From a virus: a stretch of 64,000 nucleotides of DNA. The notes below the pieces were generated by a model. The model was not told the DNA's origin, ran no database searches, and was given only the letters and a program-made list of their open reading frames with translations. This document shows, in pieces, positions 1 to 64,000 of this stretch (the stretch's first letter is position 1; the number at the start of each line of letters is the position of its first letter). The stretch is taken from IMG/VR virus record IMGVR_UViG_3300047471_000162, positions 48,904 through 112,903 of that record. The stretch is one strand, 5' to 3'. The position numbers and the translations under genes are program-made.

Positions 1-285
1 GTGCAGAATGAAATCTTTAAGAAGCAGTTAAGTGTTCCAGAGATGAACTCTGTTACTCTAGCCTATTGTGTTATCTCCTTCATTGACTCCAATGGTAAGG
101 AGAAGATGAGCTCAGGATTAGCAGATGTAAAGAAGTTAGGTCTCGCGGATAGAAAAACTATCCAAGATTTTATATATGAGAACCAACCTGGACCAAGATA
201 TGACCAGGTAACCGCAGGATGTTATTCCTGCGAAGGTGAGGTTCCTGTCCCATTAAGCGTGGGCATCCTGTTTCGAGAACTGTAA
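1..285 (+). CDS. Tail assembly chaperone, upstream frame (5' end may be cut)
   Basis: This 94-residue frame sits directly before the tape measure gene, the usual place of the tail assembly chaperone pair (lambda G/GT type). Such proteins coat the tape measure during tail assembly. The frame begins at the first base of the window with GTG, so its true start may lie outside. It ends at TAA 283-285, but a second frame opens beneath its last codons and runs almost to the tape measure. The function is inferred from position and from this two-frame arrangement; no motif was recognised. Confidence 0.6.
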   Translation: MQNEIFKKQLSVPEMNSVTLAYCVISFIDSNGKEKMSSGLADVKKLGLADRKTIQDFIYENQPGPRYDQVTAGCYSCEGEVPVPLSVGILFREL

Positions 286-511
286 TTACTATAATCTTTA
301 TAATGAGTATGAACAGCTAGTAGATTCATTCGGTTGGAGTCTTAATGAATGTCGTAAGTTATCCCATAGAGAACGTAAACACTGGATAAAGCGAATTCTA
401 TTTAAGCTCGAACTAGAATATGAAAGAATGCATATAGCTAATAATTCAAATCAAGTCATCAATAGATCTGTCGGTCAGGGTGTTACTTTCAACGGAGTTC
501 CGTATAGGTAA
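257..511 (+). CDS. Tail assembly chaperone, frameshift-dependent C-terminal extension
   Basis: This frame has no good start codon or ribosome-binding site. It is open from 257 to TAA 509-511. After the proposed shift it adds about 78 residues (starting ENCNYYNLYNEYE) to the upstream protein, giving a product near 169 residues. The segment is charged and helical-looking, with a SHRERKHWIKR stretch reminiscent of the T part of tail chaperones. It ends 36 nt before the tape measure start. The call rests on gene order plus coding character. Confidence 0.55.
   Translation, partial: AWASCFENCNYYNLYNEYEQLVDSFGWSLNECRKLSHRERKHWIKRILFKLELEYERMHIANNSNQVINRSVGQGVTFNGVPYR
271..274 (+). other. Putative +1 frameshift site TTT-C before CGA
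   Basis: The zero frame reads CTG TTT CGA GAA CTG TAA. If the Phe tRNA slips from TTT (271-273) to TTC (272-274), decoding continues GAG AAC TGT in the +1 frame. The +1 frame is closed upstream by TAA at 254-256, so the shift must occur between about 257 and 285. UUU-C is a well-known +1-prone heptanucleotide core because tRNA-Phe pairs with both codons, and the following CGA could decode slowly. A -2 shift would give the same frame and cannot be excluded. Confidence 0.5.
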
Positions 512-547
512 TATAATGAAGAGTAACGATCTAATCTAGGAGAGCTG

Positions 548-3529
548 ATGGCTGAGGAAAGCAATATCGGAGCCAGCCGCTTGCTAGGGACCAACGGTCT
601 ACAGCAGGCGGTTGATTCTTTAAGTACGCAAGTTACTAAACTCACAGAAACTGTTGGTAAAGCTGCCAACAGTTTTTCAAACATGTCCGGAGCTTCTGGT
701 AGATCTTCCGGTGGAAGCACTACAGGTAATAATTGGAATACTACTTCCAATAGAAATAACTATTCTTCCAACGGTGGTGGGGGTTCTTTCAGCAGTAAGG
801 TTATGAGTCTTGCTAGTACCAACGGCGGAGGAGGTAATGGTGGTGGTGGACGTTTCTCTATGTCAGGTGGTAGTGCTGCTGGGGGATCTAAGTTTGCTGG
901 GGCTGTAGCTGTTGGTGCTGGTGTAGCTGCTGGCTTGACTAATTATGGTAATCAGAATATGTCTACCAATATGCAGATGGATATGTTTAATGCATACTCC
1001 AATGTGGCTGGTGGTGGTAATAGTATGACCGCCAGACATATGGTATTCGATAACAATAATCTAGCCCTTGATGTCAATGATGCGGCACAGGCGGCATATA
1101 CAAATGCCTTCACTTTTGGTAATGCGCAATTCGGTGGACAAGCTAATCCTGCTTTTCAAAGAGGTATGGCACAGACACAAGGATTTGGATACGCTAGTCC
1201 TACCTTAGGTGCCAATGCTGCTGCTCAAGCTGCACAGCAAACTTATTCCCCGCGCTCTCAGGTGATGTCTCAGGTTCTAGGACTTCGTGCACCTATCGGT
1301 CCTGGAGGAGTAAAGAACTCTATGAGCAGTATTGCTCAGTCTATTTATACTCAGACGTTTGGAAATAAGGCAGTAAGTCAAAAGGGCTTTAATGCTTCTA
1401 TTTCTCAGGGTGGCTCCCTAGCTGTAAATCTACAGTATATGGGACAGCAGATGGGATGGAATCAGACAACCATTCAGGAGTATCAAAACTACCTCCAAGG
1501 GATGAACGCTGCTCAGAATAATGGTATGTCAGTTAGTCAGTATGACACTCTTAGTCAGCAGGCTTCTCAAGGAAATAAGAATGCTATCAATAAGCTATCT
1601 CAGACTACTAGTCTTGGATCTTCTATGTTTGAGAATCAAAGAAATCTTAGTGCCTCTCGTGTAACTAGACAGAGCGATATCTTGGATACCTTAGCTCCAG
1701 CATTTGATAATGCTACGCAGAAAGTTAATGACTTCAGTAATGCACTTACCAACTTTCTAAAGACTACACATTTGGATAGCGCCGTAGGATCCGGGGGTGG
1801 TTGGGGTAGTGCCCTCTCTGGGGGCATGGGAGGGCTCTCTAGCGGCTTCGGAATGGGCTCAGGTCTCCTAACTGCTGCGCGCTTATTTAAGGGTGGTGGG
1901 GGTGGCGTTATGGGTCTTCTAGGCCGTGGCGGTGGCGGGGGTGCACTGAGTGCCGCACGCGGTATATCAGGTTTAGGCGCTGCTGGTGGGGGTGGCTTAT
2001 TAGGTGGCAGCGCTATTGGTTTAGGTGCCGTGGGTACAGCCTTAGCTGGATACTTTGGATGGCAAAGCGCTACACAAAGCGGTGGAGTTGCTGATTTTAT
2101 GGCCAAGCATGCTTCTGCCTTTGGAGTTTTTGGGCAAGCAGCTGGTCTAGGTCAAGGTGCACACAGATGGTATGACAAGCTAATAACTGGTAAGGATAAG
2201 GAAAGTTTCTGGGATCTATTTGCTCCTGGCCAAGAAAAAAGAACTACAACCACTGATGGTAGAAATGGTGGAGGATCTAATGCCACCCCTGGTGGCGGAG
2301 GAGTAGGAACTTCTTCAAGTGGTGGTTCAGCTAATACAGGTACCAATGCCGCACAGATTATTAAATTTGCTGAGTCACAATTAGGTGTTCCCTATCTATG
2401 GGGTGGAGAATCCCCCGGCAAGGGAATGGACTGTTCTGGATTAGTGCAGTGGGCTTTCGGTAAGGCTGGAGTAAAGTTACCTAGAACTTCTGAAGAGCAG
2501 CAAAAGGTAGGATCATCTGTAGCGATTAATAATACTCAGCCAGGAGATCTACTATTCGCGGGTAATCCTGCTCACCACGTAGCTATTGCTCTTGGTAATG
2601 GGCAGCTTATTGAGGCTCCGCATTCTGGTGCTAATGTTCGTATTAGATCTTATGGTGCTTCTGAGTTTACTTCTGCATCTCGTGTGGTAAACACTATAGG
2701 TAACACTGGTGATCTACTCAATAACAATAGCTCAGGTAATACAAATACTTTGAATAATCAGCAGAGAACATCTGGCGGTAATATTGGTGCCTATGCTGGA
2801 ACTAGTGAAGCCGCTGCTATTGCTTCTGCTCTTGCGGGATCTATTGCAAGTATGCCTATCTCTTCAGGATCTAAGTCAGCTGGTGGAACTAGTGGAACAA
2901 CTCCAGTAGGCTCTAATCCACAGGGTAATGGTCAGAATGATCAAGCATCATTGCAAGCATATGCCAAGCAGTTACTATCACAGTATGGCTGGGGAGATCA
3001 GTGGAATTCTTTTAATGCTCTTGTTATGTCTGAGTCCAGCTGGGATGTTCATGCAAAGAATTCTTCGTCTGGAGCTTATGGTTTAGCTCAAGCACTTCCT
3101 GCAAGTAAGTATGGTTCTGCTGGCAGTGACTGGCAGTCCAATGGAGATACACAGCTTCAATGGATGATGGGATATATCAAGGAACGTTATACCAATCCTA
3201 ATAACGCCTGGTCATTCCACCAGAAGAATAACTGGTATGACACAGGCGCTTGGAGTATTGATAAGGATCAGAAGGCTGTAGTCCACCAGGGAGAAATGAT
3301 TATTCCGGCGCAGCAGGCAGAGACTATCCGTCAAGTGCTTTTGAATAATTCATTCAACCCAAATAATAATAAGAGTAATTCTGGGCATGGACTTGTTATT
3401 AGTAATATATCTGTACAGATGCCTAATGGATATTCTGGCTCCGCACAAGAAGCGAAGATGACTGGTAAGATGGTCGTTGACGCTATTGTTAGTGATACTC
3501 GAATCAAGAATTTGCAGAAGGGACAGTAA
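548..3529 (+). CDS. Tape measure protein with NlpC/P60 and lytic transglycosylase-like domains
   Basis: This 993-residue protein sets tail length and probably helps DNA cross the cell wall. The start is supported by AGGAG at 538-542. Residues about 410-500 are very Gly/Ala-rich and hydrophobic. Residues about 608-715 form an NlpC/P60 peptidase-like domain with DCSGL (Cys629), HHVAIAL (His676/677) and a third polar residue near His692. Residues about 800-900 resemble an SLT/lysozyme-like domain with SESSW (Glu829) and SGAYGLAQ. The NlpC domain should cleave stem peptides and the second domain glycan strands. Its stop overlaps the next start (TAATG). For a ~1000-residue tape measure, two hydrolase domains are an unusually full set. 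Confidence 0.9.
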   Translation: MAEESNIGASRLLGTNGLQQAVDSLSTQVTKLTETVGKAANSFSNMSGASGRSSGGSTTGNNWNTTSNRNNYSSNGGGGSFSSKVMSLASTNGGGGNGGGGRFSMSGGSAAGGSKFAGAVAVGAGVAAGLTNYGNQNMSTNMQMDMFNAYSNVAGGGNSMTARHMVFDNNNLALDVNDAAQAAYTNAFTFGNAQFGGQANPAFQRGMAQTQGFGYASPTLGANAAAQAAQQTYSPRSQVMSQVLGLRAPIGPGGVKNSMSSIAQSIYTQTFGNKAVSQKGFNASISQGGSLAVNLQYMGQQMGWNQTTIQEYQNYLQGMNAAQNNGMSVSQYDTLSQQASQGNKNAINKLSQTTSLGSSMFENQRNLSASRVTRQSDILDTLAPAFDNATQKVNDFSNALTNFLKTTHLDSAVGSGGGWGSALSGGMGGLSSGFGMGSGLLTAARLFKGGGGGVMGLLGRGGGGGALSAARGISGLGAAGGGGLLGGSAIGLGAVGTALAGYFGWQSATQSGGVADFMAKHASAFGVFGQAAGLGQGAHRWYDKLITGKDKESFWDLFAPGQEKRTTTTDGRNGGGSNATPGGGGVGTSSSGGSANTGTNAAQIIKFAESQLGVPYLWGGESPGKGMDCSGLVQWAFGKAGVKLPRTSEEQQKVGSSVAINNTQPGDLLFAGNPAHHVAIALGNGQLIEAPHSGANVRIRSYGASEFTSASRVVNTIGNTGDLLNNNSSGNTNTLNNQQRTSGGNIGAYAGTSEAAAIASALAGSIASMPISSGSKSAGGTSGTTPVGSNPQGNGQNDQASLQAYAKQLLSQYGWGDQWNSFNALVMSESSWDVHAKNSSSGAYGLAQALPASKYGSAGSDWQSNGDTQLQWMMGYIKERYTNPNNAWSFHQKNNWYDTGAWSIDKDQKAVVHQGEMIIPAQQAETIRQVLLNNSFNPNNNKSNSGHGLVISNISVQMPNGYSGSAQEAKMTGKMVVDAIVSDTRIKNLQKGQ

Positions 3530-4269
3530 TGGGAACTACCGAACCAATCTCTGGTACATACCAGACAATCTCTGGACAGCCAGGATATGGTATTGTGCAG
3601 AACCCCCCGTTCCATCCTAATATTCTTAATATTCCACTACGACAGTTATCTACGAATTCCCCAGGTAGTTATGACTATTCCCTGTACAGAGGCTTAATGT
3701 CCACAAGAGCTATACAGGGACCGGGTCTTCCAGCTAATCAGTACAAGGTTAATTTTCTCTATAATCCTTCTACTATTGCAGAGTCTAGATCTTTAGATCT
3801 TAATAATCAGATCTATCCTTCCTACGCTAGAAATCCAGATGATCCTGGTCAACACAAGACAGGACTAAATGCAACAGTTTCATTTAGTCTACTGTTCGAT
3901 AGAACGTATGAGCTTTGGGATAGTTCTTATGTAGGAACTGATGCAGGAACATATGGAGTCATGGTAGATGTTAATGCTTTCTATAATCTATTAAATATTA
4001 ATCAGGTTAATGTAAATTCTCCAGTCTCTTTGGCAACTAGTGAGTTTGCTGCGCAGAATAAATTCGCCTTAATAGTACAAGGAACTATGTCCGCCATTCC
4101 TATAGATCTTTATTTTGGTTATCAGTCTGCTGGTGCTCTTAAGTACTTTGGCTACGTAACTGAATTCGATATCACATATACTCACTTCACTCAGAAGATG
4201 GTGCCACAGAGATGTGCTATTAACGTAGGCTTCCAGGTAATGTCTGAGACATTTAACAACGTAAGTTAA
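3529..4269 (+). CDS. Baseplate/tail tube-associated protein, CIS-tube N-terminal-like
   Basis: This 246-residue protein is coupled to the tape measure stop. Its FLYNPSTIAESRS segment, the later beta-rich stretch and the terminal VGFQVMSE pattern recall the contractile-injection-system tube/LysM adaptor family (Pvc7-like N-terminal domain). In that family the LysM module is fused at the C-terminus; here the LysM/X-like module is the separate next gene. The likely role is to connect the tape measure or tube end to the hub. The family call is by recall of motif and order, not by search. Confidence 0.6.
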   Translation: MGTTEPISGTYQTISGQPGYGIVQNPPFHPNILNIPLRQLSTNSPGSYDYSLYRGLMSTRAIQGPGLPANQYKVNFLYNPSTIAESRSLDLNNQIYPSYARNPDDPGQHKTGLNATVSFSLLFDRTYELWDSSYVGTDAGTYGVMVDVNAFYNLLNINQVNVNSPVSLATSEFAAQNKFALIVQGTMSAIPIDLYFGYQSAGALKYFGYVTEFDITYTHFTQKMVPQRCAINVGFQVMSETFNNVS

Positions 4270-4278
4270 GGAGGAATA

Positions 4279-4557
4279 ATGCCAATAAGTCCATACAGTA
4301 GATATGCTGATAACACTGTGGTCTCTCTTGTAGACCACAACGGAATAACTCGTCCAACTATTATTATCGAAACCCCTAACGAACGTAAGGTAAGTTTTAG
4401 TACCTACACTTGGAAGCTGGGGGATCAGATAGAATACTTGGCCTTCTCCGCTTATGGTGATGAATTAGCCTGGTGGATTATAGCGAATGCTAATCCAGAG
4501 ATTCTATTTTGGGATAGCTTAACTCCCGGAGTTACCGTGAGGGTGCCTAATGCTTAG
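4279..4557 (+). CDS. LysM / tail protein X-like baseplate protein
   Basis: This 92-residue protein is preceded by AGGAGG. The segment GDQIEYLAFSAYGDE, then WWIIANANPE and PGVTVRVP, follows the LysM/phage X pattern (entry loop, helix, Pro-Gly, V-V-P ending). In P2-like and injection-system tails this small module binds beneath the hub and spike. Its 3' end overlaps the next start by 8 nt. Confidence 0.7.
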   Translation: MPISPYSRYADNTVVSLVDHNGITRPTIIIETPNERKVSFSTYTWKLGDQIEYLAFSAYGDELAWWIIANANPEILFWDSLTPGVTVRVPNA

Positions 4558-5797
4558 TACTATTCCTGCCTTACCGTATTTTGAGGTGATAGTGGATGGA
4601 ATATATCTAAAGCAATACGCTTCCAAGGTACAGATTATTCAGGAGACTAACTCTCACCCCGTAGCCTTACTAGACGTACAGTATATTGGAAAGAAGTCTG
4701 TACAGGGTGCACCCGGAGTTAGAGGATCTTGGGCATATATAAAGGAACAGACTCCAATAACAATTAACTATGGTTTTAAGCCAGGACGTATTGCTCAGTT
4801 CCTTGGCTATGTGGCATCGTACACGTTGATCAAGTCTGGTTCAGATCTGGCGCAGAATGGACTAATCACTACCACTGTTCAGTACACATTGGTAGGTGCC
4901 TCTCAAATTATGCAGACTACAAAGAATAGAGCATGGAAGCACATCAGTCCTTCTGCTATTGCTGCTTCCATAGCTACTGAGAATGGTTTTAGATCTGTTA
5001 TTCATCCATACCAAGCGGCTGTAGACTATCGCTTACAAAATGTAAGTGACTTCCAGTTTCTAAACCAGTTGGCTAATGAAATAGGTTATCGCTTCTATGT
5101 GGATAATACTGATCTATACTTTATTAATCCTAAGTTAATTCTGGATAGATCTAATATAAGAAATATTCCACAGTTCTGGTTCTACAATAATCCTGGACTC
5201 TACGACACTCTTAGAAATTTTCAACCTATCGTAGGAACTATTACTCCTGATGGTGGTATTGTTGCCAATAGAACTATCACAGGTATTAATCCTCAGACTA
5301 AGAATTTAGTTAATGCTTCGGATCAACTGAAGCTTACTACTTCTGCTACCTCATTAATGTCTCCACCGGCTACGCCAACTATTACTAAATATTACAATGC
5401 ATTTCCTGCTGATTCTTTCTTTGAAGCTCAGCAAAAAATTGTGGCTGATACTAATAGAAATCTTTACTGGATTACAGCAGATTGTGAACTGCGTGGAGAC
5501 TTCAGAGTTAAGCCAAATGTTCTAGTAGAGCTTGTAGGTTCGGCACTTCCATTATCCGAAGCGGGTTTTTGGTTAGTACAGTGTTCAACACATTGTCTAA
5601 CGATGCCAGCACCCACGGGTAATAAGGTAGATGCTACATACAATATCTATTCTCAGTTGGTAAGAGATCAAGTCTATGCGGCTACAACTGTAGTTTCTCC
5701 TTCGGATACTTCTTCAGTTGTACAGAAAGTACCAGCGGCTTTAGTCGGTGGCGTATGGAGATCATCTAATATAGGGGCGCAGATTCATGCAAGCTAG
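4550..5797 (+). CDS. Baseplate hub, D/gp27-like
   Basis: This 415-residue protein lies between the X-like and V-like genes, the position of P2 gpD / Mu gp44 / T4 gp27 hub proteins. Visible features fit: an N-terminal beta domain (PYFEVIVDGIYLKQYAS), a middle segment with ASIATENGFRS and LANEIGYRFYVDNTDLYF typical of the late-control-D fold, and a C-terminal segment with GDFRVKPNVLVELVG. It would form the trimeric hub that joins tube to spike. Confidence 0.75.
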   Translation: MLSTIPALPYFEVIVDGIYLKQYASKVQIIQETNSHPVALLDVQYIGKKSVQGAPGVRGSWAYIKEQTPITINYGFKPGRIAQFLGYVASYTLIKSGSDLAQNGLITTTVQYTLVGASQIMQTTKNRAWKHISPSAIAASIATENGFRSVIHPYQAAVDYRLQNVSDFQFLNQLANEIGYRFYVDNTDLYFINPKLILDRSNIRNIPQFWFYNNPGLYDTLRNFQPIVGTITPDGGIVANRTITGINPQTKNLVNASDQLKLTTSATSLMSPPATPTITKYYNAFPADSFFEAQQKIVADTNRNLYWITADCELRGDFRVKPNVLVELVGSALPLSEAGFWLVQCSTHCLTMPAPTGNKVDATYNIYSQLVRDQVYAATTVVSPSDTSSVVQKVPAALVGGVWRSSNIGAQIHAS

Positions 5798-6362
5798 TTT
5801 CTTAGGAACGTATAGAGCTATCGTCACTGCTATCTCTGATCCGCTAGGTACTAGAAGAGTACGTGTTCAGTGCCCACAGATATCTGGTTTGGCTGAACTA
5901 AACTGGGCAGAACCTGCTAGAGTCTATGATCCTATTCCTAATATAGGAGATATCGTATGGATCTACTTCAATGGCGGAGAAACTAATAAGCCTATCTATG
6001 CCATCTCTTCTAATCCATATTTTTGGCACACGCCTTCTCTTTCCTCTGGTTGGGCTTTAGGGCCTGGCGGTGGATCAGCTCAACCCCTGGAGTTTAGAAA
6101 AGATACACAAGATAATATTTTTATTACTGGGGTAATTCATACCACTTCGATTACTCCGTCTAATCCTATCTTTACTTTGCCCCCTGGTTTTACTCCGAAG
6201 ATAGAGCAGAGATTCCCAGCGATATATAATAATGGTGGCTCTATATCTGCGCTGCTGATGTCAGTAACTATTGGCGGGGCTGTAACAGTATCTCCTTTTC
6301 CATCAGCTTCTGGGGCAGATGTACAGACCAGCATATTCTTTCCTCTAGGCAATATAGCCTAA
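5787..6362 (+). CDS. Baseplate spike protein, V/gp5-like OB-fold
   Basis: This 191-residue protein overlaps the hub gene by 11 nt. The N-terminal segment contains TAISDPLGTRRVRVQCPQI, then IGDIVWIYFNGGETNKPIY, the classic OB-fold signature of baseplate assembly protein V/gp5/VgrG. The C-terminal half (after about residue 95) is a separate beta domain rather than a repeating needle. It is likely the membrane-facing spike. Confidence 0.75.
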   Translation: MQASFLGTYRAIVTAISDPLGTRRVRVQCPQISGLAELNWAEPARVYDPIPNIGDIVWIYFNGGETNKPIYAISSNPYFWHTPSLSSGWALGPGGGSAQPLEFRKDTQDNIFITGVIHTTSITPSNPIFTLPPGFTPKIEQRFPAIYNNGGSISALLMSVTIGGAVTVSPFPSASGADVQTSIFFPLGNIA

Positions 6363-6386
6363 CTACTATTATGGGATAATGACTTT

Positions 6387-6806
6387 ATGGGTATTCAAAT
6401 GACTATCCCATTTACAGTTCTCTCCAATGGAGCTGTATCTGTGGAAACAAATAATGATATACAGGTAGGCCAAAGAGTCCACGCATTAGTCTCTACTGAA
6501 ATAGGTCAGAGACCAATGCGCGCTGCCTTAGGACTGCCGCTATCCAGATTACTATTTGGTGTCGCAGATAATTTAGTAACAGCAGAACTAAGAGATCAAG
6601 TCACACAGCAGTTAAATAGTTATGAACCTGGTATTAATGTACTATCAGTTGTTCCTATTACAAAGCATTCAAAGGATGGTCAAGCAGAAATCAAGGTTAA
6701 CTATCAGCCTGTTCTTCAAGGTTCTTCTGCTAAGGCAATTTCAGACACTGTAGTTATCGAAGTTGGCGGAACAGTAAAGGAAGTAACACTTAATGGCAAC
6801 GGTTAA
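6387..6806 (+). CDS. Baseplate wedge protein, gp25/GPW-like
   Basis: This 139-residue protein matches the gp25/GPW/IraD family in size and pattern: an N-terminal strand, then VSTEIGQRPMRAALGLPLSR, where family members carry T.GER.m.p.fG, and NSYEPGINVLSVV. gp25 proteins nucleate the sheath and wedge in contractile tails. Its end overlaps baseplate J by 14 nt. Confidence 0.8.
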   Translation: MGIQMTIPFTVLSNGAVSVETNNDIQVGQRVHALVSTEIGQRPMRAALGLPLSRLLFGVADNLVTAELRDQVTQQLNSYEPGINVLSVVPITKHSKDGQAEIKVNYQPVLQGSSAKAISDTVVIEVGGTVKEVTLNGNG

Positions 6807-8328
6807 TGCTGGAGTACCAGCGATTGATTATACTTCTAAGGATTATGCGGGATTCATATCCTCCATGTTTGCGTACGCTACTACAGCGTTCCCTGAATGG
6901 ACTAATCAGAATCCGGGCAGTTTGGAAGTTATGCTCTTGGAGTCTTTTGCCAGAGAGCTAGATGTTCTTTCCTACTATGGAGATCGTATTGTTGCTGAGT
7001 CGTATATCGGTACAGCCACGCAACTATCCTCTGTTATTCAATTGGCTGCGCTACTTGGGTATACTCCTGGGCAGTCTGTAGCAGCGGTTGGTAACGTTAC
7101 TTTTCAAACACCACCAAGCGGTGGAGCTGTAGTTATTCCGACAGGAACTCAGGTAACAACTAACTATGTAGCATCTCTTAATGCGCCAATTATCTTTGAG
7201 ACACAAGCTGCTACAACTGTTCCGGCTAATGGTGGAAACTCTACAGTTAATATTGCTCAGGGTCGAACACAAGGCACAGCAGTATTTACTATAGGTAATA
7301 ACACAGTTGCACCTTTTAATGTCACCGTAGAATTACTAGGTACTTCAGATGGTAGTATTCTTCAGCAATTCAACTTGGCTAATAACCCAGTTATCAGTCA
7401 ATCAGTAACTGTATATCTTCAGAACCCGTTGTATAACCCCAGTGCTCCAAGTGGTATAGATCCTATAGTTCCTTGGACTCAGGTAGCTTCTCTACAGCTA
7501 GCCAACTCAGCTAATACTGCTTGGTCAGAAACTGTAGCCGCTAATGGTGTGGTGACCGTTAATTTTGGAGACAATGTTAATGGGGCAGTTCCAGCAGCTG
7601 GTTTGAATATCTATGCCAACTATCGTGTTGGTGGAGGAATAGTTGGTAATCTTTCAGCTAACCAAGTAGTAGATATTGCTGCACCCATTACCGGAGTATC
7701 CATTGTAGGCTCGTCAGCTACCACTGGAGGCATGGACGCAGAGACTATAGACCAGATACGTGTCAACGCTCCTAGAGCCTTTACAACGCAGCAGAGAGCC
7801 GTGACGCTGGCTGACTACGGAAGTTTGGCCATGACGCTACCAGCAGTATCCCAAGCATCAGCAGTAGCTAATAGCTATAACAACGTGACAGTCTATATTG
7901 CCGCTTCTGGTAATACTGTCCCAACACAGGCAGTACTTGATCAGGTTATTACTTATCTTCAGCCATTGGTAATGGCGGGCACAACTGTTAGTGCTTTACC
8001 TGCAAATTTTATTCCAGTCAATATCGGAGCTATTAGCACTCCTGTAATTGTAGGGGTTAGTGCTAGATATAGCCCCACTTCTGTGCAGATAATTGCAATT
8101 CAGACTGTACAGAATCTATTCGCCCCGGCCAATGCAGCGTTGGGACAGAGAGTAACAGTCAGCTCAGTGTATTCTGCTTTAGCTGCTATTCCAGGTGTTA
8201 CCTATGTAAGCATTCCCCTTATGGCTAGAAACGATGCGACACAATCTGGTGCCAATGATATTTTATTGCGCCCATTTGAACTCCCAGTTGCTGGTAACAT
8301 AACTATTATCGCTAACCCATCAAGCTAA
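6793..8328 (+). CDS. Baseplate J-like protein
   Basis: This 511-residue protein begins IDYTSKDYAGF and contains NQNPGSLEVMLLESFARELDVLSYYGDRI, the N-terminal signature of the baseplate J family. The later TGGMDAETIDQIRVNAPRAF segment is the conserved J motif before the C-terminal domain. It forms wedges around the hub and connects them to the fibres. It follows gp25 as in P2 (W then J). Confidence 0.85.
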   Translation: MATVNAGVPAIDYTSKDYAGFISSMFAYATTAFPEWTNQNPGSLEVMLLESFARELDVLSYYGDRIVAESYIGTATQLSSVIQLAALLGYTPGQSVAAVGNVTFQTPPSGGAVVIPTGTQVTTNYVASLNAPIIFETQAATTVPANGGNSTVNIAQGRTQGTAVFTIGNNTVAPFNVTVELLGTSDGSILQQFNLANNPVISQSVTVYLQNPLYNPSAPSGIDPIVPWTQVASLQLANSANTAWSETVAANGVVTVNFGDNVNGAVPAAGLNIYANYRVGGGIVGNLSANQVVDIAAPITGVSIVGSSATTGGMDAETIDQIRVNAPRAFTTQQRAVTLADYGSLAMTLPAVSQASAVANSYNNVTVYIAASGNTVPTQAVLDQVITYLQPLVMAGTTVSALPANFIPVNIGAISTPVIVGVSARYSPTSVQIIAIQTVQNLFAPANAALGQRVTVSSVYSALAAIPGVTYVSIPLMARNDATQSGANDILLRPFELPVAGNITIIANPSS

Positions 8329-8337
8329 GGAGAACAC

Positions 8338-9030
8338 ATGGTTGCGATTTATCCCACTGCATTAAAGTCTTTTGCATACCGTCAAGACTTTACCGAATTA
8401 GTAGAAGCGGCAGATATTAATGTCGCGTATGATGAAATAGGTGCGGTAGAAAGTACACTTGGTGTTCTTCCTAATTCAGATACATTAGATGGTTCAACAG
8501 TTACTTGGCCAACAGTTAAGGCTAATATATCTGCTGCCAGAAACGGTGTTACAAAGCCTATATGTAAGCTACGTACTGTAGACACACTAGTTCCTTATGG
8601 TGGACCTAGTGGAACAGGTATCTATGCAGCTTTTAATAGTGCAATATGGGATACTCATGGTATGTGGCAGGGAGGTTCTACTATTATCTGCCCACGCACA
8701 GGATGGTATAACTTCCAATTCTATGCAGAGTGGCAGTATGCCGCTTTTCCATTTGATAATAGCGTTCCACAGTATGAGCATTCTGGGTACGCTTCAGTAG
8801 GTTTACAGCAACTACCTAATAGCTTGTATATTACTGGCTCTAATCACTTTGTTTCCCAGGGGGCTCAGTTTGCTATTAGAAGCTCAGGATCTATATCTGC
8901 TCCGTGGTTCAAGGGCACTTCCCTATCTGCTCAACTGGCACAAACAGTAAGAAGCAGTAGCTCTCAACCATGCAATCTATATCTATCGATAACTTATGAA
9001 CGTGATGCTCCAACAACGAATAATATGTAA
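8338..9030 (+). CDS. Baseplate-associated protein with C-terminal jelly-roll-like domain
   Basis: This 230-residue protein is preceded by AAGGAG. The N-terminal YPTALKSFAYRQDFTELVEAADIN segment occurs widely near actinophage tail fibres and may be an attachment helix. Residues about 75-225 are beta-rich with GWYNFQFYAEWQY and a terminal NLYLSITYERD, like C1q/TNF-type jelly rolls on phage fibres. A receptor-binding or adaptor role is inferred. Confidence 0.5.
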   Translation: MVAIYPTALKSFAYRQDFTELVEAADINVAYDEIGAVESTLGVLPNSDTLDGSTVTWPTVKANISAARNGVTKPICKLRTVDTLVPYGGPSGTGIYAAFNSAIWDTHGMWQGGSTIICPRTGWYNFQFYAEWQYAAFPFDNSVPQYEHSGYASVGLQQLPNSLYITGSNHFVSQGAQFAIRSSGSISAPWFKGTSLSAQLAQTVRSSSSQPCNLYLSITYERDAPTTNNM

Positions 9031-9042
9031 GAGAGGCTAAGT

Positions 9043-11433
9043 ATGAGTAACGGCTACGGTGTTGATTTCTTTGGAGTAGCTACCTATGGCTATTCCCAGC
9101 CATCTGATTACAGCGTAGCTCCATTCAATGCATATCAAACAGACTATTTAAAAATTACACTGAAGTGGCTATCTCCTAATAAGACATTATGGAAGTCTCT
9201 TCAATTAGTACGAAGTGTATATGGCTATCCTTCTTCACCTGCTGATGGTGTGCAGCTACTAACAGTAGTACCATCTGCTATGACAAATACATATGATGAT
9301 ACTAATCTAACCGCTGGAAAAATTTACTATTACACCATGTTCTTGAGCCTGGAAGCCCCTACATGGTCCAATGCAAATACCTATGGTGTTGGTCAAGTAG
9401 TTCTTTACAATAATCAGTATTGGTCCAGTCTTACTGTTGGAAATATTAATAACACTCCAGTAGTCGGATCCTCATTTTGGCAGAGCACTGTATACCAGCC
9501 TATTTGGTATCCCGCTGGCTATACTGCTAGCTTAGCCCTGAAGAACTATGGATATACCTCTCTTCTATACAACAGAACTCCTCAGCCCTATAAGGTTTCT
9601 AATTCTGATCTATTTGCTAACACTGTTGTAGATAATCCAGCGCTGTTCCACTACCTATCTTTGTTCGGTTTCCACCTGGATATGACCAAGACGGAATATG
9701 ATCTCTATCTTCAGGGAAATAATCCAGATATTATCTCGGCAGTATCCTTGGATGTATTAGGACAGCAACTTGGTTTTACTACTGACTATATTTCTTCTCC
9801 CCAGTTACGTCGTCAACGAGTTAAGAATACGACTGTCAACTATCGTTTAAAGGGAACTGCTCAGAGTATTCATAACGCTATAGCTGCTATAACTGGTTGG
9901 GATAGCGTTGTTACCGATAGCATTAATATGCTACAAGACGGAGATCAAGCAGCTTTTGCACACCCTAGATACGATTTATGGAATCCGGCTACTACTTATT
10001 TTGTTAATCAACTAGTGCAATTCAACGGGTTTAATTACAAGAATCTACTTCAGTCATATGGCCAAGCTCAGGCTCCTTCAGGTACCAGCTCAGCCAATAC
10101 TTGGTGGCAAGCTCAGATCTCAGGAACTTCTTCTCAGCTGACGGATACAACAGTTCTAAAGAACCCCACCAACTATGTCTCTGGCGGACCAGACGGTACT
10201 GGTGGATTCTCTACATGGTATCCAACTCCTACAGGTGGGTACTCCGGAACTATTCAACAGAATGGTATTGTCACTGGGCTACCACATCCTACAGATAACA
10301 CTATTAATAACTGGAATGCTCTAGCTTATGTAGATACACAGACTGCTTTATCTGTATCTCTTGCCAATTCTAGTGCTGGTATTCCTGTAGCACCTAACTG
10401 GAGTAATTCTACTAACTATGTAATTAATAACTGGGTCACTTCTAACTCGGTTACCTATATAGCTAAAAGACCCTCCGGCCCTGGAACTCCCTATGGTTTC
10501 ATAACACCTGGAACTAACGATACTTTTTGGTACGCTACATTCATTCCTATTTCTCCATCTCCAAATAGAGTGCAGTATCTGACGGATGGTGTTCCCCTAA
10601 TTCAGTACCGTCAGTGGGATTCATCTATTACCTATCAAATAGGGACACAGATTCTATACTTCGGTATTGTGTACCAGGCGATTAATATTAATAAGAATAG
10701 TAAGCCTTCTGGGTACTACTATTCAAATAAGGACTGGATTTATATACAACCTGCCGAGAATATTTATACAGCCTCCGCTTATCAGACTCGATTGACAACG
10801 AATACAACTGCTAAGCCATCTTTTATGGATGTAGAAATTTATGACAGTCTAAATAATTCTCAAGACTTCTTTAATAATGCTACTAACTCTTTCTTAGCCA
10901 GATTCGACGGAGACTATTCAGATCTCAATGGAATTAATGACAATACTTTGGCTAGTCTAGGTCGTCCATGGACAGCCACACCGTCTACAGCCAAGCTATG
11001 GAGATCCAATTATGGAATGGCTACTGTAGACCAGTCACTATTCGGGACTACTACATATGTATATCTAACAATCGCTTCAGGTATCTCTGATATTCTTTCT
11101 GGAATAACCTTTGTTACCGACTATACTGACGCTGCTCATATTGGTCATGGAATAATCTTTAGATTCCAAGATGCCAATAATTTCTGGTACACAACTAGAA
11201 AGACTTTGTATAAGGTTGTTGGTGGAGTAGAAACATCTATGGCTACATGGACTCGTCTATTGGATGGGGATAGAATGCTAGTGGTGACCAACGGATCAGC
11301 TATTTTGGTATACAAATATGTTCGCGATGGTACTAATACCAATGTATCGCTAGCAAATATCACTGATGCAGCGCTACAGACTGCCACCGTTCACGGATTA
11401 ATACAGAAATACTCACCATCAGGAGCTGTGTAA
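9043..11433 (+). CDS. Tail protein I-like baseplate protein with four carbohydrate-binding-like repeats
   Basis: This 796-residue protein carries a tail protein I-type core near residues 195-290 (SLDVLGQQLGFTTDY, then QLRRQRVKNTTVNYRLKGTA), just after J as in P2. Around it are four copies of a CBM5/12-like pattern W-x3-T/N-Y-x5-V-x2-N/Y-x2-Y near residues 107, 313, 452 and 525. CBM5/12 modules bind chitin or related glycans. Residues after about 620 form another beta domain. The protein probably links wedge to receptor binding on the cell wall. Confidence 0.65.
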   Translation: MSNGYGVDFFGVATYGYSQPSDYSVAPFNAYQTDYLKITLKWLSPNKTLWKSLQLVRSVYGYPSSPADGVQLLTVVPSAMTNTYDDTNLTAGKIYYYTMFLSLEAPTWSNANTYGVGQVVLYNNQYWSSLTVGNINNTPVVGSSFWQSTVYQPIWYPAGYTASLALKNYGYTSLLYNRTPQPYKVSNSDLFANTVVDNPALFHYLSLFGFHLDMTKTEYDLYLQGNNPDIISAVSLDVLGQQLGFTTDYISSPQLRRQRVKNTTVNYRLKGTAQSIHNAIAAITGWDSVVTDSINMLQDGDQAAFAHPRYDLWNPATTYFVNQLVQFNGFNYKNLLQSYGQAQAPSGTSSANTWWQAQISGTSSQLTDTTVLKNPTNYVSGGPDGTGGFSTWYPTPTGGYSGTIQQNGIVTGLPHPTDNTINNWNALAYVDTQTALSVSLANSSAGIPVAPNWSNSTNYVINNWVTSNSVTYIAKRPSGPGTPYGFITPGTNDTFWYATFIPISPSPNRVQYLTDGVPLIQYRQWDSSITYQIGTQILYFGIVYQAININKNSKPSGYYYSNKDWIYIQPAENIYTASAYQTRLTTNTTAKPSFMDVEIYDSLNNSQDFFNNATNSFLARFDGDYSDLNGINDNTLASLGRPWTATPSTAKLWRSNYGMATVDQSLFGTTTYVYLTIASGISDILSGITFVTDYTDAAHIGHGIIFRFQDANNFWYTTRKTLYKVVGGVETSMATWTRLLDGDRMLVVTNGSAILVYKYVRDGTNTNVSLANITDAALQTATVHGLIQKYSPSGAV

Positions 11434-13853
11434 TGCCATTGCCAAAAATAAGCACACTTAATAATGTCTACATCAATGGTGTACTTAATAAACAATGGAA
11501 CGCCAATGGTGGAACTTTTGGGTTAGTAAATCCTGTCGACTTTATCACCTCAACATATGGTGCTAATGGCTATGGGCAGAATTACTATGGTGGAGTTATT
11601 CCTAACTCTGCTACACCGTATGTTCAAGCTACATCTGTACCTAGCTTTTTCGGTGCGTCACTATATGACGCATCTAATAGTAGTTTCTCAGCACAGATCA
11701 CAGCAGCGCCTAATGGTAGTGGCTCGGTACAAACTTCTATTGTAATGAAGCAGGATGAGCATAACTATGTAGAAATGTATGTAGGTCCTGATGGTAAGTT
11801 TGGTGGGTATTCTTCTAATGGGGGAATACCTGCTATCCCTACTCAGCTATTTCCTGCGTATAACCCTATAGCTCACGCTTACTGGAGAATAAGAAATGAT
11901 ACTTTCTTATTCTTCTTCGAAGCTTCTCCTGATGGAGCCACTTGGACTACTCTAGCTAGTATTAATTACAGTTGGGATATTACTTCTGTAACTCTCATGT
12001 TCTTTGCCGGATATTCTGGTAAAGAGGATCAAGGTTTACGCGCGTTTATAAACCATGTAAATCAAAACACTGTTTCTACAGTCCTATCTGCTAAAGTACA
12101 GAATTCTTCGTTTATTCATGGTGCTGTAGTAGTAACAAATCCCAACGCACTATCCGGAACGGCTTCGGGCTTCAGTGGAAGAAATTCCACCTTCCATGCG
12201 GTCAGTGGAATAGGTCAGGGTGGTCTTACCGACTTTGGTGTTGTACAAATTGGTCATGATGATCCGGCTACCGCCAGAATAATCTCTTATATACCAGTAA
12301 ATATCAGTGGTGGAGCCTCTGTTGCTTGGGCTCGCAGCTATAACACTATGGTTCCTGCGGCACCTTATCGTGATGGAAGTTATTGGCAACCAGGAAAGAC
12401 AGCTATTCTTAACGTTGGTGCACAGTCAGTAAACGATACATTCCAGCAAGCTATGACTAGCGTTCAATTCGAGAAGACTCCAGGATCATTCAATAGACTG
12501 AATCCTAATGTAGCTTTTTACACCGACACCTGCGAATTCGCGGCTCAAAAGTCTCTATCAGGTAATGGTGTAGGTTCTCAGAATGTCACCCGCAGCAAAG
12601 ACATAGCCTATGCTGGAAACTTCTCCGGGAAGATGGTGTTTGGTGGCTCTCCAGCTACTGATGGATCCGGACATACAGCTTACTGGCCTTATCCAACGCG
12701 CAAAGCGTTAACACCAATCATTAACAATACTTTAGGGCAGGAAACAGTAAGAGGATCAGTAGCCTTAAATACAACAAGAGCTGGAACCCAATGGTATCCA
12801 GCCCTGGCTATCTATGATGCTAACTTCAACCTGCTTTCGCAAAGCACATTCCTTTCTGCATCAGTACCCACGTTAGTTACACACCCTGGTGGAGGAAACT
12901 GGCAAGTGGCTTCTGTTCTTCTACCAACAGGTATAACTGCGGCTCGATGGATAAGTGTAGTACCTGTAGTTATCGTCCCTGGAACTACACCAGAGACTGT
13001 CTATATGAGTGATCATACGATTGTGGGTATTACTCCTACAATCTCGTCATATCCGTCTACTTATGTAGATCCTCAGCAATATACTATTTCACTGAAACCA
13101 GATCGTCTGAACTATGCAGCTAATTCTGGATTCCCCGCCAATATAGACGGATGGAACATAGCATCTGATGGAACCTCTGGTAGCCCCGATTCTTTGTCTC
13201 TGAGTTGGGACAGCACTATTGGATTTAATTCATTAGGATCTTTGAAAGCGCACTTAGCAGCACCTTCTGGTACCTACACAGGTACTGCTAATGCAAGAAC
13301 TGGACCAGCTAGTTATCTAGTAAGTACTACATCTTCTATGTTCCCAATAATCCAAGGTTTGAAGGTAGGTCACACATATACCTTCTCTGCTTGGATCAAG
13401 CAAGGTGTTGGTTGTCCAGATATCCAGATGCATATTCTTGATCCTAACTACACTGGTCTTTATAACACTAGTTTGAGTCATATTCAGAATACTGATCCCA
13501 GTGCTAGCCAAGGAGGATGGCATAGAATGTATGCCACCTTTACTATTCCACCCGACGGGGGTTCTGATTACCGACTATGGTTTACCGTGCAGTATACCGA
13601 CATAGTAGCTTTGGCTCCCTTCGATTTCTGGATTGATTCTATTCTGGTAGAAGAGACTTCACTGGTAGGTACTTATTTTGATGGTGGTTTTGCTTCTCCT
13701 GAATACCAGTATGAAATGCAAGGTGGACCTGACAATAGATCTTATTACTACAAGGACTACACCAATAAGCTGGCTAGAATTAATGCAATAATTCCTCAGT
13801 ATGCTCCTATAGCCTCTTCATATAAGTTATTAACTGCACAACCTCCTACATAA
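11433..13853 (+). CDS. Large tail/receptor-binding protein with lectin-like domains
   Basis: This 806-residue protein is coupled to the previous gene (TAATG). Residues about 70-200 resemble a concanavalin/LamG-like sandwich (EHNYVEMYVGPDGK, AYWRIRNDTFLFFFEASPDG). Residues about 560-760 resemble CBM4/9-type domains ending FDFWIDSILVEE and TYFDGGF, common in actinophage minor tail proteins. It is the last gene before a terminator. A host surface glycan-binding role is likely. Confidence 0.55.
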   Translation: MPLPKISTLNNVYINGVLNKQWNANGGTFGLVNPVDFITSTYGANGYGQNYYGGVIPNSATPYVQATSVPSFFGASLYDASNSSFSAQITAAPNGSGSVQTSIVMKQDEHNYVEMYVGPDGKFGGYSSNGGIPAIPTQLFPAYNPIAHAYWRIRNDTFLFFFEASPDGATWTTLASINYSWDITSVTLMFFAGYSGKEDQGLRAFINHVNQNTVSTVLSAKVQNSSFIHGAVVVTNPNALSGTASGFSGRNSTFHAVSGIGQGGLTDFGVVQIGHDDPATARIISYIPVNISGGASVAWARSYNTMVPAAPYRDGSYWQPGKTAILNVGAQSVNDTFQQAMTSVQFEKTPGSFNRLNPNVAFYTDTCEFAAQKSLSGNGVGSQNVTRSKDIAYAGNFSGKMVFGGSPATDGSGHTAYWPYPTRKALTPIINNTLGQETVRGSVALNTTRAGTQWYPALAIYDANFNLLSQSTFLSASVPTLVTHPGGGNWQVASVLLPTGITAARWISVVPVVIVPGTTPETVYMSDHTIVGITPTISSYPSTYVDPQQYTISLKPDRLNYAANSGFPANIDGWNIASDGTSGSPDSLSLSWDSTIGFNSLGSLKAHLAAPSGTYTGTANARTGPASYLVSTTSSMFPIIQGLKVGHTYTFSAWIKQGVGCPDIQMHILDPNYTGLYNTSLSHIQNTDPSASQGGWHRMYATFTIPPDGGSDYRLWFTVQYTDIVALAPFDFWIDSILVEETSLVGTYFDGGFASPEYQYEMQGGPDNRSYYYKDYTNKLARINAIIPQYAPIASSYKLLTAQPPT

Positions 13854-13874
13854 TTAAATAGTAAATACATATTT

Positions 13875-13919
13875 AAAGGGTATATCTAGTAGTAATTATT
13901 ACTATTAGATATACCCTTT
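13875..13919. terminator. Bidirectional terminator after tail genes
   Basis: A near-perfect inverted repeat has outer arms AAAGGGTATATCTA and TAGATATACCCTTT (14 bp) and a further AGTAAT-T-ATTACT stem at the centre. It lies 22 nt after the last tail gene, and A/T-rich tracts on both sides suit termination from either direction. Confidence 0.75.
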
Positions 13920-13936
13920 AGTTGTGTATAAAGACA

Positions 13937-13965
13937 AGTGTAGTACCGTCTGGGGTGTCTGTCAA
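13937..13965 (-). promoter_or_regulatory. Minus-strand sigma70-type promoter facing the terminator
   Basis: Read on the minus strand: TTGACA (13965-13960), 17-nt spacer, TACACT (13942-13937). Transcription would start near 13930 and meet the bidirectional hairpin about 10 nt later, so the product would be a short hairpin RNA. No minus-strand gene follows. The motif match is seen; activity is inferred. Confidence 0.45.
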
Positions 13966-14010
13966 GGTGTGCTAGGCTGTAGCCATCACACACTTCAAGA
14001 GGAGATATAC

Positions 14011-14277
14011 ATGATCATCGCAGCAGTAGCTCTAGCAACCTTCTGGGCATGGCAATTTATCTTTGCCTATGTCCCTTGGTTACCTGATTATGTTGCGCAT
14101 TTCTTAGTACCTCTTATGGCATTCGGATTCTTCTTTTTACCTCAGATATTCTTATTACCCTTAGCAGTAGCTGCCATTGTTGGGTTGCTTCATAGACTAG
14201 CTAACTCTATGCTGAGAACAAATACTCAGGTGACTCTGCCTAAGCGTAGATCAAATATTCCGCCTCCACCACGTTGA
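14011..14277 (+). CDS. Small membrane protein (holin candidate)
   Basis: This 88-residue protein starts at the ATG preceded by AAGAGGAG. Two hydrophobic segments (IIAAVALATFWAWQFIFAY and a later LVPLMAFGFFFLPQIFLLPLAVAAIVGLL) predict a two- or three-pass membrane protein with a basic, Pro-rich tail. Its place right after the tail operon would suit a holin, but no endolysin is adjacent, so the function is open. Confidence 0.6.
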   Translation: MIIAAVALATFWAWQFIFAYVPWLPDYVAHFLVPLMAFGFFFLPQIFLLPLAVAAIVGLLHRLANSMLRTNTQVTLPKRRSNIPPPPR

Positions 14278-14302
14278 CATCCCCGCCCTTCTGGACTAGA
14301 GT
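14274..14302 (+). promoter_or_regulatory. Sigma70-type promoter, copy 1 of a duplicated promoter-leader module
   Basis: TTGACA at 14274-14279, 17-nt spacer, TAGAGT at 14297-14302. The sequence following it (GTTCTTCTCATCAGCCCAGC) recurs after the promoter at 52842. It overlaps the end of the previous gene and would drive the 14345 gene and perhaps the replication block. Confidence 0.7.
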
Positions 14303-14344
14303 TCTTCTCATCAGCCCAGCAGGGCAAACTTTTTGAGAGGAGCT

Positions 14345-15337
14345 ATGATGCAGGACTACACCAAGGATCTGACTATTCTTGTGGCGGGTACTGGCAGGAC
14401 CAGTGTCAAGAATCTTGAAGCGAACATGCTTGATTTTATCTTTGGTCCTGCACCCTCTGAGGGTGAGGAGGAGCTTGAGCGTGATGTTGTAATTATTGTG
14501 CCTGAGTCATCTGATATTCCTGCTGGTATTTCTACACTCCTTCAGTGGGGTGAGGAGCATGGTATGGAGTTCTCCCTTATTCAGGGAGAGGACGATCGAG
14601 AAGCTATGGAAAAGGCATTCGAAGAGATTGCCATTGCTCATGGTTCTGGTCGTGAGACTGCTATGGTTATGCTCTATGATCCCAGTAGCAAGTATGAGAA
14701 GGGTAGCAATGATCTTTCTGACCGAGAGATCATTGGGGATGCTAAAAACCATGCTTGGCTCAAGACGTATAATCTCTGCGAAGGACTCATTGATTCCTTT
14801 GATGGTTTCGAGACCACTGATGAGCGGCTGAAGCGTGAGCGCCTTCAGAAAGAGTACGATGCTGAGTTGAAGCGCAAGGAAGCAGAGGACAAGCCTGTCA
14901 AGAAGGCAGTAGCTAAGAAGGCTACAGTGCCCCGTAAGCAGGCTGCCAGCAAGGCAGTGGCAGCAGTAGACAAGCCTCTCACGGAAGAGGCTCAGAAGCC
15001 CCTTGTAGCCCCTCTAGAGACTGCTTGTGTTCATTACTTCTTGCGGGGAGATGAGCAGAAGGATACTGATCCGCTAATCTGTAAGAACTGTGGAGAACTT
15101 GATCCGGAGAAGCCTCTAGAGCTGTCTGGTACTATCGCTATCAAGCCCACTCTACCTACTGATCTTTCTCCTGTACCTGACGAGGTTTGGAAGGATGTTG
15201 CTAAGGCAGTACCCTCTACCAGCACTGTCACTGTTAAGAAGGAAGACCTGGCCTTGCTGGGTAACTCCATCAAGGATATGGCAGTAGCATTCAGCGACGC
15301 CATGAAGGTATTTACGCAGATTCTGGAGGATAACTAA
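14345..15337 (+). CDS. Unknown protein with Lys/Ala-rich linker and Cys cluster
   Basis: The start at ATG 14345 follows GAGAGGAGC and gives 330 residues. The N-terminal half (LTILVAGTGRTSVKNL, VVIIVPESSDIPAG) looks like an alpha/beta Rossmann-type domain. A charged coiled-coil-like segment follows and then a Lys/Ala/Val-rich linker. A Cys cluster (CVHYF, then CKNCGEL) sits near residue 235-255. It is the first gene after a strong promoter, which suggests a highly expressed protein. Function not recognised. Confidence 0.75.
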   Translation: MMQDYTKDLTILVAGTGRTSVKNLEANMLDFIFGPAPSEGEEELERDVVIIVPESSDIPAGISTLLQWGEEHGMEFSLIQGEDDREAMEKAFEEIAIAHGSGRETAMVMLYDPSSKYEKGSNDLSDREIIGDAKNHAWLKTYNLCEGLIDSFDGFETTDERLKRERLQKEYDAELKRKEAEDKPVKKAVAKKATVPRKQAASKAVAAVDKPLTEEAQKPLVAPLETACVHYFLRGDEQKDTDPLICKNCGELDPEKPLELSGTIAIKPTLPTDLSPVPDEVWKDVAKAVPSTSTVTVKKEDLALLGNSIKDMAVAFSDAMKVFTQILEDN

Positions 15338-15348
15338 TAGCCTATCCA

Positions 15349-15477
15349 GTGATAAACACTGTGCACATTGTCCCTATTGACCCGATCAGTATTCTAATTC
15401 TTGCTTTGATAGAGTTGTTCATTATACTCCTAGCATTAGGAGTACTTCTGTATACCTATACCACTAAGGACGCATGA
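15349..15477 (+). CDS. Very small membrane protein
   Basis: A GTG-initiated frame of 42 residues has one long hydrophobic helix (ILILALIELFIILLALGVLL) and a short polar tail. The ribosome-binding site is poor; the nearest GGAGG lies about 20 nt upstream in the end of the previous gene, so it may be translationally coupled. Function unknown. Confidence 0.4.
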   Translation: MINTVHIVPIDPISILILALIELFIILLALGVLLYTYTTKDA

Positions 15478-15509
15478 GTATATGACAAGCCAGGATTTCC
15501 TGGACGACC

Positions 15510-15567
15510 TATAATAGGACTTCCCTTTTGATGTTACACTAGAAGAAATTCTATCAAAAGGGAAGTC
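15510..15567 (+). promoter_or_regulatory. TATAAT box and stem-loop that buries the HNH gene's ribosome-binding site
   Basis: A 15-bp perfect stem (GACTTCCCTTTTGAT 15518-15532 with ATCAAAAGGGAAGTC 15553-15567, 20-nt loop) ends 5 nt before ATG 15573. Its right arm contains AAGGGAAG, the apparent Shine-Dalgarno. TATAAT at 15510-15515 would start transcription near 15522, inside the left arm, although no good -35 is visible. It could also act as a terminator. Hairpins that silence homing endonuclease genes on read-through transcripts are known in T4. Confidence 0.55.
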
Positions 15568-15572
15568 TTATT

Positions 15573-16163
15573 ATGTTTACTAGAAAATGCGGTACTTGCG
15601 CCCAGGATAAGCCACTAATATCCTTCGGCTTAAAATCTAAAGACCCCGTGAAATATCACTACACATGTCTAGAATGTGTAGCTGTATATTTAAAAAATCG
15701 CAAGTCCGAATTAAAAGCCTCATCAGGGGGTTGTATAGTTTCTCGTTGCAGATTCTCAGCAGAAGATACTATGTGTGCTCGCCACACTTTACGTTGGTCA
15801 TATATATCTACCTTTACCAAGGTAGTACAAACAGGTGACGAATGGTATCACCTATTAGGTAGCGCGGGCACTAAGGGTCCTGATGGGTATATAAAGATCA
15901 AGTTTTCTAGCCATCCAAATAGTAAATTACATGGGGCTTTGCCAGAACACACCTTAGTTATGACATACATGGTGGGTAGAGCCCTATTCCCTGGGGAAAA
16001 TGTTCATCATAAAAATGGTGTACGAGATGATAATCGTCCAGAAAATCTGGAACTTTGGTCAAAATCGCAACCTGCTGGTCAACGAATAGACGATAAAGTA
16101 AACTGGGCAATTGAATTACTTAGTGTATATAAGCCGGAGGTATTAATTAATGGTGTCCGATGA
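15573..16163 (+). CDS. HNH endonuclease 1 (free-standing homing type)
   Basis: This 196-residue protein has an N-terminal zinc module (CGTC at residues 6-9, then CLEC). The C-terminal HNH core is FPGENVHHKNGVRDDNRPEN followed by [13 protein letters not shown] and a helical tail, nearly the same as in the genes at 27594 and 44470. Such enzymes cut phage DNA and spread their own gene. The 3' end overlaps the next start by 14 nt and carries that gene's GGAGG. Expression is probably limited by the upstream stem-loop. Confidence 0.85.
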   Translation: MFTRKCGTCAQDKPLISFGLKSKDPVKYHYTCLECVAVYLKNRKSELKASSGGCIVSRCRFSAEDTMCARHTLRWSYISTFTKVVQTGDEWYHLLGSAGTKGPDGYIKIKFSSHPNSKLHGALPEHTLVMTYMVGRALFPGENVHHKNGVRDDNRPENLELWSKSQPAGQRIDDKVNWAIELLSVYKPEVLINGVR

Positions 16164-16572
16164 ATTTTTAATAGATCTATGGGGATCTCCAGAACCGGAG
16201 GTTCCCATTAAGTCGTCTGTATTTAATTCAATTACACTTACCAAATACTTTCAGGATAGGCTATTGTCTTCATCCTGGTATAAAGGTTTTGGTATTGTCA
16301 ATCAGCGCGCTATGGCTGGTCAGTTGTCACAGTGGAAGCGCCTAGGAGTACCAGCTGATACAGTCTATGCCATGATAGATCTCTACATGGAGGACTACAC
16401 TATGAGAGGTAAGTCCCCTAGTTGGCAGGACTTCATCTATCAACGTGATAAGCTTGCGTCTTCTCTTCCGAACACAGGAGATAAGTCGCAGCTTGACACA
16501 GACCCCCTGCTTGAGGCAGACTACAACCCAGAAGAAGCCATGCGCCAGTATCTTGCAGAGAGGAATAACTAG
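16150..16572 (+). CDS. Possible replication accessory protein upstream of helicase loader
   Basis: This 140-residue protein is coupled at both ends (overlaps HNH1 by 14 nt; its stop shares a base with the next GTG). Its mainly helical sequence (QRAMAGQLSQWKRLGVPAD, YMEDYTMRGKSPSWQDFIYQ) and place before a DnaC-like ATPase suggest a role in helicase loading or origin recognition. No motif is diagnostic. Confidence 0.6.
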   Translation: MVSDEFLIDLWGSPEPEVPIKSSVFNSITLTKYFQDRLLSSSWYKGFGIVNQRAMAGQLSQWKRLGVPADTVYAMIDLYMEDYTMRGKSPSWQDFIYQRDKLASSLPNTGDKSQLDTDPLLEADYNPEEAMRQYLAERNN

Positions 16573-17246
16573 TGGCATTCTCTAAGGAGTTCTATGATGG
16601 TCGATGGGAGCAGGCCAATATTCCCATCAAGATGCGAGGATTTCGTATAAAAGACTATAAGCCGGTGAGTAACAGTGGTGGAGTAGCTGCCCTTAAGGCT
16701 CAAGATTTTATTGATGACTTCTCCAATCGTTTTATCTCAGACAATCGAGCCGCTGCCGGTGATCTTCCTGAGGATAGGTCCCGAATCGGACAGGGTATGA
16801 TGCTGCTCGGCCCCAATGGCACGCGTAAGACTACTCTTGGGATTGCTGTACTGACTGAGCTACAGTATATTTCTCTTAGCTACCGTGGTTTCTATATTCG
16901 TTTCTCCGAGTGGCAGCGCTGCCTTACTGATACTTATAGTAAAGATAACAGTGCACGTATTACAACTGCCAAGAAGATGCTAGCCCTGGCAGAATTTATG
17001 CCAATCGTACTTCTTGATGACCTTGGGCAGGAGTACCGCACAGCTTCTGGTTTTACTCGTGATAAGTTTAATGAGTTTCTACGTGTACGCTATGATGCGG
17101 CACGTCCTACTATCGTAACTACTAATGAAGATCCTGACAGCATTCGAGAGATCTATGGTAAGAGCCTTGACAGCTTCCGCCATGATGCTTTTGGTGAGCC
17201 TATCCAGCTGCTTGGTCGGGATTCTCGTAAGCCTGGAAGGAATTAA
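16572..17246 (+). CDS. DnaC/IstB-like AAA+ ATPase, putative helicase loader
   Basis: This 224-residue protein has Walker A GPNGTRKTT near residues 80-88 (the usual Gly before Lys is Arg) and Walker B VLLDDLGQE near residue 146. The sensor-1-like TIVTTNE follows, as in DnaC/DnaI loaders. It would load the replicative helicase encoded at 20642. GTG start, overlapping the previous stop. Confidence 0.75.
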   Translation: MAFSKEFYDGRWEQANIPIKMRGFRIKDYKPVSNSGGVAALKAQDFIDDFSNRFISDNRAAAGDLPEDRSRIGQGMMLLGPNGTRKTTLGIAVLTELQYISLSYRGFYIRFSEWQRCLTDTYSKDNSARITTAKKMLALAEFMPIVLLDDLGQEYRTASGFTRDKFNEFLRVRYDAARPTIVTTNEDPDSIREIYGKSLDSFRHDAFGEPIQLLGRDSRKPGRN

Positions 17247-17248
17247 CT

Positions 17249-17494
17249 ATGGAAGAATCCCGAAATATCTATGATATCCTCTCGAAAATTGAGTGGGAGG
17301 GTGGTATAGATGCAGTTTTGGATTATGGAATGCGTAATATTGATGAGTATGATGTCCCTGGTGAGTTGAAGGAGCAATGGGCAGAGATGTGCGATGCCTA
17401 TGCGGAGTTCGAGACTTTGCGCGATGAAATGGACAGAGCTCTATCACGTTTTGAGATTGAGTATGGAGAGAAGAATCCTACAGAGGAGTACTAA
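17249..17494 (+). CDS. Small acidic protein, unknown
   Basis: This 81-residue, strongly acidic, helical protein starts 2 nt after the loader gene's stop and overlaps the next gene by 1 nt. No family recognised. Confidence 0.6.
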   Translation: MEESRNIYDILSKIEWEGGIDAVLDYGMRNIDEYDVPGELKEQWAEMCDAYAEFETLRDEMDRALSRFEIEYGEKNPTEEY

Positions 17495-17679
17495 TGTCAT
17501 ATGAGTACGAGATTGATAAGATTATCACTGTGTTTGACGCGCAGAATATGGAGGAGAGTGAGCTTCAGAGATTCCGCGAGTATCTTCGAGATATCCTTGA
17601 TGACTTTGAGGACGCAGCTTATTATCGCGGCATGGATTCTGTTCATGCGTGTTGTGATGATGGGTGTGGTTACTACTAA
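17494..17679 (+). CDS. Small acidic protein with C-terminal Cys residues, unknown
   Basis: This 61-residue protein begins at the TAATG junction. It has an acidic helix (EESELQRFREYLRDILDDFE) and ends HACCDDGCGYY, a possible metal site. It is coupled on both sides in a run of tiny genes. Confidence 0.6.
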   Translation: MSYEYEIDKIITVFDAQNMEESELQRFREYLRDILDDFEDAAYYRGMDSVHACCDDGCGYY

Positions 17680-17837
17680 TGATGGATACTTTCGCTGAGA
17701 TTTATCAGGCTAAGTTCTACTGTGTGGAGTGTGACTCAGTAGTTATTCTTGTCTCTTGGAAGGATATCCTCAATAGTGGTGGAGTTCAGCGCTGTGATTG
17801 TTCCGACTTCGAAGATGAAGAGGAGGATGACGAGTGA
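17679..17837 (+). CDS. Small zinc-binding-like acidic protein
   Basis: A 52-residue frame between TAATG and GTGA overlaps. It has CVEC near residue 15 and CDC near residue 40, a four-Cys ribbon-like arrangement, and a tail of Asp/Glu. Unknown function. Confidence 0.6.
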   Translation: MMDTFAEIYQAKFYCVECDSVVILVSWKDILNSGGVQRCDCSDFEDEEEDDE

Positions 17838-18526
17838 ATATCGTACTTGAGGGCATCGTAGGCAGTACTGCCTACGGCCTTGCAACGCCTCTCTCAGACG
17901 TTGACAAGCTAGGTATCATGCAACTCCCCACTACTCACTTCCTAGGGCTTTCTAGCCCCTCTGAGAGCTCTCTGAGCTATGTTTCTACAGAGCCTGACGT
18001 GACCTATCATGACATCGGCAAGTTCAGCCGCTTGGCACTGAGTTGCAACCCAACGGTGACTGAGCTACTGTGGCTCCCTGATGACCTGTACACCGTGCGC
18101 ACAGAGCTAGGTGATCTTCTTATCCAGTTCCGTATGGCGTTCCTTTCCGCACAGCGTGTGCAGGATGCCTACATGGGGTATGCTGTCTCTCAGTTCAAGC
18201 GATTGAGTGAGCGAGGAGACTTTGGATCGGATACACGTAACCGTATCCAGAAGCATGCACGTCACCTCTTGCGCCTGATGCATCAGGGGTATACTCTCTA
18301 CTCAACAGGAGAGCTCCCGATCCGTCTGGAAGATCCCGAGCAGTACCACGCTTTCGGTAGACTGGTGGCTAAGAAGGCTAAATATGCTGAAGAGGCGGTT
18401 AGTAACTATCGTTTTATGTTCTCTAAGGCTGATACCGTACTTCCTGAGAAGCCAAATACTGAACTGATAGAAACAATTATTCTCAATACTCGTATAAATT
18501 CTTTGAGGAGTAGCAGTGGAGATTGA
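17834..18526 (+). CDS. RlaP-like predicted nucleotidyltransferase
   Basis: This 230-residue protein begins VLEGIVGSTAYGLATPLSDVD, the GS-x-AYG-x-SDxD signature of the polymerase-beta-like family COG3541 (RlaP), which is often encoded near RNA ligases. The two Asp of SDVD would bind metal. It lies 0.17 kb before a polynucleotide kinase-phosphatase, so a role in RNA end repair is likely. GTG start overlaps the previous stop. Confidence 0.7.
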   Translation: MNIVLEGIVGSTAYGLATPLSDVDKLGIMQLPTTHFLGLSSPSESSLSYVSTEPDVTYHDIGKFSRLALSCNPTVTELLWLPDDLYTVRTELGDLLIQFRMAFLSAQRVQDAYMGYAVSQFKRLSERGDFGSDTRNRIQKHARHLLRLMHQGYTLYSTGELPIRLEDPEQYHAFGRLVAKKAKYAEEAVSNYRFMFSKADTVLPEKPNTELIETIILNTRINSLRSSSGD

Positions 18527-18692
18527 CTGGGACGACTATGTGATTGGTAACGACTGGGTAGATACGGGTAAGCGATTCGTTTACCATGATGTAAAGGGAT
18601 GCCCCGATACTTCCGAGGAAGGTCTTTTCTCTCTTCAAGAGTTCATTGACTGGGCTCTAGAGCATCACGAGATTTGCAAGAAGGAGAATTAA
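18516..18692 (+). CDS. Small protein of RNA-repair gene pair, unknown
   Basis: A GTG-initiated 58-residue frame overlaps the RlaP-like gene by 11 nt, with GAGGAG just upstream. It is acidic and aromatic (EIDWDDYVIGNDWVD). It ends 1 nt before the kinase gene, so it belongs to the same transcription unit. Confidence 0.55.
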   Translation: MEIDWDDYVIGNDWVDTGKRFVYHDVKGCPDTSEEGLFSLQEFIDWALEHHEICKKEN

Positions 18693-18693
18693 A

Positions 18694-19614
18694 TTGACCA
18701 TCATCACACTTTGTTACGGATTGCCCAGTTCAGGAAAGAGTACTTGGGCTAAGGAAGAGGTTGCCAATAGCAATGGACAGATTGTTCGTGTGAATATGGA
18801 TGATATCCGTGCCATGCTAGGCTATGGTCCTACCACTACCAGGGAAGAAGCGGCTGTAGTTCATAAGGTTCAGGATCAGGCTATTCTTGCAGCTGTAAAG
18901 CTTGGAAAGAATGTCATTGTAGATAATACTCACCTGAACAAGTCTGGACCCAATCGAATTAAGAAGCTATTCGATGGTGAGATTGAGTTTAAGGTTCAAG
19001 ATTTTACCCACATCTCTGTAGATGACTGTATCGCTGGGGATGATTTTCGCCGACAGTATGGTGAGCGTTATGTAGGCGAAAAGGTTATTCGTGATATGGC
19101 TAAGCAGCTGAATAAGCCTTGGAGGCTTACAGCTGAAGCAATGAATCTTGTAGAGTATCCTCTTGACCCCTATATCCCAGATCTTGATTCACCGCTCGCT
19201 GTGGTACTTGACATTGACGGAACTCTTGCTAGGCATCACCGTAGTCCTTACGATTATGCTAGGCTTCACACTGATTCAGTTTTCGAAGAGATCAAGTTTC
19301 TTGCACAGCTCTATTTCGACGCCAATTACAATGTCTTTATTGTGTCTGGTCGTCCTGAAATGGATAATAAGGGAAATGATTATCGTGCAGAGACTCTAGC
19401 TTGGCTCTATAAGAATAAGATTCCTTTTGATGATCTATTCATGCGCCGTGCAACTGACAAGCGCGATGATCGTGACGTTAAACATGAGATCTTCAACAAT
19501 GAGTTCCGTGATAAGTACAATGTGGAGCTGTGGATTGACGATCGCAATCGTGTAGTTCAGCGTATGCGTAAGCTTGGTATCAAGGTTGCCCAAATTGCGG
19601 ATGGAGATTTCTGA
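18694..19614 (+). CDS. Polynucleotide 5'-kinase / 3'-phosphatase, T4 Pnkp-like
   Basis: This 306-residue protein is close to the T4 PseT length. The N-terminal kinase has Walker A GLPSSGKST (residues 9-17) and a DNTHLNK segment. The C-terminal acyl-phosphatase domain has DIDGTLARH (Asp173, Asp175), IVSGRPE and WIDDRNRVVQ. It heals broken RNA or DNA ends to 3'-OH/5'-P for ligation and would work with the RNA ligase at 36177. TTG start with AAGGAG upstream. Confidence 0.88.
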   Translation: MTIITLCYGLPSSGKSTWAKEEVANSNGQIVRVNMDDIRAMLGYGPTTTREEAAVVHKVQDQAILAAVKLGKNVIVDNTHLNKSGPNRIKKLFDGEIEFKVQDFTHISVDDCIAGDDFRRQYGERYVGEKVIRDMAKQLNKPWRLTAEAMNLVEYPLDPYIPDLDSPLAVVLDIDGTLARHHRSPYDYARLHTDSVFEEIKFLAQLYFDANYNVFIVSGRPEMDNKGNDYRAETLAWLYKNKIPFDDLFMRRATDKRDDRDVKHEIFNNEFRDKYNVELWIDDRNRVVQRMRKLGIKVAQIADGDF

Positions 19615-19617
19615 CCC

Positions 19618-19998
19618 ATGACTGATGATGAGATTGCCGAGCTTTTTAATTTCGTTAGTCCTTTTGATAGAAAGCCTAAGCGTCCAAAGCCAAAGGCTGA
19701 AGAGGCAACTCACGATAGCTGGACTGACTGTTCTGGTGTGAAGTACTGGGTGCACCGCTGGCGTATGAGCTGTCGCAACGGTTGTGCTATCCATGCGCCT
19801 AGTTTTCACAGCATGCGAGACTGGCCGCAGTTTATGCGAGAGACATGGTTGGTAGAGCGCATGTGCCCACATGGTATTGGACACCCGGACCCAGATAGTG
19901 TAGCCTTCTTCGAGAAGAATGGCGATACAGGCTTTGGTGTCCATGGTTGTGACGGATGTTGTTCTAAGGGAACCGGTAAGCACCGTAAGGAGAAGTAA
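19618..19998 (+). CDS. Unknown Cys/His-rich protein
   Basis: This 126-residue protein has a basic linker (RKPKRPKPK) followed by many Cys and His (CRNGCAIHAPSFH, CPHGIGHPDP, HGCDGCCSKG), suggesting one or two metal sites. A WPQFMRETWLVERMC stretch precedes the second cluster. It is coupled to the next gene by TAATG. No family recognised. Confidence 0.65.
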   Translation: MTDDEIAELFNFVSPFDRKPKRPKPKAEEATHDSWTDCSGVKYWVHRWRMSCRNGCAIHAPSFHSMRDWPQFMRETWLVERMCPHGIGHPDPDSVAFFEKNGDTGFGVHGCDGCCSKGTGKHRKEK

Positions 19999-20168
19999 TG
20001 ACTACTGCATTTGGCGCAGAGGATTGGTACCCTGAGTTAGCTGCGGAGATTGATGAGGCTATGACTCTGGATGATCTAATGTCCATGGATGAGATTGACG
20101 CCATGGTAGAGAAGTTTTCAGAGCTGCTTGCTGGTCTAACAGCAGCACCAGAGGTAGAGTATCCATAA
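19998..20168 (+). CDS. Small acidic protein, unknown
   Basis: A 56-residue strongly acidic helical frame (EIDEAMTLDDLMSMDEIDAM) lies between two TAATG junctions. The size, charge and coupling suggest a real gene. Small acidic phage proteins are sometimes DNA mimics, but nothing here proves that. Confidence 0.55.
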   Translation: MTTAFGAEDWYPELAAEIDEAMTLDDLMSMDEIDAMVEKFSELLAGLTAAPEVEYP

Positions 20169-20623
20169 TGCAAAAGGGAGAACTCAGCAATGAGATTCTT
20201 CCCCGAGTTTATATAGTTTTTGAGGGACTTATAGGCATCCTCCCGGATGCCAAAACTAAAGCCCTCGAAGCACTGGCGCGTAAAAGAAAGAAATGGGAAC
20301 AAGCTACTTCCTATTACCAACTGAATGTGTCAACTTCGGGTGGAATGCGGGATCTGTATTGGCGGCATCGCTTTCGAGTGGATGTCATTACCTTTATGGA
20401 TCCCGCATTTGTCTCTCCTATACGCGATAGGCTCGATGGTAGGAATCTATTATTTGGTGACGTGCATTACTACACATCCGCCACGGAGTTGAGTAGAGAT
20501 ATGGTTTACGACCAATCAATTCTAGGCGTGCTTGATCCAGACCCGTCCCATACGCTAGTGTACGGATCACGTGGAAGACACTGTCCTCCCGAACGACTCA
20601 ATCTACTACAGCTTTTGGTTTAA
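20168..20623 (+). CDS. Unknown protein, possibly HAD-like fold
   Basis: This 151-residue protein begins with a hydrophobic strand and VYIVFEGLIGILPDAK. Near its C-terminus are DQSILGVLDPDPSHTLVYGSRG. The layout recalls HAD phosphatases, but the nucleophile motif DxDG is replaced by FEG. The protein at 48571 has a comparable VVEGILRMP start. This is fold-level inference; activity is unlikely if the fold is right. Confidence 0.5.
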   Translation: MQKGELSNEILPRVYIVFEGLIGILPDAKTKALEALARKRKKWEQATSYYQLNVSTSGGMRDLYWRHRFRVDVITFMDPAFVSPIRDRLDGRNLLFGDVHYYTSATELSRDMVYDQSILGVLDPDPSHTLVYGSRGRHCPPERLNLLQLLV

Positions 20624-20641
20624 CAATATGAAAGGAGACGA

Positions 20642-21910
20642 ATGGCTGCCACTCTTGATGTAGATAAGCTCTTTGTATCTAAGATTGTGCAGGAGAAGGA
20701 CATCACGCCTGTGGCAGATGTGCCCCCGTACTTTATCTTTGATCCTGAATACCGTGAGGCTTTCGAGTATATTCGAAAGTATTATGCTGAGCATGGAGAG
20801 GTTCCTACTCTCCGAGTGATGCTAGCGGATTGTCCGCAGGTAAAGCTTGTCCAAGTAGACGAGCCATGGAAGGATATTATTGACCGAGTACAAACCAAGT
20901 ACATTGCGGGCATTCTGGAACAAGGGCTATCCAATGTAGTGGACAAGTATGAGGAAGGTGATATTGAATCTGCTGTCAATTTTCTAGGTGTTATCGTATC
21001 CAAAGTGCACACGGCGGTACCCAATAGCCGAGACACCGACATCACACAAACAGGTAGTGACCGCCTTGCACGGTACCAGGAACGGCGTGACAACCCTGGA
21101 ACCATGGTGGGTGTCCCAACAGGCTTTCCAACGCTGGACAGGGCCACTCAGGGGCTTCAGAAGGGTCAGCTGGTAACAGTCACTGGTCTGACTAAGGCCA
21201 GTAAGTCTACCTTGGCGCTACTGGTGGGTATGACTGTACAAAAGTCGGGAAAGCGTGTAGCGTACTTCACGTACGAGCAAACCTGTGAAGAGCAGGAGCG
21301 TAGATACGATGCATACAACGCGGGTATCAATGATAACCTGCTGAACAGTGGTAATGTATCCTCTGAGGATTGGAAGAAGGTAGTTGATGGTATTAAGGAT
21401 ACCGAGGAGCTACCGCCACTGATCTTCTGTGAAGATGCTATGACGGTTACAGCTGTGGGTGCCAAGTGTGATATCTATGATCCCGATGTAGTTATCATCG
21501 ATGGTACTTATATGCTTGAAGATGAGAACGGCGAGAACAAGGGATCTCCTCAGGCTCTGGCTAATATCGTGGCAGGCTTTAAGTTCATGGCCATGCGGCG
21601 TAAGATCTGTGTCATCCTTGTCACTCAGTCCACTCCCGCGCGAACCAAGGGTGAGACGTTGAACAACGACTCCATCATGGGCAGCCGTGCCTTCGTGCAG
21701 TACTCCAATGTGGTTATTGGTATTGAGCGTACTGAAGATACTAAGATGCGCAAGCTTAAGATCATCATGTCAAGGTCTTGTGCACCCTGCGACGTGATGC
21801 TAGAGTGGGACTACGATACAGGAACCTTCGAAGAGATAGAAGGTTACGACATGGACGATGCACTGGAGAAGATGCTGGAGGATGACAACAAGTTCGAAGA
21901 AATTTACTAG
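20642..21910 (+). CDS. DnaB-like replicative helicase
   Basis: This 422-residue protein has a RecA-fold core with GVPTGFPTLDRATQGLQKGQ, Walker A GLTKASKST (Gly182-Lys188), the strand VVIIDGTYML and the H4-like ILVTQSTPAR. The shorter N-terminal domain is helical, as in DnaB-type and T7 gp4-like helicases. AAAGGAG precedes the start. It is followed by primase and lies downstream of the putative loader. Confidence 0.82.
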   Translation: MAATLDVDKLFVSKIVQEKDITPVADVPPYFIFDPEYREAFEYIRKYYAEHGEVPTLRVMLADCPQVKLVQVDEPWKDIIDRVQTKYIAGILEQGLSNVVDKYEEGDIESAVNFLGVIVSKVHTAVPNSRDTDITQTGSDRLARYQERRDNPGTMVGVPTGFPTLDRATQGLQKGQLVTVTGLTKASKSTLALLVGMTVQKSGKRVAYFTYEQTCEEQERRYDAYNAGINDNLLNSGNVSSEDWKKVVDGIKDTEELPPLIFCEDAMTVTAVGAKCDIYDPDVVIIDGTYMLEDENGENKGSPQALANIVAGFKFMAMRRKICVILVTQSTPARTKGETLNNDSIMGSRAFVQYSNVVIGIERTEDTKMRKLKIIMSRSCAPCDVMLEWDYDTGTFEEIEGYDMDDALEKMLEDDNKFEEIY

Positions 21911-22862
21911 CGGTTGGGGTACTCCAGTACCTGGGGATGTGCTAAGATGCTTAGAAGAACTGAGCATCACAGTATATAAACTCTCATACAATGAGGCTTG
22001 GTCCTTTTGTCCAGGGCATGAAAGAATCCTGGGCAAAAGAAACAATAAACCAGATAAGTGGTCCGTAAATATTGAAACCGGAATCCATAGTTGTTTCTCT
22101 TGTGGATTCTCCGGCTCCTTTGTCACTCTAGTTCAGGAGGTTAAGGGATATGGTCGAGCTGATGCAGAATCGTGGGTCCGTAGTCGTGGTGGAATCCAGC
22201 GAGTGCGACGAATACTGGCAGCTGCCTCTGGTAGTTTCGAGCCAGACACGAGGGTACGTACGTGGAATGAGTCGCGATTGGCGCTCTTCCAAGATCCTCC
22301 AGCTTCCGCACGCGATGGAAGAGGAGTTTCTGCGGGAAGTGTAGATCACTACGGTATACGTTGGTCGGATGGGGAGGATCCTTTCTGGGTTCTCCCCATA
22401 CGGGATCCTGAAGATGGGTCATTCTGGGGATACCAAGAGAAATCCGAAACTGGTTGGGTATCCAATAAGCCCTATGGTATTCAGAAGTCTCTGACTCTGT
22501 TTGGTATAGAGTGTTTTAATAGTCCGTTTGTCCTAGTACTTGAATCTCCATTGGATTGTGCCGTAGCATATACCAATGGAATTTTCGGAGCTGTATCTAC
22601 TTTCGGTGCCAAGGTCAGCGATGCGCAGTTAACGCTGTTGCTTGATTTTGGCGTACCGATTATCTTTGGCCTGGATAATGACGGCGCTGGTATAGAATCC
22701 TCTAGAAAGATTCGACAGAAGTTTATGGGGAGTGGCCATAGGATTAAGTTTCTCAACTACTCACACATTCCTACCAAGAAAGATATTGGTAGTGACTTAA
22801 CTAAAAAGGAAATACAAAGGGCTGTACTTGAAGCCGTGCCTATGATAATGTATAGGCCATGA
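21858..22862 (+). CDS. DnaG-like primase
   Basis: This protein has up to 334 residues. The zinc domain is CPGH with CFSCG about 30 residues later. The TOPRIM domain has LVLESPLDCAVAY (Glu) and FGLDNDGAG (metal-binding Asp). It makes RNA primers beside the helicase. The start is uncertain: ATG 21858 or ATG 21882, both inside the helicase gene. A TSGWGTPVP motif lies just after the start and recurs in three other replication proteins. Its end overlaps the next gene by 4 nt. Confidence 0.8.
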   Translation: MHWRRCWRMTTSSKKFTSGWGTPVPGDVLRCLEELSITVYKLSYNEAWSFCPGHERILGKRNNKPDKWSVNIETGIHSCFSCGFSGSFVTLVQEVKGYGRADAESWVRSRGGIQRVRRILAAASGSFEPDTRVRTWNESRLALFQDPPASARDGRGVSAGSVDHYGIRWSDGEDPFWVLPIRDPEDGSFWGYQEKSETGWVSNKPYGIQKSLTLFGIECFNSPFVLVLESPLDCAVAYTNGIFGAVSTFGAKVSDAQLTLLLDFGVPIIFGLDNDGAGIESSRKIRQKFMGSGHRIKFLNYSHIPTKKDIGSDLTKKEIQRAVLEAVPMIMYRP

Positions 22863-24442
22863 CTTTCATTAAAACATTACGCCCCTACCAAGAAGCAGCT
22901 AGCGCTCTCATTGTCAATAGACAGAGGGCGCTACTTGCATTGGACCTGGGAACAGGTAAGACTATTGTTTCTATTCATGCTATTGAAGAGCTTAGAGACG
23001 GAGGAATTTTAGATTGTGCGTTATTAATAATGTCTTCTTCACTGACATATCAATGGGCTGATCGTATAAAAGAATTTACTGATATTCCCCATGAGAAGAT
23101 CGTTGTCATAGATGGGTCGTTAACACCAACCAAACGCAAGAAGGCGTATGAGGAAGCCTTGCGGGATCGCCCTGCCTATGTCATCATGGGCATCAGACAG
23201 GTGGTCACAGACATTGACTTTGTAAAAAAGCTCAAGCCTGATCTGGCCCTGGTTGATGAAGTGACATCCATAAAAAACTTTAAGCCGCAGCAATCAAAGG
23301 TGATTAAGAAATATGTAACTGCGCCTTATCGTGTTGGTCTTACTGCTGAGCCTATTGAAAACGGCAAGGCAGAGGAACTGTATTCCATAATGCAATGGAT
23401 TGATCCTAGCCTTTATGGTAGTTGGCAGGACTTCGAAGACACCTACATCATTCGTAATTCCTACAACATCATTACAGGGTATAGAAATGTAGACGAGATG
23501 AATAAGATTCTCATGACCGCTTGTGTGAACAAGAGACGTGATGACAAAGATGTTGCTACGTTTATGCCAACTGTAGAAGAATACGATATCTATGTGGAGA
23601 TGGATAATGCTACCAGGGACATCTATGAACAAATCGCGCAAGACCTCTTGCGAGAACTCAGAAATAGCGGACAGCGGGCTGTTCTCGATCTCGCCGGATA
23701 CTACTCTGGTGGAGGAGAAGCAGGAGAAGACCCTTCAGCAGGACGGGCGGCATCGCGGCTTACGGTACTCCATCTTCTCACGGACTCACCGTGCCTCTTA
23801 GAAGCCTCTGCACGGGCCTACAACGACCCAACAGACCCTAGAGGTAGCGCGTATGCTGCACAGCTCTTAGAGGCTGGGAGACTGCCCTCTGAGCCCCTCC
23901 TGGGTGCCAAGATAGAAGCGTGTGTGGAACTGGTGGATGAGTACCTGTCTTCCAATCCAGCTCACAAGGTGATAGTCTTCGCTCGGTTCAAGGGGGTACT
24001 TCCCATCCTGGCCAAGCAACTTGACAAGTATGGCTCAGTACTATTTACTGGAGATCTTAATGGAAAGCAGCGAGCTGAAGCCATACAGTCGTTTGGATCA
24101 GATCCTTCTACCAGAATTTTTCTTTCGTCTGATGCTGGAGGATACGGCGTCGACTTATACATGGCTTCTCACCTTATTAACTTCGATTTACCCCTATCCT
24201 CAGGTGCCTTCAAGCAGCGTAATGGTAGGCACGTTCGGGCAAGTTCTACATTCAGAAACGTCTTCATTGACAACCTGATCGTAGCTGGTAGTGTTGAGGA
24301 ATATCAGAAGCAACGACTTGCCTACAAAGCTCGTGTTGCAAATGCTGCGCTGACTGGACGGATGTCAGAGCAGGGTGGTAGAGTAACTAATGATGTACAG
24401 AGCTTGACTAAGTTCCTAGAAAAGCAGTTGGAGAATAGATGA
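22859..24442 (+). CDS. SNF2-like superfamily 2 helicase
   Basis: This 527-residue protein begins LRPYQEAA (Q-motif-like). Motif I is LDLGTGKT, motif II is VDEVTSIKN (DEVT instead of DEAH), motif III is GLTAEPIENGKAEELYS as in SNF2 proteins, and motif VI is QRNGRHVRAS. It may remodel replication or recombination intermediates or displace bound proteins. It is coupled on both sides. Confidence 0.8.
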   Translation: MTFIKTLRPYQEAASALIVNRQRALLALDLGTGKTIVSIHAIEELRDGGILDCALLIMSSSLTYQWADRIKEFTDIPHEKIVVIDGSLTPTKRKKAYEEALRDRPAYVIMGIRQVVTDIDFVKKLKPDLALVDEVTSIKNFKPQQSKVIKKYVTAPYRVGLTAEPIENGKAEELYSIMQWIDPSLYGSWQDFEDTYIIRNSYNIITGYRNVDEMNKILMTACVNKRRDDKDVATFMPTVEEYDIYVEMDNATRDIYEQIAQDLLRELRNSGQRAVLDLAGYYSGGGEAGEDPSAGRAASRLTVLHLLTDSPCLLEASARAYNDPTDPRGSAYAAQLLEAGRLPSEPLLGAKIEACVELVDEYLSSNPAHKVIVFARFKGVLPILAKQLDKYGSVLFTGDLNGKQRAEAIQSFGSDPSTRIFLSSDAGGYGVDLYMASHLINFDLPLSSGAFKQRNGRHVRASSTFRNVFIDNLIVAGSVEEYQKQRLAYKARVANAALTGRMSEQGGRVTNDVQSLTKFLEKQLENR

Positions 24443-24855
24443 GTGAATTAGTAATAAAGAATAAGGTGGCTCAGTATTTATTAATAAATACTGAGATCAA
24501 GGAGTTACAGTCGTTACAGAAGCAGTTGAAAGAGCACTTAGAACCTGCTTTACTAGAGGCTGAGACGAACGCCAGGGGATCACGGGTGATAACCTTCACA
24601 GACCCTCTGGAGATCGATGGGATCCGGTACAAGAGCTTGCAGAAGGTGCGCAAGGAGAGTAAGGTACTCAATGAGGAACGAGCACTGAAGTTCCTCAAGT
24701 CCGATCAAGCGTTCGAGTCTGCTGTCATTACAGTAGATCATGTTGATCAGGATGCCTTGTGGGATCTCTTCGTTCAGGATATGATCTCCCAAGAAGAACT
24801 AGACAGTTTCTTCGATGTAACTGAATCATTCGCCTTCATGCCGACTAAGGAGTAG
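24439..24855 (+). CDS. Unknown protein of the replication block
   Basis: This 138-residue protein overlaps the helicase stop (ATGA). The N-terminal coiled-coil-like segment (INTEIKELQSLQKQLKEHLE) is followed by a small mixed domain. It resembles the small siphophage proteins of unknown function that accompany helicases, but no family was recognised. Confidence 0.6.
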   Translation: MSELVIKNKVAQYLLINTEIKELQSLQKQLKEHLEPALLEAETNARGSRVITFTDPLEIDGIRYKSLQKVRKESKVLNEERALKFLKSDQAFESAVITVDHVDQDALWDLFVQDMISQEELDSFFDVTESFAFMPTKE

Positions 24856-24862
24856 TTAACTA

Positions 24863-25165
24863 ATGAAGCGTTCTCTCAGGGTTATGGCCGCTGGTATTAT
24901 CACTGCGGGTATTATTCTTGGTGGTACTGCGTGCGCTGCTAGTGATGGTTCTGATGTCCTTCAGTACGGAGATTACGACTCTATGCACGTCTATCACACG
25001 TATCCGCAGCCGATTATCGTACATGTTACTCGAAAGGTTTATATGTCCAACACTACGATGTACAGTAACCCTACTGTTGAGCGTACTTATGTGAGTCACC
25101 ACACTTGCCGCACTACTACGACCCGTACCAACGGGCGTACTACCTCTGTTAGGCAGTGTTCCTAA
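24863..25165 (+). CDS. Small secreted protein, lipoprotein-like signal
   Basis: This 100-residue protein starts MKRSLRVMAAGIITAGIILG, a positively charged N-terminus plus hydrophobic core. Next comes GTACAAS, a poor lipobox (Gly rather than Leu at -3) or an ordinary signal-peptidase site. The mature part is rich in Thr, Tyr, His and Val. An exported protein among replication genes may act at the cell envelope, for example in superinfection exclusion, but this is only inference. Confidence 0.6.
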   Translation: MKRSLRVMAAGIITAGIILGGTACAASDGSDVLQYGDYDSMHVYHTYPQPIIVHVTRKVYMSNTTMYSNPTVERTYVSHHTCRTTTTRTNGRTTSVRQCS

Positions 25166-25452
25166 TGGGTCGACATTCCGCAAATGGTACTGAGTATTTT
25201 CGAGCAATAGTAATTACTTCTGAGGGATCTGAGTATTCTATTCATGGTCCTTATTCCACCAGGGCCGCAGCCAAGACGGAGGGAAAGAGAAACATTACTT
25301 CTCATTCTTGGGGCGATCGATCTACTTGGACAATAAAGATTCAGGAACTTAAGCCCATTATAAAATGGGTAGATATTCCAGGCGTTCTATCTACTGACCC
25401 TTGGAACTTGGAGCCTACAGCTCATCTTGAATGGATTGATGTAGATGGCTGA
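25165..25452 (+). CDS. Unknown small protein
   Basis: This 95-residue protein starts at the ATG of a TAATG junction. A basic, Ser/Thr-rich N-terminal half (GPYSTRAAAKTEGKRN) looks like a small alpha/beta fold; the rest contains Trp-rich PWNLEPTAHLEW. Function unknown. Confidence 0.55.
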   Translation: MGRHSANGTEYFRAIVITSEGSEYSIHGPYSTRAAAKTEGKRNITSHSWGDRSTWTIKIQELKPIIKWVDIPGVLSTDPWNLEPTAHLEWIDVDG

Positions 25453-25744
25453 AACACTTACTCTCTCAGCAGAGGAAATTGAGGAAGAGGATCTTATTGA
25501 GGTTCTACTTTGGGAGAATCTAATTTGGGAGAAGTTTCCCACTGATCAGCACCGGTGGGAAGAGTGGCACACAGGTGTCACCAAATACAAGGATAAGTAC
25601 TGGTGGGTTAACTGGGTCACTGGTCTCACGGAGACCCAAGACAATCAGTACTTTGAGTATGAATTGGCTGGAGATGGATCATTGACTCTTCATGAGGCAG
25701 AATCCTATGAGATTATCGAAACTAAGTGGAGGCGAAAGAAGTAA
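25445..25744 (+). CDS. Unknown acidic, Trp-rich protein
   Basis: This 99-residue protein overlaps the previous gene by 8 nt. It is very rich in Glu and Trp (EEIEEEDLIEVLLWENLIWE, RWEEWHTG, YWWVNWVTG). No family recognised. Confidence 0.55.
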   Translation: MAETLTLSAEEIEEEDLIEVLLWENLIWEKFPTDQHRWEEWHTGVTKYKDKYWWVNWVTGLTETQDNQYFEYELAGDGSLTLHEAESYEIIETKWRRKK

Positions 25745-25965
25745 TGAGTGATGTAACTATTTCGGTGATGTCGGAGCTTGAGCTTGATGAGCTTATCTCT
25801 TCTCTAACAGAGAACCTGTGTCAGGAGCATCTGATTGATTTCATTGCACGTATCGATCAGTATGTCTGCGACTGGGATTTTACTGAGGCGCTGTACAAGC
25901 ACTTCAAGGCAGAGCATAAGGTATACAAGTCAGAGGTAAAGCTAGACCCCTTTGTCGGTATCTAG
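25744..25965 (+). CDS. Unknown small acidic protein
   Basis: This protein has 73 residues from the ATG of a TAATG junction; a GTG at 25726 is an alternative start. Helical and acidic (ELELDELISSLTENLCQEHL). Unknown. Confidence 0.55.
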   Translation: MSDVTISVMSELELDELISSLTENLCQEHLIDFIARIDQYVCDWDFTEALYKHFKAEHKVYKSEVKLDPFVGI

Positions 25966-26140
25966 TACCCCGTGGCCCTATTACATCAAAGATAGGGCCA
26001 CGGCTATTCACTTTGTATTAGATCCTGATTGTGGTTGTAGAAACTTGATGAATTGTTTATCAGTCAATCATAGAACTCTTCTTATAATTTTAGAAGCCTT
26101 GGATAAATGGGAGGAATACCACAATGAAGGTACACGTTGA
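25952..26140 (+). CDS. Doubtful small ORF spanning a hairpin
   Basis: A TTG-initiated 62-residue frame encodes CGCRNLMNCLSVNHRTLLII. The perfect hairpin at 25970-26003 falls within its first third, so the coding part may start later (ATG 26048) or not exist. It overlaps the next gene by 17 nt. Low support. Confidence 0.35.
   Translation: MSVSSTPWPYYIKDRATAIHFVLDPDCGCRNLMNCLSVNHRTLLIILEALDKWEEYHNEGTR
25970..26003. terminator. Strong hairpin, probable terminator
   Basis: A perfect 12-bp stem CCGTGGCCCTAT/ATAGGGCCACGG with a 10-nt loop lies 5 nt after the stop of the previous gene. It is followed by CTATTCACTTTGT rather than a clean U-run, so termination may be partial. It lies inside the weak frame 25952-26140. 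Confidence 0.6.
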
Positions 26141-26315
26141 GTACAGTGTCCCGAACAGTCTCGTTCTAGAGCTAAATGAGAATGAGGTAGCAGCTTTTAA
26201 TGCGGGCATGTCTACCGATGATTTCAACTGGTTTGCGGATGAGATCAGTGATAAGGTAGCTCAGCATGCTATGGCGTGGTTTGTTATCGATGAGGTTCGG
26301 GAGATTCTAGAGTGA
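26124..26315 (+). CDS. Unknown small acidic protein
   Basis: This 63-residue protein is preceded by GGGAGG. One beta strand (KVHVEYSVPNSLVLEL) is followed by acidic helices. It overlaps the next GTG start by 4 nt. Confidence 0.6.
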   Translation: MKVHVEYSVPNSLVLELNENEVAAFNAGMSTDDFNWFADEISDKVAQHAMAWFVIDEVREILE

Positions 26316-26677
26316 ACAGTTGGCAGCATGCTGTATCTTCTGCCCATGAATGGGGTGGAAAACCTGAGGACTATCATCCTATTCATAAGAAGGTAGACAG
26401 CTCTAAAGCGGGTATGGGAGACATTCGCCACCGTGCTCTATTTCATCACACTGAAGGTACCTTTCTCATGGAGGATATCTTTGGTCCATATCTACAGGTA
26501 GGCAAGCGCCAAGTTCCTGTCCGAGATATCGTTGAGCGTCATATCGTAGAGGACTTGGGATTTCTTCCTACCTTTCAATGGTGGGCAGAGCGAATGAATA
26601 TCGATCCTGCAATGAGTGGTACTAAGCGTAGGAAAATCAGAAACACACGAGATATTTTTGGGAGTAAGAGTGAGTGA
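26312..26677 (+). CDS. Conserved phage protein (DUF6915-like)
   Basis: This 121-residue protein matches a pattern seen in many phages: HAVSSAHEWGGKPEDYHPIH, then DIRHRALFHHTEGTFLMEDI and QVPVRDIVERHIVEDLG. The His-rich middle suggests a metal site. I recall this family as DUF6915; the biochemical role is unknown. GTG start. Confidence 0.7.
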   Translation: MNSWQHAVSSAHEWGGKPEDYHPIHKKVDSSKAGMGDIRHRALFHHTEGTFLMEDIFGPYLQVGKRQVPVRDIVERHIVEDLGFLPTFQWWAERMNIDPAMSGTKRRKIRNTRDIFGSKSE

Positions 26678-27161
26678 CGAGAGTGTTGACTTCCGTGGTA
26701 AGCTCCTGGTTGACAAGAGCTATAGTTATAGGTCACAGTTTGTAGAGCAACTGCCTATTACTGACTTGGCGCCCTATCTTGAGGCATCTTTTGCTAAGGG
26801 CGTGAAGGCAATCAAGTGGCAGCAGTATGTTCCTGGCTTTAATGATGGCGATCCTTGTGAGTTTACTATTAATGAGGTTTACTTCACAGGTAACGATGAG
26901 GTGGCAAAGCTCTGGGCTGGAGGTCAGAGTGTTGATTATCTTGAGGACGAGAATACTTATCATGATCTAGATTATCTAGAGGATTATGTCTTTGCATTGT
27001 TCAGTTACAGTGATCATCCTGATGGTCTTACTATTGATGCAGATGTTCCAATTGGTTCTGCTGCATTCGAATATGCTGTTCGTGCTGAGTTCGGGGATAA
27101 TACGGAGATTGTTATCACTCCAGAAGCCACGTACACTTTCGACTATGAGTGTGGCCACTAA
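26670..27161 (+). CDS. Unknown acidic protein
   Basis: This protein has 163 residues from GTG 26670, which overlaps the previous stop and has GGGAG 6 nt upstream. It is acidic and beta-rich. It has no recognised domain. Confidence 0.6.
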   Translation: MSDESVDFRGKLLVDKSYSYRSQFVEQLPITDLAPYLEASFAKGVKAIKWQQYVPGFNDGDPCEFTINEVYFTGNDEVAKLWAGGQSVDYLEDENTYHDLDYLEDYVFALFSYSDHPDGLTIDADVPIGSAAFEYAVRAEFGDNTEIVITPEATYTFDYECGH

Positions 27162-27169
27162 GGAGAACA

Positions 27170-27616
27170 TTGCAATCTAATTGGATGAATCAATTGGATC
27201 AGTTCTTTCCGGGTTCTACAACTCCTCTGAACTTTGAAGAGATTATTGTAGACAAGGTTAAGGAACTTGACAGCTGGGATTATAAGCCTTATACATTTCT
27301 GGTCGGTGGAGTTGAGACTGAGTTCTTCTCCATCGGCCAACTCGGAAAGGCCCTAGGAGGACGTAGCCCTAACACCTTGCGTGCTTGGGAAAGAGAAGGT
27401 ATAATAGGAAAATCACCATATGTTAAACCCTCCAGTACACCTAACGGACGAAGAAGAATGTACACCCGAGAAATGGTAGAAGGCTTAGTAGCAATTGCCA
27501 GAGAGGAGGGCATTCTCTGGCCGCATAAGGGCAGTCGTATTAGTAACACTAAATTTTCTGAGAGGGCTATCGAACTATTCAGGAGGTTAAGGCTTGAACA
27601 AAAACAAATGCGATGA
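27170..27616 (+). CDS. MerR-like helix-turn-helix protein
   Basis: The start is TTG 27170 with AAGGAG just upstream, giving 148 residues. The segment [20 protein letters not shown], then AWEREGII, is a MerR/excisionase-type winged helix, followed by [20 protein letters not shown]. It may regulate phage promoters. Its last 23 nt overlap the HNH2 gene. Confidence 0.7.
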
Positions 27617-28163
27617 TACCTCATGTGATAGAGAGTCGCTGACTAAAGGTTTTTGTGATAAACATTACCGTCGTTGGAAGAAACACGGCGACTCTAGTAT
27701 TGTGTTGACACCAACACGAAGTATCTGCACTATTGGCGAGTGCGCCAGATTAACTGATGCCCTTGGCTACTGCAAACTGCACTACACTAGATTTATAAAA
27801 CATGGTGACCCATTAAAAACATTGCGTGTTACCTCACCCGCAGGGCAAGCCCGAACCATCACAAATAAATACGGCTATGTGTGGGTACCCTACAACCACC
27901 AACATCCAAATTCTCGACCAGATGGCTACATAGCCGAACATACATTTGTGATGTCAGAGCACCTAGGAAGACCCCTTCTTCCACATGAAAATGTGCATCA
28001 TATCAATGGGCAACGCGATGATAACCGAATCGAAAATCTAGAACTATGGTCCAAGTCTCAACCTGCTGGACAACGTGTCCTGGATAAGGTAGCTTGGGCA
28101 CGTGAGCTTCTAGGAATATACGGAACTAGCGAAGAGAAGGAAGTATATGGCAACCCGCAGTAA
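27594..28163 (+). CDS. HNH endonuclease 2 (free-standing homing type)
   Basis: This 189-residue protein has a TTG start preceded by AGGAGG at 27581-27586. Two tandem zinc modules (C-x4-C-x8-GFC-x2[10 protein letters not shown] and C-x4-C-x8-GYC-x2[10 protein letters not shown]) precede the HNH core [18 protein letters not shown]. The end overlaps the next ATG by 17 nt. It is a clear paralogue of the genes at 15573 and 44470. Confidence 0.87.
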
Positions 28164-28473
28164 TGTCAACGAACTTCACACAGAGAGCGAAGGAACTATT
28201 CTTAAGCCTGAGACGACAGTGACAGTAGCTCCTGATAGTATGAACGCTATGAAGGTATCTATTTCTCGTACTTTCAAGATTAATATGGGCAATTACGAGT
28301 CAATGGATTCTTTTGTATCCGTGACTTTGGATGTAACTGAGGGTAGTGATCTAGAGGAGCTGGCTACTAAGTTCGGCGAGACTCTTGACACCCTACAGGC
28401 TCCTGATCTAGAATTGGCCCATCACTTGACCAAGGAACGTAACTCCCTTGTCAAGATTCTAATTGAGAAGTAA
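28147..28473 (+). CDS. Unknown protein upstream of ssDNA-binding protein
   Basis: This 108-residue protein is largely beta in the middle ([31 protein letters not shown]) with a helical C-terminus. The layout (strand pair, SVT strand, helix) recalls small phage proteins found beside SSB genes. No firm family. Confidence 0.6.
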
Positions 28474-28519
28474 TCAACTCCACTTACGCTCTATAGCGAC
28501 CATATAAGGAGAATAATTT

Positions 28520-29290
28520 ATGGCAAAGATGACTCGTACTCGTGTTGCTCCGGCTGAGGACTATGACGAGACCAGTCCTGCGGGATCCGATTCGGAAACT
28601 CAGGATGAGAGTGACTCCAATCCTCATGCTGCTCCAGAGATGAAGCGAAGCGGTATTCGTCGCCCCTCTGGTCCTGTATCCTCTGGCTGGGGAGCACCAC
28701 AGCAGAAGCGAGAGACAGTAAAGGCACCTTATCTCAAGGTTGATCGCACTAAGAAGATCATCAAGCTTCTGGATGCTGAGCCTTCTGTTCGTTTTAAGCA
28801 GCATTATCTGAAGACTCTTAATAAGTTCTATACCTGCATTGAGGTTTATGAGGGTAAGGACCATCCGGATAATGTTGACTGCCCTCTGTGTGACGCCGGG
28901 CACAAGGCATCCGTGAAGTTCATCATGAATGTTATCGAGATGGATCCGGATGCTACTGCTTACGAGGTAAAGACTTGGACTTTTGGTCCTGAGGTTGCTG
29001 GTCATCTTCAGGATATTGGGGAGGATCTCCAGGACAATGACCGTATTCCTGATAACGCCAAGACTATTGACGCAGAGCGTTGGTACTTCAAGGTTTATCA
29101 GGTAAAGGCAGACAACAACCGAATCTCCAATAAGGTTGAGAAGATTTCTGCTTCTCTGCTTCCTGATGAGTTTGGTATGGAACCTCTGAATACCGATGAG
29201 ATTCTTGAACTGGGTAAGGTTCGCTATGGTGATGAGACTGTTTGGATCACCTCTGAGGACAAGCTCCGTGAGGCTGCCAAGTCCCTCTAG
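28520..29290 (+). CDS. Probable single-stranded DNA-binding protein
   Basis: This 256-residue protein has an acidic, disordered N-terminus (to residue 45), then SSGWGAPQQ (Gly56-Trp57-Gly58), a motif shared with other replication proteins. The core has FKQHYLKTLNKFYTCIEVYE followed by CPLCDAGHK, a zinc-containing OB-like arrangement similar to T4 gp32-type SSBs. AAGGAG precedes the start. It sits beside the polymerase and has its own terminator, consistent with high expression. Confidence 0.65.
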   Translation: MAKMTRTRVAPAEDYDETSPAGSDSETQDESDSNPHAAPEMKRSGIRRPSGPVSSGWGAPQQKRETVKAPYLKVDRTKKIIKLLDAEPSVRFKQHYLKTLNKFYTCIEVYEGKDHPDNVDCPLCDAGHKASVKFIMNVIEMDPDATAYEVKTWTFGPEVAGHLQDIGEDLQDNDRIPDNAKTIDAERWYFKVYQVKADNNRISNKVEKISASLLPDEFGMEPLNTDEILELGKVRYGDETVWITSEDKLREAAKSL

Positions 29291-29302
29291 GCACTAGACA
29301 CC

Positions 29303-29348
29303 GAAGCTCCGTACCTGATAAGCTAGCGCTTGTTAGGTACGGAGCTTC
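29303..29348 (+). terminator. Terminator after SSB gene
   Basis: A perfect 14-bp stem GAAGCTCCGTACCT/AGGTACGGAGCTTC has an 18-nt loop and is followed by TTACTTT. It starts 12 nt after the stop codon. Confidence 0.7.
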
Positions 29349-29366
29349 TTACTTTGGAGGATTAAA

Positions 29367-29612
29367 ATGCTTGAAGCAGACGGTAAGTTCTACATGGTCT
29401 ACCGCTATTCCTACGATGGACAGAACAGATACACGGATGCCATCTATCCCGCGAGTGAGTATATTTTTGCTATGGATTATCTTCGTAAGCTTGCTGCCGA
29501 GGATGCTGCGTACAAGTGGAACACTGATGAAGAGCTAAAGAAGATTAATCCGGGTCAATATTGTTATGAGGTTGTGTACTTTGAAGAATTGACTATGAAT
29601 GAGGAGCTGTAA
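29367..29612 (+). CDS. Unknown small protein
   Basis: This 81-residue protein is preceded by TTTGGAGG. It is Tyr-rich and acidic (GKFYMVYRYSYDGQNRY). Coupled to the next gene (TAATG). Confidence 0.6.
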   Translation: MLEADGKFYMVYRYSYDGQNRYTDAIYPASEYIFAMDYLRKLAAEDAAYKWNTDEELKKINPGQYCYEVVYFEELTMNEEL

Positions 29613-29854
29613 TGGCTTACTGCTATGTGATTATGTATAGCATGTACCAGGAAGATTATAGTCATGATCAGGTGGCGCTTGTGCATTCCACTCTCGATCA
29701 AGCAATTGAATGGTTACATAACGGAATGGCCGGAGAAAAGTGGGCCCGACTGGCTCATATAGACGGGACAGGAATTCGAACTCGTCTCATTACAAATTTT
29801 GGCCAACATAATTGGACTGAATACCGTATCGAGAAACATATACTGGGGGATTAA
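29612..29854 (+). CDS. Unknown small protein
   Basis: This 80-residue protein has a small alpha/beta pattern (CYVIMYSMYQED, LVHSTLDQAIEWLHNG). Coupled to the polymerase start by TAATG. Unknown. Confidence 0.6.
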   Translation: MAYCYVIMYSMYQEDYSHDQVALVHSTLDQAIEWLHNGMAGEKWARLAHIDGTGIRTRLITNFGQHNWTEYRIEKHILGD

Positions 29855-31893
29855 TGGATGGTGTGATCTTTACTGCTGAGGAATTGCGGAAGGAGGTAGC
29901 TTACTTCCTGAAGCAGGATGCATTTGCATGGGACACAGAGACAATGGATGGTCCTATTCCAGGTACTCGTGGTATTCCCACGCAGAATAGAGTAGTGTGG
30001 ATTTCCCTTGCCACGTATGGCAGAACTATTGTTGTTCCAATGGGACACCCAAACGGGGATGTTCTTCTTCACCGAGCTCATCGTAAGAAGAATCAGGAAA
30101 CCAAGAAGTTTGAAAGTTTTTCGGCTGTATATGATCCACCGCCAAAGCAGCTTAAGCCTAGTGAAGTATTTGAAATTCTACGTCCGCTATTCTTTGATCC
30201 CTCTATTATCAAGGTAGCGCATAATGCCACCTTCGACTGTATTTCTGTATATAAATATTACGATGCTTTTCCTGTCGGTCCTATTCATTGCTCTCTTACT
30301 CAACAGTGGGTTGGCGATGAGAATATCGGTCAGTTTGCTGGTGGACCACGTCGTGCGAAGAGTAAGGGTCTCAAGGATCTGGTTGATTGGATCTTTGGGG
30401 TGGACTACGATAAGGAAGATGTTGGTAAGTGTGTCGAAGCTCATCCTTTCCACAAGGTAGCTCGCTATGGTCTACTAGACGCACGCTATGACTTCCTTCT
30501 CTGGTTGGAGGGCAACAAGAAGCTCCAGAGAGAGGCTGTAGAGGCCATCTGGGCGCTTGAAAACCAGGTGACTGAGGTTTGCTGCCAGATGGGTCTGATC
30601 GGCGCTCCTGTGGACGTTGTAGCCCTTCAAGCACTGGAGAAGGATCTAGTAGCGAGACTGGAAATTCTGGAGGCCAATGTATATAAGGCTGCTGGTAGGA
30701 TTTTCAATATTGCATCACCAGATCAGAAGCAACTAATTCTTTATGGTCCTATTTCCAGTGGTGGTCAAGGTCTAGAGCCGAAACGTTTCTCAAAGAAAAC
30801 AAAGAAACCTTCTACAGATAAGGATGCTCTTGCTCTTTATGAAGGAAATCCTGTTGTAGATGCTCTGGCTGCTTACTCAGAAGTTTCTAAGCTTCTTAGT
30901 ACTTATGTGCATGGCTATCTTGGGGATCCTGATAATCCTGACAAGCCTTGTTTGATCTTCAATGGGCGTATCCATACTGATCTAGTGCAGTATGGTACAG
31001 TTACTGGTCGTTTCTCTTCTCGTGCTCCGAACCTACAGAATATTCCTGCTCCGAGAACTGAGTTGGGTAAGGCTGTTCGTGGCTTGTTCAAGGCACCAGA
31101 AGGATATAAGCTACTCGTAGCTGACTACGGACAGATGGAACTTCGAATCCTTGCAAGCATGATTGGATTCGGTGGTCTCTTTGATGGTTTCCACGCAGGA
31201 ATTGATGCTCATACACAGACTGCTGCGCTAGTTTATGGCGTAGATACTGACAAGGTGGAGAAATGGCAGCGAGATGCTGCTAAGACTCTTAACTTTGCTA
31301 TTGTCTATGGTGCTCAAAATAAGAAGGTTGCCGCTACTCTCGGTATTTCTGTTGAAGAAGCAGATCAGCTCCTGGATAACCATCGAAAGGCATTCCCTGA
31401 GATTTATGTATTCAGGGATAAGATCATGGCACTCGCTCGCAGCCGTGATAAGTCTCCGTATATTCGTACGCTTATGGGACGTAAGCGTAGGGTTTGGGAA
31501 GTTCTTAAGAGTGTGGCCAATGTGGAGGCTAAGAAGCTTAACTGGTGGACCCCACGTAACCACGCCAAGTGTGTGAGCTATGTCCTAGCAGCGGGAGAGC
31601 GTCAGGTTTTCAATAGCTTGGTTCAGGGTTCCCTGGGGGATATCATCAAGCTTGCAATGGTACGGATGCATAAGCTACTATCAGAAGATGCACTGAAGAA
31701 TCCGGGTCGAGAGATTCAGATGATTCTGTCAGTTCACGATGAGCTTGTAATCCTGTGCCCCGAAGACCGCGTGGAAGAGGGAAGTGCTATGCTTCTCGAT
31801 GCCATGATTGGTACTGAGGTTCAGGAATTGATTCATGTACCTCTTGACATAGGTACGATCAAGGTAGTTGATAGATGGAGTGAGGCCAAGTGA
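29854..31893 (+). CDS. Family A DNA polymerase with 3'-5' exonuclease
   Basis: This 679-residue protein has exonuclease motif I AWDTETMDG (Asp27, Glu29), Exo II HNATFDC, and an Exo III-like YGLLDARYDF. Polymerase motif A is VADYGQMELR (Asp424), motif B is KTLNFAIVYG, and motif C is SVHDELV (Asp629). The 5'-3' nuclease domain of cellular Pol I is absent, as usual in phages. It is the replicative polymerase. Confidence 0.92.
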   Translation: MDGVIFTAEELRKEVAYFLKQDAFAWDTETMDGPIPGTRGIPTQNRVVWISLATYGRTIVVPMGHPNGDVLLHRAHRKKNQETKKFESFSAVYDPPPKQLKPSEVFEILRPLFFDPSIIKVAHNATFDCISVYKYYDAFPVGPIHCSLTQQWVGDENIGQFAGGPRRAKSKGLKDLVDWIFGVDYDKEDVGKCVEAHPFHKVARYGLLDARYDFLLWLEGNKKLQREAVEAIWALENQVTEVCCQMGLIGAPVDVVALQALEKDLVARLEILEANVYKAAGRIFNIASPDQKQLILYGPISSGGQGLEPKRFSKKTKKPSTDKDALALYEGNPVVDALAAYSEVSKLLSTYVHGYLGDPDNPDKPCLIFNGRIHTDLVQYGTVTGRFSSRAPNLQNIPAPRTELGKAVRGLFKAPEGYKLLVADYGQMELRILASMIGFGGLFDGFHAGIDAHTQTAALVYGVDTDKVEKWQRDAAKTLNFAIVYGAQNKKVAATLGISVEEADQLLDNHRKAFPEIYVFRDKIMALARSRDKSPYIRTLMGRKRRVWEVLKSVANVEAKKLNWWTPRNHAKCVSYVLAAGERQVFNSLVQGSLGDIIKLAMVRMHKLLSEDALKNPGREIQMILSVHDELVILCPEDRVEEGSAMLLDAMIGTEVQELIHVPLDIGTIKVVDRWSEAK

Positions 31894-32006
31894 CTAATGA
31901 GTATGCGGAAGACCAGAAGTTCAAGTACCATGTCCTTAACCATAGGGAAGCTAAATGGCCCGGCACTTGTACATGGTGCCGCAAAGAAGTAGATAAGAGA
32001 AAGTAA
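31890..32006 (+). CDS. Very small CxxC protein
   Basis: A GTG-initiated 38-residue frame overlaps the polymerase stop. It is basic and ends with CTWCRKEVDKRK, a possible half zinc site. Kept as a candidate because the GTGA overlap and composition are typical of this genome. Confidence 0.45.
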   Translation: MTNEYAEDQKFKYHVLNHREAKWPGTCTWCRKEVDKRK

Positions 32007-32010
32007 ACAT

Positions 32011-32433
32011 GTGATTCGTGATCCTTTCGAAGAGGTGGAACCTCTGGAGCCCTTGGGTATCCATGAGGTTCTTACCTCCCGTGCCAAGCGTTCAATTATG
32101 TGGGATCTTATCGGTCCCCATAAAATGTGGAATTATTCAGAGAAATATGGTCAGAATCCTGCCAGTCCCGATGTGCTACACCGGGAGTATCTTGATATGG
32201 TTGAGAGAAAGAATCTTCTCTTGCCGTTGAGTAATGCTCTCCCTTTGTTATGTTATATCGCTGCTGAATCTGCTACGGAAGCGATCATTGCCTCTGATGA
32301 GTCCTTCGCAGGAATATCGGATGAGGATCGAATGAAGTTCAGGATGCAGAATGTACAATTAGGTTCTGTTATCACTGAGTCTGTTGTTAGCCACCTAATT
32401 CAGAATGGCTTAATTAAATATGGAGGATATTAA
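32011..32433 (+). CDS. Unknown helical protein
   Basis: This 140-residue protein has a GTG start and is coupled to the next gene (TAATG). It is mainly helical (LPLSNALPLLCYIAAESATE). Its position between polymerase and RNR suggests DNA metabolism, but no motif supports a specific role. Confidence 0.6.
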   Translation: MIRDPFEEVEPLEPLGIHEVLTSRAKRSIMWDLIGPHKMWNYSEKYGQNPASPDVLHREYLDMVERKNLLLPLSNALPLLCYIAAESATEAIIASDESFAGISDEDRMKFRMQNVQLGSVITESVVSHLIQNGLIKYGGY

Positions 32434-32822
32434 TGAGCTTTTGGGCTGAGAAGTTAAATGGTATTACTAATACAACACCGACTCCTCTACCTGTTTCCCG
32501 AGAACTATACGGGATATATACCAACCCTGTCGCACAGCCACAGACAGTATCCACACAGCAGGAATATATCCCAACTGTTAGAATGACTCAGGGCAGTACC
32601 TGCCCGGGTTGTGGAAGTGATAAGTATCTTGGGCGTATAGGTGAGAGAGCAGTATCTTGCGCAGAATGCGGGTATCATCCCCGCTTTGAACAGACAGGTT
32701 ATGGCACTCCCAGTCTCCGTGCGGAATCAGGAGCAGTAACACCAGCACGTCAGTACCATGGTGGCCAAACTATGCAGAAGTCTATCGCTATCCTCAATCT
32801 GGGTGGCGGAGAACATATCTAG
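32433..32822 (+). CDS. Zinc-ribbon protein, unknown
   Basis: This 129-residue protein is preceded by TGGAGG. A clear zinc ribbon, CPGCGSDKYLG then CAECGYHP, lies between disordered Pro/Thr/Gln-rich arms. It could be a DNA- or RNA polymerase-binding protein. Confidence 0.6.
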   Translation: MSFWAEKLNGITNTTPTPLPVSRELYGIYTNPVAQPQTVSTQQEYIPTVRMTQGSTCPGCGSDKYLGRIGERAVSCAECGYHPRFEQTGYGTPSLRAESGAVTPARQYHGGQTMQKSIAILNLGGGEHI

Positions 32823-32871
32823 TAATAATTGAATAGTAAAATTTCCAACTACTATCTCCTGGAGTAAAGTC

Positions 32872-34482
32872 TTGCCTACAGTTATGTCTACATTTGCCTC
32901 AACGGTTTATAAGAATAAGTACGCACATCCCGGAGAGGAGTGGGAGGATACTGCAAGACGCGTAGTGGAAACTGTGGTTAGTCCTCATTTCCCTGAGGAT
33001 GTCGCGGAGTTAACCCAAATTGTTATTGATCGTAAGTTTATTCCAGGAGGAAGATACTTATACGCTACTGGAAAGTCTTTCCATCAGACTCAGAACTGTC
33101 TTCTTCTTACAGTGGAAGATAGTAGAGAGTCTATTTCGCACCTATTCGAACGAGTAAGTTCTGGTCTTATGACTGGAGCAGGTGTGGGTATTGTATGGTC
33201 CAAGTTGCGTGAAAATGGCGCAGCAGTTAATGGAATGGGTGGAAAGTCTACAGGACCCGTAGCCTTTATGAAGGCTGTCAATGAGATTGGCCGCAATATT
33301 ATGCAGGGTGGTTCTCGCCGCTCTGCAATTTGGGCCGGTCTCCATTGGAATCATCCGGATGTCTTTGAGTTTATGTCTGTAAAGGATTGGCCAGAAGAGA
33401 TTGTAGCTATGAAGGCAAAGGACTTCAATGCTATAGCTCCCATGGATATGACCAATATATCTATTATTCTTGATGACTTATTCTTTGCAGCATTTAATGA
33501 TCCTACATATGATTCCCATGATTGGGCGCAGAAGGTATATTGGACAGCTGTGGAGAAGATGCTTTCTACGGGTGAGCCAGGGTTTTCTGTGGATGTTGGT
33601 AAGCATGCTGGTGAACACTTACGTAACGCCTGTACAGAGATCACGTCTGCTGATGACAACGACATCTGTAATCTTGGGTCCATTAATATGGCTCGCGTTG
33701 AATCTCTCGAAGATATGCAGAGGATTGTAGAGTTAGCTACTCGTTTCCTTCTCTGTGGAACTCTGTATTCCAAGGTTCCTTATGCAGAGGTAGCTATTAC
33801 GCGTACTAAGAATCGTCGCTTGGGCTTGGGTCTTATGGGTGTACACGAGTGGCTAGCCGTACGTGGGAAGTCCTACGCGCCCGATACAGAGCTTCAAAAG
33901 TACCTGGAGGTATACCAGCAGTCCCTGTTCATCGCAGAGCGAGCAGCAGACCTTCTAGGCGTTTCTAGACCCATCGCAGCGACTGGCGTAGCTCCCGCTG
34001 GGACGATTGCTATCGTGGCGGAGACCACCAGTGGTGGAGAGCCCGCATATGCACTAGCATTCAAGCGTCGTTATCTTAAGGGCAAGATCTGGAAGTTCCA
34101 GTATGTCATTGAGAATTTTGCCAAGAGACTGGCAGAGCTGGGTGTTGATCCTGACACTATCGATACCGCCTTTTCTCTTGCCAAGGACCCCTCTCGTAGG
34201 CTAGAATTTCAGGCATGGCTACAGCAGTTTGTTGATCAGGGTATCTCTTCTACTGTCAATCTCCCCGCGAAAGACAAGCAGGAGTTTACAACCGAGGAAT
34301 TTGGCACTACACTGATGCAGTACTTGCCCAAGCTACGTGGAGTTACTGTCTATCCTGATGGTGCGCGCGGCGGTCAACCACTTACTGTGGTACCTTACAG
34401 TGAAGCAATCGACTGGGAAGGTTATGAGTATGAAGAGTGGAGTAACGAGAATGCCTGTGCAGGTGGCTCCTGCGGTGTGTAA
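32872..34482 (+). CDS. nrdJ: Class II (B12-dependent) ribonucleotide reductase
   Basis: This protein has 536 residues from TTG 32872 (GGAG 7 nt upstream). Key residues match RNR catalytic subunits: NCLLL (Cys76), RNACTEI (thiyl-radical Cys254 with Glu256) and ICNLGSIN (Cys266). A C-terminal Cys pair (CAGGSC) resembles the reductant-exchange Cys. No small subunit (NrdB) or activase gene is visible, and the length suits the monomeric adenosylcobalamin-dependent class. It supplies dNTPs for replication. Confidence 0.85.
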   Translation: MPTVMSTFASTVYKNKYAHPGEEWEDTARRVVETVVSPHFPEDVAELTQIVIDRKFIPGGRYLYATGKSFHQTQNCLLLTVEDSRESISHLFERVSSGLMTGAGVGIVWSKLRENGAAVNGMGGKSTGPVAFMKAVNEIGRNIMQGGSRRSAIWAGLHWNHPDVFEFMSVKDWPEEIVAMKAKDFNAIAPMDMTNISIILDDLFFAAFNDPTYDSHDWAQKVYWTAVEKMLSTGEPGFSVDVGKHAGEHLRNACTEITSADDNDICNLGSINMARVESLEDMQRIVELATRFLLCGTLYSKVPYAEVAITRTKNRRLGLGLMGVHEWLAVRGKSYAPDTELQKYLEVYQQSLFIAERAADLLGVSRPIAATGVAPAGTIAIVAETTSGGEPAYALAFKRRYLKGKIWKFQYVIENFAKRLAELGVDPDTIDTAFSLAKDPSRRLEFQAWLQQFVDQGISSTVNLPAKDKQEFTTEEFGTTLMQYLPKLRGVTVYPDGARGGQPLTVVPYSEAIDWEGYEYEEWSNENACAGGSCGV

Positions 34483-34619
34483 TGTTTGAGCTATTCTGGG
34501 ATATCTTTTGGATAATTATGGGTTTTGTAGCCCTAGCGCTGCACTGGCCAGTTCTATTGGCTGTATTCTTCTTTATCCTTGCTGGAGTAGTCTGGTTAGA
34601 TATTGATGATCTTTTTTAA
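34482..34619 (+). CDS. Very small membrane protein
   Basis: A 45-residue frame at the RNR stop (TAATG) is almost entirely hydrophobic (FWIIMGFVALALHWPVLLAV) with an acidic tail (DIDDLF). One or two membrane passes. Unknown. Confidence 0.5.
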   Translation: MFELFWDIFWIIMGFVALALHWPVLLAVFFFILAGVVWLDIDDLF

Positions 34620-34650
34620 AAGTGCTAGTTATCACTAGGCAAATGTCAGC

Positions 34651-34684
34651 AGTCCCTGCTAAGGTTGAGGTCTTAGCAGGGACT
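34651..34684 (+). terminator. Perfect hairpin in the leader of the RecA-like gene
   Basis: AGTCCCTGCTAAG/CTTAGCAGGGACT is a 13-bp perfect stem with an 8-nt loop. It is followed by ATGTCTTTAAGAGGAG, that is, weak U content and then the next gene's ribosome-binding site. It may terminate the RNR unit or control RecA expression. Confidence 0.6.
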
Positions 34685-34708
34685 ATGTCTTTAAGAGGAG
34701 ATAAAAGT

Positions 34709-35758
34709 ATGGCGTTAAATGATGGCGTGTCTACCCTTATTGCTCGACTAAATAAGCAGTTGGAGAAGGATGGCAACCCACTTCTCACAACTGCTTCCGA
34801 TATGTTTGTCCCCAAGAAGTTTACATCTGGTCTATTGTCGTTAGATGTAGCGCTTGGTGGTGGGTGGCCGGGAAATCAGTGGGTTGAAGTATACGGTAAG
34901 GAATCCAACGGTAAGACATCTATTATTCTTCGTACGATTGCAGCTAATCAGGCTATTGATCCACATTTCATGACTTTTTGGGTAGCTTCTGAATACTATG
35001 ACAAAGAGTGGGCTATCCAGAACGGTGTAGACACTGATAGGGTCGTAGTTATGCCTACCTCTAATATGGAATTGGGCTACGAAATGTTAATGGAGGCTGC
35101 AAAGTCCCATGAGTTTGACTGCTTAGTTCTAGATAGTTATCCTGCTCTTTCAGCTTCCGAGGAGGAGAAGAAGGGCATGGATGAAAACACCATGACTCTG
35201 GGAGCTAGACGAACTGGTCAATTCTTCCGTAAGGTAGGGGGTACGTTCACTAGTGATCGTCCATATATTGGGTTTTTTGTTAACCAGTTACGTGACGCCG
35301 TGGGTTCTTTTTCCCCTTATGGTACTCCTACCACTACTCCTGGTGGAAAGGCGAAGAACTATGCTTTTTATCAGAGAGTTTTGGTCTCTCGTGACGATTG
35401 GATTAAGGAAAAGGTAGACAATAAGGGAACCATTGAAGTAGGCCAGACCAATAAGTACAAGATGGAAAAGAATAAGGCTGCCGCTCCTAGAGCTGTGGCT
35501 GAGGCTGATTATTACTTCTTGCCTTCTGCTGATAAGGGCTTTGGTCCAGGCCAATTTGACACAGTCAAGGACATCATTACAATGGCTGTACTCTTCAAGG
35601 TAGTTCGCAGAGGTGGTGCATGGTTCTACTACACCCCAGCAGACAGTGAAGCTGAGTTGAAGTGGAACGGCCGCGATGCTATGGTGGAGGCAATTCGTAG
35701 TAACCTTGAGTTGCAAGCAGAGATTACTAAGTTAACTCTGGAAATCGCTACTCAATGA
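34709..35758 (+). CDS. RecA/UvsX-like recombinase
   Basis: The start at ATG 34709 follows AAGAGGAG (earlier GTG 34622 lies upstream of a hairpin and is unlikely), giving 349 residues. Walker A is GKESNGKTS (Gly63-Lys69), FWVASEYYD and VLDSYPALSA mark the Walker B region, and FFVNQLRDAVG matches the L2/motif region of RecA. It performs strand exchange in recombination-dependent replication and repair. Confidence 0.85.
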   Translation: MALNDGVSTLIARLNKQLEKDGNPLLTTASDMFVPKKFTSGLLSLDVALGGGWPGNQWVEVYGKESNGKTSIILRTIAANQAIDPHFMTFWVASEYYDKEWAIQNGVDTDRVVVMPTSNMELGYEMLMEAAKSHEFDCLVLDSYPALSASEEEKKGMDENTMTLGARRTGQFFRKVGGTFTSDRPYIGFFVNQLRDAVGSFSPYGTPTTTPGGKAKNYAFYQRVLVSRDDWIKEKVDNKGTIEVGQTNKYKMEKNKAAAPRAVAEADYYFLPSADKGFGPGQFDTVKDIITMAVLFKVVRRGGAWFYYTPADSEAELKWNGRDAMVEAIRSNLELQAEITKLTLEIATQ

Positions 35759-35765
35759 GGCTATT

Positions 35766-36158
35766 ATGGCTCCTATCGCAACACCTGGTCTTAAGACCAT
35801 AATTGTTACTGGTACTTACCAGAATGCTGTATCCGGGGCGGGTGAGACAGGGTTTGTTAACTTTATCCCATCCGTCCCTTCCCTCACGGATATAACTGAT
35901 CATGTTGAGCTAACAATTCAGCCATTCAGTGCCCCATTACCAGGGACTATTGGTGGAGGAAATAATCAGGGTGGTAATGGACACTTTGCTATTACTATTC
36001 CTACAACAGACAATACGTCTATGTATCCACAGCAATTCACGTACACAATTGAAGAGCTAGTGTCCAACATGGCTAGTAGAACTACTAGAAATGTACAGAT
36101 TTCATCTACTCTTGGTTCTACTGTGGATATCACCACAATTTTGCAACCTTATTTGTAA
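35766..36158 (+). CDS. Unknown beta-rich protein
   Basis: This 130-residue protein is rich in Thr, Gly and Pro with many beta strands (TIIVTGTYQNAVSGAGETG). It looks like a structural or Ig-like fold rather than an enzyme, odd between RecA and RNA ligase. Confidence 0.55.
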   Translation: MAPIATPGLKTIIVTGTYQNAVSGAGETGFVNFIPSVPSLTDITDHVELTIQPFSAPLPGTIGGGNNQGGNGHFAITIPTTDNTSMYPQQFTYTIEELVSNMASRTTRNVQISSTLGSTVDITTILQPYL

Positions 36159-36176
36159 CACTAATTGGAGGCACTA

Positions 36177-36800
36177 ATGCAGTTCGCGAAGTGGAAGTCC
36201 ATTCCCCGCCTTTCCAAGGAGGCTATGGTGATCACAGAGAAGATTGATGGTAGTAATGGCTGCATCATCATTGAGCCCTGGCGTGAGGATGCTAATTACG
36301 ATAGTAACTATGTACTTACTATCACCCTCAATGGTGAGAAGTATTTCTTTGCTGTTCAGTCCCGTAATCGCTTTATCACTCCCGTGGATGACAACGCTGG
36401 CTTTGCTCGCTGGGCAGTGAAGAATGCTGAGGGTCTTATCGAGACGCTTGGCTATGGTAAGCACTATGGCGAGTGGTGGGGCAGTGGTATCCAGAGGAAC
36501 TATGGTCTCTCTGAGAAGCGCTTTAGTCTCTTCAACGCTCCCCGCTGGCATGAGGCTATCAGTTACCTGTTTGCTACCACCCCAGTGGCTGAGCTTCGTA
36601 CCGTTCCGCTGCTCTATACTGGTCGCTTCGACCTTGACAAGTTGACTGCGGCAAGGGAGACTGTATCTAAGGGTTCAGTCGCTTCTCCCACCTTCAAGGG
36701 TAGTGCCGAGGGTGTGGTAGTGTACCTGCGTGAGGCTGATGTCAGCTATAAGATCCTGCTTGAGAACGATGACATCCACAAGTGGCAGGTTACAGAGTGA
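36177..36800 (+). CDS. RNA ligase (Rnl2-like nucleotidyltransferase)
   Basis: Start ATG 36177 with GGAGG 5 nt upstream, giving 207 residues. Motif I is TEKIDGSNG (Lys22 would be adenylated), and the C-terminal EGVVVYLREADVSYKI supplies motifs IV/V. GEWWGSGIQRNYG resembles motif III of RNA ligases. It would seal ends prepared by the kinase-phosphatase at 18694, for example in cleaved tRNAs. Confidence 0.78.
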   Translation: MQFAKWKSIPRLSKEAMVITEKIDGSNGCIIIEPWREDANYDSNYVLTITLNGEKYFFAVQSRNRFITPVDDNAGFARWAVKNAEGLIETLGYGKHYGEWWGSGIQRNYGLSEKRFSLFNAPRWHEAISYLFATTPVAELRTVPLLYTGRFDLDKLTAARETVSKGSVASPTFKGSAEGVVVYLREADVSYKILLENDDIHKWQVTE

Positions 36801-37051
36801 TCAACGAGCCCGACTATGGCTGGACACCGCACAAAAACACTGATAAGGTAGACCTTGCTGCGGCGCTAGAGTATGTACGACGTACAATCTGCTGCTACTC
36901 CCTAGACATTGAGCGAGATGTTCGCTGCGATTGTAAGTACGGTCTGTCTATTGAAGATGGAGAGCGACGGGGTGTAGGATCTGAGCAGACAGGTTGTCCT
37001 GAACTTCGAGAAGTTATCTATTTACTACTGCATGGAAATACTGATAATTAA
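36797..37051 (+). CDS. Unknown small Cys-containing protein
   Basis: This protein has 84 residues from GTG 36797 overlapping the ligase stop. It has four or five Cys (TICCYSLD, VRCDCKYGLS, TGCPEL). Unknown. Confidence 0.5.
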   Translation: MINEPDYGWTPHKNTDKVDLAAALEYVRRTICCYSLDIERDVRCDCKYGLSIEDGERRGVGSEQTGCPELREVIYLLLHGNTDN

Positions 37052-37069
37052 TAACCAGGAGGTTCAATA

Positions 37070-37246
37070 ATGAGTGTTCCAACTCCCTTGTCTTGTCCGG
37101 GATCGTCAATGGCAGACCCTCACAAGTACAATCTCGTTCCAGGCAAGGGTGATGAGTTTGTATGTGACCGTTGTAAGCGTACTGTTAAATACGATAGCGT
37201 GTCACGAAGCTTTAAGGTTATCTATTCTGGAATGACGCCAAAGTAG
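37070..37246 (+). CDS. Small zinc-ribbon-like protein
   Basis: A 58-residue frame preceded by AGGAGG. It has a Cys at residue 9 and CDRC near residue 32-35, with a VKYDSVSRSFKVIY strand pair, typical of phage zinc ribbons. Confidence 0.6.
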   Translation: MSVPTPLSCPGSSMADPHKYNLVPGKGDEFVCDRCKRTVKYDSVSRSFKVIYSGMTPK

Positions 37247-37310
37247 TTGCTTGTATCACCATCCTCTAGTAGGATGCTGGTACTGGTCACTACTACCAAG
37301 GAGGCTATAA

Positions 37311-37478
37311 ATGTACGAAACGATGTACAACACTCTAGTTCTTGTTGATACTGGCATCATGTCTTATCTAACTGGTAAGGTGTTTCTTGACCAGCTGTGG
37401 GAGAACTTCGGAGAGATGTTCCTTCGTTTTAATGCTTATGCCCTGGAGCTGGACGAGAGTCGTAAGGAGAACAAGTAA
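37311..37478 (+). CDS. Unknown small helical protein
   Basis: A 55-residue frame preceded by AAGGAGG. Helical with an acidic/basic tail; TAATG links it to the next gene. An imperfect hairpin (CATCCT/AGGATG around 37260-37276) precedes it and may attenuate transcription. Confidence 0.55.
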   Translation: MYETMYNTLVLVDTGIMSYLTGKVFLDQLWENFGEMFLRFNAYALELDESRKENK

Positions 37479-37651
37479 TGTTGGCACACGAGTTGATGAC
37501 TCTCCTTGAGAATGAAGACCCGAACAAGGAGGTCCGTATCAAGCTAGAGCGTTTCTGTGGTGCGGGTGGTTGTGACTGTACTTCGGGTACATATGACTAT
37601 GAAACCATTGATGTGGATACTGAAGGTCACGATTTTATTGTGATCTCCTAA
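37478..37651 (+). CDS. Unknown small protein with Cys cluster
   Basis: A 57-residue frame from a TAATG junction. It has RFCGAGGCDCTSGTY in the middle, a likely metal-binding loop flanked by beta strands. Unknown. Confidence 0.55.
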   Translation: MLAHELMTLLENEDPNKEVRIKLERFCGAGGCDCTSGTYDYETIDVDTEGHDFIVIS

Positions 37652-37666
37652 TTAAAGGAAAATTAA

Positions 37667-38017
37667 ATGGCTACATTAAAAGATAGCCAAAAGCAGGAAA
37701 AAGCCCTCGCCCGAAAGGTCGGGGGCTCTGTCAATTCTGGCTCAGGAAATGGTTGGATTAGAAAGGGAGATGTACGTTCTGAAGATGAACTATGGGAACT
37801 AAAGATTACTTCAGCTAAATCTTATAGTCTAAAAGATGCTGAGCTTATAAAATTGAATGAGCAAGCACTAAGGGATAGACGAATCCCGATCTTTCTGGTA
37901 GAGTTCATGTCTACGAACAACTCATACGTTATTCTCACAAAGGATGACTACATGACTCTGAGGGAAAGAGCAGATATTGGTAATGAAATTACGAAGCGGG
38001 GCTCCCCGTTGGTTTAA
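37667..38017 (+). CDS. PD-(D/E)xK endonuclease-like protein
   Basis: This 116-residue protein is preceded by AAAGGA. It has NSGSGNGWIRKGDV, then LWELKITSAKSYSLK, the D-x(n)-ExK pattern of small Hjc/VRR-type nucleases (catalytic Asp in KGDV, Glu and Lys in ELK). It may resolve branched DNA or nick. Its 3' end overlaps the WhiB-like gene. Confidence 0.65.
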   Translation: MATLKDSQKQEKALARKVGGSVNSGSGNGWIRKGDVRSEDELWELKITSAKSYSLKDAELIKLNEQALRDRRIPIFLVEFMSTNNSYVILTKDDYMTLRERADIGNEITKRGSPLV

Positions 38018-38312
38018 TGAGGATAATCCAGATAGGGAAGCAAAGTGTGTACGGTTTCCAGCCACCCGAGATTATGACCCATGGTATGGAGATTCTGATG
38101 ATCCCGATGTAGTGGACGAGACAAATGAGGCTAAGCATATCTGCTTAGGTACATATGATTCCCGCCCGTGCCCTTTGCTTTCTTTATGTTTAGAATTCGC
38201 CATGAATAATAATGAGCGCTATGGAGTTTGGGGTGGATTATCTCCAGATGAAAGAGCACAGTTACGAAAGGACCGAAGAAATCGCAACGTTCAAGACAGG
38301 CTGGGGACCTAG
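37983..38312 (+). CDS. WhiB-family transcription regulator, variant Cys spacing
   Basis: This protein has 109 residues from ATG 37983 (TTG 37977 also possible). It has AKC (Cys22), ICLGTYDSRPCPLLSLC (Cys54, Cys63, Cys69), then YGVWGGLSPDER and a basic tail, the hallmark of WhiB Fe-S regulators that contact the sigma factor. The central pair is C-x8-C rather than the usual C-x2-C. Phage WhiB proteins can block host regulators. It overlaps both neighbouring genes. Confidence 0.85.
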   Translation: MKLRSGAPRWFNEDNPDREAKCVRFPATRDYDPWYGDSDDPDVVDETNEAKHICLGTYDSRPCPLLSLCLEFAMNNNERYGVWGGLSPDERAQLRKDRRNRNVQDRLGT

Positions 38313-39303
38313 GCTCAGCGGACGACTAGCAGATTATGCTAATGCTTCTAAGGGAACTCTACTTCTAGGAGATATCCAAGCACATATGATCAAGGAAGCT
38401 TCTAGACCTAGCACACGTAGACAAGACGTTATACACCCCTCTGAGATGGCCAAGACCGGTTGGTGTCCCAGAAGTACCTACGAGCGGATTAAGGCGTGTA
38501 GAGACGCCTCTGACGCCTTCCTGAAGCCTACTGAGCGTGTAGGCGTGCAGCTCCTGAACATCTTCGATGAGGGGCACTACATCCATGACAAGTGGCAGAA
38601 GCGTCTTCGAGACATGGGAGACCTTTGGGGCGACTGGCTCTGTGAGTCCTGTGGAGTAAAGACAAGGAGAGCACTATACCCCCAGAAGTGTTGGGATTGT
38701 GACAGTACCCTAATGAGCTATGCAGAAGTTCCTATGCGTTATCCGAAATTGACTATTAGTGGTCATGCTGATGGTGCTATTCCACGTTTGAATGCCCTGA
38801 TTGAGATAAAGTCTGTAGGCGTTGGCACAGCTAGAATAGAAGCACCTGATATTTATAAGGCAAACTCTGAGGGACAGAAGATTGATCTTCAGGGCTTGTG
38901 GAAGAGTATCAAGGAACCTTTTCCTGCTCACGTTAAGCAGGGCCAATTGTATTTGGCCATTTGTAAGCAGATGGAACTTGATTTCACTAAGATTATCTTT
39001 CTTTATGAGTCCAAGTTCAATCAGGGTGCCAAGGAATTCGTGGTTGACTACGATCCCTCTTTGTCGTATCCTCTACTCCAAGCCGCTGAGTCCATCGTCT
39101 CAGCTCTGGAGGGCTTGACAGACCCACCTAAGTGTCCCTACGATATCTGTAAAGAGTGTGAAATTTATGGCACAAAGAAGTCAGACGTTACAACAGGGTT
39201 GGGGAACTCCTCAGAACAAAGTGAAGTTGAAGGGGCTCAGAGCTCCGGAACGACCATCAGACGAAGCGCCAGACCTACCAGCAGGGTTATCCGACCTTCC
39301 TGA
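38212..39303 (+). CDS. Cas4/RecB-like Fe-S exonuclease
   Basis: This protein has up to 363 residues. N-terminal GWCPRSTYERI supplies the first Cas4-type Cys; three more lie in CPYDICKECEIYG. The nuclease core is SGHADGAIP then ALIEIKSVG (D...ExK). A separate zinc pair pattern CESCG/CWDCD lies between. KTGWGPR near residue 30 recalls a motif in other replication proteins. The start is uncertain because the first 100 nt overlap whiB; ATG 38248 is an alternative. It probably makes 3' overhangs for recombination. Confidence 0.8.
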   Translation: MSAMEFGVDYLQMKEHSYERTEEIATFKTGWGPRLSGRLADYANASKGTLLLGDIQAHMIKEASRPSTRRQDVIHPSEMAKTGWCPRSTYERIKACRDASDAFLKPTERVGVQLLNIFDEGHYIHDKWQKRLRDMGDLWGDWLCESCGVKTRRALYPQKCWDCDSTLMSYAEVPMRYPKLTISGHADGAIPRLNALIEIKSVGVGTARIEAPDIYKANSEGQKIDLQGLWKSIKEPFPAHVKQGQLYLAICKQMELDFTKIIFLYESKFNQGAKEFVVDYDPSLSYPLLQAAESIVSALEGLTDPPKCPYDICKECEIYGTKKSDVTTGLGNSSEQSEVEGAQSSGTTIRRSARPTSRVIRPS

Positions 39304-39661
39304 TACCGATTTGATGGAACTTTACACTGAGTTTATTAATTGGACTGGCTATGCCGGATATTTGGCAGCCGAAGCAGATATTGCAGAACGTAAGACTCAA
39401 AGAGTCTTACAACGTGTATCTGATCGATATACCATCGTTCATAAGTCTCAGAAGACAGTAGCCGCAATTAAAGCTTTGGTTCAGCAAGAAGAAGAATATC
39501 AAGAAGCTGAAGATCTTGTTGATGAAGCTTATGCTTATGGAAAACTGATTGGATCGCTATATATCCACTATGAAAAGTGCGGAAATACAGTATCCAGAGA
39601 ACTTTCTCGCAGACTTTCCAGAAATGACTCAGAACGACGTAATAGCAAGTACACCACCTAA
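39167..39661 (+). CDS. Unknown helical protein with N-terminal GWGTP motif
   Basis: This protein has 164 residues from ATG 39167, inside the end of the exonuclease gene. It begins AQRSQTLQQGWGTPQ (motif at residues 11-15), then a basic linker and a long helical domain with Tyr/Glu-rich repeats. Likely a partner in the recombination complex; no family recognised. Confidence 0.6.
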   Translation: MAQRSQTLQQGWGTPQNKVKLKGLRAPERPSDEAPDLPAGLSDLPDTDLMELYTEFINWTGYAGYLAAEADIAERKTQRVLQRVSDRYTIVHKSQKTVAAIKALVQQEEEYQEAEDLVDEAYAYGKLIGSLYIHYEKCGNTVSRELSRRLSRNDSERRNSKYTT

Positions 39662-39669
39662 GGAGATTC

Positions 39670-39846
39670 GTGGGTAAGCACAGTAATAAGCGTTATGCGG
39701 TCCGAATTACTCGTGATGATGATAACGTAGTTTACGAGATTGTTGGTTGGGGAGTCAGTGTAGTGCTCTTTGACGGAAAGACTAAGCGAGAAATTGTAGT
39801 ATCCAATGACGACTTCGCAAGGAACTACAAGGAGGTAGTTCGATGA
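39670..39846 (+). CDS. Unknown small protein
   Basis: A GTG-initiated 58-residue frame with AAGGAG 5 nt upstream. A basic N-terminus is followed by strands (VVYEIVGWGVSVVLFDG). It overlaps the thyX start (ATGA). Confidence 0.55.
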   Translation: MGKHSNKRYAVRITRDDDNVVYEIVGWGVSVVLFDGKTKREIVVSNDDFARNYKEVVR

Positions 39847-40559
39847 TTGTCACGTTGGTAGCCGCTACAGAATTGGTTGATCTACCTCGCTCTGTAGCGG
39901 GTACGCCGTTTGTAGATGATATTTCACCCAAGTGGCATAATGCTGGTTTTAATGAGAATGCCGATCGACTTGCACATTTTGCAGGTCGCTCCTGTTATCA
40001 GGCTTGGAATATGCCAAATCCAGCTACTGCTGACGATATGGGCTATCTGGCCAATATTCTCAAGCAAGGACACTTCTCTGTGCTTGAACATGGTTCTGCT
40101 ACCTTCTATATTGAGGGTGTAAGTCGTAATCTGACTCATGAGTTGATTCGACACAGGCACTTGAGTTATAGTGAGCTCTCACAACGTTATGTCAATATGG
40201 AAGATGCAGAATTTGTGCTTCCTCCGGCTATGCGAGATACTGAGTATCCTGATATGTTCGGACATGAACGCTTGACGAATGTGTCCAAGGATGAATACGC
40301 TGATGCTGTGCACGATTTGGAGCAACTGGGAATCAAGGGTAAGAAGGCGCGTGAAGCTGCTAGATACTTGCTTCCTAGCGGCATGGAAACGAAGATCGTA
40401 GTCTCGGGTAATCACCGGGCTTGGCGTGATATGCTCCAGAAGCGTTATAGTGTTCATGCAGATGCTGAGATCCGAGAGCTTGCCACAGAGCTACTGAAGC
40501 AGCTGCGATTGCTTGCACCGGGCACTTACCAAGACTTTCCAGAGGAGCCTTTCGCATGA
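39843..40559 (+). CDS. thyX: FAD-dependent thymidylate synthase ThyX
   Basis: This 238-residue protein carries the ThyX motif RHRHLSYSELSQRYV from residue 103 (family RHRxxSxxExSxRY). GHFSVLEHGSATFYIEG and TKIVVSGNHRAWRDM are further conserved segments. It makes dTMP from dUMP with methylene-tetrahydrofolate and FAD, complementing the RNR. Confidence 0.93.
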   Translation: MIVTLVAATELVDLPRSVAGTPFVDDISPKWHNAGFNENADRLAHFAGRSCYQAWNMPNPATADDMGYLANILKQGHFSVLEHGSATFYIEGVSRNLTHELIRHRHLSYSELSQRYVNMEDAEFVLPPAMRDTEYPDMFGHERLTNVSKDEYADAVHDLEQLGIKGKKAREAARYLLPSGMETKIVVSGNHRAWRDMLQKRYSVHADAEIRELATELLKQLRLLAPGTYQDFPEEPFA

Positions 40560-40768
40560 TGGTTGATACCGCTAAGTATGAGTCTCGTTACTATGTTCAC
40601 GAGGCTGATGATGATCCGTTTGGATATGATTACTGCGATACTCTTGAGGGTGCAACTTCCGAAGCTGTAGATAAGGCAGAGGATTATAGTAAGCAGTACG
40701 CTGTAACTGAGGTACTGTTTAGGGAAGTTGGTACCACTCAGGCAAGCGTTACTTTCGAAATGAACTAG
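40556..40768 (+). CDS. Unknown small acidic protein
   Basis: This 70-residue protein overlaps the thyX stop. Acidic, with a beta-alpha-beta look (ESRYYVHEADDDPFGYDY). Followed by a terminator. Confidence 0.6.
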   Translation: MMVDTAKYESRYYVHEADDDPFGYDYCDTLEGATSEAVDKAEDYSKQYAVTEVLFREVGTTQASVTFEMN

Positions 40769-40779
40769 TAAAAACTTTT

Positions 40780-40810
40780 GGGGCTGTGGAGATAATATCA
40801 AAGCAGCCCC
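40780..40810 (+). terminator. Terminator after thyX unit
   Basis: GGGGCTG/CAGCCCC stem with a 17-nt loop followed by TTCTACTATTT; starts 12 nt after the stop. Confidence 0.6.
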
Positions 40811-40831
40811 TTCTACTATTTGGAGTATAAA

Positions 40832-41182
40832 ATGGATCTTCCTGACGGATTTAAGCGCAAGGAATATATTGAGGTATGGTATGCCGATCTGGGAAAGATT
40901 GCCAGTAAGCATTTTGGTTGCTCTATTGAGATGCACGACGTACTAGACCATCCGAGTCAGGATAGCTATCATAAGCTAGAAGTTCCTTCAGATCGTGACT
41001 GGGAATATATCTGGGATGAAGAGACGCTGGAATATGTAGCAGACCCTAATCGAGGCACGAATTTCCGTGCAGAGCTTGCAGATGGTGTTACGTCATCTTT
41101 GACGCTTGATCTCATGCTGGATTTGCTGTATGATGACGGAATTATCCCGGCTGGAGACTACTTGATTACGATTTGGTGGTAA
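40832..41182 (+). CDS. Unknown acidic protein
   Basis: This protein has 116 residues from ATG 40832 with GGAG upstream. Acidic, Tyr/Trp-rich; ends DGIIPAGDYLITIWW. No recognised family. Confidence 0.6.
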   Translation: MDLPDGFKRKEYIEVWYADLGKIASKHFGCSIEMHDVLDHPSQDSYHKLEVPSDRDWEYIWDEETLEYVADPNRGTNFRAELADGVTSSLTLDLMLDLLYDDGIIPAGDYLITIWW

Positions 41183-41184
41183 TA

Positions 41185-41274
41185 ATGTTTCCTAGCAAGT
41201 GTACGAAGTGCGGAAAGCTTACTCAGAATAAGAGTAAGATCTGCGCCTTCTGTAAGTTGGTGGCTGATGAGTGA
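41185..41274 (+). CDS. 29-residue zinc-ribbon miniprotein
   Basis: The frame encodes CTKCGKLTQNKSKICAFCK, two CxxC pairs in a 29-residue peptide, enough for a zinc knuckle. It is followed by two further zinc-type proteins with overlapping ends. Confidence 0.5.
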   Translation: MFPSKCTKCGKLTQNKSKICAFCKLVADE

Positions 41275-41398
41275 TTATGCGGCTTGCGATAGATGTGGAG
41301 AGCGAGCAACTCGTTGGCTAAGTAGTAGTGACAACCCTGAGGGTTCATGGTATTGTAATCCTCACGCCAACGAAGAGACGGAGAAGAAGAATGGCTAA
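41267..41398 (+). CDS. Small zinc-ribbon protein
   Basis: A 43-residue frame with CDRCGERATRW and WYCNPHAN, a C-x2-C / C-x2-H type site common in phage zinc ribbons. It overlaps both neighbours by 8 nt. Confidence 0.55.
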   Translation: MSDYAACDRCGERATRWLSSSDNPEGSWYCNPHANEETEKKNG

Positions 41399-41555
41399 GC
41401 ATACAGAGGATGTATGTACTGAGTGCGGCCGTAGAGAAAAAGATATGACTTGGGTCACCTGGTACAGGAACAAGGATAATACCAAGGGCGCATTACTCTG
41501 TAGGAAGCACGAACTTATCGCAGTTAACAACAAAGTTAGGGAATCACATGGGTAA
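41391..41555 (+). CDS. Small zinc-ribbon protein
   Basis: This protein has 54 residues from ATG 41391 with GGAGAAGAAG upstream. CTECGRREKDMTWVTW then LLCRKHEL gives C-x2-C / C-x2-H, like the preceding gene. It overlaps the next gene by 8 nt. Confidence 0.6.
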   Translation: MAKHTEDVCTECGRREKDMTWVTWYRNKDNTKGALLCRKHELIAVNNKVRESHG

Positions 41556-41709
41556 GCATGATAAGAAGGACGAGAATTTTACGTATATCACACCCATTCC
41601 TGATCTATATGTATCAAATGCTAATCGTCATCCTGCAAAGGAAAACGTCGATATTATCGATGCCTCTATTCGCAAGTATCCTATTCCAACACCGGAGGTT
41701 ACCGAGTAA
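41548..41709 (+). CDS. Unknown small protein
   Basis: A 53-residue frame overlapping both neighbours. Polar, Pro- and Ile-rich (YITPIPDLYVSNANRHPA). Possibly a short peptide binding partner; unknown. Confidence 0.5.
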   Translation: MGKHDKKDENFTYITPIPDLYVSNANRHPAKENVDIIDASIRKYPIPTPEVTE

Positions 41710-41882
41710 TGGATTACAAGGAAATTGAGCGACGTATAGAAGTTATTAATGCTAAGTTAAATACATACACAGATGTACCGTCTACTTCAATAGAAGAAAC
41801 GAGAAATCGGCTACAAAAGATTAAATTTATGCGAGAAGAGCTTAGTTTTCTAAGAGAACAACTTAAAATAGGGAGTAATTAA
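41709..41882 (+). CDS. Small coiled-coil protein
   Basis: A 57-residue frame from a TAATG junction. Two amphipathic helices (EIERRIEVINAKLNTY, RLQKIKFMREELSFLREQLK) predict a helical hairpin. Confidence 0.55.
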   Translation: MDYKEIERRIEVINAKLNTYTDVPSTSIEETRNRLQKIKFMREELSFLREQLKIGSN

Positions 41883-42076
41883 TGTTTGTCGTGTATGAGC
41901 AGCAATGGCAAAATGATGATAGAACTTCTTATCATCGTTCCCCTAGCGATATTCTAGAGTTTGCTGCTAATCAAGACCCCAAGCTAGTACGCTGGGGATC
42001 ACATAAGGAATCCAGAGTGGCAGATAATAGACGTATTAAGAACTTGGATGGTAAGTTAGGTGTTTGGAGAGAGTGA
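41882..42076 (+). CDS. Unknown small protein
   Basis: This 64-residue protein is coupled by TAATG and overlaps the next GTG by 17 nt. Aromatic N-terminus (VVYEQQWQNDDRTSYHR) and basic C-terminus. Unknown. Confidence 0.55.
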   Translation: MFVVYEQQWQNDDRTSYHRSPSDILEFAANQDPKLVRWGSHKESRVADNRRIKNLDGKLGVWRE

Positions 42077-42560
42077 GCTACTAAAGCCCAAGGCTTGGAT
42101 AGGAATAGATCAATCCTATTCAGGCTTTGGGCTTATTAGGATTACAGAAGACGATGTAGTCTGCAATATCTGGGACTTTACCAAGAAGAAGCCCGGGGAT
42201 AGTGAGCGGCTAAGAATAATTATGGATATGGTTTCCCATGAATTATGGTGCTATGAACATAAATATGATTGCTCTTTAGCCATCGAAGGTTATGCTCATG
42301 GTGCTAAGTTCAACAGGGAGAAACTGGGAGAACTTGGCGGCATTGTAAAGTTAGCTATTTATGATGTATTTAAGTTGGAGCCGATCATAGTTCCACCTAC
42401 AGTATTAAAGAAGTACGTCACTGGTAAGGGTAATGCTTCCAAAGCTCAAATGATGGAAGGGGTAGCTAAAAAGTGGGGACCACAATTTGATAATGATAAC
42501 CTTGCAGATGCGTACGCGCTTGCTCAATACTGTAAAGAAAGTATGATAAACTCATCTTAA
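42060..42560 (+). CDS. RuvC-like Holliday junction resolvase
   Basis: This 166-residue protein has WIGIDQSYSGFG (Asp17), LAIEGYAHGAKF (Glu76), PPTVLKKYVTGKGNASK and DNDNLADAYALAQY, the four acidic positions of the RuvC/RNase H fold in order. It would resolve recombination branches before packaging. GTG start. Confidence 0.85.
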   Translation: MFGESELLKPKAWIGIDQSYSGFGLIRITEDDVVCNIWDFTKKKPGDSERLRIIMDMVSHELWCYEHKYDCSLAIEGYAHGAKFNREKLGELGGIVKLAIYDVFKLEPIIVPPTVLKKYVTGKGNASKAQMMEGVAKKWGPQFDNDNLADAYALAQYCKESMINSS

Positions 42561-42596
42561 CAACATGCCGCGCCTCCTCGGACGCCTCCTCTCCGG

Positions 42597-42633
42597 AAAA
42601 CCTCTATTCGCCTATGCGGTGAGTAGGGGTTTT
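42597..42633 (+). terminator. Terminator after resolvase
   Basis: The stem AAAACC(T)CTA.../...GTAGGGGTTTT is followed by CTGTTTT, the best U-run terminator in this half of the window. It closes the replication block. Confidence 0.7.
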
Positions 42634-42692
42634 CTGTTTTAACGGTACAATCAAATGTAGAATACTTTGGTAATATCAACATGGAGAAATCA

Positions 42693-42977
42693 ATGGTAAA
42701 TAACATGAATCATAATGAGGTACTTCTAAAAGTGAAGTCCTCATCCGCCGCTGCAAACTTAGCAGCAGCAATTGCCAACAATATCTATGCTGGACACGTA
42801 GTAACTCTTAGAGCTATCGGTGCCGCAGCTGTTAATCAATCCATGAAGGCTATAGCTATTGCTCAGTCTTATGTGGGTCCACGTGGTATGGTACTTTCCT
42901 GCCGACCTGGATTTACTACTGTTACTATGGGCGATGGAGATATTTCGGCAATGATATTTCTTATCCTCGTTAGCTAA
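42693..42977 (+). CDS. SpoVS-family protein
   Basis: Start ATG 42693 with GGAG 7 nt upstream gives 94 residues. The sequence VLLKVKSSSAAANLAAAIAN, then LRAIGAAAVNQSMKAIAIAQ, VGPRGMVLSCRPGFTTV and a final AMIFLILV follows stage V sporulation protein S along its whole length. SpoVS is a small Alba-like protein affecting sporulation and cell division in spore formers. A phage copy may influence the host's developmental state. Confidence 0.85.
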   Translation: MVNNMNHNEVLLKVKSSSAAANLAAAIANNIYAGHVVTLRAIGAAAVNQSMKAIAIAQSYVGPRGMVLSCRPGFTTVTMGDGDISAMIFLILVS

Positions 42978-42992
42978 TATTGGAGATGCCAC

Positions 42993-43238
42993 ATGGCTGG
43001 ACAATATAATAGTGGGATGTCTGTAGGTGTAAAGCCTTTCCAGCAGTCCAGCACAAGAACCGGGGAATTTTTCTCTGGTTCTATGCCGACTAGTAACGGA
43101 ACTGCTACTTCTCTACAACAAACTAATCCGGGCGGTTATCGACCTGCATCTGTAATAGGTCAATTTACTTCCAGCCCGAATGGTATGAGCCCCACAACAT
43201 ATGAAGCAAACCGTACTCTTAGTTACTATCGCCAGTAG
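42993..43238 (+). CDS. Unknown low-complexity protein
   Basis: This 81-residue protein is Gly/Ser/Thr/Gln-rich, without predicted helices (GTATSLQQTNPGGYRPAS). It may be a minor virion component, as are several neighbours of similar composition. Confidence 0.55.
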   Translation: MAGQYNSGMSVGVKPFQQSSTRTGEFFSGSMPTSNGTATSLQQTNPGGYRPASVIGQFTSSPNGMSPTTYEANRTLSYYRQ

Positions 43239-43248
43239 GAGAAAACAC

Positions 43249-43584
43249 ATGGCAAATATGAATGAACCAGGAACAGGATCTTTCCCTACAATGGGTACCT
43301 CTGCCGCTCAACTATCCCACGTTGCCAAGCCTGAGAAGGGGCGTAGCCGTACACGCGGCACAGGGGGCAAGGGAGGATCCGATGCGGGTATGGGAACCAA
43401 GGCCAACCGTCGCCAGGCATACGGGCACATGGGGGCTTCCCTGCACCCTACAACGACCCTGTATGAGGCCAACGCTGCCTGTGCCTCAGACACTGGTCGC
43501 AACGTTGTACAGATGCCCTCCAGAGCTTCCTGGACAGACAATTGGAGAGGCGCAGCAAAGAAGCTACAGAATGGAGCTTACTAA
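43249..43584 (+). CDS. Unknown Gly-rich basic protein
   Basis: This protein has 111 residues from ATG 43249 preceded by AGGAG. A basic Gly-rich stretch (KGRSRTRGTGGKGGSDAGMG) is followed by YEANAACASDTGRNVVQMPS. Possibly a virion or nucleic-acid-binding protein. Confidence 0.55.
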   Translation: MANMNEPGTGSFPTMGTSAAQLSHVAKPEKGRSRTRGTGGKGGSDAGMGTKANRRQAYGHMGASLHPTTTLYEANAACASDTGRNVVQMPSRASWTDNWRGAAKKLQNGAY

Positions 43585-43586
43585 TA

Positions 43587-43928
43587 ATGGATATAGAAGA
43601 GTCTAAAGTAGTTTCTTACTTTGACAAATTCGCCGCAATTTTTGGCTCCATAAAATTCATCGTAGGAATGACGATATTTATCATCGCGTGGTTTTTATGG
43701 AATATATTCGCACCAGCAGGTCTGGGCTTCGACACATATCCATTTATCTTTCTTACTTTACTATTATCTTTACAGGCTTCTTATGCAGCTCCTATTATTC
43801 TTTTCTCTCAGAATAGACAAGCAGAAAAGGATCGAGAGAAATTTGAGATGGATCTTGAATCTGATCTGAAGTCCGAGAAAATGCTTGAGAAGATTATGAA
43901 TAAGTTGGAAATCCCAATAGAGGAGTAG
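43587..43928 (+). CDS. DUF1003-family membrane protein
   Basis: This protein has 113 residues from ATG 43587. FAAIFGSIKFIVGMTIFIIA, FDTYPFIFLTLLLSLQASYA and APIILFSQNRQAEKDR follow the DUF1003 family pattern (two membrane helices, then SQNRQ.xxDR). The function of this family is unknown; here it could alter the host membrane. Confidence 0.82.
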   Translation: MDIEESKVVSYFDKFAAIFGSIKFIVGMTIFIIAWFLWNIFAPAGLGFDTYPFIFLTLLLSLQASYAAPIILFSQNRQAEKDREKFEMDLESDLKSEKMLEKIMNKLEIPIEE

Positions 43929-43930
43929 TT

Positions 43931-44443
43931 ATGAGTAATTGGTCGTACAATTCTCCTGTAGGACAACCAGGATCCACTACTGTAGGCGGTGGCGGTGGAT
44001 TACCTCTCTCAGGGTTCCGCAGCATTCTTGATGCACGTATTGCTATGGGTACGGCCAAGACTCCAGAGGCTCAATATCCTGATGGATATCTTGGATCTGT
44101 TATTGACAGAAGACAGGACAAGCTTCTTCAGACTGTCCGTAATAACGCCAGAAGCTATACAAGAGGAGTACACAAGGGCTCCAAGATTGCACCAGTGGAT
44201 TATTTTTGGCCTGATGATTTTAATCCGATGATTACCCTAAATAATAGGATAGCAGGAAATAACGAAAGATTTTCCGCACCGGGTAATCCTATTGAACGTT
44301 TAGCCCACGGCGGCAAATTTATGAGTCAAGCCGAAGCTAACCAAATCAGACAAGAAATGAACCTACCCCCCGACCCTCAAATGCGATCGGTAGATCCCGT
44401 TATTCGTAGAGAACAATTTAAAAATTTACCTGGTTGGCGCTAG
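43931..44443 (+). CDS. Unknown, possibly virion-associated protein
   Basis: This 170-residue protein has a Gly-rich N-terminus ([16 protein letters not shown]), a basic middle and a helical C-terminus ([20 protein letters not shown]). No family recognised; similar composition to neighbours suggests a structural group. Confidence 0.6.
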
Positions 44444-44463
44444 GACTTACTATCTGCTATACT
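44434..44463 (+). promoter_or_regulatory. Promoter for leaderless HNH3 transcript
   Basis: TTGGCG at 44434-44439, 18-nt spacer, TATACT at 44458-44463. The last base of the -10 lies 6 nt before ATG 44470, so transcription would start at or next to the A of the start codon. No Shine-Dalgarno is present. Leaderless mRNAs are common in actinobacteria. Confidence 0.55.
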
Positions 44464-44469
44464 GGCCAC

Positions 44470-44988
44470 ATGAAACTATGTATTTTAGAAGATTGTGAGA
44501 AGGCTAGATGGGCTAAGGGATACTGTAATGGTCACTATAAAAAGTGGAGAAAATACGGAGATCCCTTAGTTCAGAAAAAGATTAGTATTCCCGTTTCTCA
44601 ATGTTTGGAAGAAGCTTGTGAGGAGCCTTCTAGATATAATCCGGGATATTGCGCAAAACATGGCCAGCGACAGAATAAAAACGGTATAACTGACGATCCC
44701 AAAAAAGGCTGGCATACAAACGCTCAAGGCTATATTCAGATGAATAATAGCTCCAGTCCTTACGCTAACAAGAGCGGAATAGTTTTACAGCACCGTCAAG
44801 TTATGGCGGAAAAGTTAGGAAGAACCCTACTCAAGGGAGAAAATATTCATCATAAGAACGGCAAGCGCGATGACAATAGAGTTGAAAACCTTGAGCTTTG
44901 GGTAACTATACAACCCACAGGACAACGGGCAGAAGATTTAGTAGCCTACGCCCTGGAAATCCTAGAAAGATATGGAACCTATGGGTGA
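44470..44988 (+). CDS. HNH endonuclease 3 (free-standing homing type)
   Basis: This protein has 172 residues from ATG 44470. Tandem Cys modules (C-x4-C-x8-GYC-x2[10 protein letters not shown] and CLEEAC...GYCAKH) precede the HNH core [18 protein letters not shown]. The tail [13 protein letters not shown] matches HNH1 and HNH2. Its 3' end overlaps the next gene by 17 nt. Confidence 0.87.
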
Positions 44989-45280
44989 GATTCAGAATGC
45001 TAACTCAGTGTATGACTACACAAAACCCACTCAAACCTTTGCAGAAGAACTAGTATCTGCTAAGTTACTAGCGAATTCTCAGGCAGAGGCTCAAAATAGA
45101 CGACCACCCGTTCCTAATATAGGAAGAATTACTCCTAGATATGGTTATCGAGTGGATCCGGCTACTATTGAAGATATCCTCAATGTAGATGAGAACTTCC
45201 CAGCTAAGTTCGGTGACTGGTCTGGTACTGTATCTGGATACGAGGGTACCTCTTATCCGAATGTCACATCACAACTGTAG
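44972..45280 (+). CDS. Unknown, possibly virion-associated protein
   Basis: This protein has 102 residues (or 99 from ATG 44981). Helical N-terminal half, then [20 protein letters not shown]. Its start lies inside HNH3. Unknown. Confidence 0.55.
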
Positions 45281-45288
45281 AGGTAACG

Positions 45289-45468
45289 ATGCCAAAGAGA
45301 GCAGTAAGCAAGACAGTGAGATCCGATGACAAGAGAGCTACTGGTACCGCCAAGAACAAGCGTGTGGTAAAGTCCCCAGAAGCTAAGAAGACTAGCGTAC
45401 CTAAGGTAGCTGCATTCAAGAAGCAGACACCTGGTGGTGGCGCAGGAAGACCAAAGAAGGTAAAGTAA
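45289..45468 (+). CDS. Small Lys-rich protein with AT-hook-like tail
   Basis: A 59-residue frame with GAGGTAAC upstream is very rich in Lys, Ala and Thr. It ends GGGAGRPKKVK, an AT-hook-like GRPKK. A DNA-binding or DNA-packing role is plausible. Coupled to the next gene by TAATG. Confidence 0.55.
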   Translation: MPKRAVSKTVRSDDKRATGTAKNKRVVKSPEAKKTSVPKVAAFKKQTPGGGAGRPKKVK

Positions 45469-45716
45469 TGGCTTATCCAAGGTTAAGAAGCATGAATGCA
45501 GACCTAGACAAGGGTGCAACTGACGGTACTTACAAGCAGGTTGCGCCTGACCGTGGTGGTGTAGTAGAGTCAAGCTTCATGGAGATGCGCAGACACCTAG
45601 ATGACGTCTGGCATGGACAGCGTGAAGCGCCTGACAAGTACATCATGGGTCGCTGTAAGGTAGCCAATACGCCTGGCTACTTCCCTACACCTGCACCAGA
45701 TATGGATCGTTGGTAA
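45468..45716 (+). CDS. Unknown small protein
   Basis: This 82-residue protein is coupled to the basic protein upstream. It has ESSFMEMRRHLDDVWHGQRE and ends YFPTPAPDMDRW. Unknown. Confidence 0.6.
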   Translation: MAYPRLRSMNADLDKGATDGTYKQVAPDRGGVVESSFMEMRRHLDDVWHGQREAPDKYIMGRCKVANTPGYFPTPAPDMDRW

Positions 45717-45782
45717 GGTTGTAATTGAGCACTCCCCAAGCTACACTGTACGTCACGAGTAAGTAACAGAAATGTACTGAAT

Positions 45783-46497
<715 letters not shown>

Positions 46498-46502
46498 GCA
46501 CT

Positions 46503-46533
46503 AAGGGGTCAGTCCTTTCCAGGCTGACCCCTT
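46503..46533 (+). terminator. Terminator after Rpf gene
   Basis: AAGGGGTCAG/CTGACCCCTT, 10-bp stem with an 11-nt loop followed by TCTGTT, 5 nt after the stop. Confidence 0.75.
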
Positions 46534-46580
46534 TCTGTTATGATGTACTAGAAACTAAACGTAACTGATAAGGATTATTA

Positions 46581-47117
46581 ATGGCGAACAAGAACTTGAC
46601 AGGCATTTTTATCTGCTTTATCTGTAAGACATTGGAAGATCTTACAAATTATGATCCGGATGAAGCTGATAGGGATACTCGCATCGGTCTATTAGTAGAG
46701 AATCACATGCGTAGACATCCTTCTGTTGAGGATAAGAATGTAACGGATTGGGCTTCTCTAGGATCTGTTCCCACAGAGCATTGGGATAGCAAAGAAACAC
46801 GTAAGGAAATTACCAAGAAGATTCTTGAGGGTAATGGGCTTACTGGTTTTGACGCGGAGTTCTATGCGACATTGGATACGTTCAAGGCAGATGCTCTAGC
46901 TTGTTTCCAAGCGCATGGCAGACCAGCATATAAGGCTCCAGGATGTCAGGATTACCTTTCCAATTCTAAGGAATTGAAGCCTAATACTGCTATTGAGCGC
47001 AAGGCAGCTGGATTGCCTTCCTATGACGATGTCAAGGTAAAGCGATCCTTTTTATGCCAACATTGTCCATACCATTCTGATGCCATTTCCAAGATCCGCA
47101 TGGAGCAGGCCAGATGA
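46581..47117 (+). CDS. Unknown zinc-finger-like protein
   Basis: This 178-residue protein has CFICKTLEDL with ENHMRRHPS about 30 residues later (C2H2-like) and CQHCPYHSD near the C-terminus. It may bind nucleic acid or another protein. Overlaps the next gene by 4 nt. Confidence 0.6.
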   Translation: MANKNLTGIFICFICKTLEDLTNYDPDEADRDTRIGLLVENHMRRHPSVEDKNVTDWASLGSVPTEHWDSKETRKEITKKILEGNGLTGFDAEFYATLDTFKADALACFQAHGRPAYKAPGCQDYLSNSKELKPNTAIERKAAGLPSYDDVKVKRSFLCQHCPYHSDAISKIRMEQAR

Positions 47118-47302
47118 AGTTAAATAAAACAACTAAGTGGGGAATTATTCTATCTTCCCTATATTTAGTATTAGCCTTATATATCTCCGTATTCAGATGG
47201 TCGGATGTACAAGGAAATTTAGAAGCATCTTATCTATGCTCGGCACCATTCGTAGCAAGTCATGTATTATTGCACCGTAAGATTAACAAGGCAAATAATT
47301 AG
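47114..47302 (+). CDS. Small membrane protein
   Basis: This 62-residue protein has two hydrophobic segments (GIILSSLYLVLALYISVF and LCSAPFVASHVLL) with basic ends. Unknown; coupled to the upstream gene. Confidence 0.6.
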   Translation: MKLNKTTKWGIILSSLYLVLALYISVFRWSDVQGNLEASYLCSAPFVASHVLLHRKINKANN

Positions 47303-47312
47303 GAGAATATAA

Positions 47313-47657
47313 ATGACCAATGAGCAAGAGTTAAACCTGGCGGAGCTTATGGAGAAGATTGGGGAAGATGTAGCCACAGCATTCCTGGTTTATCAAACAC
47401 TTGATGGTAGTTGGACTGCTACCGCTGATTTCCAGGATAAGAATCTCAATCTTGAGCGTAAGGCTACTTTTGACGATATCGTTGGGGGAGCTTCTGCTGT
47501 CCAGGCAGGTTGTATTGCTCAACAGAGTGCTATGCATACAGTTATGCTTATGGAACAGAGAGCAGCAGCTATGCAGCAATACGCCAGAGAGCAGGCTGAA
47601 TCTCAGAAGGTATCCCAATTGATTGATCCAAGTAAGCTGAGAAATCCTAGAGCCTAA
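47313..47657 (+). CDS. Unknown protein
   Basis: This 114-residue protein is preceded by AGGAG. The C-terminal half is a long Ala/Gln/Met helix (LMEQRAAAMQQYAREQAESQ). Possibly a virion or assembly protein. Confidence 0.6.
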   Translation: MTNEQELNLAELMEKIGEDVATAFLVYQTLDGSWTATADFQDKNLNLERKATFDDIVGGASAVQAGCIAQQSAMHTVMLMEQRAAAMQQYAREQAESQKVSQLIDPSKLRNPRA

Positions 47658-47671
47658 TTAGCCTTATTATT

Positions 47672-47701
47672 AAAGGGAGTCCCTAATAAAGGGCTCCCTT
47701 T
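47672..47701 (+). terminator. Terminator
   Basis: AAAGGGAG/CTCCCTTT with an inner CCCT/AGGG stem, followed by TTCTTATT; 14 nt after the stop. Confidence 0.75.
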
Positions 47702-47729
47702 TCTTATTAACAGAGGGTAAACTATAACT

Positions 47730-48590
47730 ATGACACTTTTACACGGCGCTAGTGGTTACTTTTCGAGACCACAATTAATACTTGACCCTAATCTATTCAA
47801 TGGAACTGAGTTAATTCCCCATGTTAGACAAACACTCCTGGATATATTCTTTGACCATATGGCTACTATGTATAACGATCCCCATAGCTGGATTATGTTA
47901 TGGCTTGCGGGAAGTGGAGTCAGCTATCAATGGAGCGCTAACCGTGGGAATGGTGATCTCGACATCTTATTGGGGCTCGACTACACAAAGTTCGCCTCCC
48001 TTAATCCCGGGCAAGAGTACTACACCAGAGACGAAATAGCCCAACAAATGGATGATATGTTGAAGAGACATCTGTGGCCAAGGACTGCGCATACGGAATT
48101 TGGCTCTTCAGTATATGAAGTTACATATTATTTGAACCCATTTACTGAAAACTATGATGAGTCCATTAATAATATCCATCCCTATGCTGCTTATAATCTC
48201 ACTGAGAATCATTGGACTATAAATCCTATGGAACCCAATGAATATTCTCAGCAGTATCCTATGGAATTTGAGGTACAAGCGGCAGCTAATAGAGATACTG
48301 CTGAGAAGTTAGCCAATAGATATCAGCATCTGACGCAGCAGCTAAGTAGTATACATCCTAATAGTCCTCTCGGTCATAATCTGACGGCATCCAAGACGCT
48401 ACTTATTCAGCACATAAAGAGTATGTTTGACACCATTCACCTGGGAAGAAAGCAAGCATTTTCTGACATGGGATCAGGATACGGAGATTTCTATAACTAT
48501 CAGTGGCAAGCTGCCAAGAGAGATGGTATAGTGGCGACATTCAATGAGATCCTAAGTAAGGAAGAAAATAGTGGTCGAATCCTGGAGTAA
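47730..48590 (+). CDS. Nucleotidyltransferase-like protein
   Basis: This 286-residue protein has WLAGSGVSYQWSANRGNGDL then DILLGLDY, the GS...DxD pattern of polymerase-beta-type nucleotidyltransferases, with a later strand SVYEVTYYLNP that could hold a third acidic position. The substrate is unknown. It overlaps the next gene by 20 nt, so the two are probably partners. Confidence 0.65.
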   Translation: MTLLHGASGYFSRPQLILDPNLFNGTELIPHVRQTLLDIFFDHMATMYNDPHSWIMLWLAGSGVSYQWSANRGNGDLDILLGLDYTKFASLNPGQEYYTRDEIAQQMDDMLKRHLWPRTAHTEFGSSVYEVTYYLNPFTENYDESINNIHPYAAYNLTENHWTINPMEPNEYSQQYPMEFEVQAAANRDTAEKLANRYQHLTQQLSSIHPNSPLGHNLTASKTLLIQHIKSMFDTIHLGRKQAFSDMGSGYGDFYNYQWQAAKRDGIVATFNEILSKEENSGRILE

Positions 48591-49068
48591 CCATATAGCT
48601 ATTGTCGTAGAGGGTATTCTCCGTATGCCTAATGATTCTGCCTCTATAATCCCAGGGCTATTACTATATAGATCCCTAGTAAAGGACCATAGAGTATCCC
48701 TCATTATCGATAGTGCCAATAAAGAACGAGTCCAATATTGGCTACTGATGAACGGAATGACTGACCATACTAAGGAGATCTATTGGGATGAGACAGATCC
48801 GGAGGATACTATAGCGCGTAGAATAGCTCAGATTGGTAGACTTAGACAAGATGGTCCGCTATCCTTAGTATTCGAATCAGATACTTCTGTCGCTGCTGCA
48901 CTACTAGAAAGAGGAATACCTTCTTTTCTATTCTTGCATCCTCAGTACACACATCCTGAGTTTAGGCCAGATGCCAAGGCACCTATTACTCCTTGGGCAG
49001 AATTACTAGCAGAGCAGACTCGTCAGATAGAAGCGAGAGCAACAGATACTCGAATAAATGATTTCTAG
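48571..49068 (+). CDS. HAD-like protein lacking nucleophile (putative)
   Basis: This 165-residue protein has HIAIVVEGILRMPND, LIIDSANKERVQYWLLMNGM and SLVFESDTSVAAALLERGIP, a Rossmann/HAD-like progression with VEG where DxDG is expected. It overlaps the nucleotidyltransferase-like gene. A binding rather than catalytic role is inferred. Confidence 0.5.
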   Translation: MVESWSNHIAIVVEGILRMPNDSASIIPGLLLYRSLVKDHRVSLIIDSANKERVQYWLLMNGMTDHTKEIYWDETDPEDTIARRIAQIGRLRQDGPLSLVFESDTSVAAALLERGIPSFLFLHPQYTHPEFRPDAKAPITPWAELLAEQTRQIEARATDTRINDF

Positions 49069-49076
49069 GAGAATAG

Positions 49077-49985
49077 ATGAGTACACCAGTTAATACAGCT
49101 GCTGTTAATGCTATGGGTGGGCAGTTCAATACGAATGTCTTCAAGGATGTACAGCACTTTGCAGTAAAGCAGGGACGTAAATCACAAGTACGTGCTAATA
49201 AGGCTGCGGCAGCTAATAAGCCAGCAACTCCTGTAGCGAATATACCGCAGCAATTACCCAACGCGCCAATTGGCGGGCTACCAGCGAATGCTGTTGCTGC
49301 GGGTAGAGCAAGTAGACAAGCAAAAGCGCAAGGCGGAGGATTTACACCAACAGTAAAAACTGCTCCAACACCCTTCGGTCCCCCAGCACCAGCTGCACCA
49401 GTCTCTGGGGCAACAGTCACAGCAGGCCGTCAGGCACGCCAACAGAGAGCACAGCAGGCAAATACACCACCGCTGTCTCCACAGTTCTCTAGTGCGCCTT
49501 CTCAGGCTCCGCATCACGCTATTCCAGCTCCTGCTGCAACCCGAGCAGCACCAGGTTTCTCAGCTCCACAGGCTTCTGCTCCCGCAATAAATCAGGCAGC
49601 ACCAAAGCCTTCTACTAATCCCTTCCAAGTTAATACTATGCAAACTAGAAATCCTCCCACTCCTGCTTACTCTAATTCTGGTCCAAGTACCCCAGCACCT
49701 TCAGCTATGCCTACTAGTGGAAAGACTTCTCCAGTGAATCCTCAGTTTTCTAATGTGAGCACTAAGGATAATTCCCCATTTCCCACTCATGTACATCCTG
49801 AAGGTTCTTCTAACCAGATTCTTCCTAGATTAACGGCAGCCCAGTCTTCTCCTGGTAAGCCTAATGAATTTACTGTAGGTTCCAGAAGTATAAAGGGTGG
49901 AGGAATAGCTTCCATGGGATCTCAGTTGGAAGCAGGATTATCTGCAAGACCACTTACTTTGCCACAACCTAGAAAGCGAGTATAG
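49077..49985 (+). CDS. Pro/Ala/Gln-rich disordered protein, probably virion-associated
   Basis: This 302-residue protein is preceded by AGGAG. Almost entirely low complexity, with two related segments AAGRASRQAKAQ and TAGRQARQQRAQ. Basic and disordered; similar proteins occur in large actinophage virions, but position is the only support. Confidence 0.6.
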   Translation: MSTPVNTAAVNAMGGQFNTNVFKDVQHFAVKQGRKSQVRANKAAAANKPATPVANIPQQLPNAPIGGLPANAVAAGRASRQAKAQGGGFTPTVKTAPTPFGPPAPAAPVSGATVTAGRQARQQRAQQANTPPLSPQFSSAPSQAPHHAIPAPAATRAAPGFSAPQASAPAINQAAPKPSTNPFQVNTMQTRNPPTPAYSNSGPSTPAPSAMPTSGKTSPVNPQFSNVSTKDNSPFPTHVHPEGSSNQILPRLTAAQSSPGKPNEFTVGSRSIKGGGIASMGSQLEAGLSARPLTLPQPRKRV

Positions 49986-50035
49986 TCATAAAGCTCTACT
50001 ATCAAGGTGGGGAGTTACCTACATATAAAAATATC

Positions 50036-51502
50036 ATGACAGATTGCGGCATATTAGATATCTCCCTATCTTATTTCGGACTAAGAAGACGTACTAAGTT
50101 CACCAAGCCTTGGCTTATACAGGATAAATTTAAAAGCAATCAGAATATCTTTATCGATTCTGGTTGCCATACCATTAATTCGGCTAAAGAACAGGTGTAT
50201 ACAAATGAAGAACTCAAAGGAATCGCTGAGCATTACTATTCATGGATCACTGACAATATCAGTGAAATTGAGATCTACTCTGAATTCGACTCAACGCAAC
50301 TTGGTGATAAATTCATTGAAGGGTATAGGGGTTCAGTTCAGAGCATTTCCCCAGATAAGTTCTTACCTATTTGGCACTCAGATTACGGGACAGATAATCT
50401 CCGCAGACTTGGAGAAACTTACGGACGCGTTGGAATTCTGCAAACGGCAATCGGCGGAAGAGACCTTGTCCCTGTGCTCAATAGTGTGGCAGCCAGAGGG
50501 ATAAAGCTTCATGGATTAGCTATGACTAAACCAGATATTATGCAGGCTGTTCCATGGGAATCTGTATCTTCTACTTCATGGATTTCTCCCATGCAGTATG
50601 GAGATACTATTATCTGGTCGCATAATCAGTTAAAAAGATATCCTAAGAAAATGAAGGATCAAGCTAGAAAGAAAGAAAGAGCCGCCTTTATGGCTGGTGG
50701 GTTCGATCTGGAGAAAATCTATGACGATGATGCACATGAATTATTACGTGTATCTCTGTGGTCATGGACCAAGCAGGTTGAAGCAATTAATCGTAAGACT
50801 AATAGAGGAGTAACTACACCCGTGAATTATAGTGATGATGAGTTCTCGGACTTTGACTCTGCTGATGTTGGTACTGTAGTGGATAGAGTGCAGAAGAGAG
50901 TACCAACTGCCCTACCTAGAAATCCTTCTGATAGACAGGTTATTCCTTTCCTTGATTTCGATATAGATATCGAGAAGAGAAAGAATAAGCTGACTGGGGA
51001 GATGGAGGATATTGAAGTTCCCAAGGTCAGAGTACGCAGCGAATCCATGCGTATTTGTGATACTTGTTTCCTCGCGGCTAAGTGCCCTATGTTCGAAGAG
51101 AATACAACGTGCGCCTATGATATTCCCATTGTTGTAGAAACCAAAGAACAGATGACTTCACTCATGAATTCTGTGGTTTCTATGCAAGCGCAGCGCGTTT
51201 TGTTCATGAAAATGGCTGAGGATACTTCAGGAGGATACGCTGATCCTGTACTTTCGGGAGAAATTGACCGCCTGGGTAAGCTTATGAAGACCAAGCATGA
51301 GATGGAACAAGAAGGTTTCAGTCTTACTGTTACAGCTAAGCAACAGGGTCAAATGTCTATGGTTGACCGTATCTTCGGCGATATAGGTAATACAAAGACG
51401 CTCCATGAGCTGGAAGCTCCAAGACAGGTATCGGATGCTATGTCTGATCTAGGTATTATGGACGCAGAACTTATTGAACTTCCACTTAGAGATGAGCTAT
51501 GA
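50036..51502 (+). CDS. TGT/DpdA-like protein with Cys-rich C-terminal domain
   Basis: This protein has 488 residues from ATG 50036. FIDSGCHTINSA, EIYSEFDSTQLG, GRVGILQTAIGG and KLHGLAMTKPDIM, then SSTSWISPMQYG, follow the TIM-barrel pattern of tRNA-guanine transglycosylase relatives such as DpdA. After residue 300 comes a different domain with CDTCFLAAKCPMF and a later Cys (four Cys in all). The same frame is open upstream to 49973 and encodes KLYYQGGELPTYKNI, the expected family N-terminus, but has no ATG/GTG/TTG; ATA 49988 is a candidate start. It could modify bases in DNA or tRNA. No queuosine-pathway genes are visible here. Confidence 0.6.
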   Translation: MTDCGILDISLSYFGLRRRTKFTKPWLIQDKFKSNQNIFIDSGCHTINSAKEQVYTNEELKGIAEHYYSWITDNISEIEIYSEFDSTQLGDKFIEGYRGSVQSISPDKFLPIWHSDYGTDNLRRLGETYGRVGILQTAIGGRDLVPVLNSVAARGIKLHGLAMTKPDIMQAVPWESVSSTSWISPMQYGDTIIWSHNQLKRYPKKMKDQARKKERAAFMAGGFDLEKIYDDDAHELLRVSLWSWTKQVEAINRKTNRGVTTPVNYSDDEFSDFDSADVGTVVDRVQKRVPTALPRNPSDRQVIPFLDFDIDIEKRKNKLTGEMEDIEVPKVRVRSESMRICDTCFLAAKCPMFEENTTCAYDIPIVVETKEQMTSLMNSVVSMQAQRVLFMKMAEDTSGGYADPVLSGEIDRLGKLMKTKHEMEQEGFSLTVTAKQQGQMSMVDRIFGDIGNTKTLHELEAPRQVSDAMSDLGIMDAELIELPLRDEL

Positions 51503-51705
51503 CAGAGAACAGTAGTAACTTCAACCTAGCTGAACCCGTAGATAACGAGGAAGAATACTATTCATTGCCTTTTGACCCTGAAGAAGATTATTTTGAAGAG
51601 CTAAAAGAAGCTCAAGGAACCCGATGTCAAGCATGTTTTGGGACAGGACTGGATAGATATGAAGAAGTTGATTGTATGTCCTGCTGGGGAGACGGATACC
51701 TATAA
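51499..51705 (+). CDS. DnaJ-type zinc-finger miniprotein
   Basis: This 68-residue protein overlaps the previous stop. It has an acidic first half, then CQACFGTGLDRYEEVDCMSC and WGDGY, two CxxCxGxG-like repeats as in the DnaJ zinc finger. Confidence 0.65.
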   Translation: MTENSSNFNLAEPVDNEEEYYSLPFDPEEDYFEELKEAQGTRCQACFGTGLDRYEEVDCMSCWGDGYL

Positions 51706-51947
51706 TGGAAGTATTTGATTCTATGGTGGATGATTTACGTAGTGGCGATACGCTTATAGCCAATTACGATTCATCTTTATCTATTCAGCTTAACTATGAG
51801 TCTATGACTATCTCAGACGATGAGAATTGCATCACTATTGCTGATGATAATATTCTTCAACTACTAAGAGCTTTTATGGAAGTATATGTGACTGCTAGAG
51901 AAGCGCCTCTAGACATTAATTACGACCTTTTATTAAACGGATTTTAA
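51705..51947 (+). CDS. Unknown small acidic protein
   Basis: This protein has 80 residues from the ATG of a TAATG junction. Acidic alpha/beta protein (TLIANYDSSLSIQLNYESMT). Last gene before the strand boundary terminator. Confidence 0.6.
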   Translation: MEVFDSMVDDLRSGDTLIANYDSSLSIQLNYESMTISDDENCITIADDNILQLLRAFMEVYVTAREAPLDINYDLLLNGF

Positions 51948-51962
51948 AACCTTAATTAATAC

Positions 51963-52018
51963 AAAAAGCCCATCAGACTTTTCACTTAAATTAAAGTGAT
52001 TAATCTGACGGGCTTTTT
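51963..52018. terminator. Bidirectional terminator between converging units
   Basis: Outer arms AAAAAGCCC and GGGCTTTTTT, inner TCAGA/TCTGA and CACTT/AAGTG, with A-run on one side and T-run on the other. It serves both the plus-strand gene ending at 51947 and the minus-strand gene ending at 52027. Confidence 0.85.
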
Positions 52019-52026
52019 TCATTGTA

Positions 52027-52239
52027 TTATGTCCACCTATAACATTGTTTATCCCAGGTAACCTGCACGGAGCGTGTCTCATCTGGCACAATCATTCGCA
52101 GAAGTTGAAGTAGGAATATTATCTTTACTTTATCTTTGGGATAGTGACCCAATAGACAATCAACTGATAGATCTGCATCCTTGAAAGCTTTGGCCATTGT
52201 GAGGATTGCGGCATCTTTCTCAACTTTGAACTTATCCAC
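52027..52239 (-). CDS. Unknown small protein
   Basis: This protein has 70 residues from GTG with GGGAG upstream. Mixed alpha/beta, basic/hydrophobic (KVKIIFLLQLLRMIVPDETR). It is the only minus-strand gene left of 54.8 kb and is probably served by the promoter at 52435-52408. Confidence 0.6.
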   Translation of the reverse strand: MDKFKVEKDAAILTMAKAFKDADLSVDCLLGHYPKDKVKIIFLLQLLRMIVPDETRSVQVTWDKQCYRWT

Positions 52240-52840
52240 TATATCTCCCTATTTCGTAGGATATCGCGTTAAATCCGGACATATCCCGTTTTGTTCCAAA
52301 AAGGCATAGATGTTCCCAATGTCCGTTTTGGGTAAAAGGGCAGGGTTGGTACGATGCCAGGTTGCTTCCGTAGTGACGCCCCGGAGCGGGCTGAAGTGTT
52401 CGACGTCAGTCTATCGTCTGTGCTGCTGTTGTCAAGTCACGGATTGATTACCCCATTAGGCAAACTAAACGATATCAGGGGTCCTCTGGTACGTCTTCCT
52501 TGGCTCAGTGATGATCCGGCTGGCCCCGGTGACTTGGTGCTGAGACAGACTCTATGCCTGGTTGGCTGCGGAGTCAATACCCCTGACTGGCTTGACTCTA
52601 CGTCGTACAGAGGCATAGCGTTCTCCGCATGCCAAAACACGAACGAACGGCTTTGGTCCTCATCGGAGCGGTTGTGCAACCCATTGTGGACCAGCCACGG
52701 GGAGAGTACACATGGATGCTCTGCGCAGCCTGTAACGCCTTGCTAGAGCCCTACGCGGCACGGGCGGGGGTAATCCCCCGACACTACCCCCCGCGTGGTC
52801 CTAGGACCCGTTGTGAGGCTTCCCTGACTGAGTATGCGGG
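52240..52840. other. Compositional boundary with weak coding signal
   Basis: From about 52.33 kb the sequence turns clearly more GC-rich. Near 52.27-52.34 kb are repeated short units (CGGACATATCCCGTTTTGTTCC and GTCCGTTTTGGG). Frames of about 130 residues (52354-52746, plus) and 80 residues (minus) lack ribosome-binding sites and look like chance. It contains one good minus-strand promoter. It may mark the edge of a terminal repeat or an acquired early region. Confidence 0.4.
52408..52435 (-). promoter_or_regulatory. Minus-strand sigma70-type promoter
   Basis: TTGACA (52435-52430), 16-nt spacer, TAGACT (52413-52408) on the minus strand. It points to the gene 52239-52027 across a leader of roughly 160 nt. 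Confidence 0.55.
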
Positions 52841-52859
52841 GTTGACACTCACAATCTGA
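52629..52859 (+). CDS. Doubtful small CxxC ORF
   Basis: A 76-residue frame; the better start is ATG 52716 with GGGGAGAG 10 nt upstream, giving 47 residues containing CAACNALLEPYAAR. Its end runs over the promoter at 52842. Weak support, but the zinc-like pair and ribosome-binding site argue against dismissal. Confidence 0.35.
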   Translation: MPKHERTALVLIGAVVQPIVDQPRGEYTWMLCAACNALLEPYAARAGVIPRHYPPRGPRTRCEASLTEYAGLTLTI

Positions 52860-52870
52860 GAGACTAGCGT
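52842..52870 (+). promoter_or_regulatory. Sigma70-type promoter, copy 2 of the duplicated promoter-leader module
   Basis: TTGACA at 52842-52847, 17-nt spacer, TAGCGT at 52865-52870, followed by TCTCCTCATCAGCCCAGCA. From GACTAG onward it matches the module at 14294 at nearly every base for about 29 nt. Confidence 0.7.
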
Positions 52871-52903
52871 TCTCCTCATCAGCCCAGCAACGAAGGGAAG
52901 CAC

Positions 52904-53146
52904 ATGCCGACAGTTACGATTAGTGAGTTGCATGATGATGGTTCCGACTCATACTCGGACATCTTCGAGGCAGATTCATGGGCTGGCGCTACTATGATCG
53001 TCTGTGACGATCTCAGCCGTACGGGTAGTGGAGTTTTCAATCTCGCGGTTATGGAGAAGTGGTTGACTCTCCATGACGGTGATGGTAGCTTCGAGTTCAC
53101 GCATGCTGACGGCGAAATCGTGTGGAAGTGGCGTTACGAGATCTAG
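52904..53146 (+). CDS. Unknown early acidic protein
   Basis: This 80-residue protein is preceded by GAAGGGAAG. Acidic beta-rich protein (VTISELHDDGSDSYSD, FEFTHADGEIVWKWRYEI). First gene behind the duplicated promoter, so probably expressed early. Confidence 0.65.
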   Translation: MPTVTISELHDDGSDSYSDIFEADSWAGATMIVCDDLSRTGSGVFNLAVMEKWLTLHDGDGSFEFTHADGEIVWKWRYEI

Positions 53147-53167
53147 CGGGTAGTGTGGTCTAGGGGG

Positions 53168-53196
53168 TTGACGCTCCCTAGTCCGCATGGTTCGTT
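53168..53196 (+). promoter_or_regulatory. Possible promoter
   Basis: TTGACG at 53168-53173 with TTCGTT 17 nt later. The -35 is good, the -10 poor. It lies just before the next gene's leader. Confidence 0.35.
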
Positions 53197-53220
53197 AGAA
53201 CTACAACGAAAGGGGCTGAA

Positions 53221-53610
53221 ATGCCTGCCTACGGTGAATGTGGCATTTACAACGAGAAGTGCCGCAATAAGACGTGCGATCACGTTACCAATCCGAACCG
53301 CAAGGTTCCGACTCTGGATTACGTGATGGATATCAAAGCGGCGAATGGTGTGCCGTTCCGAGTGGTGTACGGTGTGCGTAACGGACTGAGTGGGAAGCCG
53401 CTCACGACCTATCCTGTCGTGGCGTTCTACGACCGACGGTCTCAGCACACGGCATATGGCCAATTCGTCTCAGACTACCGGGTTGATGACTTGATGTGGC
53501 ACCCGTACTATGGTCTTAACCTTGATGGTGGGGTGGGTGCTTGGACGGTTGACATCAATAACATGGTGGTCATTATGGATTGGCTGGGAAAGCTGATCAA
53601 TCCTTTCTAG
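53221..53610 (+). CDS. Unknown early protein
   Basis: This 129-residue protein is preceded by AAAGGGG. Cys/His N-terminus (ECGIYNEKCRNKTCDHV) suggests a metal site; the rest is beta-rich with GAWTVDINNMVVIMDWLG. Unknown. Confidence 0.65.
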   Translation: MPAYGECGIYNEKCRNKTCDHVTNPNRKVPTLDYVMDIKAANGVPFRVVYGVRNGLSGKPLTTYPVVAFYDRRSQHTAYGQFVSDYRVDDLMWHPYYGLNLDGGVGAWTVDINNMVVIMDWLGKLINPF

Positions 53611-53615
53611 TGAGT

Positions 53616-53643
53616 TTGCGCCATTCTAGTCATGTACTAGGGT
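53616..53643 (+). promoter_or_regulatory. Possible promoter
   Basis: TTGCGC at 53616-53621, 16-nt spacer, TAGGGT at 53638-53643, 44 nt before the next start. Confidence 0.4.
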
Positions 53644-53686
53644 GGTGCAAGTTTCCTAAGGTAGGAAGCCTGTCAGGAGGTACTAA

Positions 53687-54223
53687 ATGTCCGAGACGTT
53701 CGAATACATGAATGTGTTTCTCACTGCCGAGAAGAACGGTAAGATCGTTACCCGGGAATTCGTAATTGGCGACAGCCATTCCCCCGATATTTTCCGCCGT
53801 GCTTTTCTCGGCTCATTGGATAATGGGTGGGAATTGGGTGCTGTTCACGTAACCACGAATGTCACGCAGGATATCATCATCAAGCCCCAAGAGGATTCGG
53901 CTATTCCAGAGCTGTTCGATGCTCTGGTGTCGAATAAGGGTGATACTTCTCTTATCATCGCAGTGTGCCATGCCCACGACATCACGGAAGAGGAATTCGG
54001 TAGTTACGTGGGCGGGCGGCGATACCAGGACCATTGCTATTACTCTGGTGATACTCGCGATGAGGCTGTAGAGTCTGCTGTAACATACGATGGTGATATC
54101 GAGCACCCCGAATCCGCTTACCCGGATATCGTGATTGATTGGGAGGAGACTGCGGAGCATATGCTCCGCGACGGCTATCAGATCATTGACGAAGGCTATC
54201 AGTGGTTTGTCTTCTCTGACTGA
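53687..54223 (+). CDS. Unknown early acidic protein, ArdA-like C-terminus (tentative)
   Basis: This 178-residue protein is preceded by AGGAGG. It is strongly acidic. The C-terminal half (HDITEEEFGSYVGGRRY, ending YPDIVIDWEETAEHMLRDGY and QWFVF) recalls the last part of ArdA, a DNA-mimic antirestriction protein, where FxxAYxGE and YxDWExxAREL occur. The N-terminal half does not match. Early position and acidity fit, but the call is uncertain. Confidence 0.55.
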   Translation: MSETFEYMNVFLTAEKNGKIVTREFVIGDSHSPDIFRRAFLGSLDNGWELGAVHVTTNVTQDIIIKPQEDSAIPELFDALVSNKGDTSLIIAVCHAHDITEEEFGSYVGGRRYQDHCYYSGDTRDEAVESAVTYDGDIEHPESAYPDIVIDWEETAEHMLRDGYQIIDEGYQWFVFSD

Positions 54224-54239
54224 TTAGAGCGCTTGTATC

Positions 54240-54260
54240 ATTCCCCTACGCAAGGGGAAT
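54240..54260 (+). terminator. Terminator
   Basis: ATTCCCCT/AGGGGAAT stem with a 5-nt loop, 16 nt after the stop of the previous gene. Confidence 0.6.
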
Positions 54261-54308
54261 GGTGCTGGTTAGCTAATCGGCTAATCTCTTGACTGAAAAG
54301 GAATACCC

Positions 54309-54521
54309 TTGCTTTCTACCTATTATGATGAGCCTGTCAAGTCCATTCGGGCGGGTGACATTGTCGAGATTTCCGGTACGGATACCTTCACAGCGTATTC
54401 TGATGCGTCGGACAATCCCGTAGAGGGAACCGTCGATGTCATGACCACTGCTCTCAAGTGGCGTTCATTCTCCCCGGATGCTCTGGTTACCCTCACGTTC
54501 GAAGAGATCGGCGACTATTGA
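54309..54521 (+). CDS. Unknown small protein
   Basis: This 70-residue protein has a TTG start with AAAAGGAA upstream. Small beta protein (VKSIRAGDIVEISGTDTF). Its stop overlaps the next start (TGATG). Confidence 0.55.
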   Translation: MLSTYYDEPVKSIRAGDIVEISGTDTFTAYSDASDNPVEGTVDVMTTALKWRSFSPDALVTLTFEEIGDY

Positions 54522-54619
54522 TGCGTGACACTCCTGACACCATTGGATCCTACCTCGCTGTGGTGTTTCTGCTAGGTGTGGCAGTGACTGTGTTCGTTCT
54601 CCCTCTCGTCATGGCATAA
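54521..54619 (+). CDS. 32-residue membrane peptide
   Basis: The frame from the TGATG junction encodes one transmembrane helix (SYLAVVFLLGVAVTVFVLPL). Probably translationally coupled to the gene above. Unknown. Confidence 0.5.
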   Translation: MRDTPDTIGSYLAVVFLLGVAVTVFVLPLVMA

Positions 54620-54621
54620 AC

Positions 54622-54666
54622 GAAACCCCCATCTCTTGGCCTACTCGGCTAGGTGGTGGGGGTTTC
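54622..54666. terminator. Bidirectional terminator at the strand switch
   Basis: GAAACCCCCA/TGGGGGTTTC with an inner CCTA/TAGG stem. It separates the plus-strand early genes from the minus-strand set. About 150 nt to its right (54667-54814) hold no convincing gene. Confidence 0.75.
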
Positions 54667-54814
54667 TGTTTGTCGGCGAGTGTACATGACAGCCTTTTCA
54701 GCTGGAAGCTCTGCAAGCCTCTCTAACAGCTCTGTAGGGTGCTGATGGACCAACCGGCTAGGGACCGTCTGTGCGGCTCTCAGAGACCCCGTTCTGACCC
54801 GTCTAGGGGTACTC

Positions 54815-55009
54815 TTAGCGGCTAGCCTGTCTACGGATCCCCGAGGGGTGCCCGTCATTCTGATTGGGGTTGCCATACCCACCTGCATGGGCATAGAGTG
54901 CCCTCATCTGTGAACGCGCCTTACCCAGGCTCTGGGGTTTCTTACTGAACGTCTTGCCCGCATGGGAGACCTTGAAGCCACCTGATACCTTGACTACTTT
55001 GTAGGGCAT
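54815..55009 (-). CDS. Conserved short basic protein
   Basis: This 64-residue protein has PYKVVKVSGGFKVSHAGKTF then SKKPQSLGKARSQMRALYAH, a pattern shared by short proteins in many phages and large DNA viruses; function unknown. The upstream gene ends 5 nt before it. Confidence 0.65.
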   Translation of the reverse strand: MPYKVVKVSGGFKVSHAGKTFSKKPQSLGKARSQMRALYAHAGGYGNPNQNDGHPSGIRRQASR

Positions 55010-55014
55010 GTGAT

Positions 55015-55212
55015 CTACTTCTGTCGTTGTATGAAGTTCACAGCGGCCCCTCTAGGGGCCGTCACAGAGCTGACTATGGTTGGTGGTCGAGCAGGATCAC
55101 CCTGTGTCTTGGGACTCGCTAGAGCCCCATGCATAGACACGCCTAAAACTGATGTGCAGACTATTGTGGTAAAAACCATTACCCATAGACGCATGTCTTT
55201 TAATCGGGACAT
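55015..55212 (-). CDS. Small membrane-anchored or secreted protein
   Basis: This 65-residue protein is preceded by AGGAG. One N-terminal hydrophobic helix (LWVMVFTTIVCTSVLGVSM) is followed by a polar Pro/Thr-rich tail, i.e. a signal anchor. Unknown. Confidence 0.6.
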   Translation of the reverse strand: MSRLKDMRLWVMVFTTIVCTSVLGVSMHGALASPKTQGDPARPPTIVSSVTAPRGAAVNFIQRQK

Positions 55213-55230
55213 ATTTAATTTCTCCTATAT

Positions 55231-55291
55231 AAATGCCTAATACCCTGTCTCTCCTGATTGTATCCCAGGAAAAACAGGGTATTAGGCATTT
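55231..55291 (-). terminator. Long hairpin, terminator of the 55290-55508 gene
   Basis: An 18-bp perfect stem (AAATGCCTAATACCCTGT with ACAGGGTATTAGGCATTT) has a 25-nt loop. The right arm overlaps the stop codon of the upstream minus-strand gene and the left arm is followed by A/T-rich sequence. Confidence 0.75.
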
Positions 55292-55508
55292 ATAGCGGAA
55301 TAGCTCTCGCGGTGGATATATCCAGTATATCTCCGTAAAATGTCAGGGAGCACAGTTCTGGAGTGAGTAGCTTTGAGATATTACATCTCGCCCAACTCTT
55401 TGCCTTACCTATGATTCTCTCATCTGTAAGCCCCTGGTATCCATTGGCAAGAATATGAGTGTCTGGGTATGCGCCCATACTCATATAGGTAATAACTACA
55501 CCACGCAT
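55290..55508 (-). CDS. Unknown small protein
   Basis: This 72-residue protein is preceded by AGGGA. Pattern VVITYMSMGAYPDTHILANG and ARCNISKLLTPELCSLTFYG; no family recognised. Confidence 0.6.
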   Translation of the reverse strand: MRGVVITYMSMGAYPDTHILANGYQGLTDERIIGKAKSWARCNISKLLTPELCSLTFYGDILDISTARAIPL

Positions 55509-55538
55509 GATAATCCCTACCTAGTAAGCCATAGAGAC

Positions 55539-55559
55539 AGCCACCCGGTTAGAGTGGCT
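55539..55559 (-). terminator. Terminator
   Basis: AGCCAC/GTGGCT stem just downstream (leftward) of the gene ending at 55581. Confidence 0.5.
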
Positions 55560-55580
55560 ATCCCTAAAGCTCACCAGGGG

Positions 55581-56306
55581 CTAGAAACCAGTCTCAACAG
55601 CAGTTGCGGGAGCAACCGCATAGACAGGCACACTCGGGATCTCCACCATCGCGGGCGGGGCGTTCTCAGCCACCTTGCGCGCCACGTACTTAGTCCACCA
55701 ATCACGGGCAGTCTGCGTGAGGGACGCGTGAGCCATGTACCAGGCATTCTCAGAGACACCAGAATTCAGAGCCGCATCCGTCATGGCCGGGACGAAATCG
55801 GGCTCACTCAGAGCAAGCCCATTCTTCTCAATGTCCGACTCATACTCGGTTACTGCCATCACAGCGGGGGCACGCAGGGACTGAATCAGTGCGTTCATGT
55901 CATACTCTCCGATCACTCGCTCACCCTCATTGGCGTCGATCTCTCGGCGCTCCGTGGAATCCTCCGAGACAGACACGGTCACGTTTGCCCCGTCAGAGCC
56001 CACAACCGGGGTCGCAGCGGTCTGTACGGTGATGGCAGGCTTGGGGGTGCGGGAAGCCTTTACGCGGGGCTTGGGAGCCTCCATGGGCTCACCCGTCAGC
56101 CAAAGCTCTCCCCGATCCCCGTCGACAACGCGGGCATCCTGGTCATGGGTGTTCAGAAGCGTCATGACCACGGCAGCGGTAGAGTCCATCCGATCGGCCA
56201 CCTTATCCACCTTGACCGAATCGGCCCCACTCTCAGTCAGCATCTCGTCAATGGTCTCGACAACCATCTCAAAGGTGATAGCGGTAGCAGCAGTACGAGT
56301 AGCCAT
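55581..56306 (-). CDS. Unknown protein with winged-helix-like N-terminus
   Basis: This 241-residue protein has residues 10-75 (FEMVVETIDEMLTESG, VDKVADRMDSTAAVVMTLLN, GELWLTGE) that look like a winged helix. An Ala/Pro/Val-rich linker and a helical domain with ARDWWTKYVARKVAEN follow. It has its own promoter. Possibly an early regulator. Confidence 0.65.
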   Translation of the reverse strand: MATRTAATAITFEMVVETIDEMLTESGADSVKVDKVADRMDSTAAVVMTLLNTHDQDARVVDGDRGELWLTGEPMEAPKPRVKASRTPKPAITVQTAATPVVGSDGANVTVSVSEDSTERREIDANEGERVIGEYDMNALIQSLRAPAVMAVTEYESDIEKNGLALSEPDFVPAMTDAALNSGVSENAWYMAHASLTQTARDWWTKYVARKVAENAPPAMVEIPSVPVYAVAPATAVETGF

Positions 56307-56356
56307 TTTCTTGCCTTCCGTCTGGATTCCTTAGGACTAGGAACCTCACACCACCT

Positions 56357-56385
56357 ATCTAAGCGTGTCAGATAGATGATGTCAA
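56357..56385 (-). promoter_or_regulatory. Promoter of the 55581-56306 gene
   Basis: Minus strand: TTGACA (56385-56380), 17-nt spacer, TTAGAT (56362-56357). Confidence 0.7.
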
Positions 56386-56389
56386 GCCA

Positions 56390-56593
56390 CTAGTTCTTCG
56401 TGATCTTGCCATCCTTGATGAACGAGCCAACAACCCACAGAATCGGCCAAAAGGCACCGACCAGAGAGCTTGTGATGAACGCGACACCCTTACTGCGTCC
56501 GTTCTTACGCTCCGAGCGATAGAACTTACCCGCCGCCCCCAGAGCGTCAGAAGCGTACATACCGAAGAGAGTGCCATAAAGGAACAGGTTCAT
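56390..56593 (-). CDS. Small membrane protein
   Basis: This protein has 67 residues from ATG 56593 (AAAGG 7 nt upstream; ATG 56599 is alternative). Hydrophobic ends (NLFLYGTLFGMYASDALG and GVAFITSSLVGAFWPILWVV) around a basic loop. Unknown. Confidence 0.6.
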   Translation of the reverse strand: MNLFLYGTLFGMYASDALGAAGKFYRSERKNGRSKGVAFITSSLVGAFWPILWVVGSFIKDGKITKN

Positions 56594-56636
56594 GTCCATG
56601 CCTTTCGGTTGCGGCCCCATCTAGGAACCTGAGAGG

Positions 56637-56665
56637 ATCTAAGCACGAGTCTCAGACCCTGTCAA
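56637..56665 (-). promoter_or_regulatory. Promoter of the 56390-56593 gene
   Basis: Minus strand: TTGACA (56665-56660), 17-nt spacer, TTAGAT (56642-56637), identical boxes to the previous unit. Confidence 0.7.
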
Positions 56666-56669
56666 GCCA

Positions 56670-56864
56670 CTAGCTAAGCCACCAGATCAACAATCCGATT
56701 CCCGCGAGAAAGATCAACGGGAACAGGGCGAAGATCAGGCAACAACCACGGGCGAGGAAGGTGGCCAGAGGACCCTCGTGTCCGAAACCATTTTCGAATG
56801 CACTTCCCATCCTGTACAGGAGGTTCGCATCCATGGTGCTTTTTTTGCGCATCCATTTCGGCAT
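56670..56864 (-). CDS. Small membrane protein
   Basis: This protein has 64 residues from ATG 56864 with AAAGG upstream. Basic N-terminus (PKWMRKKS) and C-terminal helix (CLIFALFPLIFLAGIGLLIW). Unknown. Confidence 0.6.
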   Translation of the reverse strand: MPKWMRKKSTMDANLLYRMGSAFENGFGHEGPLATFLARGCCLIFALFPLIFLAGIGLLIWWLS

Positions 56865-56905
56865 TTCAAAGCCTTTCCTAGTGGACCACTCCCTCACACA
56901 GAGCA

Positions 56906-56934
56906 ACCTATACCCTGTGTGGGGTGGAAGTCAA
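56906..56934 (-). promoter_or_regulatory. Promoter of the 56670-56864 gene
   Basis: Minus strand: TTGACT (56934-56929), then ATAGGT after 17 nt or TATAGG after 16 nt. Leader about 35 nt. Confidence 0.6.
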
Positions 56935-57066
56935 CTAGTCGGTCGCTTCACGGTTGTAGCGGTAGTACGGATGGCACACGCTACACACAAAGTGTTTGAC
57001 TCCGCGCCAGTAGCTATGAAATCGCAACCATGAGACATCATGGCCACACTCTTCAAGCCTGGCCAT
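56935..57066 (-). CDS. 43-residue zinc-type protein
   Basis: The minus-strand frame encodes ARLEECGHDVSWLRFHSYW then HFVCSVCHPYY, a Cys/His cluster typical of zinc ribbons. It starts 2 nt after the upstream gene's stop. Its stop is next to the following promoter. Confidence 0.55.
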   Translation of the reverse strand: MARLEECGHDVSWLRFHSYWRGVKHFVCSVCHPYYRYNREATD

Positions 57067-57068
57067 GA

Positions 57069-57248
57069 TCAACGCTCCGTGAGCCACGGGGAACCGGCGG
57101 CCACGGGGAACTCATAGCCATACGGGTAGGTCTTGTTCGTCTTGCTGGTCACCTTGACCACTACGAAGTCTCCGAGCATGTCTCGACCCTCGCGGACAAC
57201 CTTACCGAGCACGACACCGGACACCATGGACGAGTAAGCAACCTTCAT
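57069..57248 (-). CDS. Unknown 59-residue protein
   Basis: The minus-strand frame encodes KVAYSSMVSGVVLGKVVREG and TYPYGYEFPVAAGSPWL, a small beta protein. The ribosome-binding site is weak (GAAGAGA). It belongs to the unit starting at 57559. Confidence 0.55.
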   Translation of the reverse strand: MKVAYSSMVSGVVLGKVVREGRDMLGDFVVVKVTSKTNKTYPYGYEFPVAAGSPWLTER

Positions 57249-57292
57249 GGGAATATCTCTTCTCTGTGTTTGTGATGGAGAGCTAGGGGAGA

Positions 57293-57559
57293 TCAGGCAG
57301 AAACGAGGGACTGGCGGATACGCTCACGGGTCATGGTGTAGCCGCGCATGAGGGAATCATACCGGTCGCGGTCGAGTTGAGTCCAGCGGTTGATACCCAC
57401 ACCGGAATGGTCTTCGAACCCGCCTTCATGCAAAGGCATGGGCTCTGCGAAGTCGTAGCCGTAGCTTGCGATCATCCGACCGTGCATGATCTGTACAGCA
57501 GCGCGGAACTTGCGCACGTGCGGGTGATTGGCGATCGCGGTAGCAAGCTTAAGATTCAA
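57293..57559 (-). CDS. Unknown protein
   Basis: This 88-residue protein has a TTG start preceded by GAGGGAG. Helical and His/Arg-rich (LATAIANHPHVRKFRAAVQI). Unknown. Confidence 0.6.
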   Translation of the reverse strand: MNLKLATAIANHPHVRKFRAAVQIMHGRMIASYGYDFAEPMPLHEGGFEDHSGVGINRWTQLDRDRYDSLMRGYTMTRERIRQSLVSA

Positions 57560-57588
57560 TGTGCTCCCTCTCTGTTCGGTGTGGCTCT

Positions 57589-57617
57589 AGCCTGCCATCC
57601 CAGCCTAAGGAAGTCAA
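57589..57617 (-). promoter_or_regulatory. Probable promoter of the 57559 unit
   Basis: Minus strand: TTGACT (57617-57612), 17-nt spacer, CAGGCT (57594-57589). The -10 is weak. Confidence 0.5.
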
Positions 57618-57638
57618 GCCTTAGACCAGAAAAGCTCT

Positions 57639-57914
57639 CTAGCGACAGAACATACAGAGAAAGATCAACCCTAGTTCACACGGTCCATCGAATGCATTCG
57701 AGTGATCTTCAACCAGGCGCGTCAAACCTTCCATGTAATTACCACAGGAGTCACACCTACCCGGACCCTTTGTCCCGTGCATCTCACGAATATTGATACG
57801 CCCCTTGAGCCAGCGTGCGTCTTCTTCCATGATCACACCGGTGTCACAGTCACCAGTGATACACATGAGATCGAATTCGATGCTCTCAAGTTCTGCAATC
57901 GACCACTTACGCAT
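57639..57914 (-). CDS. Zinc-type protein, unknown
   Basis: This protein has 91 residues from ATG 57914 with GAGAGG upstream. Acidic N-terminal helix; CDSCGNYMEG and a terminal CMFCR give four Cys for one zinc. Confidence 0.6.
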   Translation of the reverse strand: MRKWSIAELESIEFDLMCITGDCDTGVIMEEDARWLKGRINIREMHGTKGPGRCDSCGNYMEGLTRLVEDHSNAFDGPCELGLIFLCMFCR

Positions 57915-57924
57915 GTCAAGCCTC

Positions 57925-58074
57925 TCAGTGGTTGTTGTAGCAGTACGGGGACACGGCAGCGGCACGAACCGTGATGACACGTCGCAGGATATCGTATGCA
58001 AGCGTGTGCACAGTGCAGCTCTGGTGATGCTTCAACCGGCTTTTACCAGCCTTGATAGTCTGTCGGACGTTCAT
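57925..58074 (-). CDS. 49-residue basic protein
   Basis: The minus-strand frame has GAGAGGGGC upstream and encodes RQTIKAGKSRLKHHQSC and YDILRRVITVRAAAVS. Basic; possibly binds nucleic acid. It is the first gene behind the promoter at 58133-58105. Confidence 0.55.
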   Translation of the reverse strand: MNVRQTIKAGKSRLKHHQSCTVHTLAYDILRRVITVRAAAVSPYCYNNH

Positions 58075-58104
58075 AGTCTGCCCCTCTCGTTCGGTATGTT
58101 GTGC

Positions 58105-58133
58105 AGCCTAGCCGATGAGGCCTGTTGCGTCAA
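58105..58133 (-). promoter_or_regulatory. Promoter of the 58074 unit
   Basis: Minus strand: TTGACG (58133-58128), 17-nt spacer, TAGGCT (58110-58105). It lies over the 3' end of the upstream gene. Confidence 0.65.
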
Positions 58134-58476
58134 GCCCCTTGGCACGGCGCTTACGTCGATACAGCCGCTCATAATTGGTGAGGATACACCAATCTCCCCC
58201 GGATTCGTCACTCAGGATCTGAATGTCGTAATCATTGGCGAGAAGAAATGACCTTACGATCATGACATTAGTCCAGTTCTCGAAGAACAGACCATATGTG
58301 TACTCGAAATTGATTCCGCTCTTGTAGAACTCATCAATTTCACTGATGTAAAGCTGAAATCGGGGATATTCTCCCTTTTGCTGCTCTAGCCATTGGTGGC
58401 GATATCCTCGCCAAAGCACATCATCAATGATCAGACGTTCAACATCACCGTCTGTTATGGTCAACTTAATTTCCAT
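58108..58476 (-). CDS. Unknown protein
   Basis: This 122-residue protein is preceded by GGGAGG. Begins EIKLTITDGDVERLIIDD, like small phage beta proteins; middle Tyr/Phe-rich; basic C-terminus (YRRKRRAKG). Unknown. Confidence 0.6.
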   Translation of the reverse strand: MEIKLTITDGDVERLIIDDVLWRGYRHQWLEQQKGEYPRFQLYISEIDEFYKSGINFEYTYGLFFENWTNVMIVRSFLLANDYDIQILSDESGGDWCILTNYERLYRRKRRAKGLDATGLIG

Positions 58477-58506
58477 ATAATACCTCCCTGATTGATTCAG
58501 TAAGTC

Positions 58507-58545
58507 ACAGGGACTATAACCCGTTAGAGCTACGTGATTCCCTGT
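58507..58545 (-). terminator. Possible terminator
   Basis: ACAGGGA/TCCCTGT stem with a 25-nt loop after the gene ending at 58561. Confidence 0.4.
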
Positions 58546-58560
58546 AACAAGCTCAACCTA

Positions 58561-58953
58561 TCAGCTCTGAGCGTCGCTGTCCATCATCTGGCGGGCGAAC
58601 GTGGAAAGCCCGTTGATAGCCTGTGCAAGTTCCTGCCGTGCCTCACGACGGATCCGACCGCTTGCCTTAGTGGCAGCCTTACGCGAGCTTGCAGCGCTCA
58701 CACGCTCACCGTTGGGCGCCAGGATAGCGAACGACTCAGGCACCCCAATGCACTGAAGAAAGTAGAGGTCATTGGAGCGGATTCCCTGTGCCTTCAGAGC
58801 CCGAATCAGGCCGAGACGGGATTCCGTCTCCATCACAATCGGCATGCCGTGCAGACGCGTCTCACGGAGCGTGTGAGAGCAACCGGCAGCGTGGATACGG
58901 ATACTCTCATCGGACTTGACGAAAGCGGCCAGTGAAACACGCGAGTTCGACAT
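58561..58953 (-). CDS. Unknown protein
   Basis: This 130-residue protein has AAAGG upstream. RIHAAGCSHTLRETRLHGM suggests a small alpha/beta domain; the C-terminal half is a basic helix (ASSRKAATKASGRIRREAR). It is the first of five genes with the CTGAATT leader stem-loop. Confidence 0.6.
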   Translation of the reverse strand: MSNSRVSLAAFVKSDESIRIHAAGCSHTLRETRLHGMPIVMETESRLGLIRALKAQGIRSNDLYFLQCIGVPESFAILAPNGERVSAASSRKAATKASGRIRREARQELAQAINGLSTFARQMMDSDAQS

Positions 58954-58972
58954 TTGAAATGCCTTTCATAGT

Positions 58973-58995
58973 CTGAATTACCCTTTGTAATTCAG
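58973..58995 (-). repeat. CTGAATT leader stem-loop, copy 1
   Basis: CTGAATTA/TAATTCAG, 8-bp stem, ends 20 nt upstream of the 58953 start codon. Confidence 0.7.
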
Positions 58996-59038
58996 CCATA
59001 ACCACTCATACATTTCTGTATGAATGATTAAAGCTTAA

Positions 59039-59401
59039 TTACAGATCATCCGCGAAATAGTCGATAATATCCGCGATCTGGTCGAAAGTCAGGTGAAAGA
59101 GGTCATTATCCGTACTGAGAGCGGACTCATAGTTTTCGTCAATGCCATAATCTCCGTGACTGCTGCTCATTCCCGCCCACAGACGAATAGTGGAAGGAAG
59201 CGAGCCGTAATTGCCGTCGAAAAGCGTGTCATTATCCTCGTCCTGAACGATATCGATCTGAAGTCCTTCACGCTTGGCTACCATCCCGAGCACTCCAAGA
59301 CAGCAATACTGACCACTACAATCCTGCAATGCGCCACGCCCCTGGTAAAACTCACCACTACGGAGAGCAGTGGTCCAGAGCTTAGCCTTTGCACGGTCCA
59401 T
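59039..59401 (-). CDS. CCLGVL-family protein, paralogue A
   Basis: This 120-residue protein is preceded by AAAGG. It has LWTTALRSGEFYQGRGAL, YCCLGVLGMVAKREG, WAGMSSSHGDYG and a C-terminal FDQIADIIDYF. The same order of motifs occurs in the next two genes. The family is frequent in actinophages but its function is unknown; the adjacent Cys pair may bind metal or form a disulphide. Confidence 0.75.
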   Translation of the reverse strand: MDRAKAKLWTTALRSGEFYQGRGALQDCSGQYCCLGVLGMVAKREGLQIDIVQDEDNDTLFDGNYGSLPSTIRLWAGMSSSHGDYGIDENYESALSTDNDLFHLTFDQIADIIDYFADDL

Positions 59402-59419
59402 GGTGAAGCCTTTCGTTAG

Positions 59420-59438
59420 CCGAATTCCTATAATTCGG
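59420..59438 (-). repeat. CTGAATT-type leader stem-loop, copy 2 (variant)
   Basis: CCGAATT/AATTCGG, 7-bp stem, 19 nt upstream of the 59401 start codon. Confidence 0.65.
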
Positions 59439-59445
59439 TCAGTAA

Positions 59446-59490
59446 GCTATTCATCCTATATTCCGTGAGAAATACGTGGTGATGAATAGC
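59446..59490 (-). terminator. Terminator of paralogue B
   Basis: GCTATTCATC/GATGAATAGC, 10-bp perfect stem, 13 nt after the stop of the gene 59865-59503. Confidence 0.6.
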
Positions 59491-59502
59491 AAGCTGATCT
59501 AA

Positions 59503-59865
59503 TTACAGCTCAGAAACCCGCGCGTCGATCACGTCAGCAATCTGCTCGAAGGTATAGCTGTCGACGTCGTTGTGCCCTACGAGCGAGCACTCCTCTTCGC
59601 GCTTCTGATTGAAGTAGTAGCCGTCACCCGAATGCATTCCCGCCCAGATAACTACCTCATCGGGCAGAATACCGCGCTTGTTCCCATAGAAGACCGTGCC
59701 ACCGGAGTTCACTGTACGGATGGTGACTCCTGACTCGGCAGCAAGCGCGCAGAGAACCCCGAGACAGCAATTCCTGCCATCGGCAGTCTCAAGCATTCGC
59801 ACGCCCTGCTCGAATTCGCCACTCCGAAGCGCAGCGGTCCAGAGGTCAGCCTTATCCTTGTGCAT
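59503..59865 (-). CDS. CCLGVL-family protein, paralogue B
   Basis: This 120-residue protein is preceded by GGGAG. LWTAALRSGEFEQGVRML, NCCLGVLCALAAESG, WAGMHSGDGYYF and YTFEQIADVIDARV align with paralogue A along the full length. Same leader stem-loop. Unknown function. Confidence 0.75.
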   Translation of the reverse strand: MHKDKADLWTAALRSGEFEQGVRMLETADGRNCCLGVLCALAAESGVTIRTVNSGGTVFYGNKRGILPDEVVIWAGMHSGDGYYFNQKREEECSLVGHNDVDSYTFEQIADVIDARVSEL

Positions 59866-59882
59866 GCTACTCCCTCATTTAC

Positions 59883-59903
59883 GCTGAATTCCGTTAATTC
59901 AGC
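59883..59903 (-). repeat. CTGAATT leader stem-loop, copy 3
   Basis: GCTGAATT/AATTCAGC, 8-bp stem, 18 nt upstream of the 59865 start codon. Confidence 0.7.
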
Positions 59904-59906
59904 CAT

Positions 59907-59935
59907 AACCATTCCCGTACGAGACGGGAATGGTT
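59907..59935 (-). terminator. Terminator of paralogue C
   Basis: AACCATTCCCGT/ACGGGAATGGTT, 12-bp perfect stem with a 5-nt loop, directly next to leader copy 3. Confidence 0.7.
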
Positions 59936-59944
59936 AAAGCTCAA

Positions 59945-60340
59945 TTACAGGGTTTCGTAGTTCTCACGGATATATGCAGCGATTTGGGGGAAAGAAACAC
60001 CACCATCATTAGCCGTGGTCAGCCCGTCCCAACCGCCAAACTTGGCGCTCTCTGCGAATTCACCCGTAAGGGTTCGCATGCCCGCCCAAGCCATGGTGTT
60101 GATGGTCAGAACACCCGAGCTCTCAGAGGGGTAATCATTCTCACCACTCTGCACGTCCACACACTTAACGGCATCTGCATAGCTAAGCGGAATCCAGACA
60201 GCAATTCCTGCTTCTACTGCCATCTCACTGAGAACACCCAGGCAACAGAACTTACCCTCTGCGAGCAGGTTACCCCTACCCTGCTCGTACTTGCCCGACT
60301 CCAGCCGATCGGCCAAATCCATAGCGATGTGCTTATGCAT
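59945..60340 (-). CDS. CCLGVL-family protein, paralogue C
   Basis: This 131-residue protein is preceded by GAGGGAG. LADRLESGKYEQGRGNL, FCCLGVLSEMAVEAG, WAGMRTLTGEFA and FPQIAAYIRENY align with A and B, with a longer middle. It is the most diverged member. Confidence 0.75.
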   Translation of the reverse strand: MHKHIAMDLADRLESGKYEQGRGNLLAEGKFCCLGVLSEMAVEAGIAVWIPLSYADAVKCVDVQSGENDYPSESSGVLTINTMAWAGMRTLTGEFAESAKFGGWDGLTTANDGGVSFPQIAAYIRENYETL

Positions 60341-60359
60341 TTCGTCTCCCTCATGCTGT

Positions 60360-60381
60360 GCTGAATTCCTATTAATTCAGC
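60360..60381 (-). repeat. CTGAATT leader stem-loop, copy 4
   Basis: GCTGAATT/AATTCAGC, 8-bp stem, 20 nt upstream of the 60340 start codon. Confidence 0.7.
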
Positions 60382-60449
60382 CAAACCGACTACCAGAATT
60401 ATGCTGCTAATCAATAGCGTATTTGCTGGTAATCAGTCAAGCGGAATTA

Positions 60450-60575
60450 CTAGAACATCTTCTTAATGAAGCACAGCCCAACAATAACAAAGATAATGTA
60501 AAGAACGAACCCCACGATACTGATTCCGGCACCGATTCCCAGAATCCACAGAAGGACAGTGAGCGCGGTCATCAT
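60450..60575 (-). CDS. 41-residue membrane protein
   Basis: The minus-strand frame with AAAGGA upstream encodes one or two membrane helices (TVLLWILGIGAGISIVGFVL and YIIFVIVGLCFI) and a KKMF end. Unknown. Confidence 0.55.
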   Translation of the reverse strand: MMTALTVLLWILGIGAGISIVGFVLYIIFVIVGLCFIKKMF

Positions 60576-60597
60576 TTCAGAAATCCTTTGTTAGGAA

Positions 60598-60894
60598 TTA
60601 CATGTACTTGTCTGACAGAGTTTCCAGGAGCTCTGCCAGACTCTCCCACTTTTCGCGTTCCTCTGGCAAGAGGTTCTTACGAACTGCAATGTACACGTCT
60701 CCGAGAGATCGTGCCAGCGTGGTGACCTTGATTTCCGGCGCACGCTCTAGAGCATTCTTTGCCAGCTCAATACGATCCTTTACAGCCCAGTAATGGGTGT
60801 CAGAATCGTCATCACTCACAGCGTAGTGATTGAAGAGTTTAATCTGATCCGAGAATCGCGATTCCAACATGGCAAGTGCCTTGTCGTTGCGCAT
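60598..60894 (-). CDS. Unknown helical protein
   Basis: This protein has 98 residues from ATG 60894 with AGAGG upstream. Helical (LAMLESRFSDQIKLFNHYAV, LLPEEREKWESLAELLETLS). It has a promoter at 61055-61027 and perhaps a weaker TTGACA at 60954-60949. Confidence 0.6.
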   Translation of the reverse strand: MRNDKALAMLESRFSDQIKLFNHYAVSDDDSDTHYWAVKDRIELAKNALERAPEIKVTTLARSLGDVYIAVRKNLLPEEREKWESLAELLETLSDKYM

Positions 60895-61026
60895 CCTGCT
60901 GCCTCTCGTTGTCTTGCTGGTGTAGATCCTTGCGTATTCGGTGGTGCTTGTCAACCCTGTGCATCCTGGCTTTCGTTGACCCTCATTCGGGTGTCTGACC
61001 AGTGCTGCGTTGTGCTGACAGGTAGG

Positions 61027-61055
61027 ACACTAGTTGAGTCCATCGACCCTGTCAA
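61027..61055 (-). promoter_or_regulatory. Promoter of the 60894 unit
   Basis: Minus strand: TTGACA (61055-61050), 17-nt spacer, TAGTGT (61032-61027). The leader to 60894 is about 130 nt. Confidence 0.65.
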
Positions 61056-61132
61056 GCCCTGCCCCGAAGCTCTGTAGAGCCCCTAGGAGGCTCTGTGAGA
61101 CGCACCCTAGGCAGTTGGTCTAGGAGGTATGG

Positions 61133-61166
61133 CAGAGGCCCCTAGAGATGGTTCTAGGGGCCTCTG
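61133..61166 (-). terminator. Strong terminator
   Basis: CAGAGGCCCCTAG/CTAGGGGCCTCTG, 13-bp perfect stem with an 8-nt loop, just after the gene ending at 61171. A second smaller AGAGCC/GGCTCT hairpin lies near 61076-61094. Confidence 0.75.
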
Positions 61167-61170
61167 TGAC

Positions 61171-61443
61171 CTACGCGTCCGGGTGTCTGTTGGCTAGTTG
61201 CGACTTGGCCCTCCGGTAGACCCCATCCCATGGCTGGTACATGTCACGGTCAGGAAACCAGGGGTTGGCCGTTACGCACATAGCCATGATCAGTCGCAGG
61301 TCATCCGCACGGAATTCCGGCGCATCGAATGCGGGACAATCAGGCACGTCCTTACAAGGCACCACAACGACTTTCGGAATTCCTCCCGTATGTTGGGGTG
61401 TCAAAATAAAACCATGCGTGCATTGCTCTGCGGCGTGAAGCAT
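61171..61443 (-). CDS. Unknown protein
   Basis: This 90-residue protein is preceded by GGGAG. Several Cys/His (AAEQCTHGF, VPCKDVPDCPAF) and an Arg/Trp-rich C-terminus. Unknown. Confidence 0.6.
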   Translation of the reverse strand: MLHAAEQCTHGFILTPQHTGGIPKVVVVPCKDVPDCPAFDAPEFRADDLRLIMAMCVTANPWFPDRDMYQPWDGVYRRAKSQLANRHPDA

Positions 61444-61445
61444 AA

Positions 61446-61700
61446 TTACTCCCTGTGCCCCTTATACAGTTGCAACAAAAGCTCTGCCGCAATCAGTTGA
61501 TCAGGCTTATAAGTGGAAAGGTCGTTCATGCGACATAGTCCAGACTCAATGACAGACAACTGATCCTCTGTGAGCCCTGACAGGGTATAGGTGGGCACAG
61601 TCGTCTTAGTGAGCCGTGCGCCTGTCTGTATGCCGTTAGGACGGCATGCACAGGGATACGTATCGATCACTACGTCGCACTTGTCACAGAGCTGACTCAT
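61446..61700 (-). CDS. Small zinc-type protein
   Basis: This 84-residue protein is preceded by GGGAGG. CDKCDVVIDTYPCAC near the N-terminus is a zinc site; the C-terminal half is helical (DQLIAAELLLQLY). Confidence 0.6.
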   Translation of the reverse strand: MSQLCDKCDVVIDTYPCACRPNGIQTGARLTKTTVPTYTLSGLTEDQLSVIESGLCRMNDLSTYKPDQLIAAELLLQLYKGHRE

Positions 61701-62017
61701 CAGTCCTCCCTCACGTAGTGAAGGGTGTCCTCACTGCTGTCTCGCAATTCGCGACCAGTGGGATTCTCCTCCTGCCAATCCAGTGACACACTATCATTGG
61801 CCAGCAGCACCTTACGGAAATGGTCCGTGATAGCCCAGAGGAATACCTGTTCCCATTCCCCATTAGTGCGCTGATACGGCAGAGAACGGGACTCTCGACC
61901 GTGATAGTAGAGAATATCCTCCCCGAACATGCGAAGAACTGTCACGGGGACACCCTTGTAATTCTCGGTGTCCACCACCTGAATCATTTCGTTCGGTAGG
62001 TCAATGGAAATACGCAT
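61700..62017 (-). CDS. Unknown protein
   Basis: This 105-residue protein overlaps both neighbours by 1 nt. Begins RISIDLPNEMIQVVDTENY; acidic alpha/beta protein. Unknown. Confidence 0.6.
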   Translation of the reverse strand: MRISIDLPNEMIQVVDTENYKGVPVTVLRMFGEDILYYHGRESRSLPYQRTNGEWEQVFLWAITDHFRKVLLANDSVSLDWQEENPTGRELRDSSEDTLHYVRED

Positions 62018-62208
62018 TAGCCGATTACCTCGATTCGCTTAAGGGATGCCGGGGCAAGGATCAAATCCAGAATGAATACCTTGTACGCCGCGATTCCGCG
62101 ACCGTGCATTTTGTCGTACTGGGCATCATCATAATCCGACTGGCTACACTCTCCAATCTTGTATTTCTCCTCCCCATTCTTATCGGAATAGGTTACTTTC
62201 ACCTTCAT
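62017..62208 (-). CDS. Unknown small protein
   Basis: This protein has 63 residues from ATG 62208 with GGAGGAAA upstream. KVKVTYSDKNGEEKYKIGEC then a helix and hydrophobic tail (VFILDLILAPASL). First gene of a unit with leader copy 5. Confidence 0.6.
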   Translation of the reverse strand: MKVKVTYSDKNGEEKYKIGECSQSDYDDAQYDKMHGRGIAAYKVFILDLILAPASLKRIEVIG

Positions 62209-62238
62209 AGTATTTCCTCCATAATTGGCTGAGAATAC

Positions 62239-62263
62239 CGAATTCAGATTTTGGCTGAATTCG
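62239..62263 (-). repeat. CTGAATT leader stem-loop, copy 5
   Basis: CGAATTCAG/CTGAATTCG, 9-bp stem, 31 nt upstream of the 62208 start codon. Confidence 0.65.
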
Positions 62264-62277
62264 ATACACAAAGTCAA

Positions 62278-62376
62278 TTACTTCTTACGCTTTCGGGGTT
62301 TCTTGGAATTCGCAGGTCTGATTACCACAAATACCATGAGAATAAGTGCTCCCACGATGAGAATGTCACCAGCCAT
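62278..62376 (-). CDS. 32-residue membrane peptide
   Basis: Starts at the TAATG junction with the gene before it. One membrane helix (DILIVGALILMVFVVI) and a very basic end (KKPRKRKK). Unknown. Confidence 0.55.
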   Translation of the reverse strand: MAGDILIVGALILMVFVVIRPANSKKPRKRKK

Positions 62377-62450
62377 TATGCATCACCCTTTCCCGTCAGG
62401 AATCCCAGGAAGAATACTCCCAGGCCTACAATTATGACGAACCAAAACAT
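62376..62450 (-). CDS. 24-residue membrane peptide
   Basis: A frame with AGGAG upstream encodes FWFVIIVGLGVFFLGFLTG and a short acidic end. Coupled to the next membrane peptide, so the two may act together. Confidence 0.5.
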   Translation of the reverse strand: MFWFVIIVGLGVFFLGFLTGKGDA

Positions 62451-62491
62451 TTCTACTCCTAGATGAGGTTACAAGTGTGCTGCTGAGTGTA

Positions 62492-62668
62492 TCAGCTCGC
62501 CCCATCGAACATGCCACGGGCACGGCAAACAGAGATCAGGCGACAGACAGAACCACTACGGCACGCTCCACACGTCTCCCGGTGCTTACTCATCCATCGC
62601 GCAGAGGGAGAGCGGTGAGCCGAGTAGTCGGCGCGAGCCAGATCCTGGCGAGTCTTGCGCTTGCTCAT
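62492..62668 (-). CDS. 58-residue basic zinc-type protein
   Basis: A minus-strand frame with AAGGAG upstream. Very Arg-rich, with CGACRSGSVC and a further Cys; likely a nucleic-acid-binding zinc protein. Confidence 0.6.
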   Translation of the reverse strand: MSKRKTRQDLARADYSAHRSPSARWMSKHRETCGACRSGSVCRLISVCRARGMFDGAS

Positions 62669-62736
62669 GTTGTACTCCTTAGAGGCTCTGGGCGCCTGTC
62701 TGACGCCCGTTGGTACTGCGGTTGGACTGAGAGACC

Positions 62737-62771
62737 AGGGAGGGACCTAGAGGCTGTCTACGCCCCTCCCT
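62737..62771 (-). terminator. Terminator of the 62783-63778 gene
   Basis: AGGGAGGG/CCCTCCCT, 8-bp stem with a 19-nt loop, 12 nt after the stop. Confidence 0.6.
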
Positions 62772-62782
62772 AGCCATTTTTG

Positions 62783-63778
62783 CTAACCCCAGGGCAAGCC
62801 GCGCTTGTCCGCGCACGTGGGACCGTAGCCCACACCCTCACTGCGCGGGTCCGTGAGAGACAGGGTGCAGAACACGCAACGGTGGAACGTGTGGCCAAAC
62901 GTGGCCGCCTGCTCTGCTGTTGCGAGCATTTCAGGAGTGAGCCGCTTGATGACACCCTTGGGGGTGGCATCCCAATTCCAGCACTCGTCAGCCCAGACAA
63001 TCGCGTAAAGGTGTCCAGCCCGGGCACGGTGAATCTTGTAATACTCACCACCCATCACGCAAATGTCATCCTCCTTAAGGCCAAGCTTTTCGACCTTAGC
63101 GGATTCCGCCTTAACAACCTTGGCGCTTTCGGACCGCTTAGCAGCGAAAAGTGAATCAATGGCGGGCGAAATCTTTGCCCATGCCACTGTGTTGTGCCAT
63201 TCCTCCGTGTAAATGGTGAGAAGAATATCGGCGGCCTGCTGATTCAATTCCCCAATTTCGGAAATCAGTCGGTTAATCAAATCAGCTTGTGCCGGACTTG
63301 TTCCACACTTGGACTTACGGGCAGGCTTTCCCTTGCCCGCGATGGAGTGATCCCCCTTGCCACCCTTCATGATGGTAATGGAGGCCTTAGCATCGTCAGC
63401 TCGCAAATTCGGCTTATCCAGGATCAGCATGAGCGTACCAATCCAGCACGCGTCATTCTCGGTACCATCGGCGTAGTCCGAGAGCACATCACGGAACATT
63501 GACAGCTGAAATGCCTGATATTTCTGGGCAATCAGTTTCTGGGTGTCAACGTGCTTATGGTTGCTGATACAGCCCTGAATGAGGCTCCATGCGTCACCCT
63601 TGGGCATCTCCAACGACGTCACGCCAGAGATACGGCTACACGTCTTGCAGAGGGGAGCGTCACTGTCACCAGCACGCATTACGGACCGACCGCACAGAGT
63701 CGCGTCTCCACCCCGAGACAGGTGATTCACCTTCCCGCCGTAAAGCATCCCGCTGGTGAGTCCGTTGCTGGTGATCAT
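62783..63778 (-). CDS. Unknown protein with C-terminal DUF6011-like zinc domain
   Basis: This protein has 331 residues from ATG 63778 with AGAGGGAG upstream. An N-terminal Cys cluster (LCGRSV, LCKTCSRI) is followed by a helical middle with Lys/Ala repeats (ESAKVVKAESAKVEKL). The C-terminus HRCVFCTLSLTDPRS, then GYGPTCADK, matches the DUF6011 zinc-ribbon pattern found in phage and host proteins. Largest gene of the minus-strand set. Unknown function. Confidence 0.7.
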   Translation of the reverse strand: MITSNGLTSGMLYGGKVNHLSRGGDATLCGRSVMRAGDSDAPLCKTCSRISGVTSLEMPKGDAWSLIQGCISNHKHVDTQKLIAQKYQAFQLSMFRDVLSDYADGTENDACWIGTLMLILDKPNLRADDAKASITIMKGGKGDHSIAGKGKPARKSKCGTSPAQADLINRLISEIGELNQQAADILLTIYTEEWHNTVAWAKISPAIDSLFAAKRSESAKVVKAESAKVEKLGLKEDDICVMGGEYYKIHRARAGHLYAIVWADECWNWDATPKGVIKRLTPEMLATAEQAATFGHTFHRCVFCTLSLTDPRSEGVGYGPTCADKRGLPWG

Positions 63779-63901
63779 GTTCCCGCTCCCTCTCGCCTGA
63801 CTGACAGGGACGACTCTAGAGGATTGAGCCGCCACTGTCTATGCCCTTTGACCAGCGGTTTTTACCTAATCGCAAGATCGATCTGTCGTGAGGTGACACG
63901 G

Positions 63902-63930
63902 CTGTTACAGCATGCCTTGTCACATGTCAA
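63902..63930 (-). promoter_or_regulatory. Promoter of the 63778 gene
   Basis: Minus strand: TTGACA (63930-63925), 17-nt spacer, TAACAG (63907-63902). Leader about 120 nt. Nothing else is seen up to the window end. Confidence 0.6.
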
Positions 63931-64000
63931 GGGGCAAGGGAGCTAGCCCAGTGTGTTAGGCCGTTCTAGCCCCTTTGCAGAGCTTCCTAGAACTCGCCGC

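Follow-up and report, generated by a model that had tools for sequence, protein, structure and literature searches.

A covarying hairpin element running from stop codon to start region between genes of phages of the BRock/LuckySocke group

Structured RNA between or ahead of genes is known from several systems. The early genes of phage T7 have RNase III processing sites between them (R1.1 and others), the HK022 put RNA acts on RNA polymerase in cis, and in leader attenuators and other three-segment RNA switches one segment pairs with either of two others. R1.1 has been used as a model RNase III substrate (PMC6121014), and in Streptomyces coelicolor RNase III cuts upstream of pnp (PMC4681348). 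Cluster K mycobacteriophages carry repeats named SAS (13 bp) and ESAS, the latter with a conserved 17-bp arm sequence for which, according to the authors, RNA hairpins are little supported (PMC3203893).

In this study, a window of 64,000 nucleotides (the whole stretch of DNA analysed) was used, comprising positions 48904-112903 of an IMG/VR virus record of 112,903 bases in total. The DNA polymerase and DnaB helicase of this phage share 58-62% identity with those of the Streptomyces phages BRock, LuckySocke, Alone3, GiJojo and pSt2308, and additional relatives were found in IMG/VR at 59-71% identity. Judged by these protein sequences, the phage is a member of the BRock/LuckySocke group of Streptomyces phages. 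A number of its genes are preceded by long double-stranded intercistronic stems located 5' of the next ribosome site, as in T7-type RNase III sites. The arms of these stems are variable and show compensatory changes, unlike the conserved arms of the ESAS type with no support for RNA pairing. The 13-bp Cluster K SAS (GGGATAGGAGCCC) gave 5 matches in the window with up to 3 mismatches (14.3 expected), the best having 2 mismatches and none lying at an element.

The locus had drawn attention through a CTGAATT stem-loop, described in the original prediction as a five-copy leader element that defines a five-gene regulon. Perfect CTGAATT-N-AATTCAG arms were confirmed at 58973-58995, 59884-59902 and 60361-60380 (three in the window, none in 100 shuffles), and the compensated copy 2 (CCGAATT..AATTCGG) was confirmed by sequence at 59420-59438. 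The heptamer CTGAATT by itself is not rare (17 observed versus 10.5 expected). The four GGCTGAATT..AATTCAGCC-type hairpins (copies 1-4) lie on the minus strand, 18-20 nt 5' of start codons, the distances from hairpin end to ATG being approximately 19, 18, 18 and 20 nt for the genes starting at 58953, 59401, 59865 and 60340, respectively. The fifth copy (62239-62263) has the reversed arm order (AATTCAG..CTGAATT), with the start codon 30-32 nt away, and is the upper stem of a separate element at 62224-62278. Four of the hairpins are thus real, but the fifth is a different part of the element and only a portion of the full structure had been seen, a larger hairpin ahead of copies 1-4 and at least 4 more elements elsewhere in the window having been overlooked. 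The proposed five-gene regulon is incorrect in its details: copy 5 represents another part of the element, and the set is larger, with 8 well supported elements in the window. Copies 1, 3 and 4 (with a degenerate form in copy 2) each make up the 3' end of a larger RNA element located between cistrons, and the CTGAATT-type hairpin (hairpin B) is an optional 3' part of this stop-to-start element.

Whole-leader folding (z of -3.4 to -6.3 for the leaders) revealed a longer hairpin (hairpin A) ahead of each of copies 1-4. At the foot of the element is a basal stem reading CUAG/CUAG or UAAU/AUUA; above it follow a 4x4 internal loop, a clamp (CUUUA/UAUGG) with a constant U.G pair and a U-U mismatch, a variable stem and a loop, giving about 17 pairs plus the basal stem ahead of genes. 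In the consensus of 31 distinct elements, CUAG and CUUUA on the 5' side are separated by four mostly free bases, as are UAUGG and CUAG on the 3' side, and the variable stem and loop lie between CUUUA and UAUGG; the letters CTTTA and ATGG were imposed by the search pattern and the remaining ones were not. Read inward from the foot, the clamp of these 31 elements is composed of C-G, U.G, the U-U mismatch, U-A and A-U, followed by variable pairs, and position 6 is invariably U.G or G.U. A survey of both strands without a fixed pattern yielded 715 hairpins in which one mismatch lay outside the upper stem; the combination of U-U with U.G was the commonest signature (78 hairpins), and a Shine-Dalgarno-like sequence and an ORF were present downstream of 74 of these. 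Among 73 distinct elements, a set selected for the U.G/U-U signature, 72 have a wobble at position 6, and 90% of the basal stem is paired, compared with 59% when the 3' flanks were exchanged. One element subtype has the sequence CUUGCAUC/GGUGUUGG. The clamp positions are constant, while the surrounding stem varies.

The pairing was examined in 14 elements of BRock and four IMG/VR relatives (window phage excluded), aligned without gaps; in this alignment 94.6% of the cells are paired and changes on both sides occur at 18 of 21 pairs. The covariation score was 0.871, compared with 0.224 (sd 0.030) after shuffling, and it fell to 0.13-0.28 when the partner was slid by one to three columns. For 71 model-aligned sequences, an alignment that leans to structure, the score was 0.861 versus 0.209. 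Covariation in relatives, the absence of which had been named beforehand as counting against a functional RNA, was looked for and is present, so that the proposal of a leader RNA element with preserved pairing is strongly supported. In several orthologous leaders the fold is retained and the letters are replaced. When G.T and A.C were scored alike, a test without composition control, G.T was several times commoner than A.C in the stems on the mRNA strand. The composition baseline obtained with exchanged arms was 180 G.U and 73 A.C, compared with 173 and 8 in the actual stems; the elements in this comparison were chosen with G.U tolerated, and therefore the equal-scoring test is the cleaner one. 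The massive covariation and the distribution across related phages indicate selection on RNA structure and not on a DNA operator, and we put the probability that the stop-to-start element is a selected RNA structure at roughly 93%. Since the letters change and the shape is kept, the hairpin is very probably a working, previously undescribed part of the phage messenger RNA.

Two covariance models were applied to the window, R1 (built from 14 sequences, window phage excluded) and the wider R2; all E-values are rough. R1 matches six elements in the window phage (E of 2e-14 to 7e-7), three of which precede copies 1, 3 and 4; two more come from R2, one at 37242-37294 and one, from a 12-kb search with filters off, at 62224-62278. 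The minus-strand element at 58988-59041 (hairpin A and basal stem; R1 E 1.7e-9) precedes gene 58561-58953 and has the stop codon of gene 59039-59401 as its first three bases (stop offset 0). Its 3' basal strand is the 5' strand of hairpin B of copy 1 (58973-58997; exact pattern; alternative folds of -31.3 and -30.4 kcal/mol). Before gene 59039-59401, a hairpin lacking the clamp is found in the place of hairpin A (59447-59491; from folding, matched by neither R1 nor R2), accompanied by hairpin B of copy 2 (59420-59438; sequence and fold). Gene 59503-59865 is preceded by the element at 59895-59947 (R1 E 1.2e-7), which starts with the stop codon of gene 59945-60340, and hairpin B of copy 3 lies at 59883-59904 (exact pattern; -30.9 and -29.7 kcal/mol). 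The element before gene 59945-60340 (60373-60449; R1 E 7.1e-7) has an extended apical part and is located directly past the stop codon of gene 60450-60575, with hairpin B of copy 4 at 60360-60382 (exact pattern; -30.5 and -30.6 kcal/mol). The element at 62224-62278, which precedes gene 62017-62208 and includes copy 5, is supported by its fold and by R2 (E 6.7e-5, filters off, 12 kb), and was not reported by R2 under default filters. Two further minus-strand elements precede gene 57293-57559, which has protein relatives in all five named phages (57587-57642; R1 E 3.5e-9), and a 72-aa ORF starting at about 55508 (55521-55577; R1 E 1.9e-14). On the plus strand there are an element of the CUUGUAUC subtype, possibly followed by a hairpin B (54224-54276; R1 E 3.2e-8), an element ahead of a 55-aa ORF whose start is at about 37311 (37242-37294; R2 E 4.2e-7) and a probable element before a 178-aa ORF (53607-53659; R2 E of 0.002 for the whole window and of 3.7e-4 for 12 kb searched with filters off). 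A possible element on the minus strand, with TTGACA in its 5' strand, precedes the 241-aa gene 55581-56306 (56337-56393; R2 with filters off, E 0.0027). No recognisable element is seen at some of the genes that have similar gaps (copy 2 being degenerate). Genes 59039-59401, 59503-59865 and 59945-60340 are paralogues (30-44% identity) of a family with relatives at 34-43% identity; a gene of this family used as query gave no matches in the phage collection, in the near DNA search or by tblastn.

The element spans the region from the stop codon of the upstream gene to a point just 5' of the Shine-Dalgarno region of the downstream one. In 39 of 74 elements the stop codon has exactly the same starting position within the 5' basal strand (UAG of CUAG); in 72 it falls within -8 to +2, and in 25 it is placed directly 5' of the basal stem; at copies 1 and 3 of the window it is the UAA of UAAU. 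Two types may be distinguished by the distance from clamp to start codon, short (17-29 nt) and long (33-56 nt). Among the 33 long-type elements, hairpin B exceeds the shuffles in strength in 15 at p<=0.05 and in 20 at p<=0.1, compared with 3 of the 40 short-type ones, and the last stem of the long type is mostly located about 18-22 nt before the start codon. The basal stem and hairpin B compete for the 3' basal strand, which both of them use. For the CTGAATT strand of copies 1, 3 and 4, pairing is predicted to be possible either upstream or downstream, giving two exclusive folds that differ by 0.1-1.2 kcal/mol, as would be expected of a ribosome-sensitive switch; the Shine-Dalgarno sequence is hidden by neither.

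In 121 leaders (window and right arms of four named phages), the motif TTG-N17-TANNNT, which we take to resemble the Streptomyces housekeeping promoter, was found in 18 at the spacing of 17, and no other spacing gave more than 4. Many of these promoters overlap hairpin A, and therefore transcripts are expected to start near the foot of hairpin B. A promoter of this type is missing from most CUUUA-class elements. The TTGACA found in CUUUA-class loops was also considered as a promoter and was rejected on inspection, no -10 hexamer being present at the standard spacing.

The element was matched in all 14 related IMG/VR records searched (window phage included), with 1 to 12 elements per record according to the first model; six of these records were reached through the motif pattern itself and are therefore not independent of the motif. 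Nine other actinophages gave no match, except for one weak partial R1 match not confirmed by R2. In LuckySocke, a strong upstream hairpin was found for 13 of 16 right-arm genes (gaps of 50-130 nt), compared with 3 of 34 structural genes (any gap), and the BRock leaders resemble those of LuckySocke. A CTAG plus clamp pattern recovered 16 stretches in viral contigs, many of them already known BRock-like, and six further contigs obtained in this way also match the RNA model; its single match in genomes (Enterococcus) was judged to be due to chance. The exact GGCTGAATT..AATTCAGC pattern occurs in 45 stretches in IMG/VR, nearly all with one site, which by a rough estimate is the chance level. Rfam 15 gave no match within window positions 56000-64000 at E up to 1, none at the gathering score in the whole window, and in the relatives one chance-level match only, far below its gathering score. 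No description of the element was found in the open-access literature searched, and the BRock genome note makes no mention of it. The family appears to be new, while intercistronic cis-acting RNA hairpins as a kind are already known.

The most likely role that we infer is a separation of neighbouring cistrons of the polycistronic mRNA by processing or stabilisation. Endonucleolytic processing that leaves a protective 5' hairpin is a plausible form of it, with a probability somewhat below one half. The long hairpin A with its fixed weak points would most likely be the target of a double-strand-specific endonuclease, e.g. the host RNase III (AbsB). After cutting, or after transcription start inside the element, the freed 3' basal strand could refold with the downstream segment into hairpin B, which would be left as a protective hairpin near the 5' end of the mRNA of the next gene, just outside the ribosome footprint. 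Such processing is consistent with the location of the clamp hairpins ahead of a Shine-Dalgarno-like sequence and an ORF (74 of 78), the one exact place of the upstream stop codon (39 of 74), the common strand and near-equal energy of hairpin B and the basal stem, the overlapping promoters, whose transcripts would start near the foot of hairpin B, and the pnp precedent in S. coelicolor (PMC4681348). It is weakened by the short-type elements without hairpin B and by the genes with similar gaps and no recognisable element, and the exact stop-codon position fits better with a translation-linked role or with gene packing.

A ribosome-sensitive translation switch or coupling element is doubtful, though a serious possibility. 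As a switch, a ribosome ending at the stop codon would open the basal stem and the weak clamp, and the freed CTGAATT strand would pair downstream (hairpin B), altering access to the start codon; as a coupling element, hairpin A would merely draw the stop codon and the Shine-Dalgarno sequence together for re-initiation. The switch would account for the stop codon having a fixed place within the 5' strand of the basal stem, for the two exclusive folds of copies 1, 3 and 4 being 0.1-1.2 kcal/mol apart, for the constant weak points at the hairpin base and for the last stem of the long type lying mostly about 18-22 nt 5' of the start codon. However, the Shine-Dalgarno sequence is unhidden in both folds, roughly half of the elements have no hairpin B, 25 of 74 have the stop codon immediately 5' of the basal stem, and compact gene packing could yield the same stop position. 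A broader proposal, that the elements form a new class of cis-acting phage RNA (a ribosome-actuated three-segment switch starting from each stop codon, recognised via the U.G/U-U/wobble clamp and setting expression gene by gene along a single polycistronic mRNA), is speculative and on balance unlikely.

It is distinctly unlikely that an RNA-binding protein of the phage or the host binds at the clamp, or that the element is a cis RNA acting on RNA polymerase in the manner of HK022 put RNA. The constancy of the clamp amid a varying stem, and the rank of its U-U plus U.G combination as the commonest signature in the unrestricted survey, would suit such a site, but up to a dozen copies between consecutive genes are unlike put. 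A link to the Ro-like protein of these phages was rejected, as that protein also occurs in phages without the element.

A repressor-bound DNA operator, or only a promoter palindrome, is very improbable, although inverted repeats are present and TTG-N17-TANNNT overlaps a subset of the elements. An operator would have conserved arms at fixed spacing, whereas the core here ranges from 36 to 49 bases, the distance between the constant parts varies by more than 10 bases, and the stem letters differ freely among copies and orthologous leaders, with compensation. The retention of G.U and purging of A.C on the mRNA strand, the orientation towards genes, the variable arm length and the compensatory changes together argue against a DNA operator, and the lack of a promoter in most CUUUA-class elements argues against a promoter palindrome. 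Intrinsic transcription terminators between genes are equally improbable: the hairpins are strong and directly follow stop codons, but no T-run follows, a terminator scan finds none at the elements, and neither the conserved clamp nor hairpin B is a feature of terminators. A by-product of tandem gene duplication, with leaders copied along with the three paralogous genes, is scarcely credible and as a full explanation is refuted, because copy 1 precedes an unrelated gene and, across relatives, the element with different stems precedes unrelated genes.

The stop-to-start RNA is a defined, searchable motif with up to about 12 copies per genome, in a lineage whose small genes are nearly all unannotated. 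As the isolated phages BRock and LuckySocke carry the element, its function is directly testable, and with it the separation or coupling of densely packed actinophage genes. Because it marks the stop and start of neighbouring genes, it also aids gene calling.

Among the known systems, the T7 RNase III sites share with the element the long intercistronic hairpins, the internal loop and the location upstream of the next ribosome site; the T7 sites are cut by RNase III, and the present element is a candidate for such cleavage. To our knowledge, a constant U.G/U-U/wobble clamp, a stop codon in the stem and a competing hairpin B are not known from T7 sites. With leader attenuators and other three-segment switches the element has in common a shared segment with two alternative partners, but neither of its folds hides the Shine-Dalgarno sequence or forms a terminator. 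The pnp leader of S. coelicolor is similar in that RNA processing (a candidate activity here) takes place upstream of a gene, in the likely host genus, although it is a single host site (PMC4681348). The Cluster K SAS/ESAS repeats (PMC3203893) likewise occur in actinophages ahead of the start codons of some non-structural genes, with an inverted repeat 5' of the ribosome site. In contrast to the ESAS repeats, which were judged not to be RNA hairpins, the present element is not accompanied by an SAS, its arms covary freely and it spans the region from stop codon to start.

Besides its commonest signature, the combination of a U·U mismatch with a U.G pair (78), the hairpin survey (715 hairpins with one mismatch outside the upper stem, both strands) showed another that combines a U·C mismatch with an outer G-C (22 hairpins), and an ORF lies downstream of 21 of these 22. 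This signature probably represents the CTAGTGAG/CTTCCTAG basal stem belonging to the TTGACATC subtype of the element. The minus-strand region 59039-60340 of the window is a tandem array of three paralogues (each about 120-131 aa, 30-44% pairwise identity), all assigned to phrog_18067, a family label without a function.

The window also contains strong hairpins of other kinds. A nearly perfect, very long one (55232-55290, 25 pairs counted), located where plus-strand genes meet minus-strand genes, is perhaps a bidirectional terminator. Five plus-strand hairpins lacking the clamp (13873-13921, 29303-29348, 42084-42134, 42594-42636 and 46503-46533) are possibly terminators.

In the right-arm leaders (L140, L141, L165 and L166, from four named phages), promoter-like TTG-N17-TANNNT pairs, whose second half is often TAGGNT, overlie hairpin A, the long hairpin, in a subset of elements. 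The leaders of the genome-end genes LS_20747, LS_22132, BR_869 and BR_2681 (L140, L141) have TTGACA, 17 bases and then a GAGA- or GAAA-like hexamer replacing TANNNT, possibly a different promoter type.

Window positions 50036-51502 encode a queuine tRNA-ribosyltransferase family protein (phrog_887); the protein at the matching map place in GiJojo is annotated as DpdA-like. A Ro-like (TROVE) RNA-binding protein, present too in other actinophages without the RNA element, is encoded within a tRNA gene array in LuckySocke (L142, 10965-12551), pSt2308 and BRock.
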